Notes under the pieces: generated by a model
Databases searched by the model: none
What the model saw: the letters and a program-made list of their open reading frames with translations, nothing else
What the model was told of the DNA's origin: nothing
From: Phallus indusiatus
Lineage: Eukaryota > Basidiomycota > Agaricomycetes > Phallales > Phallaceae
Direction: 5' to 3'
DNA length: 64,000 bases
Assembly (NCBI GenBank): GCA_027605045.1
Contig: JAQFWX010000009.1
Span: 620,001-684,000 of the forward strand
Shown: positions 1 through 64,000 of the stretch, in pieces
Numbering within the stretch: the stretch's first letter is position 1
Layout of the letters: each line of letters starts with the position of its first letter
Made by a program: the position numbers and the translations under genes

Positions 1-2315
1 CGGCCCGTGAATCGAGCAAAAGTCGACGCCTCCAAGAAATATGCGCTTGGTAGGTTCAGCATCCACGTGAGTGGATATTTTCCGAAATAAACAGGTTATT
101 ATTAGGGTATAATATACTCAACCCCACCGTTATGTTCGAAAAATGCGTCGTAAAGTCGGAGAGTATATACTTCTTTTTGTTCCCTTTACAGCTGAACGCT
201 CCACTCAGCATTGTTTATAATGATACACGGAAAGAAAATTTCAAGCTTACATTGGTCTACCAAACCCGTATGCAGATGGATGTAAGGAATAAACGAGTTG
301 TCTGACGATTTGATACGCCAAAATCATGTGAGCAGGTGACGGGGTCAGACGAGGTCATCTCAATTTCAGTCATTATTGATAAACAGAGTATATTTGCTAG
401 GGAGATTAATTTAGCGAAAGCTGTCCGCGGATAAAATATCAACGCTACCCTAGTATTTCAGCTCGATCAGCTTCCCTCAGCGTCTCATTAAACGGACAGA
501 CTTCTTCTATCAAGGTTTTTTGAAGACACCAGAAGCTTCCAGCTCGTAGTGACATGATAAATCGAGGATCTTCCGAGCCCAAACCAACCATCGAATAGCG
601 GTAAATTTTAGACTTTTTAATTATAGGATACCACGTTTCGCGACGAAGAGAGGTCCATAAAGTGACGCGCGTACATGTTTTTCCTTGGGTGGCTACGGTT
701 CCCGCGGGCGGCTCCACAACCTAACACGATACTTCTCCGGACTGAATGGAGAAATTGAAATGCCAGCGAATTTAGACAAAATTCCCCATCATGAGAGCAA
801 CCTCCATCTTCAATGAAGATCACGCGCGAGAGGGCATTCTGTTAAGAAGCCAGGTGAAACCATCTGCATCAGGGTTGAGTACTTCTCGGACACCCGGAAT
901 TTATTGACCGACTATTGAGGTTGAGGTCACGAGTTACAGACAAATCCTACACAGCTTGAAGCTGAACGGTCCGCTTGGAAATTGAAGAATAGATTGAGAG
1001 TTTATTCGACATGGCATCAAGAGGAAGTACAAGATAGACACATCATCGTGACCGTCACGGCGTTACTTGGCTTTTCTGATCAACCACCATCATCTTTTGC
1101 CTGTCTTTCGAACGTTTGGACTACAAGGCGTATCTTTTTATTTGCTGCCATGCTGGCGTTACTGTCTTTGGATGATCTTTTTCACATTTATTTCTTCGCG
1201 TTATGATGTTCGGCGATGGAACTAAACCTGTATTGCTATCTCATCTCTTTATTTTGCGAAGAGCTTTTTGAAGTTTCCTGTGCAGCAGCATGAGACGATA
1301 AAAGTCATGTAGAGATGCTGTGCGGTATGCTTTGGTGGGGATTTTCATACGGAAAACATCGACACTACACCCCGACAAAATCTTCGTTCCTCCTACCTGT
1401 ACAAGGGCGATGTAAGATTTCTTTAGGACAGGCGTTTGTTTCATCTCCAATGTCGACCGGGGTGATGTTGAAAAAAAATTATGACTTTATTTGCAGTCTC
1501 TCTGCATATATATAAAATTAGATCATCCTGGTTCGTTCGAAACCTATAATGCGATGTTTATATTTTAACTGAGTCGCATTTTATTTTTTACACTATCACT
1601 CAAAAAAAATAATAAAATCAAAAGAAATATCTATTTTGATCAAATTAATTAAAATAACGCGTGTTGGCTGGTGGATCTCCGATACCACTGGTAATACAGC
1701 AACTGGAAACCGCCTACAGTCGAACCTCTAGTAAGGCGTACCCTTCCGTGGACACAAAACTATGCCTTACTGGAGGATATGACTTAGGGGGGATGTCCGG
1801 CAATTTCCGAATCCTCGGCTGTGCTCTAGACGTCGGCTTACGTGATAGAAGTTAGCATATCCTCTGCACAATGACAAGACGAAGCCAACATCTTCCAGTT
1901 GATGAGCCCCGATTTTGCCGAATTTTATTCATTATGATGCTTTTACTCTTTTTTAGGACATTTGAGCGCTACCTCTCGCCAAATTCATGACTTGCATCTC
2001 CTTAATAGGGTACTAATCATGCCTTTTTTTTTCCTAAAAAGGTATTCCTTATGAGGTATTGGAGGATTATGCATTATGCCTTATGCCTCTCAAATCACCG
2101 CCCACCGACTCGGGAGTCCCAAAATTTATGCCTTACTGGAGGATATGCCTTATTTGATGTATGCCCTATTAGGGTTTCGACTCTACGTGATTTGATGAGT
2201 TCAGTACTCAGTACCAAGCGCTCAGATCATAAGCTAAGTTTCCAAACGCCACATTAATACCTAGCAATTTACGGTTCAATTACACCTTAACTCAACATTC
2301 AATATCTAATCTTCA
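1..2315. other. Gene-poor left edge, no supported gene
   Basis: Only short overlapping ORFs of 60-90 codons on both strands are present, none with a recognisable motif, signal peptide or convincing splice chain. The only structure I can support is a 21-bp direct repeat (separate entry). AT-rich runs occur near 1560-1650. The far left could hold the edge of a gene lying outside the window, but nothing shows it. Confidence 0.5.
1761..2147. repeat. Two copies of a 21-bp direct repeat
   Basis: A perfect 21-bp sequence beginning TATGCCTTACTGGAGG occurs at 1761-1781 and again at 2127-2147. Each copy is preceded by a short CAAAA tract and followed by CTTA. Further partial echoes (CTTATGAGGTATTGGAGGATTATG) lie at about 2048-2070. 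This looks like the remnant of a dispersed or tandem repeat. I see no terminal structure or target-site duplication. Confidence 0.6.
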
Positions 2316-4864
2316 ATGACGAAGCTCTCATCCTCTTTACTCCCGCTTTCAAATCGCCACCATGTATCCACTCCAAATTCGTCTCCAATGACTTCACATC
2401 GTTCGTTTCCCCAGAGATTCCAGCACTATAGGCCGAAAATCGCGATCCGACGTTTCACTATTTTACTTTGGTCTCTAACTGTACTCGTTTTTCTCGGTTT
2501 GATGTGGCGCCTGTTCAACGAGGGCAATGGCGCAAGTGACGAGAAGATCAATGCCGGTCGCACCAACAGCCTTGTCAACCACGCAGCTCACGACAGTTTG
2601 CACGTTTGGAGATGGGAGATACTGAGTGGACACTATCCTAGTAGAGATTGTGAGTGTTATCATCTACTCTTCAAAACAGCGCTGTACTTCGTGTTTTCTC
2701 TGAGCACGTACGGATTCGGCGACTAGACGCGTTTCACTCACGTATTCCTTATGTTCTTCCTTTTGGTTCACACTGAGCATCATATTAAATGTATTTTTTT
2801 ATTCTAGTGCCAAAACCTATTGTTACGACACTTCGCGACAGGTCCATCAATAATCCAGCCCTTCCTAATGAGGCAATCAGCGCTTCTAACTCTCGCTTTC
2901 CGCTAATCGGAACTGGTTTTAAAAGAGAGTATTTACAAACAAGTGGCCAGTTTCGCTCGAATCAAAATTCGTCAACCGCATTTTTATATCCGAAGCGACC
3001 CCCGCCGGGTAGCATCGCCGATTTCGACGTGATAATGCGCATTTGCGACTATAAAAATAGACGAGTATGCCATGTTTTATTAATTTCCTATTTATTTATC
3101 CTTTCATTCTAATCATCACATAAGACATCTCGCGATTGCCTCGAAAATCTCCGCCACGGTGTCGGTCTGGACGATACAGATTCCCTTCAAAGGGACACGA
3201 ATTTAAACGTTCCTGAACCATATATTTATATCGAAAGAGAAAATGGGAGAGATTATCGACCAGCTGACATAACACCAAGCATTAATATACCTTCCCAAAT
3301 CATGAACCCATCGCCTCTCTCTTATTATACTCATTCCGACCTAGTAACGAGTTTGTTACGGCTCGATACGAACAATACTGCTACCTTTACCTCTGCTGCT
3401 CAAAGTTCTTCATGGCCTTGCGATCCCAATCATCCCCGTATATTTCACCTTTTCTGGAGCGGTCCCTTCACGTCTCACCCGTACATGGCAATTCTCTCAT
3501 TTCTTTACACACAAAATTTGGGGCTAGACCAGGATCCGAAGCGCCAACCTTTCTGTAAGCCAAGACTTTGGGTATGGATATGGGACTCCCATTCACTTTC
3601 TTCTGACGCGAATACCGAACGCGAACTTCACCGCACGCTGGCGTTAAATATGTGGTCTCGCCCGTTTCTTCACCCACGCTTTCATGACATTGTAGAGTTT
3701 AAGTGGTGGGACGTGTCTAGGCATTTGGATGAGATGGGAGATATTTTGGAAGGCTGGCGGGATGTTCTAGGCCTCAAAAATGGCGACAACACTTCAATCG
3801 TAGTTACCAACGAAGGAAAACCGCATGACAAGTCTAGCGCAGGATTCGTTACAATCGTTTCCGATATGGCACGGTTTGTCATCACATACTTGTACGGCGG
3901 GATTTACATCGATGCCGATACTATATTTCTTCGCGACTGGGAAGAGCTTTGGGGTTACCGTGGCGCATTCGCTTATAGATGGTCTCATATAAAAAACGAG
4001 TACAACACAGCTGTCTTGAAAATGAACAAGGGAAGCATGCTCGGAGAAATGCTTATCAGAGCGGCGAGAAGGGGTCATATGCGCAAGAAATGGTGGGAAT
4101 GGGGGAGAAGAAATAATATGATGGGCATGGAATTTCACCCCAAGGAAGGGATAAGTAAATACGTTGAGGAAATGGACCTCGTTTTACCTGTGGAATCTAG
4201 TGGTAGGAAAGGACTGCTTTGGATGCTCCCTGTCGCGTTGTTTGATCCCGCGTGGTTGGCTACTGACGGATACGAGACGAAGCGGATGACTGTCCCTGGG
4301 TTTAAGAGGTTTGTGACCGTTATAGTTTACAGTGATAAACTCTGAAATTCCGAGGTGTTGTTAAGTTTCAGTGATTTTTTCGAAACCCCTTCCTCTCTAC
4401 GTCACGAAGCGGAACTCTTGGGCCTTAACTTCGGATTCTACCGGGGCGCATATGCGTATCATTGGCATAATCAATGGCAAGTCAGCGCATTTTAGTCCTC
4501 AAATATCTATACTGATGTGTAATCTAGGAAGACGCCTTTCGACAAAGAACAGGAATATCCCAATTGGGGTAATAAACTTACCGAGTATACGAATGAACTG
4601 GAAAAGCTATACCCCTCGCTCGAATTTCACTTGACGCATGCACCTGAAAATCGATTGCCGTCACGTCCTGTTCATGCTCTGCAATCAGACGGGTCTGGAA
4701 TAGTCTCGTATTTCTCATTTTGGAAATGGCTTTGGCCATGGCAACATTCTGAAATCCTCGCCGAGGATAACAGTTTACCTTGGTCTGCCGTTATTAAACG
4801 TACTATGGAAGCGTTTATTCGCGGTGAAGCGCCTAATGTATACGGGGAATACTTTGTTTGGTGA
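2316..4864 (+). CDS. GT32 glycosyltransferase, type II membrane protein (copy 1)
   Basis: Five exons by eye: 2316-2649, 2808-3064, 3125-4308, 4372-4476 and 4528-4864, giving 738 residues. An N-terminal membrane anchor (TILLWSLTVLVFLGLMWRLF, about residues 49-68) suggests a Golgi/ER type II protein with a lumenal catalytic domain. The core carries the GT32 (Gly_transf_sug) signature GGIYIDADTIFLRDWEELWG, in which DAD is the DXD motif that binds the metal and nucleotide sugar. Family members transfer sugars such as mannose onto glycoproteins or glycolipids; the exact donor and acceptor are not visible. All four introns match the position and phase of those in the paralogue at 12081-14963. The last intron (4477-4527) uses a GC-AG donor where the paralogue has GT-AG. 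Relative to the paralogue it lacks a long acidic insert but carries a basic insert (RRGHMRKKWWEWGRR) after the DXD region. Confidence 0.85.
4477..4527 (+). other. GC-AG intron in GT32 copy 1
   Basis: The donor is G|GCAAGT and the acceptor CTAG, splitting a Trp codon (TG|G) between HWHNQ and KTPFDKE. The equivalent intron in the paralogue (14471-14650) has a normal GTGAGT donor and splits the same Trp codon, so position and phase are conserved and only the donor base differs. Confidence 0.75.
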
Positions 4865-5840
4865 AAGGATGTTGTTCTTGCATGATGAAACGTTGTTGAT
4901 GTTGTGTATCCCACTGTGAAGATTGCCACATGTTTATCTCAGTATGTCATTCTACCGTGGGAACGAGAAGTAATATGCAGACTGTATCCGTGTGTTTGTC
5001 AAGATTCAAAATCAATTGTCAAGTGAGTTCAAATCAAAACTCAGTCTAGAGATTTTTCAATCAAAGTACCAAGGAATTGATTTACCCGCGTGCCGAGTGT
5101 GCGAGATTTTGGCATCGCTATAACGACGCATATATGCACAATCTCGCCTCAGTTCTTTTCTATTTTAGCATAGAAACAATCAGCTTGAAGTCACTTTATT
5201 CCACACTTGAAGCCACACACATTGACATTGAAGGAGTCCGAGCTGAAGTCACGTCTGTAATCTAGTTCTGATAGGATAATCATCCAAAAACTCGCTTTTT
5301 TGTGTCATCTGAGTCTGATGAATTGTCATGAAAGATCACCATATGCGCACTTTTCTCGCTGAAGTCCGTTTTAACGTTTGAGTCCGCCAAGTTGACATGG
5401 ATGATTCATCTTTGACATAACACTGCGAATCCTCAAACTGGTTCAATTTTTCTCACGCGTACAATGCCGATGGGCACCTCGCAGTAGAATATATTTTAGC
5501 TGAGCCTTCGGAGACGCACTCATCATCTCCCCCGTCTATGGCGCGCCCTTTGCTTCGGAAGTTCGTGGCAGCCAGTCTGTTAAGCGAATGTTTCAAAGCT
5601 CGATGTACGTCAAATACAGACAACGAGATCGTATGCGACTCATTAAGACAAACGCCCGGTTAAAACCTGCTTGCTGATATCATCATACATTGATATATTA
5701 GGGGATACTTGAAAGGCCCCTAAACTCTGTTCAGAGTCAGGGCTTAGCAGTGACTAGTGACCAGTTGACTAGTCATCTCGTTTGTGATTTGACCATCTGG
5801 TTGCATCGAGGGTTGTTGATGTTTGTTACTTTTCGTATAG

Positions 5841-5847
5841 TATAAAT
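5841..5847 (+). promoter_or_regulatory. TATA box of small secreted protein gene 1
   Basis: TATAAAT lies 39 bp upstream of the ATG at 5886. Transcription would start roughly 30 bp downstream, leaving a very short 5' UTR. This supports the chosen start codon. Confidence 0.5.
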
Positions 5848-5885
5848 TGCTGGCCTAGGTAGTTTGAGCTACATTATACATTCAC

Positions 5886-6398
5886 ATGGCTAGACCAATC
5901 GTACTTTCTTTTCTTCTCATTTGTTTCGTTCATCTTACACTCGCTTCACCGATACCGGCTGGCCTTGATCGGCGAATCGTAGCTAATTCTCTTATAATTC
6001 CTCGGGTGTTAGACGGGGAAGATAGCGACGGAGTCAACAAATCTTTTCAACACCTGTCGCCAAAAGACTTCGTGAAACGCTGGCCCGATAGCGACTTCCA
6101 AAATAAAGAGACTGGTTCGAAACTTTGGACTTTGATAAAAATAACATCTCTTAATTCTTATGACAGGTTCTGGGTGTTTCGATTCCGGACTACATACCGG
6201 AACAGAGGCAAAGCCGACGGGATACCAGGTTTTTCATAGTAAACGAGATATCGTAAACGTGGGTTTTGGCGATCCCTTGTCTCCAGAAAAGCAAGAGATT
6301 GACCGTAATATATGTATGCTTTCCTTCTACCACTCAACGTGTAGTACTAACCCTTATTTGTTCAAGCTGAAGGATTTGATTTCCCCGAATTCAAGTAG
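5886..6398 (+). CDS. Small secreted protein, copy 1 (SPIPAGLD family)
   Basis: Three exons by eye: 5886-6114, 6167-6313 and 6367-6398, giving 135 residues. A clear signal peptide (MARPIVLSFLLICFVHLTLAS) is followed by PIPAGLD, then an acidic stretch and LSPKDFVKRW. The product is predicted to be secreted, with no recognisable catalytic domain. The paralogue at 7831 shares SPIPAGLD, the L-x-PKDF block and a C-terminal K/R-RDI motif. The second intron (6314-6366) contains a CTAAC branch site, and its removal gives an ending EGFDFPEFK. If that intron is not used, the ORF runs on to 6420 with an unrelated tail. The function is unknown; an effector-like or cell-surface role is only a guess. It lies downstream of a GT32 gene in a tandemly duplicated unit. 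Confidence 0.65.
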
Positions 6399-7760
6399 TC
6401 TAGCTTCACTGGAATCTTGAGCTATTCTTTCATTAGCGTATCGAAGCGTAGTAAATATAGATTACTGTAGATCTCTTTGGTGGCATATCGTGCATCTCCT
6501 CTCATCCAACTAACACCAAGCCCAGAGCTAGCTCTTGTAGACTCGAACATTCTGACCAATTGAAGATGATAGTGTTTAAGTCAGGCTATAAAATATACTC
6601 TCCCGGAAATCAGATCGCCGTGCGCACAGTTATCGAATGTTAAAGACACGAGGATAACCATTTTTTGCATAGTGAAAAAATGTTGATGTTGGTGTACCCC
6701 ACCGTGGTTGCCACATGTTTATCTCAATATGTCATTTCGCAGCGAGAACGAGAAGTAATAGGTTGTAGTTGTTGTCGCACGTCGCTCATCAATGCATCAA
6801 GGTTGACTGTAAGGCAAACTCAAATTAAAACTCAGTCTAGATATTTTTAATCAAGAGATCGGAGTTGATACACGGCGTGTACCGAGCGAATCGCGGAATT
6901 TGGTCCTCGATATAGTGCCACATATATGCGCATATCTCACCTGACATATTTGGGCAAAGAGCTGGGTTTAATTTTAGCATAGCAACACAATCAGTTTGAC
7001 TCGTCGATTTTATTGTCAGCGCAAGTGGCACAGGCTGGCGTTGAACTTCCAAGTGCGACTTGGCCTCCTGTGATGGAAGGCTTGCGAGCTGAAATCGCTT
7101 CTAAAGTCGAGTTTTGCATCAGGGTCATCCAACACTCGCTCTTTTGTGTAATATTTTGAGGAACTGTGGCTTAAAAACCACAATATGTTCACCCTTCTAC
7201 CTGAAGCCGGTTCGAATTTGCTAAGTTTACAATGTAGTATGCCAGTAACGCCGTATGCGATTCGTCTTTGATTTAACACTGCGGGTCTTTGAATATGTGA
7301 TTTCAATAATATTCCTCACACGTGCAACGCTAATAGGCATCGCGCAATAAGATGAGAATGTTTCAGTTGAGACGAATCACCATCACTCCCGGACCCTGAA
7401 GACCGCGGTAACCCAATTACTGATCTGCAAGAATATCCGACGAATGCAGCGACTCGAAGCAATTTGCACCTGGCAAGAGTTTAGGCATTTTCTCCTTTTA
7501 TATAGTTACCGCTCAGTACTCGCAGCATCCTTCATTTGAGCTAACAGCCCCATAGATACTAGAAAACTCGCAATTATCTCTGTTGGTAGTGAAATGTCGT
7601 GAATCTCATCTCTTTCAGAACCAATATTGGCCACAGGAGGATTAAAACCCAGATTACTGATGAATTATATTTGAATCAAATTTATTAGATGATGGCAAAA
7701 TTTGGCTAGATAACAATGATGCATGATGTTCAGACAAAAAAAAATAAGATCCCTCTTGAG

Positions 7761-7768
7761 TATAAAAG
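7761..7768 (+). promoter_or_regulatory. TATA box of small secreted protein gene 2
   Basis: TATAAAAG lies 63 bp upstream of the ATG at 7831. It argues against the upstream in-frame ATG at 7723, which would precede the transcription start. Confidence 0.5.
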
Positions 7769-7830
7769 CTGAAATGATTTGTTTGGAGCATAAACTCATA
7801 TTTCTCAGCTTTCATTCAAATTGCACCTAC

Positions 7831-8300
7831 ATGGTCCGGTTTACCATATCCCCATTCCTTTTTGGCCTTATTTTTACCCATCTTTTTGTTCACGGGTCGC
7901 CAATTCCAGCTGGTCTTGATGAGACCCTGTCTAATTCCTTTCATTTATTGAATCCCAAAGACTTTGAAACTAGAAGTGAAGCCGATGGCCCTTTACAATC
8001 ACAGCCAGTGGACCTGGTAGATCGACGGCTCCATATCAGCGGCTCCAGCTTCGCAGTAGCCTCCAACCCTGGTTTGACCATTTAAAATTTTTCGTATGAA
8101 CAACTTCTCATCTTTCTCCAGATTCTACGTGCGCTAATATCGAACCGAGATCAGGGAATGGGAGTGAACAGACTGTCAATGGCCGTGAAGACGACGTTTC
8201 TGGACTCGGCGATGTAAATTTAACAACGCCGACAGAATGTCAGACAAGAAGAGACATCTTGGGAAAGGGTTATGATTATCGTAGTGACTCTATGTACTAG
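7831..8300 (+). CDS. Small secreted protein, copy 2 (SPIPAGLD family)
   Basis: Two exons, 7831-8071 and 8122-8300, giving 139 residues. The signal peptide is MVRFTISPFLFGLIFTHLFVHGS, followed by PIPAGLDE, then LNPKDFETR. The second exon has two cysteines (in STCANIEP and TECQTRRDI) and ends GYDYRSDSMY. It is a paralogue of the gene at 5886, with the same first intron position and phase. The start is chosen from the TATA box at 7761 and because the signal peptide begins there; an in-frame ATG at 7723 would add 36 unlikely residues. No enzymatic motif is visible. Predicted extracellular, function unknown. Confidence 0.65.
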
Positions 8301-8669
8301 ATTGTGGTGAAATCAAACCAATGTATTTAAGATCCCTTTCCCTCAGGCGAAAACGAATCATACCGTTATTGTATACGTGTGCATCTCTGAATCAGTAGTC
8401 AGGATGAGCCGTTAACTCAACACTTTTGCACCGGTTCGATGATCTTCAGCATCCTCGCGGAACAAAATATGAATGAAATGAGAACCAAATCCGCGAGAGT
8501 CGGTGTAAGTTTTGTATAGCTATTTACTAGATTTACTAATAGCCATATTAGTAGGCGATATGAGATAGGTGTGACGCCTAAGATCTTCTAGTGGGCTACT
8601 GAGATCTGAAACTTAAGGTTACGCTCTGACAGTATTCGTGAACAATCCAAAAACGTTCACTATGGAGTT
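8301..8669. other. Intergenic spacer, no feature seen
   Basis: This is the 3' flank of the second small secreted protein gene up to the CACTA-like element. No ORF, RNA gene or repeat can be supported. Confidence 0.4.
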
Positions 8670-9863
8670 CACTGTGGAAAATATCGCCACTGAGTGCCAC
8701 TGACACTCAGTGGTGACCCAGTGGATACACCCACTGAATACCAGTGGTTTGTCAGTGGTCTGGCCACTGAAAATCAGCGGAACTTCCGCCGTTTCCGTGG
8801 TAAAAACCACTGAAGTTCAATGGCACTCAGTGGCATTTTCCACTGAAAGTTAAGTGATAAGTACTCGATAAGTACTCGATAAGTCATCCAGCAGTTTCAC
8901 GGCCCGTGCATTTGTCTTTCGTTCTTTTTCTTCCCGGTTATTTATTATATAATTCATGTTTATTTGTAATAATCATGTACTTATATACACAAAAAAAGCT
9001 TATACTAATGACTAACTAAAATATTGCTTGCCTCCCGACTATGCCCAGGTCCCGGTCTACTCTCGCTCCCACTCAACCTCGTACCAAGTCCCGTAAAGCG
9101 CGCCCCACGAGTATCAAAGTCTTCTTTGCCTGTGGGCGTTATTCATAGTAAATAACGCGCGATGAATTGTGTTCTGACTCACTCTGAATACTGGGCTAGC
9201 GCTGTGTAACTCGGCACGCGTCATGACAGACCGCTACGGGCCACGATGCGAAAGGGCGTTGGATGACGGCGGAATGGCGGAATGGATGGCGGCGTAGATG
9301 GTGGCATAGATGGTGGCGTGAACGATGGATGGAACGTGGCCTGGATCATGGATGGTGGTGTGGATGGTGGTGGGATGAAGGGAGGGTGGGATGGGGCGAG
9401 AAAAAAGTGAAGTGAGGTTTAAAAAAGTTGATACGCGCATACAATCACTTTCCAACTCCGATTCAAACACAGCGGGTTACGCGCGACGCGTCACGTCACG
9501 TGCTATGTATACTAAGTAACTTGACAAAAAATGCTTTTTTCACTAAATAAATAAATAAATAATTACCAGGCTGGTAAGTTAAGCAGGCTTTAGTATTCCA
9601 GTGGTACAGAACCACTGAATATTGTCCCGTACTGACTCACCACTAATCCACCACTGAAATTCAGTGGTACCATTACCGCTGAATTACCACTGGGCCTTGA
9701 AGTCAGTGGTAATGAACCACTGACTTTCCACTGACCACTGACTTGGCCACTGATTACCACTGATTATCAGTGGGTATAACCACTCACTGACCACTGAATA
9801 ATGTCACTCAGTGGTCATACCCACTGAACACCACTTACTTTAGTGGCAGCTTTTTCCACAGTG
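8670..9863. mobile_element. Non-autonomous CACTA (EnSpm)-like DNA transposon
   Basis: The left end reads CACTGTGGAAAA and the right end is its exact reverse complement, TTTTCCACAGTG. Both are flanked by GTT, matching the 3-bp target-site duplication of the CACTA superfamily. About 200-270 bp at each end are packed with CCACTGA/TCAGTGG motifs in both orientations, the subterminal repeats typical of these elements, where they bind transposase. The interior (about 8880-9590) has no transposase. It contains an imperfect GGATGG tract (9280-9390) and short ORFs only. The 1194-bp length and lack of coding capacity make it a passenger element that would need transposase supplied from elsewhere. Confidence 0.75.
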
Positions 9864-12015
9864 GTTTGACATTTGGAAAGTGTGATCTACGACGCGAGAC
9901 AATTAAAATGTATTCCAAAATCTGGTCAGATAGTCTAAGTGTAAATACAGGAAGCATGAATATCGACGCATACGACCAATTCTCGTTTTTGATCTACAGG
10001 TCGACAGATGGCAACAATGACAAGAGGCAAATGGGCTTGTTAATTATGTGTAGCTTAATGCGAAGAAGTGAGTGTTTATCATACTTGAATAAGATACTAC
10101 GTTTCTCCTGTATATAAAAGTCGGTACGGTTAATAATCACGAATTTACATTCAAATCACGATCAGACAGGCTCTGTTTACTTACTCCCTTGTTTGCTTAC
10201 CCTCATTTCGTTTATCTGGATATCAAAGCCGACTTATAAGTTGGGTTATATTACTACGTTTTCATTCTTCTTATTAGATAGAAATTTAGGTCTCCAAAAA
10301 AAGCAGGGGAGTCGAACGTGGTGACATTTTACAGGCGTAAACGTCAACAGTATTAATCGGCGATGGATAACCTTACGCTCAAACACTGCATAAAATCGTA
10401 AGCTTGGGCTCCATTGCTAATGATGATGCCTTGCCAACAGAATGGAAGCTAGACAGCAGTTCGGATGAGTTCGGATCGCATCCACGGTTAGTAGTATGCT
10501 TCAATTATCACGAACAGGAATGTTTTGTTCACGTACCAGGCGCATTGTCATATATATTAAAGTATAATCTCGCTGGGCCTTTGAAAACCAACAGGACTAG
10601 TCAAACTAAACTTTTGCGTCAGAAATAACAAAAATTGTTTGGCCATATCTACATCATGATATCGGAGCGCGATGAGGAAAAGCCTGTCCTATTATGTGAA
10701 TTTCATGCTTTTGACGACGTGTGGACTTGGCCGTTCCATTTTTTAAATAAATATCCAAGGATCTAAATGGCCGCACGTTCCATTGATTTATGAATAGAAA
10801 TTAACACAGCTTACCACATAGCCATTCTGGCCTGAACAAAGAATGCATATTCTATTAACCATGGCAGACGGCAGCATCCAACTGCTATTCGCAGAGGCGA
10901 AGAGCATGCCTCTGAGCGCTGCTAGACCTAATTCAATCGGAAAGGCAAGGCTCATTTTAAGCTGACACGCGTTGTATTTCGTCCTTGTGCCCCATTTTCT
11001 TCCCCGAGTTGATTTCTCAATACTCATTTCCATCATCCGGCGTAACCTGTCCGTAACCGCCAGGGAGCGAAAACTTCTTTTGGATCTTGGTACATACGTA
11101 CTGGAAATAGCGCGTCATGATTATTTTTGTCTGGTTCTACGGGATTCGCCTTTTTCTCGTTTGAATTCCTGTTTTCCTTTAAAGAAAGTGTGCGAATGAG
11201 AAGGGTCGATTTCAAATACTAATGCACAGGCGATGGTACTCACGCGACTCTAAGAACGTCTTAGCACAAGTTCAAATCGAAGCTGGTTCTAATACGCTGA
11301 TGAAACGCCTGACAACTAAGATTATTTAGTGCTATAAAACGAAGTCTTTGGCATCAGAGGACTGCCACTCACTCCGTATAGTAATCTGGTAGACAGAATA
11401 CTGGTAATTTGCTAGTTACATTGGCAAAATTGCATCTGAAATGCTGTATCCCATCGTAAGGCTGCTGCGCTTGTGTCAATATGGGCCTGTGTTGAAGCTA
11501 ACGCGCTCCATAAAGAAAAAGGTTCCGCAGTTCGCCAAATCCCTGGTTCGCAGAGATGGTCGAGACCGTGAGACCTAAGAGACGCCGAAGCCTTCCAAGT
11601 TATCCACGTACTGTTCGACTTTGTCAAAGAATTGCTTACCGCTTTGTCGGGCGAAGTAAGGACGCTCCCCGACAGACTAGGAGAATAACGACTTGTGGAG
11701 AATAACGAAAGTTCAAAGTATTCCGCAGTGAGACAAAAGTCAAGGTTAAGGTATGGACTTCTTTCAGGGTGGTGCCGGACTTTTTTTGACCATACAGTTC
11801 ACACGACTATACTTTCTGTTTTTTCATATACAGTCTTTTGCTTTGTCTTCACCATTCATCTCGCTGGCGAGGTCTTCAGCCAAACTTGCGACTCTCACAC
11901 AAAACCGCTTCTTGCGCGAAGCTTACTCCGCACGGCAATTAGTTTTTTACGTTGCAGTCAGGACTTGAGATATAGGATTTCAGAGAGCTTTCATCGATAT
12001 TTCTGCAGTTTTCAC
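9864..12015. other. Intergenic region, no supported gene
   Basis: Several ORFs of 60-83 codons overlap on both strands (for example 10404-10628 and 10788-11036). None shows a signal peptide, domain or splice chain I can trust. The stretch acts as the upstream region of GT32 copy 2. Confidence 0.4.
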
Positions 12016-12022
12016 TATATAA
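12016..12022 (+). promoter_or_regulatory. TATA box of GT32 copy 2
   Basis: TATATAA lies 65 bp upstream of the ATG at 12081 and only 29 bp upstream of the in-frame ATG at 12045. With initiation about 30 bp downstream of the TATA box, the first ATG would fall at or before the transcript start, so the ATG at 12081 is preferred. Confidence 0.5.
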
Positions 12023-12080
12023 CGCAGTTCAGCTCGCCTTTGCCATGTCATGGACGCATCATAACGGACGAGTGCCCTCG

Positions 12081-14963
12081 ATGAGTTCGCCGCTGCGAGA
12101 CAAATTACGCATATCACCCACTCTCCCTACACCGAACAACATGATACAAGAAAAACACTCCCTACGAAATGGTCGCTCTCAATGGACAGCCACCTATTAT
12201 GTCCAATTCCCTCCATCATTCCCCTTCATGCGACGACACAACTCTCCATTGGTACTGGGTACCTCGCCACGACGACGAGGCGGCCTTGCCAGTATCTTCG
12301 CACCAAGGCGCTTTAAAATCGTCGTCCCGTTACCCAGAAATATATATAATTCGGCCGTAATGCACCATGGCCGCCAGCGTGCTAATTTTGGCCTATTGCT
12401 CTTCTGCATCATCGTGCTATGGATGTTTATGTCTGTCAATACTCTGACTAAGAGAGGACACCATTCTCATAACTCCGAAAACCGAGATTCAGATGACAAT
12501 GGAAACGAAACACCTACTTTGGTGTTTGCTCGTGAGGATCTCCAGCGTGTCTGGGAATGGGAGATTGCCAGCGGTCATTATCCCAGTAGTAGAAAGAGTA
12601 TGTGCACTTGCTTTTGACGGTCTGTTATCGTACTCAAGGTTATTACCTTTTAAGTTCCGGAGCAAATGAGAATTGCTATTGCACCTCTTAATCCAGCCGT
12701 TCCGCGCCAGCAGTCTCGTTTACAATCCCAACGGCTGCAGTCACAACAACAGCAACTAGAACGTCCAGGTGTTCGTTCGACGAACTCAACACCTACAGTT
12801 GGATCTGGTCCACAACGTACTTACCTCGATATTCGTTCTGCGGGATTGAATGTAGCTTATCCACCACGACCCGTGCCTGGTAGTGTTGCTGACCTCGATA
12901 TCATCATGGATCACTGCGATTTTTCTCATAATAAGGTACGTCCTGCTTAAAGCGAAACTAAGGCCTCTTTCTCATCGTATTTTCACAGTATGTTCGCGAT
13001 TGTCTGGAGGTCCTTCGTGTGGGAGCAGGTCTTGATAACAGCAAGCGTATGCGTCGCGGTAGAACTGATGACTGGCAGTATATTTATATCGAAGAAGACC
13101 GAAGACTTGACCAATATCCTCCAATCTCCGTGCCGCAACCCAAAGCTCCTTATTCAACCCGTGCCCTAGAAGATCCTGACGCTGGACTTGTATTCCGAGC
13201 TGGCGAGGTCAAGGAACCCCATCTTCGTCTCCCACCTCCTAGAACATATAGACCCTATGTTGAATCTACCCATCCATGCGATCCCGATTACCCAAGAGTA
13301 TTCCATATGTTCTGGACCGGCCCCTTCACAGACAAGCCATATCTCGCAATCTTATCATTCTTATTCACCCAAAACCTTGGTCTTCATCTTTCTCCCGACG
13401 CGCCAATGTCAGACTCGGACCGCAATATCTGCCGCCCACAATTCTGGCTCTGGATTAACCCTGGTCCTGCAGCCGCTGTACCCAATCCCTCCGCCTTGAA
13501 AGACATGTTTGATTCATTGTCTGAGAGCCCATGGGCTTCTCCCTTCTTGCATCCGCGGTTCAAAGATGTGATCAAGTTTAAACTATGGAATACGACTGAG
13601 CAATTGGATGGTATTCCAGAGATAAAGGATGAATGGAGAAGCTTTAGTATCTTCAACTCGGGTGGACATGTCATTGATGTGCCGAAGCCCAAATACGAGG
13701 AGATGAAAGGAAAAAAGAAGCAAGAGGATGCTAAACGCGTCAACAATGATGATGATTTCAGCGATATGATTGCAACTGGTGCGGGGTCGGGTAATATTAC
13801 TGCCGCAGGTGCAGATGGGTCTGCCATAGACCCCTCAGCGACCAATCAGCCTCTTGATGGACACGAGGATGATATTTTCCAACGGACGGGAACGACATCC
13901 TCGAACACCTACGATCGACTGAGTGTTATCCTATCAGACCTCGCCCGCTTTATTCTATGTCATCGTTTTGGAGGAACATATCTGGATGCTGATACAATCT
14001 TCCTACGTGACTGGGAAGAACTGTGGGGTTGGAAGGGGGCGTTTGCGTACCGGTGGTCTCGATTGGAAAAGTACAACACGGCCGTCTTGAGGATGAACAA
14101 GAACTCTGCATTCGGGACGTTCTTGTTCAGAACAGCGCTGAGGAACGGTATGGACTTCCACCCCATGACGATTTCAAAGTATGTCAAGGACGCGCATTTG
14201 GGTGGTATTCTTTTGAGACTTCCGGATGCATTGTTCGATCCTGCATGGTTGGGCACCGAAAACTATCAGAGAGATCGACCTCCATTCCCTTACTTTGCAG
14301 AGTAAGCTCTCGATATTCTCGCTGCCCTAGTGTTATTCGAGCTTACCCCTTTCACCTATCAGGTTCTTTGACTTCTTTGATACTCCGGTCACTAGTAGTG
14401 CGGCTCCACAGGCTCTTGGAATTGAAGGTTTCTTCCGAGGTGCATTTTCGTACCATTTCCATAACTTTTGGTGAGTGCAGTATTGTTGACATTAAGAAAG
14501 AGAGTTTTGAACGCTGACGTATGTCATTTAACCTTTTTTCCCTTGTCCTACCACGTGCTTTTGATCCATTTGCCTCCACTTCACACCAACCTCATGTTCA
14601 CCTCCCGACTTTTTACGATGCTTCTTTTGCATATTCATCATTTGGGATAGGTGGCATCCATTTGATCCTCAACGTAATTGGCCTGATCTCGGCGAACGAT
14701 TCATCCAAGGTGAAAAGAAGGCCAGAAGAAAGCTATACGAAACCAAACTCAAAGATGCCCAATCAATTTCAAATGATATATCGACGTCAAACCCATATCG
14801 ACCTTCGTCAAAGTACATACCTGAAGATGCCTATATGACTGAAGACCATATTGAAGACGATAAACGCGATTTGGACTGGGCAACTGTCTTGAAGCGCACA
14901 TTTGAAAGCTATGTTCGTGGCGAGAGACCGAATATGTACGGAGAGTGGCTCGTCTGGTCGTGA
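12081..14963 (+). CDS. GT32 glycosyltransferase, type II membrane protein (copy 2)
   Basis: Five exons: 12081-12597, 12655-12935, 12989-14301, 14363-14470 and 14651-14963, giving 843 residues (855 if the ATG at 12045 is used). A membrane anchor (ANFGLLLFCIIVLWMFMSV) follows a basic, proline-rich cytosolic N-terminus, giving a Golgi/ER type II topology. The catalytic core has GGTYLDADTIFLRDWEELWG with the DXD motif, and the downstream block AYRWSRLEKYNTAVLRMNKN is shared with copy 1. A low-complexity acidic/Gly/Ala insert of roughly 90 residues (from EMKGKKKQED to DIFQRTG) interrupts the domain just before LSVILSDLARF and is absent from copy 1. All intron positions match copy 1. The C-terminus (VRGERPNMYGEWLVWS) is conserved. 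Sugar specificity cannot be read from the sequence. Confidence 0.87.
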
Positions 14964-16020
14964 TGAAGGAACAAAAAACTCGACGCGACATTTTGTATTT
15001 CATGCTTTGCCCTTTCTGAACACATTATCTTCTTTCCATTCATTCACGTCTTGCTTGTATTTATATCATCATTCTCTGCTCGGCACCTCTCGCTTTTCCG
15101 ACAATGCACCCTTTACCATCCACGTCCTGCGGCCTGTTTATAAAAGAGGGTTCTTCCTATTCGCCTCCGTCACCGCATTTGCTTTCGGCATTCCATTTAA
15201 ACCCTATCGCCTTGCCATACGCTATATCTCTGTTGCATTTAAATACTGATACCACCACCCGTGACATCTGTCGAGCTTTCACGGTCTAAAAACCCACGAA
15301 CCACCTATACTTAAAGATATGACATGACAGGATAGGAATCTTCTAAAGTTTTACCATAATCCAAATTATTTTAGTTTTCATTTTCTTTCTTTCTTTCTGC
15401 GCCCCTTCTACCTCCTTTCGTTTCGCCCTATGTCTCTCCTACCCCCCATTGCTTGGAATTGAGCCGACGGTTCCTTATGCTTTCCGTTGCGATCTTTCTG
15501 GCATTGCAATCTTATAGACGAAGTCACTGAAAAGCATAAAGGCCGTGGTCTCGTTCTATCTTCCATACCATCCTCTGATCATCCATATGGACACCTACCC
15601 AATCTCCCGCTTTTCGTACATGTACATGCATCTAGATTGATTGCCCGACTTCGAATCGGGCATTCCGGCATGCGTCGGAGGCCGATGTTCTTTTCTCCAA
15701 TCTTCAGGACTCATCATCTTCTTTCTTCCTCGTTTTCCCTTTCGCGTTGTTTATTTCTTATTGTTTCAGATCCCGAGTTAATTTAGATGTTAGAGAGATC
15801 AGCTTGCATTGACCTTGTGTGGATGTGGAGTAGCTTTAGCCGATTCAATCTCAAAAAGAAGGGTTTTTCTCTAGGTGTATATATTTTCGATGGTTGTTGT
15901 ATATATCTTTTTTCTGATTTGCATCTATACAAATAATGAACAAACGAATAGCTATAGGCTTATCCAAACAGTTTGATAGTTATATCCAATTGATACAGAT
16001 TTGTGAGACTCGATATAGAT
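14964..16020. other. Convergent spacer between GT32 copy 2 and the epimerase gene
   Basis: T/C-rich sequence with small ORFs only. It probably contains the two convergent 3' UTRs. No polyadenylation signal was assigned with confidence. Confidence 0.4.
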
Positions 16021-17126
16021 TTAAATCTTGTTTGCTCCTCGACTTGCTTGAATCTTTGCTTGAGCGGCATTCACACTGGCCTTAAGAGTCGCGATAACAT
16101 CTGCAGGATCCGAGGCAGCGAAAATGGCTGTTCCAGCAACAATAACATTACTTCCTATAAAAACAGAACATACATAATCAAAACATGGAAATCGTCAAGG
16201 TGACGTGTTACAAACCTGCTTCTGCACATTGGTCCACAGTCTTAGGTCCTACACCACCATCTACCTCAATATCTTTTTCCGGGAATCGTTGGCGCAGCTC
16301 AGTTACTTTAGGAACGCAACGTTCCAAAAACTTCTGACCGCCATATCCTTGAAAAAAGTTTACAACATATCAGGTGATATGGATAGGTGGAACAGAGCTG
16401 AGAACTGACCTGGGTAGACGGTCATCACGAGTAACATATCAGCTGCCGTGCCAACTTCGTCTGATATTGAGGTGGAGGGTGTATCTGGTGATATGGCAAC
16501 GCCAGCACGCATGCCTTTAGCATGGATAGCCTCAATTAACGGTAAGGGCTCATCTGACGGCAGAAAACATGTGTAAATGTTGATTGAATAACCGAATCAT
16601 CAAACGTACTTGTTGCTTCGATATGAAAACAATACAATTTGCCACCTGCATCTGCGATGTCGTTGACCCACTAATGGAAGTTGAGAGGATAGCTGGTGTG
16701 AAGTGATAGCATGGTGTCTTGCCTTCTCCGGCTGGGAGACCATCATATGGCAATCCATAAAAATATCTGGAATACTCTTATGAATACATTTGAGAATGGG
16801 CGCGCCTTCATAAAAGGTGAGTTCTAATTGAGCTGGTACAGGGCTAGAGGTGCTTACCCATAGTGATGTTTGGAACGAAGTGGCTGAATTAGACAGAAGC
16901 AAACACGTTGATTCCTCAGCGATTAACGCCCTTGTGATTCGTACGTACCCGTCCATGACATCTTGTGTGCGAGGTACAGACGTTCATTGATAAATACCGG
17001 TACAAGTGAGAACGACGAACCCATGTGAAGCCATTCAGCACCATCTTTGATCATCCGCTTGCATTCTGCAGTAAGTTGTCCAAAGTCAGATGCAAGGACT
17101 GAAGGAGATATAATTGCTCGAGGCAT
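16021..17126 (-). CDS. RPE1: Ribulose-phosphate 3-epimerase
   Basis: This TIM-barrel enzyme of the non-oxidative pentose phosphate pathway interconverts D-ribulose 5-phosphate and D-xylulose 5-phosphate in the cytosol. The start MPRAIISPSVLASDFGQL is the classic N-terminus with the active-site Ser. Splicing restores, in order: EWLHMDVMDGHFVPNITMG (metal-binding His and catalytic Asp); MDCHMMVSQPEKWV (second metal His); FHIEAT; MTVYPGYGGQKF (the phosphate loop); and IEVDGGVG (second catalytic Asp). It ends ASRGANKI at a TAA at 16021-16023. DVMDG depends on a 13-nt micro-exon (16949-16961). The intron at 16671-16722 is GC-AG. The gene looks intact and single-copy. It is convergent with GT32 copy 2. 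Confidence 0.93.
16671..16722 (-). other. GC-AG intron in the ribulose-phosphate epimerase gene
   Basis: On the minus strand the exon ends GAGAAG, followed by GCAAGA, and the acceptor is CATTAG before TGGGTCAAC. Removing these 52 nt joins VSQPEK to WVNDIADAGG as required by the family. No GT donor restores the frame here. Confidence 0.75.
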
Positions 17127-17481
17127 CTTGTTTTGATTGAAACAATGGACACAAGCTAGGTAGATGTTGAACAATGAACAGGTGAGAACGGTAGCTTCAA
17201 GCTGGAGTTGTTCACTTCATGTGACATCATTGTGTGTCACGCGCATCCGCTTCTGACGCACTGTATCAGACTGTATCTCATACATCCTATATCTTAGGCT
17301 TTGAGCTTAAACCCTAGTTTTTATCGTACTCATTTTTTTATATAGGTGATATCATATGAATAAATTTGATAGTAAGTATATGCAACTATGAGTCTTCGTC
17401 TATCAAAACATTTTCAGCAACCGAAGCGTTTTGACTTCACAATTAGGCCTACTGGAAGCTCCAAATAAAACAATGTTATCT

Positions 17482-17714
17482 TCAATCTTCTGCCTTTGTT
17501 GGAAGCTCAACTAAGAATGCATCGTTTCTCAACGGACTTGTAAAGGCTGCATACAGGTGAAATTACTTTTCAATCGTTCAAGTTCCGTAAAATAAAACTT
17601 ACGCAAACGTTTTTCAACATTGTTACTTCTTTGTGTCAAGGGTCCTGCATAAGTAGGAATCAGGAGACAACAGAGAGAGAAAGCCGCAGCTGCATAAGTG
17701 GTTGTGAATTTCAT
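17482..17714 (-). CDS. Short secreted peptide precursor
   Basis: Two exons, 17714-17603 and 17546-17482, give 58 residues. The signal peptide is MKFTTTYAAAAFSLCCLLIPTYAG. A short mature part contains a dibasic KR site (VEKR|LPFTSPLR) that a Kex2-type protease could cut. There are no cysteines in the mature region and no CAAX box, so it is not a lipopeptide pheromone. The intron begins GTAAGT and ends with GCAG. If the intron is not spliced the frame runs on into lower-quality sequence. The function is unknown and the model rests on the signal peptide and splice sites alone. Confidence 0.45.
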
Positions 17715-19260
17715 TTTACGCAAGAAAGGTTTAAGTGAAGAAGTGATACTGTCAAAGTACGTCAATTTGCATGCAGAATCATTTGGTGACATTTATAATG
17801 AGATTGGGAACTACGGTTCCCAGATAGATCTAATTTTCAAACGTCATTTGCGATTAAGCAGCAGTTGGAATGATGTTCTAAGATCATGTAGCCCGACTAC
17901 CGCGAGGAGAAATAAAATCTTGAACAATGATTATCAAGTCATCGTCAATCAGCGTTTCTCGACACAAATCTGGTTTATTTATAAAGCAATTGAGTTTTCT
18001 CATATAACGTCCTCATTGAGCTAACAAACATGTTATATTATGAAAAACAATTATTATCATCGATTACGTCAACGATCATTAAGAGAATTACAAGCTCGAC
18101 TGAGGATCATTGTCATTCATCGTTGTGATCGCACATCAGTCACTATTTATCATCAGCAAACTGAGCTGATACTTCCAAGGAAATACTAACTGTGATGTAC
18201 AGCCTTTGCGCCGCTCAAGCATAATCCGGCATCAACAAAAGCCACCTCGTTGGAGCCTGTAATCAAGTTTCGACTAGGAAGCTCAAATGCGGTGTATAGC
18301 ACTGAACGGATGCATCAGCAACGTTATAAAACTCCTCCATATTCCAGCTCAAGCGAGTTCCTTCAACGATGTTACGACCCTGCGAAAGACAGCCCGACTT
18401 ATGTTAACCAGAAACCTGAATGAAATTCATTTCATGTTGGAGGGACTAAGAGCATTTGGTGGAAGTACCAGGCTCCTCAGGCTCTTTCATCGTCGTTCTA
18501 GCGATAGATTCGGTTTGTTTCAGTTTCTTGCGGCTAAATCTCCCTTGCGAGTGCGGTCGAGTTCGGCTTCACCATACTGCGGTCTAAAACCGGTTTCAAT
18601 TCCTAACATCAACGATCTGGTCAGTGATTCGACTAATTCAGGAACAATATCACCTTAGACTACTGACACAGACCATAAACCAATATCTGTTGTTATATGT
18701 AAGACCCTCGAAATGAGAGATTTCGTATTTATGCCAGTCCATCTCTGAAAGCTGAACTGCGTGGCAAAAAAACCTATTTTACGTTCGGTTGACTGGAATA
18801 CATAAAACTATAGTGTTTCTCTATATTTTGATGAGTGTATAGTCAAAGGTTTAAGGCATTTGCGAATCCTATCGACGTGGGGGTTGCCATTGAATGCCAG
18901 TTGGGTAAACGTTGAACCCTTAACATCTAACCCTAAACCTTTACCTATACACACGAGTCGGTTTTCTTTATAACAAATTAATCATTCATTCTGAGATTGA
19001 ATTGTAAAAAAAAGCGGGTTCAAGATCTGGTGCTATTAAATTGGGTTTGCGACCATATTGAGACGGCGCTCATCAAGCAGTTCATGTAATCTTTTTTTCG
19101 GCTGTTCGATGACCCATTATGTTCCAGTGAAAAAAAAAACTATAGTTCAAACTGAAAAAAAAAACAATAAATAACTAGCAGGTTGCTGACATGGAGCACA
19201 TGAAATACGTAACAGCCCTATACACGGTAATTGGGCTACAATGATAAACCAAAGAAGCTC
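17715..19260. other. Intergenic region, no supported gene
   Basis: A 123-codon plus-strand ORF at 18287-18658 has no recognisable features and sits in sequence with stops close by in its other reading frames. Poly-A/T tracts occur at 19004-19015 and 19133-19165. I see no RNA gene or repeat. Confidence 0.4.
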
Positions 19261-21468
19261 TCAGAGGCTCCTTTGCCGAAATTTCACTGGCAATTTTCCT
19301 ACGACCAAAACAAACTGATCCATTATGTCATCTCTCCAAACCGAAGGATTATATCCATCCTCGAATTCGAATTCGAAATTACACACCAACATCGCGGTAA
19401 TGTACCGCAACTCCGATATAGCAAGTGTTTTTCCGGCACAATTTGCAGGTCCATATGAGAACGGGATAAAGGCTGGACGATTCAGTGTTACTTTGTCGCT
19501 GTTTTGTGTTAACCACCGTTCAGGCCAGAATTCGTCGGTTTTCGGGTAGAAGTAACGTGGATCGCGATGCATGACGTATGGGGGAACAGTTATTGCCGTT
19601 CCTTCACGAATGAACCTAGACAGACATACGTGAGGCAAAGGTCAGTTATTAATTTTGATTTGACGTACATATCTCCTATTATTTTTCCTCCGCTGTTTTT
19701 AGCTGGGGCTCTTTGCAACATGGTAAGAACAGGAGGCTGTAGACGTAGTGTTTCATTTCTATAAATAAAAAGATTATGTATTCGGAAATGAACATCATGA
19801 AAAAGAAGAATACGAACACGATTGCGTTCAGTAATTCCAGATTTCCCAACTTATTAGGTTTGATGGCGGCACGCTCCGATGGAGGAAAAGCCTCGTCCAG
19901 TTCCTTTCGCAGTCGTTTAAAGTAATCAGGGTACTGAATTAAATTATACATGATACCGGCCAGGACCGCAGAAGTTGTGTCCGAGCCTGCAACAATGGCG
20001 AGAACCACATTCGAGACAAGGTACGGTGTCGGAGGCTTATCGTCGTCAATGTTCATACTGGCGGCCTACAGAAGGTTAAGGCCTCGGAAAGACAACATTT
20101 TAGGATGAATAAATACCAAATGATAGAACAAATCCCTTTTCTCTGTGACTTTTGCTATCCGCTTTTGTGCTTGCCCCACTGCAAATTTGACGAAATTTCC
20201 CATCCTTTTCCGGGAGTAAGGAAGAGCACGGACGAAATCCAACGCCCAAGGAATCATTTGAGTAATGGCAGGGGTTCTAACAAATCAAATTAAAGCGAAA
20301 CTTTATTGACGTAATAGAGACGAACTCGGCTGCAGCCTTCATTTGGGTTATTAATCCGTCTTTATCACCGTTGCGCATGAGCCCGAAGCTTTCTCCGAAG
20401 CTACCATTTAATGAGAGTAAATATAACGATAGGGGAAAACGGTATATCATGAACTGACGCCATATTTCCCATAAAGTCGAAACTATGAAGATTTCATCGG
20501 GTTGGAAGTCAGGATTAAAATTTTTGAAAGACGAACCTCCATTTACCAATATATTCAGCTAAATCGGCGTGTCCAAATTTATCATCAGATTTGCGGCAGC
20601 AATCTCTTAAAAGATCGACTAGTTCATTTCCGGTAGCAATAAGAGATTCTTCGTAATCTTCAAGGGGATTCGGACCAAATGATCGGTTCCACGGCTTTCG
20701 GAGCTGTGCATGGACATTGTAATCACGGACACTGATCAAGCTCATCTGAGTGTTTCTCATCTTTGCAGGAAGGAATGCCCGCCCGTCCCATACTTAGAGA
20801 GTAAATTAAGTTTCGGGAAGCTTGATATGAAAGAAATGAAAGGCGGCGTACATGGTCCTTTAGGCATGCCTTGCTGACCCAGAATGCTGGGCAAAAGATC
20901 AACATCGACTACAGACAGTTCATTTGGACCTTAAAAGTCGTTTGAGGCAAGATGACTTAGCGTACGTTGTGAAATTTTGAAACAGGTGGCTTACCAATTC
21001 GGACGACAGAGCCGTATCTCTTATGAAGATCATGTAAATACCAATGTAATTTCCCTTTGTGTGACAGATAGGCTCCCCAAATTTTGGTTGTCTTGCATAT
21101 TATCGGGCCGGGATACTTTGCCAAAGGGTGGAAAGGCCCGACGCGATAAAACAAAATGGAGCCCAGCACGAAAGAAGCGAAAAGAATACAGTGCAGCGGT
21201 CCGTCTAGCAAGGGCGACTGAAGGGTCATTACTGCAGTTAAGACGGGTGCGATCGCAAAGATGAATAGCTGAATAAGACCGCTGGTTATATTTTGAGGTT
21301 CATGCCTCCGAAACCATTGGTGTGCGACCTTGTTTCACCAGCGCGATTAGTAACGAACGAAACAAACATGCGAAATGCTTCCCAGAAACTTACTAAAGCA
21401 CTCGACAGATCCACGAACAATGCTGCTCGCAGAGGAGTCGTAACTTGCCAGAAGGATAATGAGGACAT
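19261..21468 (-). CDS. Cytochrome P450 monooxygenase (P450-1)
   Basis: A multi-exon, membrane-anchored fungal P450. Exon 1 starts MSSLSFWQVTTPLRAALFVD. Exon 2 continues VAHQWFRRHEPQN into hydrophobic helices and the proline-rich hinge HPLAKYPGP. The I-helix reads AIVAGSDTTSAV, with the oxygen-activating acid-Thr pair. The ExxR motif is ETLR in NETLRLQPPV. The heme loop is PFSYGPANCAGKT, whose Cys is the heme thiolate ligand. The C-terminus is KLPVKFRQRSL. All hallmark residues are present. Such enzymes sit in the ER membrane, receive electrons from P450 reductase and hydroxylate lipophilic substrates; the substrate is unknown. It shares the exon pattern of the four P450s at 52978-62986 but is separated from them by about 31 kb. 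The subfamily is not assigned. Confidence 0.87.
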
Positions 21469-22379
21469 CAGTGGATGAGTAGATGAGGGCAAGGAGACTC
21501 CTAGAAACCCATAGGATATGGACTCAATTCATTCGTCACGTTTTTCACTGATCAAGGACTTACTAATATCACCAGCACGAGCGGCTACCGGCTATTGACC
21601 TTGGCGGTGAATTCTACTCAGAAGCGCAGACGGCAGACCTGATCAAGATTTGATTATATTACATGGTTTTCCTACTTGAAGAAACAGAGCATAAACCAAG
21701 GGACATTGTTAGTAAGTAATATAACTCATATGAACATCTTCCAAACCTGGTTCTGACGTATAGTACATGAATCTGAATCATGATGTGTGCGATGACACAC
21801 AAAATTGATCGATTTTGGAAAGCAATCTAGAGGACAAATATAAAATGTCCCTAATTTCACATGCTGATGCTCTTCAGAAATAGTAGCTTGTATGTAGCAG
21901 GGCCACGCCGCCAAAAGCGCCGGATGTATTAGGTTTCTTTTACTTAACCATGCGCTCGCCTATAAGTAAGATTTCTCGAACTCATAGGTATGCTATTTTA
22001 TTTTAACTCTTTCTGCAGATCTGACTCAAAGGGCTACTTCAAATCAATAGCGTGGTCAAAACGACGACTGCAAAAAACTCGTATTCAAAAAGGGGTATCA
22101 AAGCTGTAGATCATCGAATACGCTTCAGTCATGATGCTACAGGGTCGATCATAATTATCAGCATCGGGTATGAAATCTCATAGAACAGACAAAAGCCTCC
22201 ATAATGTACACCCATTTCTCGCCCAAGAGTTTCATTAATTGAACGATGAAAGGTAAAAAAGCTTTAATATATCACTGGCGGCTTAGACCTTGTTAATTAG
22301 CAAAATTGAACAAATGAAAAACGTTCATCGTACAATGATATGAATCCGGACAATTGGCTTCTTTCAAGAGTAGGGTTCG
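21469..22379. other. Intergenic region, no feature seen
   Basis: This is the upstream region of P450-1 and the 3' side of the small secreted gene at 22380. Only short ORFs are present. Confidence 0.4.
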
Positions 22380-22684
22380 TCATGATAGGCGCATCGCACT
22401 AATGGTATCGGACAAAAGGACCGTTGAATCCGACTGTAGTTTTAGTGAGTATATCGGGACGTGCCCAAACCGGATGCTGACACTCACACGTATGCTAGGG
22501 AGCCGGTATGGACCAGCGTAATCCTAACCACAAAGGACATGAAACAACAAAGTCGTTGGGTTAATACTGAACCTACCTTCATTATTTCGATAGATACGGT
22601 GGGTATAGGAACAGCAAATGACGAGGAGATTGAGAAAGAATAAAGAGATAAGGCGAAGAGGCCAAAAATCTTAAAAGACAGCAT
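22380..22684 (-). CDS. Small secreted protein, unknown function
   Basis: A two-exon model: 22684-22577 and 22523-22380, giving 83 residues. The signal peptide MLSFKIFGLFALSLYSFSIS is followed by SSFAVPIPTVSIEIMK. The intron is a GTAGGT donor with a GGTTAG acceptor. The second exon reads DYAGPYRLPSIR and onwards to a TGA. The VPIP just after the signal peptide recalls the SPIPAGLD proteins near 6-8 kb, but there is no wider similarity. A further intron after SIR is possible (a GTGTGAG donor is present), so the C-terminus is uncertain. Confidence 0.4.
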
Positions 22685-23285
22685 AGCGACGAGGGTTGAG
22701 TACTGCAGAGGAACTTCACGAGTTCAAAAGATGTAGTCTGACCATAAAGAAGTCAGGGAACAGTCCTATTTATTTCAATAGGCGATAGCCTTCTTCGTCT
22801 AGGAGTAGAGACGACAGACACTGTGATTGTAACAAGTTACTAACAACCGCAGTGTATACGGGAAAAGGAGAAAACAATAACTTACTGACCGTGAAAAACT
22901 CAGGTTAATATCTTTAAAGAAGAACTGGCGTTACAATTAAACTCCCATTGACGAACACGATGCAAGAACACGCCTTTACACGCTCGATTGTAGTATTTTA
23001 GGAATGAACCTTGTAAAATTGGTCGCGGACAGGAGATGAACTCCAACATCATCATAGATGGACAGGAGTTTGATTGATAAAAGACCGAAGGAAAATTAAA
23101 AAACCGCGAACTTATTCTGGAAACTCAAATAAAAGGCGGAAATATTTTAAAATAAGGTCATGTCTTACCATATTTCAGTTTACTCGTTGTTTGTTCATGA
23201 ACAAGCTCAAGGATCCACGCTCAAATTCGCACGTTACTTGGTTACGTAAATGTGACCGTCGATGTACTCGAGTTTTGACACGAAC
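22685..23285. other. Divergent intergenic region
   Basis: This stretch separates a minus-strand small secreted gene from the plus-strand SMN gene and presumably contains both promoters. I see no clear TATA box or repeat. Confidence 0.4.
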
Positions 23286-24265
23286 ATGCGTCCTCTAATT
23301 TCCTATGATGATTTAGCAGACTCTAAATCCTCAAAATCTAAAGATCCATCCATTTCTCCACCGAAGAAGAAACAGAAATCCAACCGCAATAATCACAGAA
23401 GATCGGGCCAAGGTAGCACAGTGCGAGCCACAGTCAGCCTTAAAGCGAGTAAAACCAGTATCAGGACTCAAAATGAAAGTAAACAGTTGACACATGAGGA
23501 CATATGGGACGATTCTGCTCTTGTAGCTGCCTGGGATGCCGCCGCTGAAGAGTATGAGGTTTGTTCAGAGTCGTTGCCATCGAGTCTACAATTACTGAGA
23601 TAATAGGCCCTAAATGGTCCGGAGAAGAGTTGGAAAACAGAGCCGGTAAAAAAGGCCCCTCTGTCAGTGCTGTCCACTAAAGCAGTATCATGAACAATTT
23701 CTAAACATTCCAAACATAGATGGTATAATATTCCTCCGGAGCAAAATAGTGGCGATGATACCAATAACGTGTCGATAGGAATATCTCAAATACCAGCTTC
23801 ACTTACCTCGCATTTTGAATCATCTGAGGAAATGGTCGATGAAAATGACGATGAAGCAAATTCGCGACCTTTAGACTTTAATACATTCGTCCCTCAACAT
23901 GACCCTTCTTTATCCCTCAACCAAAACGTTGGTCAAATACCATTTCCGCCGGCAATGTCACCACAGGCGTTATCTTCTTTATCCGTCGACCAAGCGTTCC
24001 AAAATGCAATTAGTGCTTGGTACTGGGCTGGTTATTGGACTGGTATTTATCATGTGCGCGATTGCTCAACGTTTTAATTTTTTTGCCATTCTTTCTTAAT
24101 CTGTCCTTGAACTAGAATGCGTCACGTCCGAACACGAGGACGAAGTCTGATAGCACTCATGACGAACATGGCGATAATATAGAAGAAGAGTATAAAAATG
24201 ACGGAGAGGTCGAAACTCGATCACCAGAGCCAGCAGGAGATCAGACAGACTTTATTCCACCGTAA
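23286..24265 (+). CDS. SMN (survival motor neuron) homologue, snRNP assembly factor
   Basis: Four exons: 23286-23558, 23607-23662, 23720-24053 and 24116-24265, giving 270 residues. The N-terminal block HEDIWDDSALVAAWDAAAEE matches the SMN Gemin2-binding motif (human: DIWDDTALIKAYDKAV). The C-terminal block NAISAWYWAGYWTGIYH is the YG box that drives SMN oligomerisation. Between them lie a basic stretch (PPKKKQKSNRNNHRR), a short PLWYNIPP motif and an acidic linker. A Tudor domain is not evident, as in some fungal SMN proteins. SMN chaperones Sm-ring assembly on spliceosomal snRNAs. The protein has the general SMN size. The gene ends 156 bp before the convergent ATPase gene. An alternative upstream start (TTG at 23262) is less likely. 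Confidence 0.82.
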
Positions 24266-24421
24266 CAAATTACAGACAACGGGATATCGAGAACAAGAAA
24301 ATCAAAGCAATTACTGTACAAAATATTACCAGAAACATATTACTAGAAACATTATTAAGAGAAAGAAAAACTGTGGTAACCCAACGGATTACCATCTATC
24401 AAGTCAAGTGCCCATTCACTA

Positions 24422-27400
24422 CTACCAAGCAATACGGGCCAGGAATCCTTTAGGATAACGACGCACAAAATATTTTCGGATTTCATCGAGACTTATTTGT
24501 TCTTTAGTACAGTCACCTTTTTCAAAATGATTTGATAGACTTACACAAGTATACCGAGAGCAAACGTTAGAGGGATGAAATAATTCTCAACTGGAATACC
24601 GCGTGTAAGGAACACCCTTTGGCTGTGAAAAACAGAATCAGGAACGCTGTACTTGTCTTTCTTCTAGTATGGAAAATCATGACTTACAAGAACGGAAGAT
24701 AGCTGAAGAAGACGGCTAAACCTAAGGCGCCAAGCATTGCGGGGACTAGATAATGATTCCGAGCAGGCGTGTGCTGGAATATGCTTAGTCTTCGACCACG
24801 CGTAGCAAGCAGGTTACTACAAGGGCCGACAAATCAGTTGCAGCGATCTGATCATCGTTATTAGAACACATACCCCCATTGCATGATTACCAAGGTAAAG
24901 AACGAAATAGCTTGAGCGCGATACAACAATTCATTAGTCAGCGTCGGCCAATTTCCGAATTTGAAGATAAGCTCGGAGAAAGGAACATTGTGTTTTTTGA
25001 GGTACCAAAAAGACCTGTTGGAATGAAATAGTTCATTTGCTAAAGATCCTCGGGAAGAAAGAAAACCTTTTGCTTACAGTGACAGCGAGCAGAAACTCTC
25101 AAGGAAACCGACGAACGCATACGCTTGGAGAAGCAGCTTAATATCCACCAAGCGATCTGTCTTGACATTACGAGGTTTACGGCGAAGCAATCCAACTTCG
25201 GGAGGTTCCATGCACAAACTAAGGGCGGGTCCGATGTCCGTAATGACACAAATAAGAATCATCTGTTTTTGAAAGATCAAGATAGAGAGATTTATACAAA
25301 GTTATTTTCACATACGTCTATGTTGCTAAGTAGCTTTTAGAAAAAGTCTAGTTAGCGGATGAAATACTTGGCTAAAGTCCTTGTAAACATACTTGGGGAA
25401 CACCAAGAAGGAAATTGAGCATAACGGGTATTAATTCGGAGAAACTGTTTGGAGATGTTAGAAAATCCTAAATGAGCTGGGTTCGATCTTACCTTCCAGC
25501 GGGAAGAAGATATAGCGAAGTCTTTTTCAAGTTATCATACACCAGTCGACCTAAATACAATGTCCGGTTACAATGGGTTTAAATTGACGACGAAGCTTCC
25601 TGAATACATACCATATTCTAAGGCAATCACAATGGACCCGAAACTCTCAAGTAAAACCATGTCTGCTGCCTCTCTAAGATATATAAATGAGTAGATACTC
25701 CTTAATATCAATGTCGTTGATAGTTCTCACCTTGCAACGTCTGAACCCGAACCCATAGCAATCCCAATATCGGCAGCTTTGAGAGATGCACTATCGTTTA
25801 CACCATCTCCAGTCATACCGACGATGCATTCTTTCGCTTGAAAAGCCCGAACAATGAATAACTTTTGCTCCGGAGTCGTTCGTGCGAAAACAATCTCGTC
25901 GTACGTGCAAAGCTGATCCAACTGTGTACCTTGAAATTGGGTCATATCGTTTCCAGTGATGACTATACTCTTCATCGGACGTGGGTTGTCGTCATCGTCC
26001 GAGACAGGAACGTAAGGAGCGATTTTATCGAGAGGTAGATTGGGATCCAGATTTGAGAGATGGTGTATCTTTGAGGGGTTGGATACTATACCAGCCTGAG
26101 TAGCTATTGCGACGGCCGTGGAAGGATGGTCACCTAAAAATGCTATAAGACAAAATAATTGAGAATAGGACGAAGCTAGTACCAGTCACGACGAAAAATC
26201 TAATACCAGCACCACGACAAATTCTACGCAAGAAGTCAATCATAAGTATGAGAGTATGATGGCATTGCTAACCTAACAGTCTCGGCAACGTCATCTTTCA
26301 AAGGGTCCGTCAAAGCAACCAGGCCAACAATAACAAGGTCTTCATTTAAGTCATTCATTAATTCGTCCATGGCTTGCAGACTCTTCAATGTAGACTTGGG
26401 GATCTCTTCTTCTTTGATAATTTTTCGAGCTAAAATCAAGACACGCTGTCCTTGAGAGGCCCATTCGTCCTGCTTGGCGACAATCCTCGAGAGGACTTCC
26501 TTATTAAGCGGGATCGGTTGACCACCAGCAGGATTGTTCACGAAGCCACAGCGAGGGAAAAGTACATCCGGAGCGCCCTTGACTGTCAATAGATAATCGC
26601 CTGAGGCATAATCATCCCAAGCTGCGAGAGGTGCGGGACGCAGGTAGGGGGCATTGAACTCAGGGGAAAGGCACGACAATTTCAACATGAACTTCGTCTA
26701 TCAAGCAATGAGTTAGCATTAATTTTTTCAGTTCAATCGGGAATTAGATTGAAATGACGTAAGAACCTTAGAGCTAAAATTAATCTTGTGTACTTCTCTC
26801 CAAGTTTGGTTTAAGTCTTTCACAGGGAGCACATCATTGGCAAACGTCAACAAAGCAGCATCTGTGTGATACGGTGAGTAATAGAGATCATATCTCGGCG
26901 ATAGCCGATACTGTACCTGTAGCATCTCCGATTACCTCGACATGTGTTGTTCCTTGGGCATCCTGAGAATACGAAAAGGCGGCGGCATTGCAGATTCCGG
27001 CCACTGCAGCAACTTGAACGAGGTTTTCACGAAAGGAACTGTCGACCTTCTCATCAGACGTAGAGGCGAGTTTTTCTTTAAGGACTGAAGGCTTGAATGC
27101 AGTGTCGTAAACGGCGACGTCATCGACATGCATTTTGTTTTGCGTTAGTGTACCTATCAATAAGCCAATCTCATAAATAATTGAGCATAAAGTTTATTTA
27201 GAAAAGCCGTTACCCGTTTTATCCTAGAGCAGGGGCGAGTTAAAAACAGCCAGTTAAGACCCGGTAGCAGGATGAAAAACGCACGGAGCATATCACATTT
27301 ACAGCACCAAGAGTTTCCACGATCGACAACGATTTGCATAAGACCTACCGGTAATTAGTTTAGACCCTTTCACAGGTAATCCTGGGCGTACCTTATGTCT

Positions 27401-29202
27401 ACCTAACGTTCCTGCGACTTTAGCCAAACTGAGTGTGACAGCTACTGGCCTACGAATGAGGTTAGTATAATACAAGAGATCGTTATTTGAATTTAACATA
27501 CAATCCTGTCGGCATGATACCAACTGATGCAAGAATTGAGTACTGGAAACTGATAACAAGAACTTTAATCTTACTCATAATAGAGACAATGTCAATAAGA
27601 AGGTTTGACACGTTGATATAACCGGGAAAGACACGACGAATCCTGACCCGAGTGGTCAAGGCACTCTTTTCATTTTGGTAAAACATTTAAACACGCACCA
27701 TGCGGCCCATAATATAACAAGTAAGAGTGCTACCGAAACGGCTATACCGGCTATGATGCAGACGAATCGTAGAAGTTCCCGCTGCAAAGTCGTCATTTGG
27801 GTGCTGGACTTCGCAGATAAAGTAGCGATACGACCACTGAGAAGATATGAGACCCTTTCCATGAATTTAATTAATTAATAAAATGCTTACAAAACAGTAG
27901 AATCGCCCGTTTGAATCACAATGCCACGACCTGAGCCACTGACGCAATGTGTGCCTTGTAACGCGATGTTTTTAGTCTGTCAACAAACATCAGAACATGG
28001 AAGAGTAACGGCCGTGCCAAAAAGAAAAACCTCTAATATATTGTCGCTGGTTTTATCAACTGTCGCAGCAACGGGCTCGCTCTGCAAAGCATATGTAAGA
28101 TCCTCGGTGCAAACGCAAGAAAAAAAAGGGTTGTTACTTCTCCAGTTAATATACTACGATCAAATGTACAATCACCAGTGCATTGAATAATTCTAAGGTC
28201 CGCTGGAATTTTCATTCCCATAGAAATGATGACCTTGTAATGAGGACGTCAGTCTTTGAGACCATGTTTATCGGGGACTAACGAAGAATAACATACCAAA
28301 TCACCAGGGACGAGTTTCTCAGCAGGAATACTAATTTGGATACCGTTACGAATGACTGTAACCGCTGTAGGTAGAAGTTGCTTGATCCTGCTCATAACAC
28401 GGGAAGTCGAAAAGTCCTGCCAGGCATTGGAGCCTGCTGCTAAGGATAAAACGACGACAAGAACAACAGCCAAAGCAAGATTAGAGATTTGAGGGGGATC
28501 ACCGAGTGGTCTCCTAATATTGTCATTCTCAGTGACATTGAAACAAAGTCGTGGGACTGGACAAAGACCGACCAAGCAATAAAACCAAAGATGGAGGCAA
28601 CAAAAAGAAGAGAGCCGAAACCTCCAAACAGCCAACCGGCGACCTTCCTCACAATACGCTTGGGAGGAGGACTAATCTTATTGGGCCCATAGGTGGATAA
28701 ACATTTGGACGCCTGTGAGTCATCCAGTCCCCGTTCAGCTGAGGTTGAAAGACGGTCCAGCACTTCCTTAACAGCAAGGGTATGCCAATCAAGAGTAGCA
28801 ATTTCTATAATAATAGATGTCCAACTAGATAAGATGAACAATGACCTATAAAACGACGACGAGCTTACCTTTGGCTTCTGCCTTGGGTTTGAATATTTTA
28901 AAATTGGAAAATTTGATACTGCCGGAAGAACTCTTGAGGGATTCCACGTCAACACTCATTGTCCGAAACTCTACCGGGATGCGGGGGGAGGCATCAGGAG
29001 CAGTAGAGTCATGGAGTGAGCGAATTGACGGTGTTCTTGCAGTCATAGAAATCCTGGCACGATCGTTGTGGTTGTACACATCGACCATCTCAGGTTGATT
29101 GTTGCGTTGTCTTTCGGTATCAGCTGGGAAAGACAAAGAACCCATGACTCGGCCACCCGAAATTGGTAGAGAAGCGAAACGCGTTTTCCTTCGAGAAGAC
29201 AA
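24422..29202 (-). CDS. P-type ATPase, Na,K-ATPase alpha-subunit-like (type IIC)
   Basis: A large intron-rich membrane cation pump. Order of landmarks from the N-terminus: a Ser/Arg-rich cytosolic tail (MSSRRKTRFASLPIS); a cation-ATPase N-domain (GLDDSQASKCLSTYGPNKIS followed by LFGGFGSLLF); the actuator loop (LVPGDLV, then SILTGE); the phosphorylation site CSDKTGTLTQNKM; the nucleotide-binding region (LLTVKGAPDVLF); the hinge (VGMTGDGVNDSASLKAADIG); and a C-terminal transmembrane domain including LICVITDIGPALSLCMEPPE and PRNVKTDRLV. The end, LDEIRKYFVRRYPKGFLARIAW, resembles the Na,K-ATPase C-terminus. ATP hydrolysis through an aspartyl-phosphate would power Na+, K+ or H+ exchange at the plasma membrane; the ion is not readable by eye. 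The catalytic Asp lies on a 10-nt micro-exon (27214-27223). No beta subunit gene is seen. No break was found. Confidence 0.87.
27214..27223 (-). other. 10-nt micro-exon encoding the ATPase phosphorylation site
   Basis: On the minus strand the micro-exon GATAAAACGG is bounded by CTCTAG and GTAACG. It joins VICS to GTLTQNKM and supplies Asp-Lys-Thr and the first base of Gly. Without it the DKTGT motif of every P-type ATPase is missing, so its inclusion is near certain. Confidence 0.8.
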
Positions 29203-30419
29203 CCTTCGCTTTTTATGTGTTTCGACAGGCGTTAGTTAGCTGGGTTACACAGTAGCATGTAACACGCCACTAATCCCCACACAGGAAGCGTATGCAACTT
29301 AGTACGAGCACGACAGGCTCTTGATCTAACGAAGCACAAATTTGGAACCCCTGAGGCCCGGGACGGAGATTCATCAATCGCCGAAATGGACAAAGAATTG
29401 TCTTTTGAAGATCTACAAGACCCTGGGTTCTCCGGAATTCTGAAAAGCAGGCTATGTCAAGGTGAAATATTGCCTGTGCACCAGAAAGGCTCACAAAGTC
29501 AAAGCGTTGACATGGCCACGGTTCGGCAAATCTCGGCAACGGTACGGCTCCAATGGGGTGCAAAGTTCTCATACTCCGACAGTTCATAGACGCGAAGTAA
29601 CTTGTCCTTTGGACAACATCAGCAAAAATTTTTCATTAACACTTCATGTTCATTATCGAGTCCTTGGCGTCCACAACTGGGCTGACACGCTGACCGTTGA
29701 ACGTTGATTCTCAACAGATGCCGCACCCTAACCGCGCGGGCGGAGGAACTGCGCAGTACCTCCAGATCTATCATCTCACCGTTGTCTCACACAACATTTT
29801 CAAATAATTATTGTTGGCATTTTTCCATAAAGCGCATGGTACTCTCACAAATCCGCCATGATATGTGAGTTTTGAGGAAGAACTCCTTTCAATTGGGCCG
29901 GTACCTACTAAACTGTCACAGTCCTTTGTCGAATTGCACGTGTAATTAAAGTTCCGAAGTCGGGCGAAGACGTTTGGCGTGAAGTTCTTTCAATTGCCAA
30001 CTGACTATATATAGTCTACGTGTTTACTTTCAATCATACAGGGAAGGTACAGGTTTTGTAAAATGGTTTAGCCCCGAAGCATCGATAAACAAATTAGGCC
30101 ATTTCGGTGGTTTGGGTACTAAGCCATTCTATTGCAGAAGGTTAAGGGCATATTCGAGAAGTTGTTGCCAAATTGCAGTTTCCCCGATTAGATAGTAGCT
30201 ATATGGGTCGCATAATAGCCGATAGCCGAAATTTCCCAATTATCATTAGAGAGAGATAAGTTTAAGGTTTATTCTTGGCAGCTGAAGTCCAAACCAAATT
30301 TCTGCTTCGCGGGGAATATTTTCGAATGGGGACACACGTATACTAGTTAAGGCCTGATTAAAAGCAATTTCCACCGCATCTATGACACGCATTGTCTACA
30401 ATTGCAACGAAGGCATATT
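29203..30419. other. Intergenic region, no supported gene
   Basis: This lies between the ATPase start and the MFS transporter stop. Short overlapping ORFs only (for example 29270-29587 minus and 29386-29589 plus), with no motif. Confidence 0.4.
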
Positions 30420-32391
30420 TCACATGCTGTTTGCGTCCTTCGCTGTGCTAGGGTCAGAGGAAGGTCGTCTAAATTTGGATCTGATGTTAACAAGTAGAGA
30501 TTTGTCTCCTATCCAAGCCATCGCGACGCACATCGCCACCAAAAGGAGCAAGGTGGCAAGCCCTTGAACGACTGTAAAACCGTCGCGAACATGGTCATAA
30601 AGCTGACTTCCGACGATTGGACCAACTGAAATATATATTTAGCGTCATTTCGCCCTACACTTTCTTCCGCCTTTCTCATTAGAGCCAAAAATAAACCAAA
30701 ACTCACGACACGTTCCAGCCCCATAAGCCAAATTAAACACTCCATACAAATGCGCAAACCCAACTCCTTTCATATCTTTTGTTGCTACCCCCGCAAGTTC
30801 AGCCATCGCCGGGGCTGGAATTGTACCGCAAAAGAAGACTAGCACATGTGTGATCAGAACGCGGATGTCTATAAATATCGTCACTGTCGCAGGGGGTGAA
30901 TAGCTCACATAGTAAGATCAAGGCGACGATAAATAATGCTAGAGGTCCACGAATGGCTGTGATGAGGAACCAGGGTATCAACAAAAGATAGCACATCGCG
31001 ATTATTGAACCAGTGCCATACTTGTCGCAGAGCATACCTGCTGCTGCGCTAGCTACGATAGCAGGTGAACTTAGAAGGCTTGTAATCACCCTCCTAGAAA
31101 AGATAAAAAGCATACATATGATAGTAGGGATAGTCGCTCCCATGAACACCAACCCAACCTTTAGGGAGGTGAATCCATACACATCCTGAAACCGCAGGGG
31201 AATAGTTGGTTCTAGCATTCCAATACAAAATCTATCGGTTGTTGGTTGGATCGAATCATACAAAAGAAAACTGATGGTGACACACCCGTATACGAAGATT
31301 GTCAGAGCAGCAGCCATGGTGCGCCGTGAATTCAATATTATCCATATTACACGAAAAGCACCAATTTGTTTGGACGTTTCAACTTCGGGAATAGCTGAAG
31401 ACCGTGATGATGGTTTTTCATCGATTTCATCAATTGTATTAGACTCGTTGCGATCATCATGTTTGTCATTAGCTTCTATTAAATCGACTGGAATTTCCAC
31501 GACTTGGCTTGCATCATTTGTTTGTTCCTCAGATGTTTTTTTCCTCGTGGTTTGGAGATATGCAGTGGCAGGATCAAATCCCCATTTCACAGCATCTTTT
31601 CTCTCAATGACAAGGAATCGTAACATCAAATCAAACGCTAGCAAAATGAGACCTGCAATAAACGGTGCATGGAACCCTAATGAGTTGTATAGGGCACCGC
31701 CAATTGTGGGGCCTAGAGCAGACCCAAGAGATAATCCAGTCAAAGCAAATCCAAATTGTTGCCCTATGCGTTCTTCTGGGACTGTATCGGTTAGTAAAGC
31801 AGATCCCACAGTCCATACGATCGTAGAGCTTATTCCTTGAATAACGCGAGAAACCACTAGAGCCCCGTATACAGGCGCGAGCATAAATAGGACTTGAGCG
31901 CCGACGAAGCTCAATAATCCTATCAGCAACAATGTTCGACGCGAATTGAAATGTTCAGAAAGCCAACTAAAAAACATTTATAAAGGAGTGAAAGCACTAA
32001 GAAAGCCAAGACTTACGTGATAGGAGGCGTAGAGATAATAAGACCAGCAGCATACGCCAATAATAAATATCCAGTGAATGAAGAAGGATGGCTAAACCCC
32101 AAGGACTCCAGTCGAAAAGGAATAACAGGAATGATTAGCGTGTAAAAGAACACATCCGTGGTTACCCCTTAACGATAATAAGAAATTTGGACAGATAATC
32201 GCCCGGTCGTGTTCCAAACTCACCAGCGCCGACAACTAGCATACAATCCTGGAATGAGATAATCATTTACCAAGCAATTGCTCTCAAAACGCACCCAATG
32301 TAACAAACCATACACTTGATCTCCATTTTAAACCCAAAGGAGCTGAACCACGAGCTAATCCGAGATATCGTAAAGCGTTCTGCCAGATCAT
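30420..32391 (-). CDS. MFS transporter, DHA1 / vesicular amine transporter-like
   Basis: A multi-exon major facilitator with about 12 predicted membrane segments. The start is MIWQNALRYLGLARGS, followed by LKWRSSVWFVTLGDCMLVVG and TTDVFFYTLIIPVIPFRLES. The intracellular loop after helix 2 is WLSEHFNSRRTLLLIG, a degenerate form of the MFS signature loop. Helices 4-5 carry VSRVIQGISSTIVWT and GFALTGLSLGSALGPTIGG, typical of drug:H+ antiporters and vesicular amine transporters. A long acidic cytoplasmic loop (EEQTNDASQ to EVETSKQIG) separates the halves. The C-terminal half ends FNLAYGAGTCLGPIVGSQLY and then a short basic tail. It is probably a plasma or vacuolar membrane exporter of small organic compounds. 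Near P450, aldo/keto reductase and aldehyde dehydrogenase genes, an export role for their products is plausible but inferred. Confidence 0.85.
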
Positions 32392-33626
32392 GCGTCAGCT
32401 GCATATAGCTCAGACTACAGGATGACTGAAATAAAAATAACAAAGAACCTGAAGCATTCCAAAGCTGGACTTTACAGCCTACTTCGAGATGATCTGAGTA
32501 GAGCTGAAGTATTTTGGGCATTTGAAGCGGCGGTGAAGTATGGGAGAAAAATCATCATGCCGGTTGAGTACATAATTACGGCATTGAGCGGAGTTATGTT
32601 TTCACAACCCTTACACAGGGTCCTTTTTACACGCTAAGGCGTCGGATGGCACCAGATGGCACCATGACCCCTATGAATTCCAATTCGGCACCATGTCGAT
32701 TGCGTATTGAGATAGTAGGTCTAAAGAGAGTGCGGTCACTGTTGAGTTACAGTCACGCCGTGACTACGTGACTATAGTTACTGTAAATAGTACTTACGCG
32801 CACGCGCCTAATTTCCTCACTCGTGTCATTACACGTAGTGAGGTACGTTCGTTATATTTTAGTTTCTCATTATTTCCTTATTGACAATGTACCTAGCTAT
32901 TATTCTTTAGGTACGCAATCATAATATCACTCGTGTCATTACACGTAGTGAGCTATTATTCTTTAGTCACATAAGAAACTGATACTAAATTGATACCAAA
33001 TTAGTGGTGGTTCAGAGCGTATTTACATACATAGATACTAGATAGTAGTTGCAGTTGTACATGTACTGTTACTACAACCTGCCAACTCGCCAACATATCG
33101 CTTTTTGTCGTACGAGAAGATCAAAAATTACACATTGATTTGTCCGGTGAATAATCCTTATTTGTGCAATGCTCCTACCGATATCGATTTCGTCCGCCAC
33201 ACCGACATATGTATACTACGATCACCGGCTCACTCATTGCAGCTTATATTAGATGAATAGAATACCCTCTAGTTACAGGAACAGCTTTTCTGCAATTGTC
33301 CTGAGTGGAACATGACGCGAATCCGATCCAACGGAACTTGAAGTCACTGATTAAATTAAGACCAACGTCGCCTAAATCCCTCATATTGCCTGAGAATGCA
33401 TACCAGAATGCTTTCTTCCTGTATGAAGTAGCTGTATAGGGGCAGAACTCGATCTAATATCTATGAGTACTACTCATTCCACTAGCGCGAACTAACAGCT
33501 GTCGGTGCACATGCGATGCGGCGAAGTAGGTTGCCAACTAATAGCCTCTCTCCTTTGCGTACTAATGCCTAACTCTCGCAGTAACATTCCGAATATGTAA
33601 TTACAATGCTACTCTATTCAACACAA
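32392..33626. other. Intergenic region with short inverted and direct repeats
   Basis: No gene can be supported. The stretch holds a twice-repeated hairpin sequence (separate entry), a doubled AGATGGCACC (32646-32665), and a self-complementary run around 32745-32790 built from GTTAC/GTGAC motifs. This looks like decayed mobile DNA. Confidence 0.5.
32817..32966. repeat. Two direct copies of a hairpin-forming repeat
   Basis: TCACTCGTGTCATTACACGT followed by AGTGAG occurs at 32817-32842 and 32927-32952. Each copy folds back on itself (TCACT-CGTGT pairing with ACACG-T-AGTGA around CATT, with one bulge). A second motif, AGCTATTATTCTTTAG, is also doubled (32895-32910 and 32951-32966). The pattern resembles nested miniature-element ends; no target-site duplication was identified. 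Confidence 0.6.
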
Positions 33627-35482
33627 TCAAACATGCCCAAAAATATTTTGAGGGTTGTAAGGCTCTTCAAGATATTTCACATCTTCATCGGTTAAACGAA
33701 TGTTAACAGCAGCTGTTGAGGAAACAAATTAATTGCATATCCACTAAATTATACTTAAATTACCTATTAATTCTTCAAGATTTTTGAGACTTGTAGTTCC
33801 AACAATAGGGGCAGTGATATCTAAGTACACTTAATGCACAAGTATCTCAGACTCAAAAGTATCATACCGGGTTTAGAAAAACACCAAGCTAAAGCAATTT
33901 GGGCCATTGTGAGACCTTTCTTTTTAGAAAGCTCTTCCACTCTGAACGAAAGCATATAAGACATAAAATCTCACGGGGATATAACAACTGATTCAAACCT
34001 ATTGATTATATCCGATGTACCAGGTGCTTTGTATCCTTGTTTCAGGAACCTATAATAACGCCGGATGTTTGTAAAACCAACAGGTGATGTATATATCTTG
34101 ACTAACCCATCGGTTTCCCCTCTCTTTGTTTGTTCTGTCAAAGGTCGCGTTAGCAAACCACGAGCCAGCGGAGACCAGGGAATACATCCGACTCCGAAGT
34201 GCTACGTATTCTTTCAGTTGACAAAAACGTTTAGAAACGCAATTAAGCTTACTCTGAGCGTAGGTATCATCTCGCGCTCTTCCTCACGGTACGCCAATGA
34301 ATAGTGATTTTGCATGGAGATGAAGGGCGTCAGTTTATTGTTGATAGCATAATCTAGCAGTATTTGGCATATGAATTCGCAGAACATTAATGACAAACTT
34401 ACTTTGAATAGCATGAACTGCATGCGGAAAGTTAACTTGAGAGTGATACCAGAGAAAAATATGAGTAATGACTTACATTGATATGCATAGCAGGAACTCA
34501 TTCCGATATAGCGCACATAACCCGCTTGTACGACATCATGCAATGCTTGCATCTTGAAACAAACATTTTAGAGGGAAATAAATGAGAAATAAAGTTGGTT
34601 TACAGTCTCCTCAATAGGCGTATTATAGTCAAAGCGGTGACCTGCGAAAAATTTACTCTTGATATCTTTAGTATAACGCATCATATCCTACATTGCAACA
34701 CGTCGACATAGTCCAATTGAAGCCTCTCAAGACTATGTTTGACACTTTCAAAGATATGCTGCAACGCCAACCTACGTCAGTTATGGCTTCACCCATTAAT
34801 ACCATCGTTACAAACCTTGCGACTGAGGCCAGACTGGTTCACGTAACCATTATTTTCAGGCCCATCGCCGGCAACGGGTCTCAAAAAGCTGTGTCCGGGA
34901 GAACGACCTACAACGAAGTAGACCTAAATGTCTTTTCAGTCACTAATACCTCATTCTTCGTTACAAATAAACAATTACTTTGGTCATCACCACAATTTCA
35001 TCCCGTGGTAAATTCAGAACTTTAATTGCTTTCCCCAAAATACGTTCACTGCAGCAGATAGTCTGTCAGCTTTCTCTTTTTAAAGAGTTAGACATCATGA
35101 TGTGAACACGCCTTTCGCCGTTTGAGTATACGTTTGCTTGGAGACTGTCAGTTCTTTTGAAAAAATCATCATTCAAATGGTTTACCAGTATCGAACGTTT
35201 GAATGCCAGCGTCATACCTAGTACATAAATTATTAGTGTATACAATCACCGTTAGATGCAAAAGAATCATACGCAGTCTTTATGTGCTTTATGGCTTCCT
35301 CTTCGCCAAGAGTCCAGGCTGCCCACCTAGTATCCCCATAAGACATGGCTCCAAGAATGATCTTAGAGATTTTTAGACCGGAATTACCGAGTCTAACTGC
35401 ATTGAATGCTTAGTTTTATAAGGAATGTCAGGGACAAGCTAATGGGCTTACCATAAGGCATGGTGGTTTTGCGAGTAGCCAT
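33627..35482 (-). CDS. Aldo/keto reductase, aryl-alcohol dehydrogenase-like
   Basis: A cytosolic NADPH-dependent (beta/alpha)8-barrel oxidoreductase that reduces aldehydes and ketones. The start is MATRKTTMPY, then a strand LGNSGLKISKIILGAMSYGD. Splicing gives, in order, IKTAYDAGIQTFDT, KVLNLPRDEIVVMTKVYFVV (with the catalytic Lys), GYVNQSGLSRKHIFESVKHS and LERLQLDYVDVLQ (preceding the catalytic His). Further blocks are YVRYIGMSSCYAYQ, FISMQNHYSLAYREEEREMI, GVGCIPWSPLARGLLTR and KPGITAPIVGTTSLKNLEEL. It ends LEEPYNPQNIFGHV at a TGA (33627-33629). The blocks match fungal aryl-alcohol dehydrogenase-type AKRs. The MTK|VYF junction needs the acceptor ACATTTAG. It appears intact. Confidence 0.85.
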
Positions 35483-37291
35483 GACTGTTCCAGTTCAAGT
35501 TGTTTTTTTTTGTGTTGCGTCCATTGTTGCGTATGCAAACAGGCTATGCGGAGATTAGTCAGCGCTCGGTATATGCGCCGGTCCGTCAATATTTTGCAAA
35601 TTCCAATTATTTTGTACCTTTCACCCGTTCGCAATTAAACTATTAGCCTTTTTCATTGTTTTTAGATTACATTTTAGCACCATTCCAATTTCCTGGAAAC
35701 TCCCAAATCATGTATATAAAAATCTTTCTTTAGCTTACAAAATACAAGAAGAATGTTTCCCTCCTATTTCTCCCTCTGAGCACACATCCGCTGATTCCCT
35801 TATCTTCCCTGTTCGCTCCTGAGGCGCACGTATCACCATGTTAGTATAATACCATGCGAATTTATGTATGACAGAACAATCCTCCTTCCCACGACCGCCA
35901 TGCTATCAACGCTAATAAAACTCAAGCATTGGTAAAAATAGACAATTGGATGAGAGAAAAACATTTAAACGTAAGAGAAGCTTTTAGCCATTCGGCTTAT
36001 CACTGAACAACCAATGACTGCCAAGCAGTTGATCATTTTTGTAAGCACAATGACATAAATATGGAAAAGAAATCGGGTGTATGAGAACACTTCAATCTTC
36101 AGCATGTTTTCAGAGCCCCGGCCCGCTTAAAGAAGGCTGTAAGCCGAGTTCGTTGAATAGTACTTACGACAAAGCCTGCGGCAGAATCACAAATATCATA
36201 GTATTGTGCTTCTTTTTGAATAAATATATTCCAAATTTACGCAATACCTCGAGATAGAAAGAATCTTCGGTGACGTAATCGCCTTAAAAAAAAATTATGT
36301 TGGGAGATGAATCCACCACTGATATTTTAGACTCTCAAACGTCGTTAAAGATCGAACTGCTTCATATAAAATTGAAGGATATTTGTGTTTTTGAGGCGTT
36401 GTGCGTTATCGAAAATTCTATAGAGCGAGGTTGCGATTTAGGGTATTTGATTACGACGCTACAGCTCGATCTAACTTCCAAATGGATACAACGGCAACCC
36501 CATTTGCATGTTGCCCAAGTTTGTGCAGCGCCGATGAGTGATAGATGACCTGACTGAAGATGAGTATTAATTTGCTATTGCTGAGGAGTTTAATATGTTG
36601 GATGAAAAAAAAAAGCAAGACGCACACCGGTAATTGATGCCAATGGTTGGGATTATATTTTGGCACGGTATATGATTTGACAATTTGTGGGCAACCGTTT
36701 TGTGTCACGCGCGTCACGGTAAGTGGTTCAACGTTCCAAAAACGCAGTTTACATTTTTCAATTTTGGGCCTTGAATTTACTTATCTGCCGTTTTCCGCTC
36801 GCTTTTATTTCGTAATTTCAACACATTCCGCCGATTCATTCCTGAGTTCTGACTCGACCTCTCATTTTTAATAGCCTGTCGGGTTTTGTCGCATCTTCCT
36901 GGTACAAACAAGGGTGCAGAGTTTTTCCCTGTTGCGCTCTCTTTCTTTCTGTGAAAATAGTGATTTTTGGTGGGCCTGGAACGTCATGTAGCGAACTGAG
37001 CATTGAGCAAGGGTTCATGTTAAAAGGCGCTTGCGCTACGGGCTTAGTTTGGGATAACTTCATTAAGACGTACAGGGTTCGGTATGAGAATGAAAGGCTT
37101 CGTCTCACTTGTCCCGGGAAGGGCGAACTTTTCGCTCATTATTTCCTGTTCAACCCTGCTGGGCCTATCTCACTTTTCACAAAGTTAACGTATAAACGGC
37201 GATGTTGTCTTTGTGCCCCATACAATACATTGCTCGAAAAAAAACGAGATCCTTGACACTATCATGTGAGCCTATTTCGCATTCCCGTCTA
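35483..37291. other. Intergenic region, no supported gene
   Basis: Short ORFs on both strands (36297-36548 plus, 36951-37256 plus, 36836-37108 minus) overlap each other and carry no motif. I checked for tRNA B-boxes and found none convincing. Confidence 0.4.
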
Positions 37292-37643
37292 TTAGTCCGG
37301 CAGCAAACAATGAGAGAAGTAAGCTGTACGATGTTGTAGTGGTGAATCATGAAGCGGAATTTAACGGAGACATACGATTCTGGTATTGGCAAATAGAAGG
37401 AGGCTGGCAAACAGTAGGGCCGGTATAGCCTAAGCCACCGCATTGTGCCCATTCTGGAGCACCAACAAAAGTTGAGGTTGTTGTGGGAACGGGTGTTGTT
37501 CCCGAGGGACCCGTGGGTACCGTGATAGAAGAAGATTCGGTAGCTGTTTCAGTATTGCTAGTGAGTTGGTTTATAGCATTAGCAGCTGTAAGCTCAGCGG
37601 TAACAAAAAAGAGAAGAGCGAGAACAGATGGGAAACGGACCAT
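37292..37643 (-). CDS. Secreted CBM1-only protein (catalytic domain missing)
   Basis: Two exons, 37643-37376 and 37323-37292, give 99 residues. The signal peptide is [23 protein letters not shown], then a Ser/Thr/Pro-rich linker, then a fungal-type cellulose-binding module (family 1): [20 protein letters not shown] and ICQYQNPYFSHC, with the paired cysteines and aromatic surface residues. It would bind crystalline cellulose but has no catalytic domain. It mirrors the xylanase at 47209 in the signal peptide start (MVRF), in NAxNQL near the cleavage site, in ESSSITV just before the linker, and in the CBM intron. This suggests a GH11-CBM1 gene that lost its whole catalytic domain while staying in frame. 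Confidence 0.8.
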
Positions 37644-38655
37644 AGCACAAGTCCTGAGTGACCTGATGCTGGCTCTTGCATGCCAAAGTTGCGTTTAAAT
37701 TAGCGGACTATCGGAAAAAATACGGTCTAGTCATTGAAGGTGAAGTCTTGACATGAAATATAATCGGTCAGAGAGAACTGATAATTGTACACTGATTGTT
37801 GGATTTGGTATTATTTGATTTCCTTTCAAAATCAGCTGAACTTTCTGGATCAACCTCCGGATTCGAAGTAGCGAGTTCAAAACAGTCCCAGCTGTTTACG
37901 ACGGAAGGTTTTTTCCTGAGTGTATCAATCCTGAAACGCAATAACACACCTCTGCTTACGGATGATCGATGACCCGTTACCCGCCCCTTAAAGTCTTCAA
38001 CCGGAGCTCATATGGCATGCTAATGATGCCAGTGGTGTTGCAAGAAGCCGAAAATTTAGAAGTAGATTCAGAAGTAGATACGAAGACGTTTCCGAAGACC
38101 GAGGATGTTCAACACCATCATTTAAAGTTTGATTTACCGTTTGCCCCTAAAGCTCAATTCGACACGTGTCTCGTTCTCTGGTAGCACGGGTGACAAACAA
38201 TCAGCTACGACAGCTGAACCGCGTGAACCTTCATATATTCACCAAAAAGCTTTTTGACAACGAAAGGCAGAAAACATCAAGACGGAAATAATCATCGGCC
38301 CACGATGAGACACCAATTTTGCTTGGCACTTGATATGAGTCTTGCTAGATCTGTATTATTGAGTTCTTTATTTTCCAACAAGTTCCCAAAAACTCTCCGA
38401 GAAAAGGCGATAGGGCATAGCAGCACCACAAGTGGCATAGTTTTGGGATGGGTACCCACTGGGCCTTGCCCGAGCCCGAGGTTATTGTACCAAAGTTGAT
38501 TGCGAATGCTCAGACCCGCTTGGCAACTTCCTCAAGCGAGATCTTGAGGAATATCCGTTAGGAATGCGCATGATTCCAGAAGTTATTCAGGCTAGCTTTA
38601 CTGGGCACTGCGGGCAGTGTTGGCATAGAGCCTGATGTCGGCATGTCACGGTGTC
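37644..38655. other. Duplicated upstream region of the CBM1-only gene
   Basis: Three colinear blocks here also occur upstream of the xylanase gene: TCTGGATCAACCTC (37844; 48417), TTTTCCAACAAGTTCCCAAA (38371; a close variant at 49010) and GAGGAATATCCGTT (38546; 49180). They lie at similar distances from the respective ATGs (201/227, 728/820 and 903/990 bp). This supports a common duplicated promoter region. No further gene is seen. Confidence 0.6.
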
Positions 38656-38664
38656 ACGGTGGTA
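38656..38664. repeat. Target-site duplication, left copy
   Basis: ACGGTGGTA directly abuts the left terminal inverted repeat of the large mobile element. The identical 9 bp abut its right end at 46774-46782. A 9-bp duplication is characteristic of Mutator-like elements. Confidence 0.85.
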
Positions 38665-38733
38665 GGGCCATGAGAATTTGACGCGCGAGCCCACCGCGCT
38701 GCCGCGACATTGGCGCGAAGTGAGAAAAACTTA
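38665..38733 (+). repeat. Left terminal inverted repeat
   Basis: It begins GGGCCATGAGAATTTGACGC and continues through CCGCGCTGCCGCGACA to GAGAAAAA. It aligns over about 65 bp with the reverse complement of 46707-46773, with scattered mismatches and a few 1-2 bp gaps. The outer GGGC and GAGAATTT, and the CCGCGCT-CCGCGACA block, are conserved. Confidence 0.8.
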
Positions 38734-38916
38734 CTGTATGATACGAACTTGCACTGCAGAGTTTAAGAGAATATTGAATATAAGTAGAAAATAGATTCAC
38801 AATGATTGTAGAACTTATTTCTAAGGGTGAAAGCAGCATTTTAAGCAAAAAATACCATGTTTAAGCAGGCGCGGTAAGGATACCTCGTATGGCAACTCGG
38901 CACGGTAAAGTTTCTT

Positions 38917-39062
38917 GACTTAGCAATTCGCGCGGTAAAGGCGCGCCAAAGATTATTTAAGGAATCTTTGGCGTGCCTTTACCGCGCGAATTGCTAAGTC
39001 AGGAAGCTTTGGCGCGCCTTTACCGCGCCTTTAGCGCGCAAATTGCTAAGTCAGGAAGCTTT
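38917..39062. repeat. Subterminal palindrome and direct repeats
   Basis: Positions 38917-38954 and 38963-39000 are 38-nt inverted arms with one mismatch around an 8-nt spacer (ATTTAAGG). The arm contains GCAATTCGCGCGGTAAAGGC. Fragments of the same sequence (TTGCTAAGTCAGGAAGCTTT, GGCGCGCCTTTACCGCGC) recur through 39062. Just inside the left end of the transposon, this may be a transposase-binding array or a nested miniature element. Confidence 0.75.
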
Positions 39063-39554
39063 ACCGCGCTAAGTTCCCATATGAGGAATCTTTATCGCGC
39101 CATTAGATAAGCATTGTTCAAACTTTCGCCTTGCTATTGGACAATCATTTAACGGATATTTGATATATTTATTAATATCTAAAATGGTTTGGGATATATC
39201 ATTATTCTTATATTAAATCCTTATAATTAAATTTTGATATTCAGGATTGGTTTAAATATTTATATCATCAGTCGGCTGCTCTTCTCGCCAATCATTATAC
39301 TTCTGCTGGAAACTGCAGAGAAAAGAGTTAATGAGTTCCAACTAATTAATGATTTATAATAGCTTATCATTTTTTAGTTGCTGGAAAATATCAAGAGGAC
39401 TCACATCCCCTAGGAATGTTACCTGGATATAATCACAAAGGTTATTATCATATAAAAAAAATATATCTCTACTTATATTATCTACATAATAGGCGAACCA
39501 TTTGGCTATTTTGTACATCCAGATCACTCTCGTATAATCTTTTATTTTATCTTT

Positions 39555-42500
39555 ATGATTTTCCATCAACTCACAAATATTATAGATACAGTATCCCAAA
39601 ATAAAAACATCCTGCCCAGTTCTCCTGCTTCGGATCCAATACCACCAGCACAAGTTCCCTCGATCACTTCTGAAACTAGCTCCAGCCAATTGCTATTATG
39701 TCTCAACACTCCTTCAAACTTACCTTCAGTCATTATAAACCCTAATCCTAGTTCTACTCCCTCAACTTCTCCACCTTCAGCTGAAGTTACAAATACGAAC
39801 TCAATACCACTACCTCTCTCTACTTCCCCTGCTCTTCAGACGAATCCAAATGTATCAAAAGTAACCCCTGTAATACAGCCAGCAGTCAATTCAGGAAATC
39901 AGATTCACTTCCCTGGGCAGCCTCCTTTGAATCAAATTCCAACTATAGCAACTCAGGCAAATAAATCTAAATTACCCGAACAAACTGTAAACAAAGAAGC
40001 TCCACCCCATATAGGTGTAAATAAAGCTATTCCTCAAACAGAAATTAATTCTGTAAGTATTGTAAAATTCTAATAAAAAGAATGAATACTAAATATTTAT
40101 ATTTATAAAGAACTTATTATGGGATGGCTGGCCTGATGGCGATTGGAGTCAAATCTATACCCATGCTGAATTCGAGGAACTCGATAAATTTGCTGTACAC
40201 TGGGCAATGAAAACTGGAGGTGGTGATAAATATGGCGATACAGAGGCCACTAATCCTATGAAAGGCAAAGTCACTCGCCGGTTTTGTCAAGGGGTTATAA
40301 AATGCAATAACTCAAATTGCGAAATTCTTGTTCGCCCTCAAACGACTAGCCATGGTCTATCCAAACAATTACAAGAGTCATGTCGCTGTGGGTGGAGCTT
40401 ACACCATATCACCTGCCCTGTCGAGTCAAAGTATTATCGTTTCAAAGGTGGCTATTTATATCAAAATGGTGGCCACCACACACATCCTCGACCAGCATAT
40501 ATTTTACATCTACAACGGAAGGACCGAGATAAATTCGAGCAACTCATCCATATATATCCCAAAACAAGTGCACTCAAACTTGCTGTTGGAGTTGGTACCG
40601 ACAATCAAAAGGCTACCGATATTTCCCCAATTTTTTTTAATGTCGATCGTATTCGATATGAAAAAAAAAAGATTGAACGACCTTTGGTTCAGGATACGAG
40701 CTTGGATGGCTTAACCGAATTCGATGAACAATATCCTGAATTTATGAAGTCGACACACTTGGGTTCTGTCACAGTCTTATCGTTTCAGACTTCATGGATG
40801 GCATGGCATATGGTTCAAGAAACTCATCTTGCTGAACCAGTGAATGGATTCGTCACTGATGCTGCACATAATTTTTGGAAAGCATCAAATGTTCAGCTTA
40901 TTATCAGTTCGGTGTACTCGCAACTTTTACACCGATGGATCCCCACACTTTTCTCATATGCGAATGGTGGAACTACCGAACACTACCAACTGCATTTTTA
41001 CACCCTGTTCCAAACTGTACATGCTGAATGCACTCGCCGAAGCCTTCAAATGACAGATAAAATGCTTGCAACAGTTATGGATTTCAGTGTTGCCCAATCT
41101 AATGGCTTCGTTGCAGCATTTGTGCAATTTTGGGGGAGTATTCCTACCGATACCCGGTCACCTGAGGAGTTACAAACTGCAGCTAATGCATTGATCAAGG
41201 GGTGCTTACAGCATTTTCGTACAGGAGTAACTCGCTTGAAGAAAATCAGTGGTATCGTCCAGCCTACTTTGGCAGAAGCTTTCGAACAAAGAGCCCTTGC
41301 TTTATTGGATGCCAATGATATTGCCGAATTCAACGAGAAGGCCTCACTTTTGACTCGTGAATTTCCAGGTGTACAGCCCTGGTTGCGATGGTGGAAACAG
41401 CAAGGGCCTGCTGAAAAAATATTCAAGGCTTTTCGGGTTATGGATGATGAAACCTGGGCACAACTTCCAGCGACAACTAATGCCGAGGAAGCTATGCATT
41501 TCAGCCTATATCGGGCTGCTAGTAAAAAGAATGGGTTCATAGAAGGGTTGAAAGGGCTGTATCATTATGCGAAGTGGCTGATGGGCCAAAGTACAGCAGT
41601 TCGTGTTGGTATGCCAACAATCTATGGTCAGCCTGAACCATGGAAAGCTACTGCAAAAGAAATTGGTCGGACAAAGTATACTCGTAATCGTAAAAAGCCA
41701 ATCCCTAATGATGGTAGACCACCCGATACTGCCAAGGCTCTGATGGTCGGAAAAACCCCTGTAACCCATTCTTTCCAAAGCTACCCTTGGAAAAATAATT
41801 CCTGCTGGCTCGACACATCTTTGGAGTTACTATACCAGGCTAGTCTTCTCATATCCAAAGAGTTCCAGGATGCTTTGGCTGGTTCTGATATATCAACTAC
41901 AATCGGTTCACTATATTATACCCTAAGCGAACGACATCTATTAGAAGCAGTGCATAATACCAGCTATGCAGACCTTTTATCACTAAAACGAGATCAATTC
42001 CGAAAGTTATTAGAAGATAAGAAGCTCCTTGTAGGGATGAATGCTCCAGAATCATTATTCGGATGGCTTAATGGAGCAATTAGGGAGTATCGTTCCAAAT
42101 ATGATACTATCACTCTCTTCGAAATCTATGCAATCGATATTCGTTCCTGCAAATTAGGAAATACCATGCATTCAAAAATCGAGAAAACCAGACGATTATC
42201 AACTCGCGAACTACTTCCTGCCCAACACAAGGTCTTTCAAGGAAGCCTGCAAAAATGGTTTCAAAATTCTATCAGTTCCCCAGTCGTTGACAAGAATATT
42301 AGCTGTTGGAAAGCTACTGAAGGGAAAATTCACTGTATGGGCTCAGCGACACATACAACAGTGTGGCTCACACTTCCGACAATTCTTGTCATAGAATTTG
42401 ATGGTACTGGAGGGGGGCCAGCATGGATTACTCCAAAAATACTACAGGGTGCTTCTGAATATCGGGACATCAAATACCATTTGATAGGCAAAGGCCATTA

Positions 42501-44677
42501 CACATCATCATCAGCACATTACACTGCTAGTTTCCAGAACAATCAGCATTTATACGAGTATGATGGTCTCAAGAACTCGGGAAAGCCCACTCGTATCCCT
42601 AAAGGCTCACTAGCAACTCATGGTCAGGATTATACTATGAGTAATATCAATGCTGTCGTTTATATCTTGGAAAATCCTGTCACTTCTCAAGAACTCTATC
42701 ACAAAATTCGGATTGCATGGGTTCAGCAGCATTACCATCTCATTCCAGATCCTTCTCAAAAAAACCAGATGCGATTCATTCCTGAGGATGAACATTTTTC
42801 TATTCTTACTCCAGAGGAGCGATTCTGGATGACCAACCCTTACGATGAGACTGTTATCGATTATGTCTCAAACCAGATACCTCCAACTCCATCTCCTAAA
42901 AAGCACGATTCAATGATTTCGTCCAATTGGAAGTGGTTGCATCGCAGGCCAGTGATGCCAGCCCCCCTCAGAAGAATATTCGGTCTAGCAAATTTCATAA
43001 GAAATTTCAAACTGTCAGGAGCGATGTAGAGACAGAAATGGAAACAGACATAGCCCCATCCTCACCTAGACCTCCCTCCAAAGATGAACTCATATCTGGG
43101 AATTCGCTTGCCAGCTTAACCAATACATCTGTACTTTCCGATTTCCCTATCAACTGTCGGTGTGGATTTCAAGGTGATGGCAATTCTCCTGATATTGACC
43201 ATGAAAAGTGTGTTCAATGCTGGACATGCAATCAGTGGTCGCATATTGCCTGTCAGTATGATGGTCAAGCAAGCAGGCTATCTGCAAAAGCTCGGTTTAC
43301 ATGCCACGATTGCGATATTTCAAACCTTGTGAATATGCTTCGGCCGAAATCATCCAGAAGGGAGAACCAGGCTTTCATCGAATTATCTAAACTGCCTCTT
43401 TCTGAACGATTAATGTGAGTACAGATATTATATGCATATATATATATTAATTATATTTAGGCCTGGCAAAGGTGTATTAGTTCGCCATAAGAAATATCAT
43501 TATCCAGCTCGATTAATCGCTCGTGATGAAAATTCGGGAGAATGGCGAATTAAGTGGTGGCGATTAAATCAATATGAATCCGATACCCCGAGAACATCAA
43601 TTATAACCCCTCAAGATATCGTAGACTGCCTGTGGAATGATCTGAAATCCAGACGACTCATACGAGTAAGGATTCTATGAAGCTAACTATAACATTTTAA
43701 TAATATCTATCAGTTAGGAAAATGGAAAATGGCCTGCACATTAAATGGCGAAGAAGATATTATCCTTGACTTTGAGAATATCCAGCCAGATTCAGAGATC
43801 GTAAAGATTCTGTCACCCCATAAAAAGGAGCTGCATACTATTATGACTACTCCTAAAGAGGTTCCTTCAAGTTTATGTCCAGCTTTATCTTATTTGCGAG
43901 GGAAAACGATTATTTTTTCCAGAAACATTGAAGTATCTTGGAAAAAAAACAGCATCGTTCCATTCACAGGATATCTCTCGCCAGAGGAATGTGCCAGTGT
44001 AAATGCTTTCATCTACAGGTACTTGCAACCAGCAAGTTCGAATCGTACCCGATGGCTTCAAAAGGCTGTAGTGGCACATGCCATTACTCTTATTATTTTG
44101 GCTCACAAATTCAATAACTCAGCTGATGTTGGCAGCGATGAATATTTGAAATTACTCGAACAAGCTTGGGCTTTACAAACCGAGTCCAGGCCTATATCTA
44201 AAGGGGTAGATGTAGATCGCGAGGCTATTTTCCTTTTAGAACGACGCATGTTTGAGACTTCAAAGGCAGGAGGTCTCGCTAGTCATCAACAATGGGGACT
44301 AGATGCTGGAACACACCAGGAAAAGTGGAGCCCCTATCCTGACATACCCGAAGAATGGAACCTCCGAGATTATGATGAACCAGAGGACGATATTTATGAA
44401 GTGAGTATTTATTTGATGGCTCAGCTATACTACTTATTCAATCTAATTATTTTAGACTGGCTCTAAATTTAGTGACGACGATAATGGTGGAGATAAAAAC
44501 AATACTACTCGTTTAACTGTGGCTACAGTTCTAAAAAAACCAAGGCCAAAACCTAGAATGGTTTCAAGAATAGGAAAGCGAAAAAGAACTGAAGAGAATA
44601 GTGCCATTCCCACACCCAAAAAAGGAAATAGTATTGAAAAAATTATATACATTCATCATTTATTATTTCTTAGATAA
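39555..44677 (+). CDS. GCM-type zinc-finger transposase fused to USP-like protease and PHD finger (frameshifted)
   Basis: Visible exons: 39555-40052 (Pro/Ser/Thr-rich linker, true 5' end uncertain), 40111-43414, 43461-43665, 43714-44400 and 44456-44677. Residue numbers below count from the ATG at 40207. Domains in order: a GCM/WRKY-like zinc finger (TRRFCQGVIKCNNSNC, CRCGWSLHH, GGHHTHPRP). Next a DDE-like transposase core with candidate acids D218 (FVTDAAHNFW), D292 (VMDFSVAQSNGF) and E427/E428 (TTNAEEAMHF). Then a ubiquitin-specific-protease-like domain with the Cys box NNSCWLDTSLELLYQ (C533) and His box SSAHYTASF (H771) then YEYDG (D786). Last, a PHD finger (CVQCWTCNQWSHIACQ ... CHDC), a small basic barrel-like block (KGVLVRHKKYHYPARLIARD) and a Lys/Arg-rich tail. 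Between USP and PHD the frame shifts at a run of five A (42898-42902); one extra A would restore it. The last 15 bp overlap the convergent dioxygenase gene. Confidence 0.77.
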
Positions 44678-46327
44678 TTTTCCAGAAGCCAGCCTCGCTG
44701 ATTTCCCTTTGAGAGCATTTGCTATAGCTATGTCATATGCCTTTTTGATATGGTTAGAAAATGCTATTACCATTCCCGATCTTGATGTAGTTGGTCTCGC
44801 TATAGTCGTTCCATGCCTATACTTCGGTTTGAAAATAAGGAGGGTATCGGCAGCCGACTCTACAAGTACTCGCAATGAAACATCGGTAAAATTACCACCA
44901 GCAGACTGGTTCGGTTGTAAGGGACCAAGTGAAGTATGCTTTACAGACCATGCGAATGCATACTCTGCATAACATGGGTCAGCATGTGTGGGGCTATGCA
45001 GAGAATACATAAGTAAGCATGTATAAGAAAGGGAGCGAATTTTACATACGCTGCATAATTAGTAGCAAAATATCCCTCACAAGGGCCTTTATTTACAGTA
45101 GGAAAGTTGAATTCCTGATCACCAACGATAATAGTGTAACCAGGAAAATCTGTACAAGCTAATCAATACCTTTAATTTGTACTGAAATTGCACTAACCTT
45201 TACCAAATCTTGAATCAATTTCAGGCATACCCGATGACTCAATAGCTTTTTCAACGGACTCAACGACCTCTTGTGGAGCATGAGATCGTATAAGATGCCA
45301 AAAAAACGAAAGTGCGCCAATCGCTTGTTCATCTTGTTGAGACTTGGCATCTATATCGAGCTTGGCCGATTTAAAATTGTTTACAAGGCCAAAAACCCGG
45401 CAGTGACGAGGCCCTGCATTGTATCCCAATTGAACCATAGTTCCGGGATGATTGGGCTATCATATATTAGCTTGAATGAGTTTAAAAAATATCAATCTTA
45501 CCCGAACATTCCGACGATATGCAACACCTGCCTGTATGATATGGTCCATCGACTTTAGAAGGGAAGGGTTATCGGAGACATTGCGAATAATTGCAAGCTC
45601 AATATCTCCTAAAAAAAGTATAAGAAATAAAATAAAATACTGGTTAATAGAGCATACCTTGCGAGTTGCAAATTATCGCACTCTCGCCAGCCTTCACCTT
45701 TTTCCACCCTGCCCCGACACCAACCACCCGCATTCTCCCTCGATCTTTCGGTGAAACGAACTGTTTATTACCTCGATCAACTAAAACTACTTTGGATTTT
45801 ACGCATGGAACGACATCGCGATTCCGAAGCAGCATCGGAATACCCATCTGGGCTGCTAGGGGTGCAGGTGACATCAAATTGAGAGACTTTACCTGTAGAT
45901 TAACGCATATATAGGCTAAACAATTACAGTATGACTGAAACTTACAAACTGCTTTTTTTCCCACTTTTTTCCTGCATGCTGATAGCGATGGAGCTCCTGA
46001 TACTTGCGATAAATAGCTACATGCCCAGGATCAGGCATGTTCGGGAGTAAAGGGAGTAGCTGTTCAACCTATATTCAATTTATTAGCAATTCTCATAGAA
46101 TATTTCGTTAAAACATACCGAGTTTATTGTGTACTTATGCCTCAAATTATTGTTTATAGCCTGGATTGCAGCGAGTGTGCTTGGGGTAATATTACCAGCT
46201 TGCATATCGGTAATAAGCGGTGTTTCGGTGGCAATTTTGGCGAGAACTGTGAATTAAATCAGTTAGATATAAGAAGAGTTACGGATGACCTACAGTTTTG
46301 CTGTTTTTTGTGGTTTTTGGTAGACAT
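44663..46327 (-). CDS. 2-oxoglutarate/Fe(II) dioxygenase-like protein carried by the transposon
   Basis: Eight exons: 46327-46294, 46246-46119, 46068-45946, 45892-45658, 45608-45502, 45456-45198, 45149-45050 and 44993-44663. All junctions are in phase, giving 438 residues. The C-terminal third has the double-stranded beta-helix signature: H332-A-D334 (PTHADPCYAEYAFAWSV), then GGNFTDVSLR, a second iron His (H389, KPKYRHGTT) and R400 (TSRSGMVIAFSNHIKKAYD), which would bind 2-oxoglutarate. The N-terminal two thirds are conserved-looking but unassigned (MGIPMLLRNRDVVP, VVGVGAGWKKVKAG). Family members hydroxylate or oxidise bases, proteins or small molecules. Sitting inside a DNA transposon it could be a TET/JBP-type nucleic-acid oxidase, but that is inference. 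No stop or frameshift was found, unlike its neighbour. The start ATG follows from a short first exon (MSTKNHKKQQN). Confidence 0.73.
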
Positions 46328-46706
46328 GGCAGCACTCGCGCGTCGACGCGACTGTACCGCGCCAGCCGAGTTTGAGTTACGTAAGCATTGTTCGAACACT
46401 TGCCTAACACCACCACTTCGCGCGACCTACTTCACCCACACCCCAGTAACAGTTCTATTCTACCTCTTGTTGTTGTGCTCTGGGGTCAGGTGGGACAACA
46501 GGAAGGGTCCAGTCACAAGCTGGATTATGGATAGGCTGTTTCCGGGTCAAGGTGCTGGGGCAGGGGGCGCTGCAAGGCCTGCGGCAGGTGTGGGGGATTT
46601 AAGCAGGTGTAAGGGGTTTCAAAACAATGTATTAGCTATTTTACGAATATACTACAGTCCCTTGCGCAGCGTCGAGCCCCGGGGGCACTTGAAGCAGGTA
46701 TTTAAC

Positions 46707-46773
46707 TATTTTTTTGCAGCGCGCGGCACTGTCGCGGTAGCGCGGCAGGCTGAGCGCTAAATTCTCGTAGCCC
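46707..46773 (-). repeat. Right terminal inverted repeat
   Basis: Read on the minus strand it starts GGGCTACGAGAATTTAGCGC and continues AGCCTGCCGCGCTACCGCGA, mirroring the left end. It is GC-rich and borders further GC-rich subterminal sequence at 46480-46700. Confidence 0.8.
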
Positions 46774-46782
46774 ACGGTGGTA
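46774..46782. repeat. Target-site duplication, right copy
   Basis: ACGGTGGTA is identical to 38656-38664 and immediately follows the CCC that closes the right terminal inverted repeat. Confidence 0.85.
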
Positions 46783-47208
46783 ACATTCGAACCTGGCACA
46801 AACCTGGCAGGTGCTTCACCAACTGACCAAAAAGTTCGAACCACAGTCATAAAGCTCATCTCCTCACTACGACATGAAAATAGCTCAGATTTTCACTCTG
46901 ATTGTACCGTATCCCCTATAGCACCATACAAATGGTTAAGTGCCAGTGGTGAACTTGTGACTCAAGTCACGAGTGCGACGCCCTAGTATGAACTTTACCA
47001 CTAGCATGAACAAGCTCTTGGGGAAAAAACCTGGGTAGAAATTTTGAATTTCAGCTCAATATAATCCAGATGCAGTACGTTCATAGTGTCATCAATTGAC
47101 TATATTTGGTTTACAACAGCAGATTTACATCCAGGCCTTTTTTTTATGGAACTATTGAACGAGTCGGAACGACAGGAATCTTACAAAGTTCTTTTGTTTG
47201 TTTGTCTT
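46783..47208. other. Spacer between transposon and xylanase gene
   Basis: This 426-bp stretch, probably the xylanase 3' flank, has no supported ORF or RNA gene. Confidence 0.4.
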
Positions 47209-48190
47209 TTACGACAAGCATTGAGAGTAATAAGCTGCACTATGTTTTAGCAAAGAATTCCAAAGCTGAATATTCGGTGACATACGGTTTATGACTTGGC
47301 AAGTGAACGGCGACTCGCAGACAGTACCACCGGTCCAGCCTGTACCACCGCACTGACCCCATTCGGGAACGCTACCAGAAGCTGGAGGTGAAGTCGGTGT
47401 GCTGACTGGCGTAGTTCCTCCTGTCGTGGTCGGGGGTGTCGATCCTGAAGAACCCCCGCCGGAGACAGTGATAGAAGAAGATCCGCTACTCTCATAACCT
47501 TCGGTAGCCAGAATCTGGTAGTTGAAGGTTCCCAAAGACATTCCAAGGCCTTCCCAAGCAGTAAAGTGGTTTCCGGTGGTGATAGTTCCACCGACTCGGT
47601 GGCTTGAGCGGATAGACCAGTACTGGTTAAAGGTTTCCGTTCCCAAAATTGAAGGAGCGTTTTCACGAACAGTCATGTAGATGTCGTAAGTGGCACCATC
47701 TGAGGTGACAGTGCCCATTTGTGTTAAACCCGTGCTGGGATTGTAGTCGCCGTAGGAATCGCAGATATAATACTCGACGAGCGGGTCTGTAGTCCAACCA
47801 TAAACGGAGAGGTAGGCGTTACCGTCAGGACTAAAAGTTCCACTGTATGTAATCTCCCTAGAGCCCGTTTCTGGTGAGCAACTGAAAGTTTTTTGGTTGT
47901 TCAACTCACTGAGCGCTTCCTGGGTTCCAACCGATTCCAGCAACAACGTCGACCGAAGACGCAGTCCAAGTAAGGCTGTATTCGCCATCTCCAATGTTCA
48001 TTGTGACTCCGCTGTCAACCTCCTCATACAAGGAGTAGTAGAAGCCGTCAACTGTTCCGGTCCCGCTAGAGACCGCTTGGCCTTGACGACGAACGAGTTG
48101 GTTGGTAGCATTGAGACTTGCAGGCTCGAAGGGGATGGCTAAAACCGCCGCGGCGGAAACGAGGGAGAAAAGAGACGCGAAACGGACCAT
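47209..48190 (-). CDS. Endo-1,4-beta-xylanase, GH11 with C-terminal CBM1
   Basis: Three exons, 48190-47910, 47857-47286 and 47234-47209, give 292 residues. The signal peptide is [20 protein letters not shown], with a likely dibasic propeptide site (LVRRQ). The GH11 jelly-roll contains [40 protein letters not shown], the nucleophile Glu in [33 protein letters not shown] and the acid/base Glu in [13 protein letters not shown] Gly/Ser/Thr/Pro linker leads to a CBM1 ([17 protein letters not shown] ... INPYYSQCLS). It cleaves internal beta-1,4-xylosyl bonds of xylan outside the cell while the CBM docks it on cellulose. The first intron ends at CTCTAG, joining GWNPGSAQ to EITYSG; other acceptors break the frame. 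A TATA box lies upstream. It is a paralogue of the CBM1-only gene at 37292. Confidence 0.93.
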
Positions 48191-50573
48191 AATATTCAGA
48201 GGTGAGTCGTGAATGACTTGAGGTTAGATCTTGGTTAGTCTCGCCTTTTATATTTCTTTTGTACAGGCCAGATGTTACCGGTAAAAATCCGGTTTATACA
48301 CTCTTGACGTGTAATACAACCGGAAAGCGTGGACGAGAGCCGCGGATAATTGTATGATTTGCGCTCGACATTATTTCGATTTCTGTTGGAAATTTATGGA
48401 GGTCTCTGGATCTTTTTCTGGATCAACCTCTGAAATTGTATGTTTCACAACGGTTCTGGCTGGTCTTATGATCGGAAATTTATCAATTGATCTAAAAACA
48501 GATTTAGGTTTTTTGCGCACGGTGGCTTAAAGGATAGCTGCCTAAACTTAACTCACTTTTCAATTATATTTAAACCTTTGGACCACCGAACCGCCCCTCA
48601 AAAGAGCCGTCTAATTGGACTTTGCTCCCGTACATGTGATATACTAGAGGCTGAGATTTTAAAAGACGTCCGAGACATGATTGAAACACAAAAAGCACTT
48701 TATTGGTTGTAATTTGGAGTCGAATTATACTTTGCCTACCCTTGATTCTGCTACGTGTCTCATTTTCTTAAGTTGATCATGATGGGCATCAAATGGCAGA
48801 CACACAAAGCCTGCTGACCTGTGTATTAACACGTGCACTAGTAGATCCACCAAGCGTTTGATATTCAAGCTGGAACAACTTACAAATTGAAAGCGAAACG
48901 ACATCTCCCGAGTTGAAAACGACGGAACTAGCGGGGTGTTGATTCTACCCGGGCCTGACACATGGCACTGACTACACAATCCTTTTACATTCATACTAGT
49001 GTCTTTGAATTTTCCAACGAGTTTCCAAAAACCCTCCGAATCGAATCAAACCTTACGATGTCAACAGCAATATAGAGATATTTACTATATGAGGAACAAA
49101 CGTCACCAAGGCCCGAAATTATTGCATAATTACCGATCATGAGGGGTAAGTTGGCACTAAACTCAACAAGACCTCTGACGAGGAATATCCGTTCGTGTTA
49201 TCAAACCACCTTTAGTGGTTAACGCAATGTGACGGATCATGAGGTCGATTTGTTACTGCACATGATGTGTGATGGTTACATGGCGTGGTATGAAAGGAGC
49301 TCGGAAGATGTGTTATGCTTTGGTTATGCTTTTATCCGGTGGTGGTGGCGACGGCACCGTCGTCCCGACTTCAAGAATTCTTGATAAGATAACAAGGTAA
49401 GCATATCTCAGTTCCAAATCAGTCGTGTGGAAAGCGCGTGATTTGAAGATAGCTGCGCTAATCCATCTTTGCTTGATTTTTGCGATTGTATCTGACAGAA
49501 ATATCAACTATATATGTATATCGGAAGCTTTTCTGACATCGGAATGGAACTATTCAGCTTCAATGATAGTCGTAGGTTATGATAGGTCAATACTGGCATT
49601 GATGGTCATTAGAGGGACCAACAGTTCAGGTCTTCTGAACTGAGTCATACATAGAAAAGCACCAAAATTTTGAATTTTGACAGATGTTGAGGACGAATAG
49701 TACAAAGACAAGCCTCCTCAAACAACGTTTTGCTCATATGGTGAATGTTGATGACGTTACTACAGTCTACAAATGCATTGACTAATGTTGCCCACGGTTT
49801 GGCTCCTGAGGCTCACATGTCACGTGAAAGTCACATGTGTCACACCCCGCGATTTTTGAGTACCTTCGGCTACATTATCCGAGCCAGTCTTTGGCCAGTC
49901 TTAGGATCCATTCATGGACAGCGTAGTGAATCATGCGTGATGACTTGGGTGTGGACCGCGGGTGTTCCAATTCCTTTGTGAGCCGATTGGGCTGAATATT
50001 GACAATATTGAAGCTCCATTTGGCGCAAATATCGATTTCCAAATAAAAACACTTCTCCCCGAAAATTTTGTTTAATCCTTTTGTGTTTTCTTACTCCCCA
50101 GAATGACATACTGTACATAACTTGAATGAATAATCCTTTATAGGTTAAAATTAAACTTCGGCAAATTTTCGACAGCCATCAGAGTTCCAAAAGCAATTTT
50201 TTCTTGAAGCTATTGTCATGCACCTTCGAGAAATTTAGCTCGGTTAACAAAATCAGCGCAGCGCCGTTCGCAATGCATTAGGGTCTTGTTCAGCCAAATT
50301 CGCCTGGTGATTAGTTTATCGAGAACAGAGCGAATAAGAGAGCTGAAGATCACCATGTGGACCCTTCATACAGCGGCCAGAGCACGGCGATGCTGGTCAT
50401 GTTTGACTTAACCATCGTGGTCTCAGATTCAGATGAGTGTATACTTAGGAATGGCGGTGTACGTCGCTCGGTCTATCGGTGACTAATCCCCGTGAGTGCC
50501 ACGATCGATTTCGATAGACGGTACAAATACGCTCTCATTTCTCGTTGATCTTTATCTTCCCATTTCATCCAGA
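48191..50573. other. Divergent intergenic region upstream of the xylanase and ALDH genes
   Basis: The first kilobase shares colinear blocks with the region upstream of the CBM1-only gene (see 37644-38655). The rest, 49250-50573, has short ORFs only and presumably holds the promoter of the aldehyde dehydrogenase gene. Confidence 0.45.
48245..48252 (-). promoter_or_regulatory. TATA box of the GH11 xylanase gene
   Basis: TATAAAAG on the minus strand lies about 55-62 bp upstream of the ATG at 48190, a usual spacing for a fungal secreted-enzyme gene. Confidence 0.55.
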
Positions 50574-52679
50574 ATGTCATCCCAAGCTTCTGCACCCTCG
50601 ACACCTTTCCACGTTAAACTCCTTATTAATGGGGAGAAACGGACGTCAAGCACCGGAACGACTTACAAAGAGTATGGTGCTTCCGGTCAAATGGTCAGCG
50701 TCGTCGAAGAAGCTTCATGGGCTGATATCGAGGATGCCATAGAGACGGCTAGTGCGGCTCAACCAGCTTGGGAGAAGAGTCCCGTATCAGTCCGAACTGA
50801 TGCATTACTCAAGGCTGCAGAACTTGTGGCAGATCCTAACAAAGGCTATCTACAAGGAATCAAAGAATCTTTGACATCCGCGCTTGGAGAAAGGGCCGAC
50901 TGGTTGGCAGAAACATACGGTGGCGCTCAATGTTTCAAAGCATGTATGTTTTCTCGGCTCCTCGACACCTTATGAAAATAACGCTTTTATTCTCAGATGC
51001 AGGCTTGGCTGGTCGTCTTACTGGCGAAACATTCCCGTCTCGACTTCCAGGCGGCCTTGTTATCACTCAACAAAGGGCATATGGTGTTGTAAGGCGAAAC
51101 CGATACGGATCATGTTTTTTTTTTTTTTTCATTTTTCCTCTGTAGGTTTTGGTAATGACACCCTGGAACTCTCCTATTTTACTCGCAGTCCGTATCATCA
51201 CACTGGCTCTTCTTGCTGGAAACTCTATCGTGATACGCTCCTCGGAGTATTCCACTCGGACGCATGAAGTCCTCGTTGAACGTAAGTAGTTGCATATGCA
51301 CACGTCTTGAATATCTATTCATCCATAATTAAATCAAACAGTGCTTCATGAAGTAAGTTTCAAATAAAATGCTGTATCGCATAATCATCGAATCGATTCT
51401 ATATTAAAATGTTGATAGGCCGGTGTTCCGAAGGGTGTCGTCAATCTCATTCATGTTTCCCGAGAAAATAACCCAACAGTCGTACCGAAGATGATTGCCC
51501 ATAAAAAGATCCATTTGATCGCGGTTTGTGTTACATTATTTGATTGAAAATGTCATTGAACTGTTCTTCAGTTTACTGGAGGCTCTACTGTCGGTAGGCT
51601 TATCGCAGCCGAAGCGGGGAAGAACTTGAAGCAGGTAGTGTTAGAGTTAGGGGGCAAGGCGGCTGCTATTGTATGCGTGATTTTTGTCTCGGAAAGCTCG
51701 ATTGGTAAAATTTGTGCAGGTTATGGGTGATGCGGATATCAAACAAGCTGCCCGATCTATTGTAGCTGGGGCATATGCCATCTCGGGACAGGTACTTCTC
51801 GAGGAATTTATTTTTGGATAGCTCGAGACTAAAACCTTTTTTGTTAGGTATGCATGGCTACATCCCGTATCATTGTGCAACGCTCTGTCGCCGACGAGTT
51901 AACCAAAGAACTTGTAACGCTTGTACAAAAGCTTAAAACCGGCACAGGCACGGACGGTAACCTCCCCAGTGTCAGAACCGTTGAATTCGCCGAGCGTGTT
52001 GTCGAAATTATTCAAGACGCAAAAGATCAAGGTGCTAAAGTTCTGGTTGGAGACGTTTCGAAGAAGGGCGCGGTTGTTCAGCCCCACCTCATATCGGAGT
52101 ACACACCAGAGATGAGAGCATGGAAAGAGGAGATCTTTGGACCCGGTCGGTATATTTTTGTTTATCGCAAGTGTTACTTCGTTTACATATTTGACTTGCG
52201 TAGTCACCGGTATCATTACTTGCGACACCATTGATGAAGCCATTGATCTAGCTAATGATACTGAATACTCTTTGACGGGCAGCTTGTGGACGAATAATCT
52301 GAAAGCTCTTGAGTGGGCAAGTCGTATTAAAGCTCGTAAGTCTCTGGAACACTCTGCAGCCTAGTATAATTCCCGACTTATTATTTGTGATTGTCACAGA
52401 TATGGTAGTTGTTAACGGTACGTTGTTGGTTATCGTACAAACTGAAAAATTGTCTGAATTGGTCACAGGCACTTCTTTCTGGGTCGAACCCAGTGTTGGA
52501 ATACATGGCATAGGGTTAGTAGACCAACTTACGTATGATATAATTGTCCTAACTTGAACATTCGTAGAGGTGCCAGCGGATACGGCAATAGCGATCTCGA
52601 GAATTTCGTGCAGCGTAGATCCACCGTCATCTTCACTGACAAGGTTCCCAACCCACTACTTGATAATGCGGGTTTGTAA
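50574..52679 (+). CDS. Aldehyde dehydrogenase (ALDH superfamily, vanillin/salicylaldehyde-type)
   Basis: This enzyme oxidises aldehydes to acids with NAD(P)+. The start MSSQASAPSTPFHVKLLING leads into the ALDH fold. Visible motifs in order: SAAQPAWEKSPVSVRTDALL; GRLTGETFPSRLPGG; LVMTPWNSPILLAVR (cofactor-binding strand); FTGGSTVGR; LELGGKAA with the general-base Glu; SGQVCMATSR with the catalytic Cys; EEIFGPVVTG; TEYSLTGSLWTNN; and the C-terminal GASGYGNSDLENFVQRRST. At least nine short introns must be removed. One (near 51100) contains a run of 15 T. No inactivating change was seen. It stands upstream of, and opposite to, the four-P450 array, so it may oxidise aldehydes from P450 products. 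A close paralogue starts at 63615. Cytosolic, as no targeting signal is evident. Confidence 0.88.
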
Positions 52680-52977
52680 TGATCAGGTCAATTTAATAAC
52701 GTCAATGGGTGTAATTGTAATTTATTTATTTATTGTATTTATTGTGTTTATTATGCAAAGAATCTGAGAGACGGGTAGGTTTAGAAGCGGAGGAAATGTG
52801 CCTGGTACCATATTGCAATACATCTTTATAAGGGGCTTAATGGATTTATATGAAATATATGTACCTACGGAATACTTAGTTCTCTACGCCTTCAGTAAAT
52901 ATATATAGCCCCGATTCCTTCAATACTTAAATTACAGCCTAGTGTTTATAGCGCCAAATCACACGCGATAAAACAAC

Positions 52978-55190
52978 TCAAAAAACCCTCTGCTTTATTT
53001 TCACGGGCAACTTTCCCACTAGAAGAATAAACTGATCTGACAGCTCGCGATTCCACCTCGCAGGATCATACCCATCCTCGAACCAGAAATCAAAATTGTA
53101 AAATAACATCGCGGTAATATATCTCAACTCCGAGATGGCAAGCGTCTTCCCAGCACAATTTCCGGGACCATATGAGAATGGGATGAAAGCAGAACGATTT
53201 GTTATTATCTTTGTATCACTTTCGTTTCGAGTGAACCATCTTTCGGGCCAAAATTCCTCAGGTTTCGGGTAGAAGTAGCGGGGGTCGCGGTGTATGACGT
53301 AGGGGGAGACGCGGACCGCCGTTTCTTCAGTAATGAACCTGTATGAGTATCACATGAGAACGTCTCACGAGAACGATTTAGCAAAACGAGACTTCTCAAG
53401 CGACTTACATATCTCCTACCATTTTACCTCTACTACCTTGAGTTGGAGCTCGTTGTAAGCCTGTAGGAACTGAAGGTTGTAGACGTAGTGCTTCGTTGCT
53501 AGACGGCAATGCTTAGCCGATAATGTCGATACAAAAATTATAAAAGACCGCGTACATAATCCCGTTCAGTAATTCCAAGGTGGTTAGTTTCTCCAATTGT
53601 ATAGTACCATGTTCCGATGGAGGAAAGGCGTTGTCCAGCTCTGCTCGAAGGCGTCGTGAGTAATCGGGATGTTGAAGTAAATAATAAAATATTCCAGAAA
53701 GCGTGCTGGAAGTTGTATCTGAACCGGCAATAATGGCAAGGACAACATTAGAGATGATCAACGGAATTGGAGGCTTATCATCGTCGATGTTCATGTTGGC
53801 AGCCTGGAACGGGACATTCGGATTTATCTCAGAAAAAAGGGTAAAATCTAGATACCAGATGATAGAACAAATCTTTCTTTTCAGACACTTTCGAGATCCT
53901 TTTTTGGACTTGCGCTAATGCGAATCTGTTGAATGATGCGAAGCTTGTGTTCAGCACGGGAATTGAACGAAAGAAGCCCGAGGCCCACGGGATCATTTGG
54001 GTAATAGCTGGTATTCTGTGCCCAGATTTTCATATTAGTATTTAATCAGAAGCAAAATTAGAAAAGACTGACTGAGCTGATGATTCCATTTGGTGTATAA
54101 TACCATCTTTATCACCATTGCGCATTAATCCAAAGTTCTCTCCGAATCTATTAATGATGAGTTTTGTAACCAGAATACCCCCAAAAAGGTATATAAACTA
54201 ACGCCATTTCTCCCATGAAATCGAAACTAAAGGGATGGAGTTTGAGGACACTAGGGCGTAATAGAAAAGATGGTGCCAGACAAACCTCCAACGACTAATG
54301 TATTCCACGATATCAGCATGACCGAGCTTATCTTTGGATTTGTGACAAAGGTCTCTTAAATGTTCAAGCAGTTCAGTTCCGCTATTAACAAGTGATTCCT
54401 CGTAATCCTTTAAAGCGGTCGATCCAAAAGACCGAGTCCACGGTTTGCGTAGTTGTGCATGAATGTTAAGGTCACGAACGCTTATCAAGCTTCGTAAAGT
54501 GTTCCTGAATTGATGATGAATGAATAGTCTTCCATCCCATTCTAGGGTCGGCGATATAAGTAACAAGGACAGAATATATGATCATGTGACGCACGCGGTC
54601 CTTTGGGCATGCCTTGTTGACCCAGAATTTCAGGAATGAGATCGACATCTGCAATGGACAATTCATTCGGGCCTTTAAATAAATTAACCGAGAGAAATCA
54701 AGCAATCTTAGGAGGTGAGCTCACCAACTCGAACGATGGACCCATACTTCATGTGAAGTTTGTGATAATACGAAGGTAATGTTCCTTTGTGCGATAGCCA
54801 GGTAACCCAAACCCTCGATATTTTGCAGCTCAGCGGTCCAGGATATTTCGCCAAAGAATGGAATGGAGAAAGCCGATATAAGACGATCGAGGCTGAGAGG
54901 AAACAAATGAAAAGTATTAGGTGCAGTGGTCCGTTCGTCCAAGGCGACTGGGTCGGAATGGTCACCACCGCTGTGACTACAGGTGCTATGGCGAAGAGAG
55001 CAAGTTGGACGAGGCAGTTAGTTATGCTTTCAGGTTCATTTTTTCGAAACCATGCGTGCGCAATCTTGATTGGTTATATCAATGATCAATGAAGTGAGAT
55101 TGCGCATTGACGTACTATAGCGCTTGAGAGGTCCACAAGGACTGTTGCTCGCCAAGGAGTCGACATTTGCCCAAAGTATGTCAACGACAT
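52978..55190 (-). CDS. Cytochrome P450 monooxygenase (P450-2)
   Basis: First gene of a four-gene tandem array. Exon 1 encodes MSLTYFGQMSTPWRATVLVD; exon 2 carries two hydrophobic segments and HSLAKYPGPLSCK. The I-helix reads VLAIIAGSDTTSST, with the acid-Thr pair. The heme loop is PFSYGPGNCAGKT (Cys thiolate ligand). It ends VGKLPVKIKQRVF at a TGA (52978-52980). It has the ten-or-so exon pattern of its neighbours. It would be an ER-anchored monooxygenase partnered with P450 reductase; substrate unknown. Its exon 2 is almost identical in DNA to that of P450-5, out of step with the rest of the gene. No break was seen. Confidence 0.85.
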
Positions 55191-55671
55191 GAGTCGACAG
55201 GAGAAAAACACCGTTGGGCATCGCTCTAAGGAGCGCGGTGTTGGTATCACCGGGAACGAAAGCCCGACGCCGAGTTGCTAAACTTAGTCGCTGCAGCAAG
55301 CGTTTTACATACATTCTCCTTAGTAAGGAAAAATGAAATAACTGTACATTTTTTAAAAAAAAGCTTTGAACCTCGAGCCGAGAAGGAGGTTACTTAGGCC
55401 TTAGGTACTTATGAGGAAAGCAATGTTTTGGCGGCTTTGTCAAACAAGACCGGCGCTTGATTAATTCGTCACGCATCACGCACGGCCAATTGGAAAAATT
55501 TCACATTTGTAAACAACCGTCGAGGTCCGTGACTTAAATTATCGTACGTCCCTTCATTCCATAACTCCTCCTCGTTGTTTCACATACAGCATAAATGAAA
55601 AACAAAAAAAGAACACTAGAATGTCCAAGATAGAGAAGACTTATCCAGAGTTCAAATTTCAAACATCAGCT
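55191..55671. other. Spacer between P450-2 and P450-3
   Basis: The upstream region of P450-2. No ORF or repeat supported. Confidence 0.4.
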
Positions 55672-57944
55672 TCATCCCGTGCCTGACCTTCGTTTGATCT
55701 TCACTGGCAGTTTCCCGATATCGAGAATAAACTGATCCGACAACTCGCGGGTCCACTGATTGGGATCATACCCATCTTCGAACCAAAATTCAAAATGATA
55801 TGTCAACATCGCAGTAATATACCTCAACTCCGAGAGAGCAAATGCCTTTCCAACACAATTGGCCGGTCCGTAGGAGAAGGCAAGAAATGCTAAACGACTT
55901 GTCATTATATTTTGTCCTTTTTCGTTTTGTTCAAAGCATCGCTCAGGCCAAAACACCTCTGGTTTTGGATGAAAGTACCGGACGTCGCGGTGTATGATAT
56001 AGGGAGGGATGCGTACTGCTGTTCCTTCAGGAATAAACCTATAAAGTAACAGTGGGCGCATCATCAGGAAGTTGATTGCTCAATGAATGGGTTCCAAGAA
56101 TGAGACGCACATGTTTCCAACGAGTTTACCTCCGCTGTTTTTTGCTGGGGCTCTCTGTAAACCTGTAAAAACCGGAGGCTGCAAACGTAAAGCTTCATAT
56201 CTAAAAAGATGAGATATGATGCTCAGTGTGCAAAGGCACAAGGTGAGTTTTAACCACAAACATAATTGCATTCAATAATTCCAAATTAGCCAGTTTATCT
56301 AGCTCAATAGCATGCTCAGACGCAGGGTTCGGAAAAGCCACGTTTAGCTCATGCCGCAAGCGTTGGGTGTAGTCAGGATATAGGAGTAGATAATATATGA
56401 TCCCGGAAAGAACGTTTGAAGTTGTATCAGATCCTGCAACGATAGCTAGCACTACATTTGAAATAATTGTCGGCAATGGGGGTGCATCATCGTCGATGTT
56501 CATATTCGCAGCCTGAAAGAGCTATAAACGTTGATAAGTCAAAACTTGAAGAATGAAATACCAAATGATAAAACAAGTCTCTTTTTTCAGTAACTTTTGA
56601 CACTCTTTTTTGGGCTTGTTGGAGTGCAAATTGACTGAAAGATCCAAACGTCTTATTTATAATGGGAATACAACGGATGAAATGCGAGGCCCAGGGAATC
56701 ATTTGGGTAATCGCGGGTATTCTGGGCCGATTTTATCAAAGATTTGACACGAAATAATAGTCAAATGAAAAAAACCTATTTGACACTTTCATTTGCCGTA
56801 TGATTCCGTCTTTATCCGCCGTGCGCAGCAATCCAAAACTTTCTCCGAAACTGTGATAAGGATATGAAATGAAAAAAAAGCCTTAAAGAGAATGTGTGAA
56901 CTGACGCCATGTCTCCCATACAATCAAAGCTATCAAAATGAAGAATGAGCATTGTCCAATGAATAAAGACTAGTGAAAGCTAACCTCCAACGACTGATAT
57001 ATTTCACGATATCAGCATGACCATACCCATTTTCTGAGTTCCGACACAGCTCGTTCAAGTGTTCGACGAGTTCAATTCCAGTGCTAACGAGCGATTCTTC
57101 ATAATCCTTGATAGCGTTCTGTCCGAACGACCGAGTCCATGGTTTGCGCAGCTGCGCATGTATATTGAGATCACGAATGCCTATCACACTTCGTAGAATG
57201 TTCCTCATTTTGTGGGAGAGCCAATTTCGTCCATCCCATACTAAAAATATGAAACTGAGTTTTTTTGAGAAGGAGCGGTAATGTAAAATATAATTACGTG
57301 GTCCCTTAGGCATGCCTTGAGGGCCTAGAATGTCGGGTATAAGATCGGCTTCTATGATGGACAACTCGTTTGGGCCTTTCGGAATAGAATGGTATCGAAT
57401 CAAAAATATGAGTCTGTAGAACTAAAATTACCCACCAACTCGAACTATGGTACCATATTTCTTATGGAGTCCGGAATAATATAAATGTAATGTGCCTTTA
57501 TAAGACAGCCAGGTAACCCAAAACATTGATATTTTACAGATTGCCGGTCCGGGATATCTCGCCAGAGGATGAAACGGCGATAAACGATAAGTAATGATAG
57601 AACATAATAGGAAAAATATGAAAAGAGTCATGTGTAGCGGTCCATTTATCCAAGGTGACGAATTTGGAAGAGTGACTGCGGCCATTAAACTGGGCGCAAC
57701 TGCGAAGGCGGCGAGTTGGATAAGGCAGCTAGATACATCCTCGGGCTCATTCTTCCGAAACCATGCGTGCGCGATCTTGTGGACTCGTGTCTTTATTCTG
57801 AAACAAAAGAGAAGATTTCGTGAAGCTTACTATAGCACTTGATATATCCACAAGAACCGCCGCTCGTAGAGGGGTTGAGAGGAAATCTCGCCATGAGTAC
57901 GGAAGATGCATGAATGGTATGGATGAGAGAGAGGAATGGAACAC
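55672..57944 (-). CDS. Cytochrome P450 monooxygenase (P450-3)
   Basis: Second gene of the array. Exon 1 encodes MFHSSLSSIPFMHLPYSWRD followed by LSTPLRAAVLVDISSAI. Exon 2 continues IAHAWFRKNEPEDVSSCLIQ through HPLARYPGPAICK. Later landmarks are GPNELSIIEADLIPDILGPQ, RPWTRSF-like core (KPWTRSFGQNAIKDYEESL), the I-helix AIVAGSDTTSNVLSG, EALRLQPPV (ExxR motif) and the heme loop AFSYGPANCVGKA. The C-terminus is KLPVKIKRRSGTG. The heme loop differs from its neighbours by CVGKAFALS in place of CAGKTLAIS. This is the most divergent member of the array. All key residues are present. Predicted ER-bound; substrate unknown. Confidence 0.85.
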
Positions 57945-58167
57945 CGTTGCGAATTAACGTACAAAGCTAATACTTATATAATACTTACACTTTTTTGGTG
58001 CGATTAGTGATCCCGGTGCAATTCAACCGAGGGCTTACATAAATAAATTTAGCACCAGTTAGTCGCTCGAAAAACAAGTGCATATATAAACAAAGATAGA
58101 GAAGCGGTGTAACCTGCAGTAACGCAGCAAACGAAAGACCGCGGAGTCAGAAAAATCCAAATTCAAC

Positions 58168-60374
58168 TCAGACAATATTCCTCTGCTTTATCTTCACTGG
58201 TAACTTCCCAATGACAAAAACAAATTGATCACGCAACTCCCTATCCCACCTATCGGGGTCATATCCATCTTCGAACCAAAACTCGAAGTTATAAACCAAC
58301 ATTGCCGTAATATATCTCAGCTCTGAAATAGCCAACGTTTTTCCCGCGCAGTTTGCAGGTCCATACGAAAAGGGCATAAAGGCGAGTCGATTAGTAATCA
58401 CTTTGCCATCCTGCTGATTCTGATCAAACCACCTCTCGGGCCAGAATTCGTCGGGATTGGGGTAAAAATAACGAGGATCGCGATGTATGGCGTACGGGGG
58501 AATGCGCACGGCGGTTTCTTCAGTGATGAACCTGCAGGGCAAGCCACATGGGTATAGAAATGCGTGAGACTCGGAGGATCATCAACTGCTGCTTTGGATG
58601 ACATACATATTTCCGACGAGTTTACCTCCACTATTTTGAGTCGGTGCTCTCTGTATAGCCGTAGGCACTGGAGGCTGTAACCGTAAGGCTTCGTTTCTAA
58701 AGGCCTTTATTTAGTATTCGGCGATTCAAAAGGAATAATAGGTCGCATACACAATCCCATTCAACATTTCCAGATTACCTAGTTGACTTAGTTGTATAGT
58801 GGCATGCTCTACTGGAGGAAAAGCCGTGTCAAGTTCTTGTCGCAGACGTTGAAAATAAGCGGGATATCGAAGTAGATAATACATGATTCCAGAAAGCACA
58901 GTTGAAGTTGTATCAGAGCCGGCGACTATGGCAAGACCCACATTAGCGAAAATCACGTTAAGCGGAGGTTTGTCGTCATCGATGTCCATGCTAGCAGCCT
59001 GCGAAACAACATTAAATACCAAAAATAAATTATTATTTAAAAAAATACCATGTAATAAAATAGATCTTTCTTTTCTGTAACTTTCGTGATTCTTTTCTGA
59101 ACTTGCGCCAACGAAAATTGATTGAAAGCCTCAAAACCCTTATTCATGATGGGAATCGAGCGGAAAAACCCTGAGGACCAGGGGATCATTTGGGTAATGG
59201 ACGGTATTCTTTGATAGTATTATGAGCCATAATGGATAATAAACAAAAAAATGACGCACAAAACGGACGCTTCGATTTTGTGCAAGATGCCATCTTCATC
59301 GCCAGTACGCATTAACCCAAAACGCTCTCCGAATCTGCGCATTTCAATAAACTATTCAATACATGGGTTATAGTATGTAGACTCACACGATGTCTCCCAT
59401 AAAATCGAAGCTAGGGAGAATCATTATGCGAAAGCAAAGTCAAGATGTGGTTGGGACAAACCTCCAGCAAGCGATGTAATGTGCAATATCAGTGTGCCCA
59501 ATATGATCCCTCGAATTGCGACACAACTCCCTCAAATGTCCAATTAGTTCGGTCCCTTTATCGATCAGCGAGTCTTCGTAATCTTTCACAGGATTTTGTC
59601 CAAACGATCTATTCCATGGTTTGCGTAATTGCGTGTGTTCGTTAAGGTCGCGAGTACCTATCACAGATGGAAATTTTTGGCGCAATTTGTAGGAAAGAAA
59701 TAATCTTCCGTTCCAGACTGAATGCTTGTGCCTTAGAAATTATAATGCGTACACATAAGAAGCGATGCTACGCACTTGGACCTTTAGGCATGCCGTGTTG
59801 ACCCAGAATTTCAGGCATGAGATCAGCATTTATGATAGATAACTCGTTCGGTCCTTCAGACTTGTATTAACCAAAACAAAATTTAATGAGGTTCAAGCTA
59901 AAGCTCACCAATTCGAATGATGGATCCATACTTCTTGTGCAGTTCGTTATAATACACATGCAATTTTCCTCTGTGGGATAGCCAGGTAACCCAAACTCTT
60001 GATACTTTGCAGCTTAATGGCCCAGGATACTTTGCCAAAGGATGAAACGGTGAAAGACGGTATAGTATGATAGAACTCGAGAGGAAGCAGATAAAAAGTA
60101 TCAGATGCAATGACCCATCCGTCCATGGCGATTGAGTCGGAAGGGTTATAATTGCCGTAACGACAGGTGCTATTGCGAAGATAACGAGTTGAACGAGGCA
60201 GCTAGTTATATTTTGAGGTTCATATTTCCGAAACCATGCGTGTGCAATCTTGATTGATTACATCAGTGATTAATAAAATGAAATTGTAGATTGAGTTACT
60301 ATGGCGCCTGAAATGTCTACGAGGACTGCTGCTCGCAAAGGAGTCGAGATTTGCAAAAAGTACATTGCGGACAT
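58168..60374 (-). CDS. Cytochrome P450 monooxygenase (P450-4)
   Basis: Third gene of the array, about 560 residues by summing the visible exons. Exon 1 encodes MSAMYFLQISTPLRAAVLVD; exon 2 runs IAHAWFRKYEPQNITSCLVQ to HPLAKYPGPLSCK. Landmarks are KPWNRSFGQNPVKDYEDSLI, the I-helix AIVAGSDTTSTVLSG, an ExxR exon (EALRLQPPVPT) and the heme loop PFSYGPANCAGKTLAISELR. The C-terminus is KLPVKIKQRNIV. All catalytic hallmarks are intact. The heme-loop exon is the closest match to that of P450-5, indicating the nearest relationship in the array there. The gene is flanked by short spacers (222 and 384 bp), so its promoter must be compact. Confidence 0.87.
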
Positions 60375-60759
60375 GAGAGGGTAAGGAATGTTGCTTCGTT
60401 GAACATCACTCTCCGGGTCACCGTTGGTTCAGTGCTATGCTAGTCCGGGCATGAATCCCGGAAGCGGGTATGTGCCGATCGCTGAGCTAAGTTTAGAATA
60501 TTGTCAGGACACATCTCCATCTATCTTCATCCCCGTGTAGTTTCCTGTTTTAGGCCTAGGGCCCTAGCTGGCTCTAGGGGCTCAGGCTGAATTATGCTGC
60601 CATTGGACATCCATGCTTTCGATGAAACGTCCGGAGTCTGGTTTACTTCGAAATGAGCACTTGTATCGTCGTCAAAGTAAATAAAATTCGAAAGGGCTGA
60701 ACATGTATTAGTTAAAATAACACAGAAAAAAAGACCGCGGAATGAAATCAGTTCAATGG
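60375..60759. other. Spacer between P450-4 and P450-5
   Basis: A 385-bp gap containing the P450-4 promoter and the P450-5 3' end. A short minus-strand ORF (60527-60763) is not supported. Confidence 0.4.
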
Positions 60760-62986
60760 TCAATTAAAGCTTCTTTGCTTCATCTTCACCGGCAATGTCC
60801 CAACAGCGAGAGCAAACTGATCACGTAACTCCCTATCCCACTTATCGGGGTCATATCCATCCTCAAACCAGAACTCGAAATTATGGACCAACATTGCCGT
60901 AATATATCTCAGCTCTGAAATAGCCAGCGTTTTTCCCGCGCAGTTTGCAGGTCCATAAGAAAATGGAATGAAAGCGTGTCGATTAGTGATTACTTTTCCA
61001 TTTTGCTGATTCTGAGTGAACCACCTCTCGGGCCAAAATTCATCCGGGTTGGGGTAAAAATAACGGGGATCGCGATGTATGACGTACGGAGGAATGCGCA
61101 CTGCGTTTCCTTCAGTGATGAACCTGTATGCTCAGAAAGCATGTGAGAAGCTGATCGTTTCAAGTCGGGCACAATTCGAATGACATACATGTCTCCTACG
61201 AGTTTACCTCCGCTATTTTGAGACGGCGCTCTTTGTAAACCTGTAAACACCGGTGGCTGCAAACGCAGAACCTCATTTCTGGTAACGTTTAACGGTTTAC
61301 TCAGCACTCGACGTACCAGAGATTGTAATGAAATGACCTACATAACCCCATTCAACAATTCCAGCTTGCCTAACTTATCAAGTTGAATAGTGGCATATTC
61401 CGAGGGAGGAAAAGTCGCGTCTAGTTCTTGTCGCAGGCGTTCCAAATAAGCGGGATGCCTAAGTAGATAATATATAATTCCAGAAAGCACAGTAGCCGCT
61501 GTACCAGAGCCGGCGACAATAGCAATGCCCGCATTGGCGACGACCGTTTTCAGTGGAAGTTTGTCCTCATCGACGTCCGCGCTAGCAGCCTGAGGAGGGA
61601 TAATATTAAATTGCGCAAATGAGAAGAAGGGACTGAAAGAAAATCACCATGTAATGAAATAGATCTCTCTTGGCTGTTGTTTCTGTGATTCTTTTTTGGG
61701 CTTGCGTCAACGCAAATTGTCTGAACGCGTCAGAATCTTTGTTCATCCCTGGAATCGAACGGAAAAATCCCACCGCCCAGGGGATCATTTGAGTAATGGA
61801 CGGTATCCTTATTTAAGCCGGTCATTAAACGTACAGATATAACGAAGAATAATAAACTGACAAGGCGGCTGCTTCCACTTTTTGCAAAAGTCCATCTTTA
61901 TCGCCGTTACGCATTAATCCAAAACTCTCCCCAAATCTACAAAGGCCGATGAGAGTGTGGATTGCGAAAGAGGAGATGAACCAACGCTATGTCACCCATA
62001 AAATCGAAACTATCAGAAATAAATACCCAAAGCGCGACGAAGGAAGACAAGGCACTGGGAGACGAACCTCCATCGGCTGATATACTTTACGATATCAGCA
62101 TGTCCAAATCGATCGTTGGAGTTGCGACACAATTCGCTCAAATGTTCAATCAATTCTGTCCCTCTCGCGATGAGCGACTCTTCGTAATCTTTCAGCGCAT
62201 TCGGACCAAAGGACCTGTTCCACGGTTTGCGTAGCTGCGCGTGGACATTAAGATCGCGAACACTTAGTACACTTGGCAAAGGTTGATTTGACTTGTAAGA
62301 GAGAAATCGTCTCCCATCCCATACTAAGCGTTTGAGCCTCAGAACAAATGGTGAGTACAGAAAATAATGCTACGCACTTGGACCTTTAGGCATGCCATGT
62401 TGACCCAGGATTTCAGGTATGAGATCCACGTTCACAATAGATAACTCATTCGGACCTTGAAGACTTTACATACATCACAATACAGTAGATTTAAAATCTT
62501 GGGCTTACCAATTCGAACGACGGGCCCATACTTCTTATGAAGTTTGTTGTAATACAAATGTAGTTTCCCTTTGTGCGACAGCCAGGTAACCCAAACCCTC
62601 GATATTTTGCAGCTCAGAGGTCCAGGATATTTCGCCAAAGGATGGAATGGAGAAAGCCGATATAGAACGATCGAGGCTGAGAGGAAACAAATGAAAAGTA
62701 TCAAGTGCAGTGGTCCGTTCATCCAAGGCGACTGGGTCGGAAGGGTCGCCACCGCTGTGACTACAGGTGCTATTGCGAAAATAGCGAGTTGAACGAGGCA
62801 ACTGGTTATCCTTTGAGGTTCATATTTTCGAAACCATGCGTGTGCAATCTTAATTGAAATTTGACTATTTCAATTACAGCAACAAAGTGAGATTACGTAT
62901 CGACTTACTATGGCACTTGAAATGTCTAGGAGAATAACTGCTCGTAGTGGAGTCGAGATTTGCCAGAAATATACCGAAGAGAGCAT
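60760..62986 (-). CDS. Cytochrome P450 with altered I-helix motif (P450-5)
   Basis: Fourth gene of the array. Exon 1 encodes MLSSVYFWQISTPLRAVILL; exon 2 runs IAHAWFRKYEPQRITSCLVQ through HPLAKYPGPLSCK. Further landmarks are KPWNRSFGPNALKDYEESLI, the ExxR exon EVLRLQPPVFTGLQRAP, the heme loop PFSYGPANCAGKTLAISELR and the end LPVKMKQRSFN. All exons remain open and splice sites look normal. However, the I-helix reads AIVAGSGTAATVLSG where every sibling has AGSDTTS: the conserved Asp is Gly and the second Thr is Ala (61491-61514). In P450 chemistry the acid-alcohol pair delivers protons to the iron-bound oxygen, so this copy may be impaired or catalyse an unusual reaction. Exon 2 matches P450-2 far better than P450-4 does. 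Confidence 0.85.
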
Positions 62987-63614
62987 GGATTCAAGCGTGA
63001 AAAAAAAAGAAAGCTGACACTATTCGTTGAATGTCATGCATCCCTGAAGGCTTCAGGTAATCATGTCGTCATCGCTAAGCTAAATTTAGTTCCGTTGACG
63101 GCAAGAGAATGAACACTGTTGTATATCCTCGCACCACGCAAATCTCTTTACTCACTGAATCTCAATCTCATAAACAAAGAGCAGAAAAAAGATTGGAAAA
63201 CTGCTCAAAAAAATAGCAATAACCACCCAAAGGTAAGCAGCAAAAAGAGTTGGAAATTGAATATTGAAACTCCGACTAAAATATGATCTGCAAGTTATTT
63301 TCATTCGATCATCAGTCGCATTTCCGTCGCACTTCGGACAACTATTGGTCATGATCAGGTATTAGAGGCTCCTCACAGCGATCCACAGAAAGGGTACATG
63401 TTCAAGGAAGATGTTGTCAGGACAGCCTGAAGAAGGATACCGGGCAAGTAATAGTCTCAAATTACTGGCCTTACTGACAACTAAACTCACGAAATCAGAC
63501 TGTCTACATCATTCAGAAATTTACCGCGGCGTTGTACGATAGGTGATATATGACCGAAATCGCTATAAATATTCTGCGCTATTGGTTCCTTCTAATTCAA
63601 TTAACTGAGGTATC
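62987..63614. other. Divergent promoter region between P450-5 and the second ALDH gene
   Basis: This shared upstream region has a TATA box for the plus-strand gene. A minus-strand 66-codon ORF (63152-63352) contains a hydrophobic stretch and a CPKC motif but has no support as a gene. Confidence 0.45.
63564..63571 (+). promoter_or_regulatory. TATA box of the second ALDH gene
   Basis: TATAAATA lies about 45 bp upstream of the ATG at 63615. Confidence 0.5.
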
Positions 63615-64000
63615 ATGACCTTCAACCCTCCCCATCTTCATCTCCTGATCAACGGGACCGAACAGCCCTCTAACGACGGAGAGACATATAAGACCTACGA
63701 TAGCACAGGACAGCTCATTAGTATAGCTGACTCAGCTTCATGGGACGACATCGAGAGCGCCATCGAGACAGCTAGTGCAGCGCAACCCGCTTGGGAAAAG
63801 AAAGCTATCTCAGAACGACGTGACATATTGCTAAAAGCTTCTGAAATATTGGTTGATCCAAGTAAAAGATACTTGAAAGCTTTCGAGCAAGCCTTGAAAC
63901 GCGTGCTTGGTGAGAAGGTTAACTGGCGTCATGAAGTTTATGGTACTGCGTTTTTGCTTAAAGGATGTTAGTGTTTTTCTTCAAAGCTTTTGGGATATTA
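63615..64000 (+). CDS. Aldehyde dehydrogenase, 5' part only (cut by window end)
   Basis: The first exon, 63615-63966, encodes MTFNPPHLHLLINGTEQPSN, then SASWDDIESAIETASAAQPA and WEKKAISERRDILLKASEIL. This aligns block by block with the N-terminus of the ALDH at 50574, including the first intron at the same place (after the codon following Lys; here a GTTAGT donor). The cofactor and catalytic domains lie beyond the window, so activity cannot be judged. Together the two ALDH genes bracket the four-P450 array. Confidence 0.8.

Follow-up and report, generated by a model that had tools for sequence, protein, structure and literature searches.

A probable Mutator-like DNA transposon of Phallus indusiatus encodes a transposase with a USP-type fold and a putative TET/JBP-like dioxygenase

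Two convergent genes of Phallus indusiatus lie between two identical 9-bp sequences, and the question that this locus raises is whether they form a single mobile unit, to which kind of transposon such a unit belongs and whether both genes serve it. The window, that is, the whole stretch of 64,000 nucleotides analysed here, corresponds to C195:620001-684000, and the genome in which we searched for further copies comprises 67.2 Mb in 206 contigs. With a probability of roughly two in three, we propose that the locus holds a complete, recently active cut-and-paste Mutator-like DNA transposon, which would encode its mobility enzyme together with its own relief from silencing.

The element spans 8,109 bp (38665..46773) and is bordered by ACGGTGGTA on the left (38656..38664) and by the same 9-mer on the right (46774..46782). 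These are the only two occurrences of the 9-mer on the plus strand of the window, and there is none on its minus strand. The outermost ends, GGGCCATGAGAATTT and GGGCTACGAGAATTT, match at 13 of 15 positions, and a looser match continues inwards, the alignment of the two ends over 93 columns having 65 identities, 24 mismatches and 4 gaps. The left terminal inverted repeat covers about 93 bp (38665..38757, plus strand) and the right one about 89 bp (46685..46773, minus strand). Degenerate inverted ends are thus present as had been described, although with some 90 bp they are somewhat longer than the 65 bp first given. Just inside the left end (38868..39101) there are strong nested inverted repeats, GCGCGGTAAAG/CTTTACCGCGC, rich in GCGCGGTAAAG, with 84-nt arms that are 83% complementary and could form long hairpins.

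By itself, a target-site duplication with an inverted-end motif is only suggestive, since 8 of 200 dinucleotide shuffles gave an equally good pair, that is, a repeated 9-mer with an end match of at least 12/15 at a distance of 0.5-12 kb (9 matches in all, the two best at 13/15; the real window gave only this one match). So, we turned to other copies of the element. A genome search with the left end gave at least 12 matches, the window included, and among the matches listed eight also have a right end and a perfect 9-bp duplication (two full-length and six short). The second full-length copy, on contig C133, matches element bases 1-8109 end to end at 99.96% identity, with both ends the same and its own target-site duplication, TTGTGACCC. 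The six short derivatives (0.93-1.22 kb) share the left terminal repeat and, in part, the subterminal repeats, and they carry a related right end, each of them within a perfect 9-bp duplication; in one, at C162:240k (L026), three extra C stand between the end and the duplication. The right-end search matched only the two full copies, with matches stopping exactly at 46773, and hence the right ends of the short derivatives are related but diverged. Besides, a protein search detected a diverged sister element on C121, with a transposase 60% identical and the ends GGGCTATGGGAATTT and GGGCCTTGAGAATTT around 9,247 bp, flanked by a perfect 9-bp duplication, GCTCGGCAT. All nine copies with both ends found (two full, one sister and six short) have a 9-bp duplication, and they stop at corresponding bases.

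Regarding the other left ends, for the one on C192 no right end was found within 6.75 kb; at this place (L023 1-3250 with L058) the left 400 bp of the element, at 96% identity, are followed by an unrelated interior, which points either to a copy that was truncated or to another, larger element. Three more-diverged left ends (L030, L031 and L032, 73-74% identity) showed no convincing right end; their outer flank is common to all three, and they sit as if within a larger repeat. A broken and rearranged copy of the C121 type lies at C162:607-634 kb (L013, L014, L012 and L034), in which the two halves of the transposase face opposite ways and the dioxygenase lies about 10-25 kb off.

An empty site with a single target copy, as the preliminary description had anticipated, was also found. 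When the flanks of the window element are joined over one target copy, all 300 bases align with C143:283064-283364 at 96% identity, and the single target copy there, ACGGCGGTA, differs by one SNP from ACGGTGGTA. The flanks of the C133 copy match C151 at 76% with the element absent; this second empty site, with several gaps, one of them a 4-base gap adjoining the target, is less clean than that on C143. Both sites may represent either the other haplotype or duplicated regions. The frequency of good pairs in the shuffles is what would favour boundaries made up of a chance 9-mer pair and a chance inverted repeat, but the second copy and the C143 empty site have exactly these ends and the short derivatives have the left one, which makes such a coincidence vanishingly improbable and, taken together, the copies and empty sites rule it out. 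The boundaries are therefore settled by the C133 copy, the short derivatives, the C121 sister element and the C143 site. The complete 8.1-kb transposon with a perfect 9-bp target-site duplication had been delimited correctly to the base, and the second copy, the sister element, the short derivatives and the empty site bear out that everything between the ends moved as a unit. To the right of the insertion (47209-48190), we observed open reading frames on the minus strand that presumably encode a secreted GH11 xylanase bearing a CBM1 domain for cellulose binding.

The two full copies differ by three one-base length changes in A-runs and by zero substitutions, which, together with the empty sites, argues that the element moved recently. 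Two of these A-run differences fall in transposase exons and one in a dioxygenase exon (exons as read), so in each assembled copy one gene or more is shifted in frame with respect to the other copy; homopolymer sequencing error is the likely cause.

One of the two convergent genes, which had been described as orphan cargo, is the transposase itself. It lies on the plus strand (39555..44677) in five exons (39555-40052, 40111-43414, 43461-43665, 43714-44400 and 44456-44677), which we placed by eye from GT/AG sites and the frames of its relatives, with a start that is not certain. Exon 2 has a frame shift at an A-run near 42903 in the window copy, and the C133 copy is open there. The relatives of this protein come almost only from mushroom-forming fungi. 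Its first recognizable domain is a GCM zinc finger (40246..40497, plus strand), matched by PF03615 at E=0.0075 for the window protein alone and at E up to 1 in 8 of 20 family members; the family profile matched the GCM crystal structure 1odh at E=6e-10. It is followed by a DDE-type transposase core (residues 180-450, 40744..41556, plus strand) with D218, D292, C333xxH336, W396 and E428, all conserved in every row with letters at these positions (19 or 20 of 20). In the predicted structure, the DDE core has a mean pLDDT of about 87, while the whole model stands at 74.7, with a pTM of 0.43.

A structural comparison of this model returned a list filled by matches to ubiquitin-specific proteases (USP, C19), and residues 528-827 (41788..42687, plus strand) have a USP-type fold with C533, H771 and D786 as the Cys/His/Asp set. 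Among the 20 rows of the family, the catalytic Cys is present in 14 (1 Gly, 5 gaps) and the His and the Asp/Asn in 19 each, with 1 gap. Further downstream lies a PHD finger (43155..43313, plus strand; CRCG...CWTCNQWSHIAC...CHDC), to which PF00628 gave a weak match (E=0.03), with 11 of 20 members matching at E up to 1; against PHD structures, the family profile reached E=4e-10 with 4bxz. Our literature search, which extended to few of the subscription journals, gave no fusion of a USP to a transposase among the papers listed.

The preliminary description had noted that a 9-bp duplication fits Mutator-like elements. The duplication size, the GCM zinc finger and the D-D-CxxH-W-E set uphold this attribution, while the lack of any match to the Pfam MULE family (PF10551) in the 20 family members (0/20) leaves it short of proof. 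Elements of the MULE superfamily have target-site duplications of 8-10 bp, terminal inverted repeats over 100 bp and a DDE core with a C/H motif and a W between the second D and the E. The duplication found here, of 9 bp, and the core agree with this, whereas the terminal repeats stay just under 100 bp (around 90 bp) and are degenerate (65 of 93 columns). In the accessible text on Muta1 of Aedes aegypti and other MULEs (PMC5225508), these elements combine 8-10-bp duplications, inverted ends, an N-terminal zinc finger and a DDE core with C/H and W, all of which have their counterpart in the element. The spacings are also similar, with 69 residues between the two D in Muta1 and 74 in the element, and 136 between the second D and the E in both; in contrast, the C/H motif follows the second D by 44 residues in the element and by 24 in Muta1, and the position of the W differs too. 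Unlike known MULEs, the element has a USP-type fold and a PHD finger in its transposase and a TET/JBP-like gene beside it.

Hence, one could argue that the transposase represents a DDE superfamily of its own, placed between Mutator and hAT, and not Mutator itself. We consider this somewhat unlikely: the absence of PF10551 matches, the unusual fusion of USP and PHD to a transposase and the distant C/H motif speak for it, but the 9-bp duplication in every copy with both ends, the GCM finger and the Muta1-like D-D and D-E spacings with C/H and W speak against it. Neither in the window protein nor in the 20 members did the core match any transposase family of Pfam; the Pfam MULE family gave 16 matches in the genome, none of them at this locus, and an hhalign comparison with one ordinary MULE sequence from the same genome, which is a weak test, returned nothing. 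Elements of the hAT superfamily have 8-bp target-site duplications, and the element is set apart from them by its 9 bp in nine of nine copies. KDZ and Plavaka transposases are both found in the genome, and among the matches listed none is at the element locus or at the listed dioxygenase loci, the nearest to a dioxygenase locus being on C112, about 13 kb off. Kyakuja (KDZ) elements are described in the accessible text of PMC12730594 with a 7-bp duplication, no inverted ends and a PF18758 transposase, and were discarded since the element has a 9-bp duplication and inverted ends and PF18758 gave no match in the 20 members and none at the locus among the matches listed. A Mutator-like element is the assignment that we retain as the most probable.

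The second gene lies on the minus strand (44663..46327) and comprises eight exons with GT-AG introns (46327-46294, 46246-46119, 46068-45946, 45892-45658, 45608-45502, 45456-45198, 45149-45050 and 44993-44663), encoding 438 aa with no internal stop; its 3' end, as read here, overlaps that of the transposase gene. A first database search with this protein found one relative, P0028, at 64% identity, and a search with a six-row alignment, scored among the 8000 candidates sharing most words, again found only P0028, which is 96-99% identical, exon by exon, to the C121 and C162 copies. Further members in the genome have 40-51% identity to P0028. In all six rows, H336, D338, H393 and R404 (P0028 numbering) are invariant, corresponding to the iron triad, HxD...H, and to the basic residue for 2OG binding that one would expect in Fe(II)/2OG dioxygenases of TET/JBP type.

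Profile matches were below the curated cut-offs: PF20515 matched P0028 at E=8e-4, with almost the full profile covered, and the window protein at E=0.053, and PF12851 gave E=0.0024 for one member on the Helitron side, each profile matching two of the six members at E up to 1. An unrelated toxin-nuclease family outscored PF20515 for the window protein (E=0.0028 against 0.053), and the C122 protein of the dioxygenase family matched no Pfam family. In a sequence search of solved structures, P0028 gave one row at chance level (E=1.2) and the alignment none. Judging from the motif, these weak profiles and the genomic context, the gene appears to encode a divergent TET/JBP-like dioxygenase. It could instead be another 2OG dioxygenase, acting for example on histones, RNA or proteins and not countering DNA methylation, which would agree with the sub-threshold profiles, with the single database relative at the sensitivity of that search and with the poor AlphaFold model (pLDDT 34.8). 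We regard this as unlikely, as no oxygenase families of Pfam other than the two TET/JBP ones were matched and as the gene accompanies transposons of several kinds within a single genome, like known transposon TET/JBP genes.

Is the gene cargo, or does it serve the element? According to the accessible text of PMC5225508, Mutator-like elements often capture genes (Pack-MULEs), and the dioxygenase might be a passive passenger captured once. This is very unlikely, given that the sister element on C121 keeps the accessory gene in the same convergent position, at 64.7% identity to the window protein and with saturated synonymous change (dN 0.27, dS saturated, 422 codons). The transposase gave a dN of 0.32 and a dS of 2.7 over 894 codons in the same comparison, so strong constraint acts on both genes to a similar degree. 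This speaks for the dioxygenase being a functional component of the element and not the cargo that it had been taken for.

Relatives of the dioxygenase gene also adjoin other transposons. At L054 (15-3630), one is convergent to an open reading frame for a PIF1-type helicase (Pfam PIF1, E=2e-13) in Helitron-like sequence, and at L052 (893-2681) another is convergent to a PIF1/Helitron-type helicase frame, recognized by its resemblance to L054. Next to the Helitron-borne gene, at L054 4451-7962, are frames that we take to be Ty3/Gypsy-like gag and pol. Two near-identical loci (L053 774-3285 and L041 1150-3678) hold a relative adjoining an integrase-like frame, which is presumably an IS3EU-like transposase and matched no transposable element family in Pfam. 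A tree of six rows pairs the two copies from the Helitron side at 100/100, the Mutator-side rows (the window protein and P0028) at 82/84, and the IS3EU-side copy with that on C112 at 100/99.

By comparing the element with known transposons, we found partial likenesses on both counts. The TET-bearing fungal transposons named in the accessible text of Kojima 2025 (PMC12730594) are Kyakuja, Zisupton, Dileera, hAT, IS3EU, Harbinger, EnSpm, ESTA, Plavaka and Helitron; a Mutator-type carrier is absent from these ten lineages, and in that text the word 'Mutator' does not occur and 'MuDR' occurs in the introduction only. They share with the element a TET/JBP-like gene beside the transposase of a DNA transposon, from a dioxygenase family common to several transposon kinds, but its transposase kind is not on that list. 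Of the PE, PU and AG types of TET/JBP proteins named there, the PE type is described as HxE, whereas the element's family has HxD in six of six members, which sets it apart from the PE type. A literature search, again with few of the subscription journals in its scope, gave no Mutator-type element with a TET/JBP gene among the papers listed. As for the protease, Ulp1 regions in plant MULEs and CACTA elements (PMC2528002) and OTU/VTD deubiquitinase domains in Helitrons (PMC9741609), in the accessible parts of both sources, are likewise ubiquitin or ubiquitin-like protease domains in transposon proteins, while the element has a USP-type fold inside a DDE transposase.

How might these parts work together? 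The element transposes in one piece and produces 9-bp target-site duplications. The GCM finger would bind the ends and also the subterminal repeats rich in GCGCGGTAAAG, which we infer to be a candidate transposase-binding region, and the DDE core would cut and rejoin the DNA through breaks staggered by 9 bp. The USP-fold domain probably removes ubiquitin, either from the transposase, protecting it, or from chromatin proteins, and the PHD finger probably reads histone marks or tails. The dioxygenase would act against silencing by oxidising a methylated base in the DNA of the element itself, as in the proposal of Kojima 2025 (accessible text of PMC12730594) that TET/JBP enzymes relieve transposon silencing. 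From its predicted proteins, the element may carry its own tools against silencing. More tentatively, it is possible that it represents a new anti-silencing lineage. In this reading, a Mutator-like (or sister-superfamily) element unites GCM, DDE, USP fold and PHD in one transposase polypeptide, and its second gene belongs to a fourth class of TET/JBP-like dioxygenases borne by transposons, marked by HxD, which would have passed among Mutator-like, IS3EU-like and Helitron elements of a single genome.

In this element, which has defined bounds, a near-identical copy and an empty site, a Mutator-type transposase and a TET/JBP-like enzyme occur together. The USP fold within the transposase points to ubiquitin removal as one more way in which transposons could escape host control. 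Should the empty sites represent the other haplotype, methylation at filled and empty sites would be directly comparable in one strain, and such a comparison would make it testable whether transposon TET genes protect their own element.
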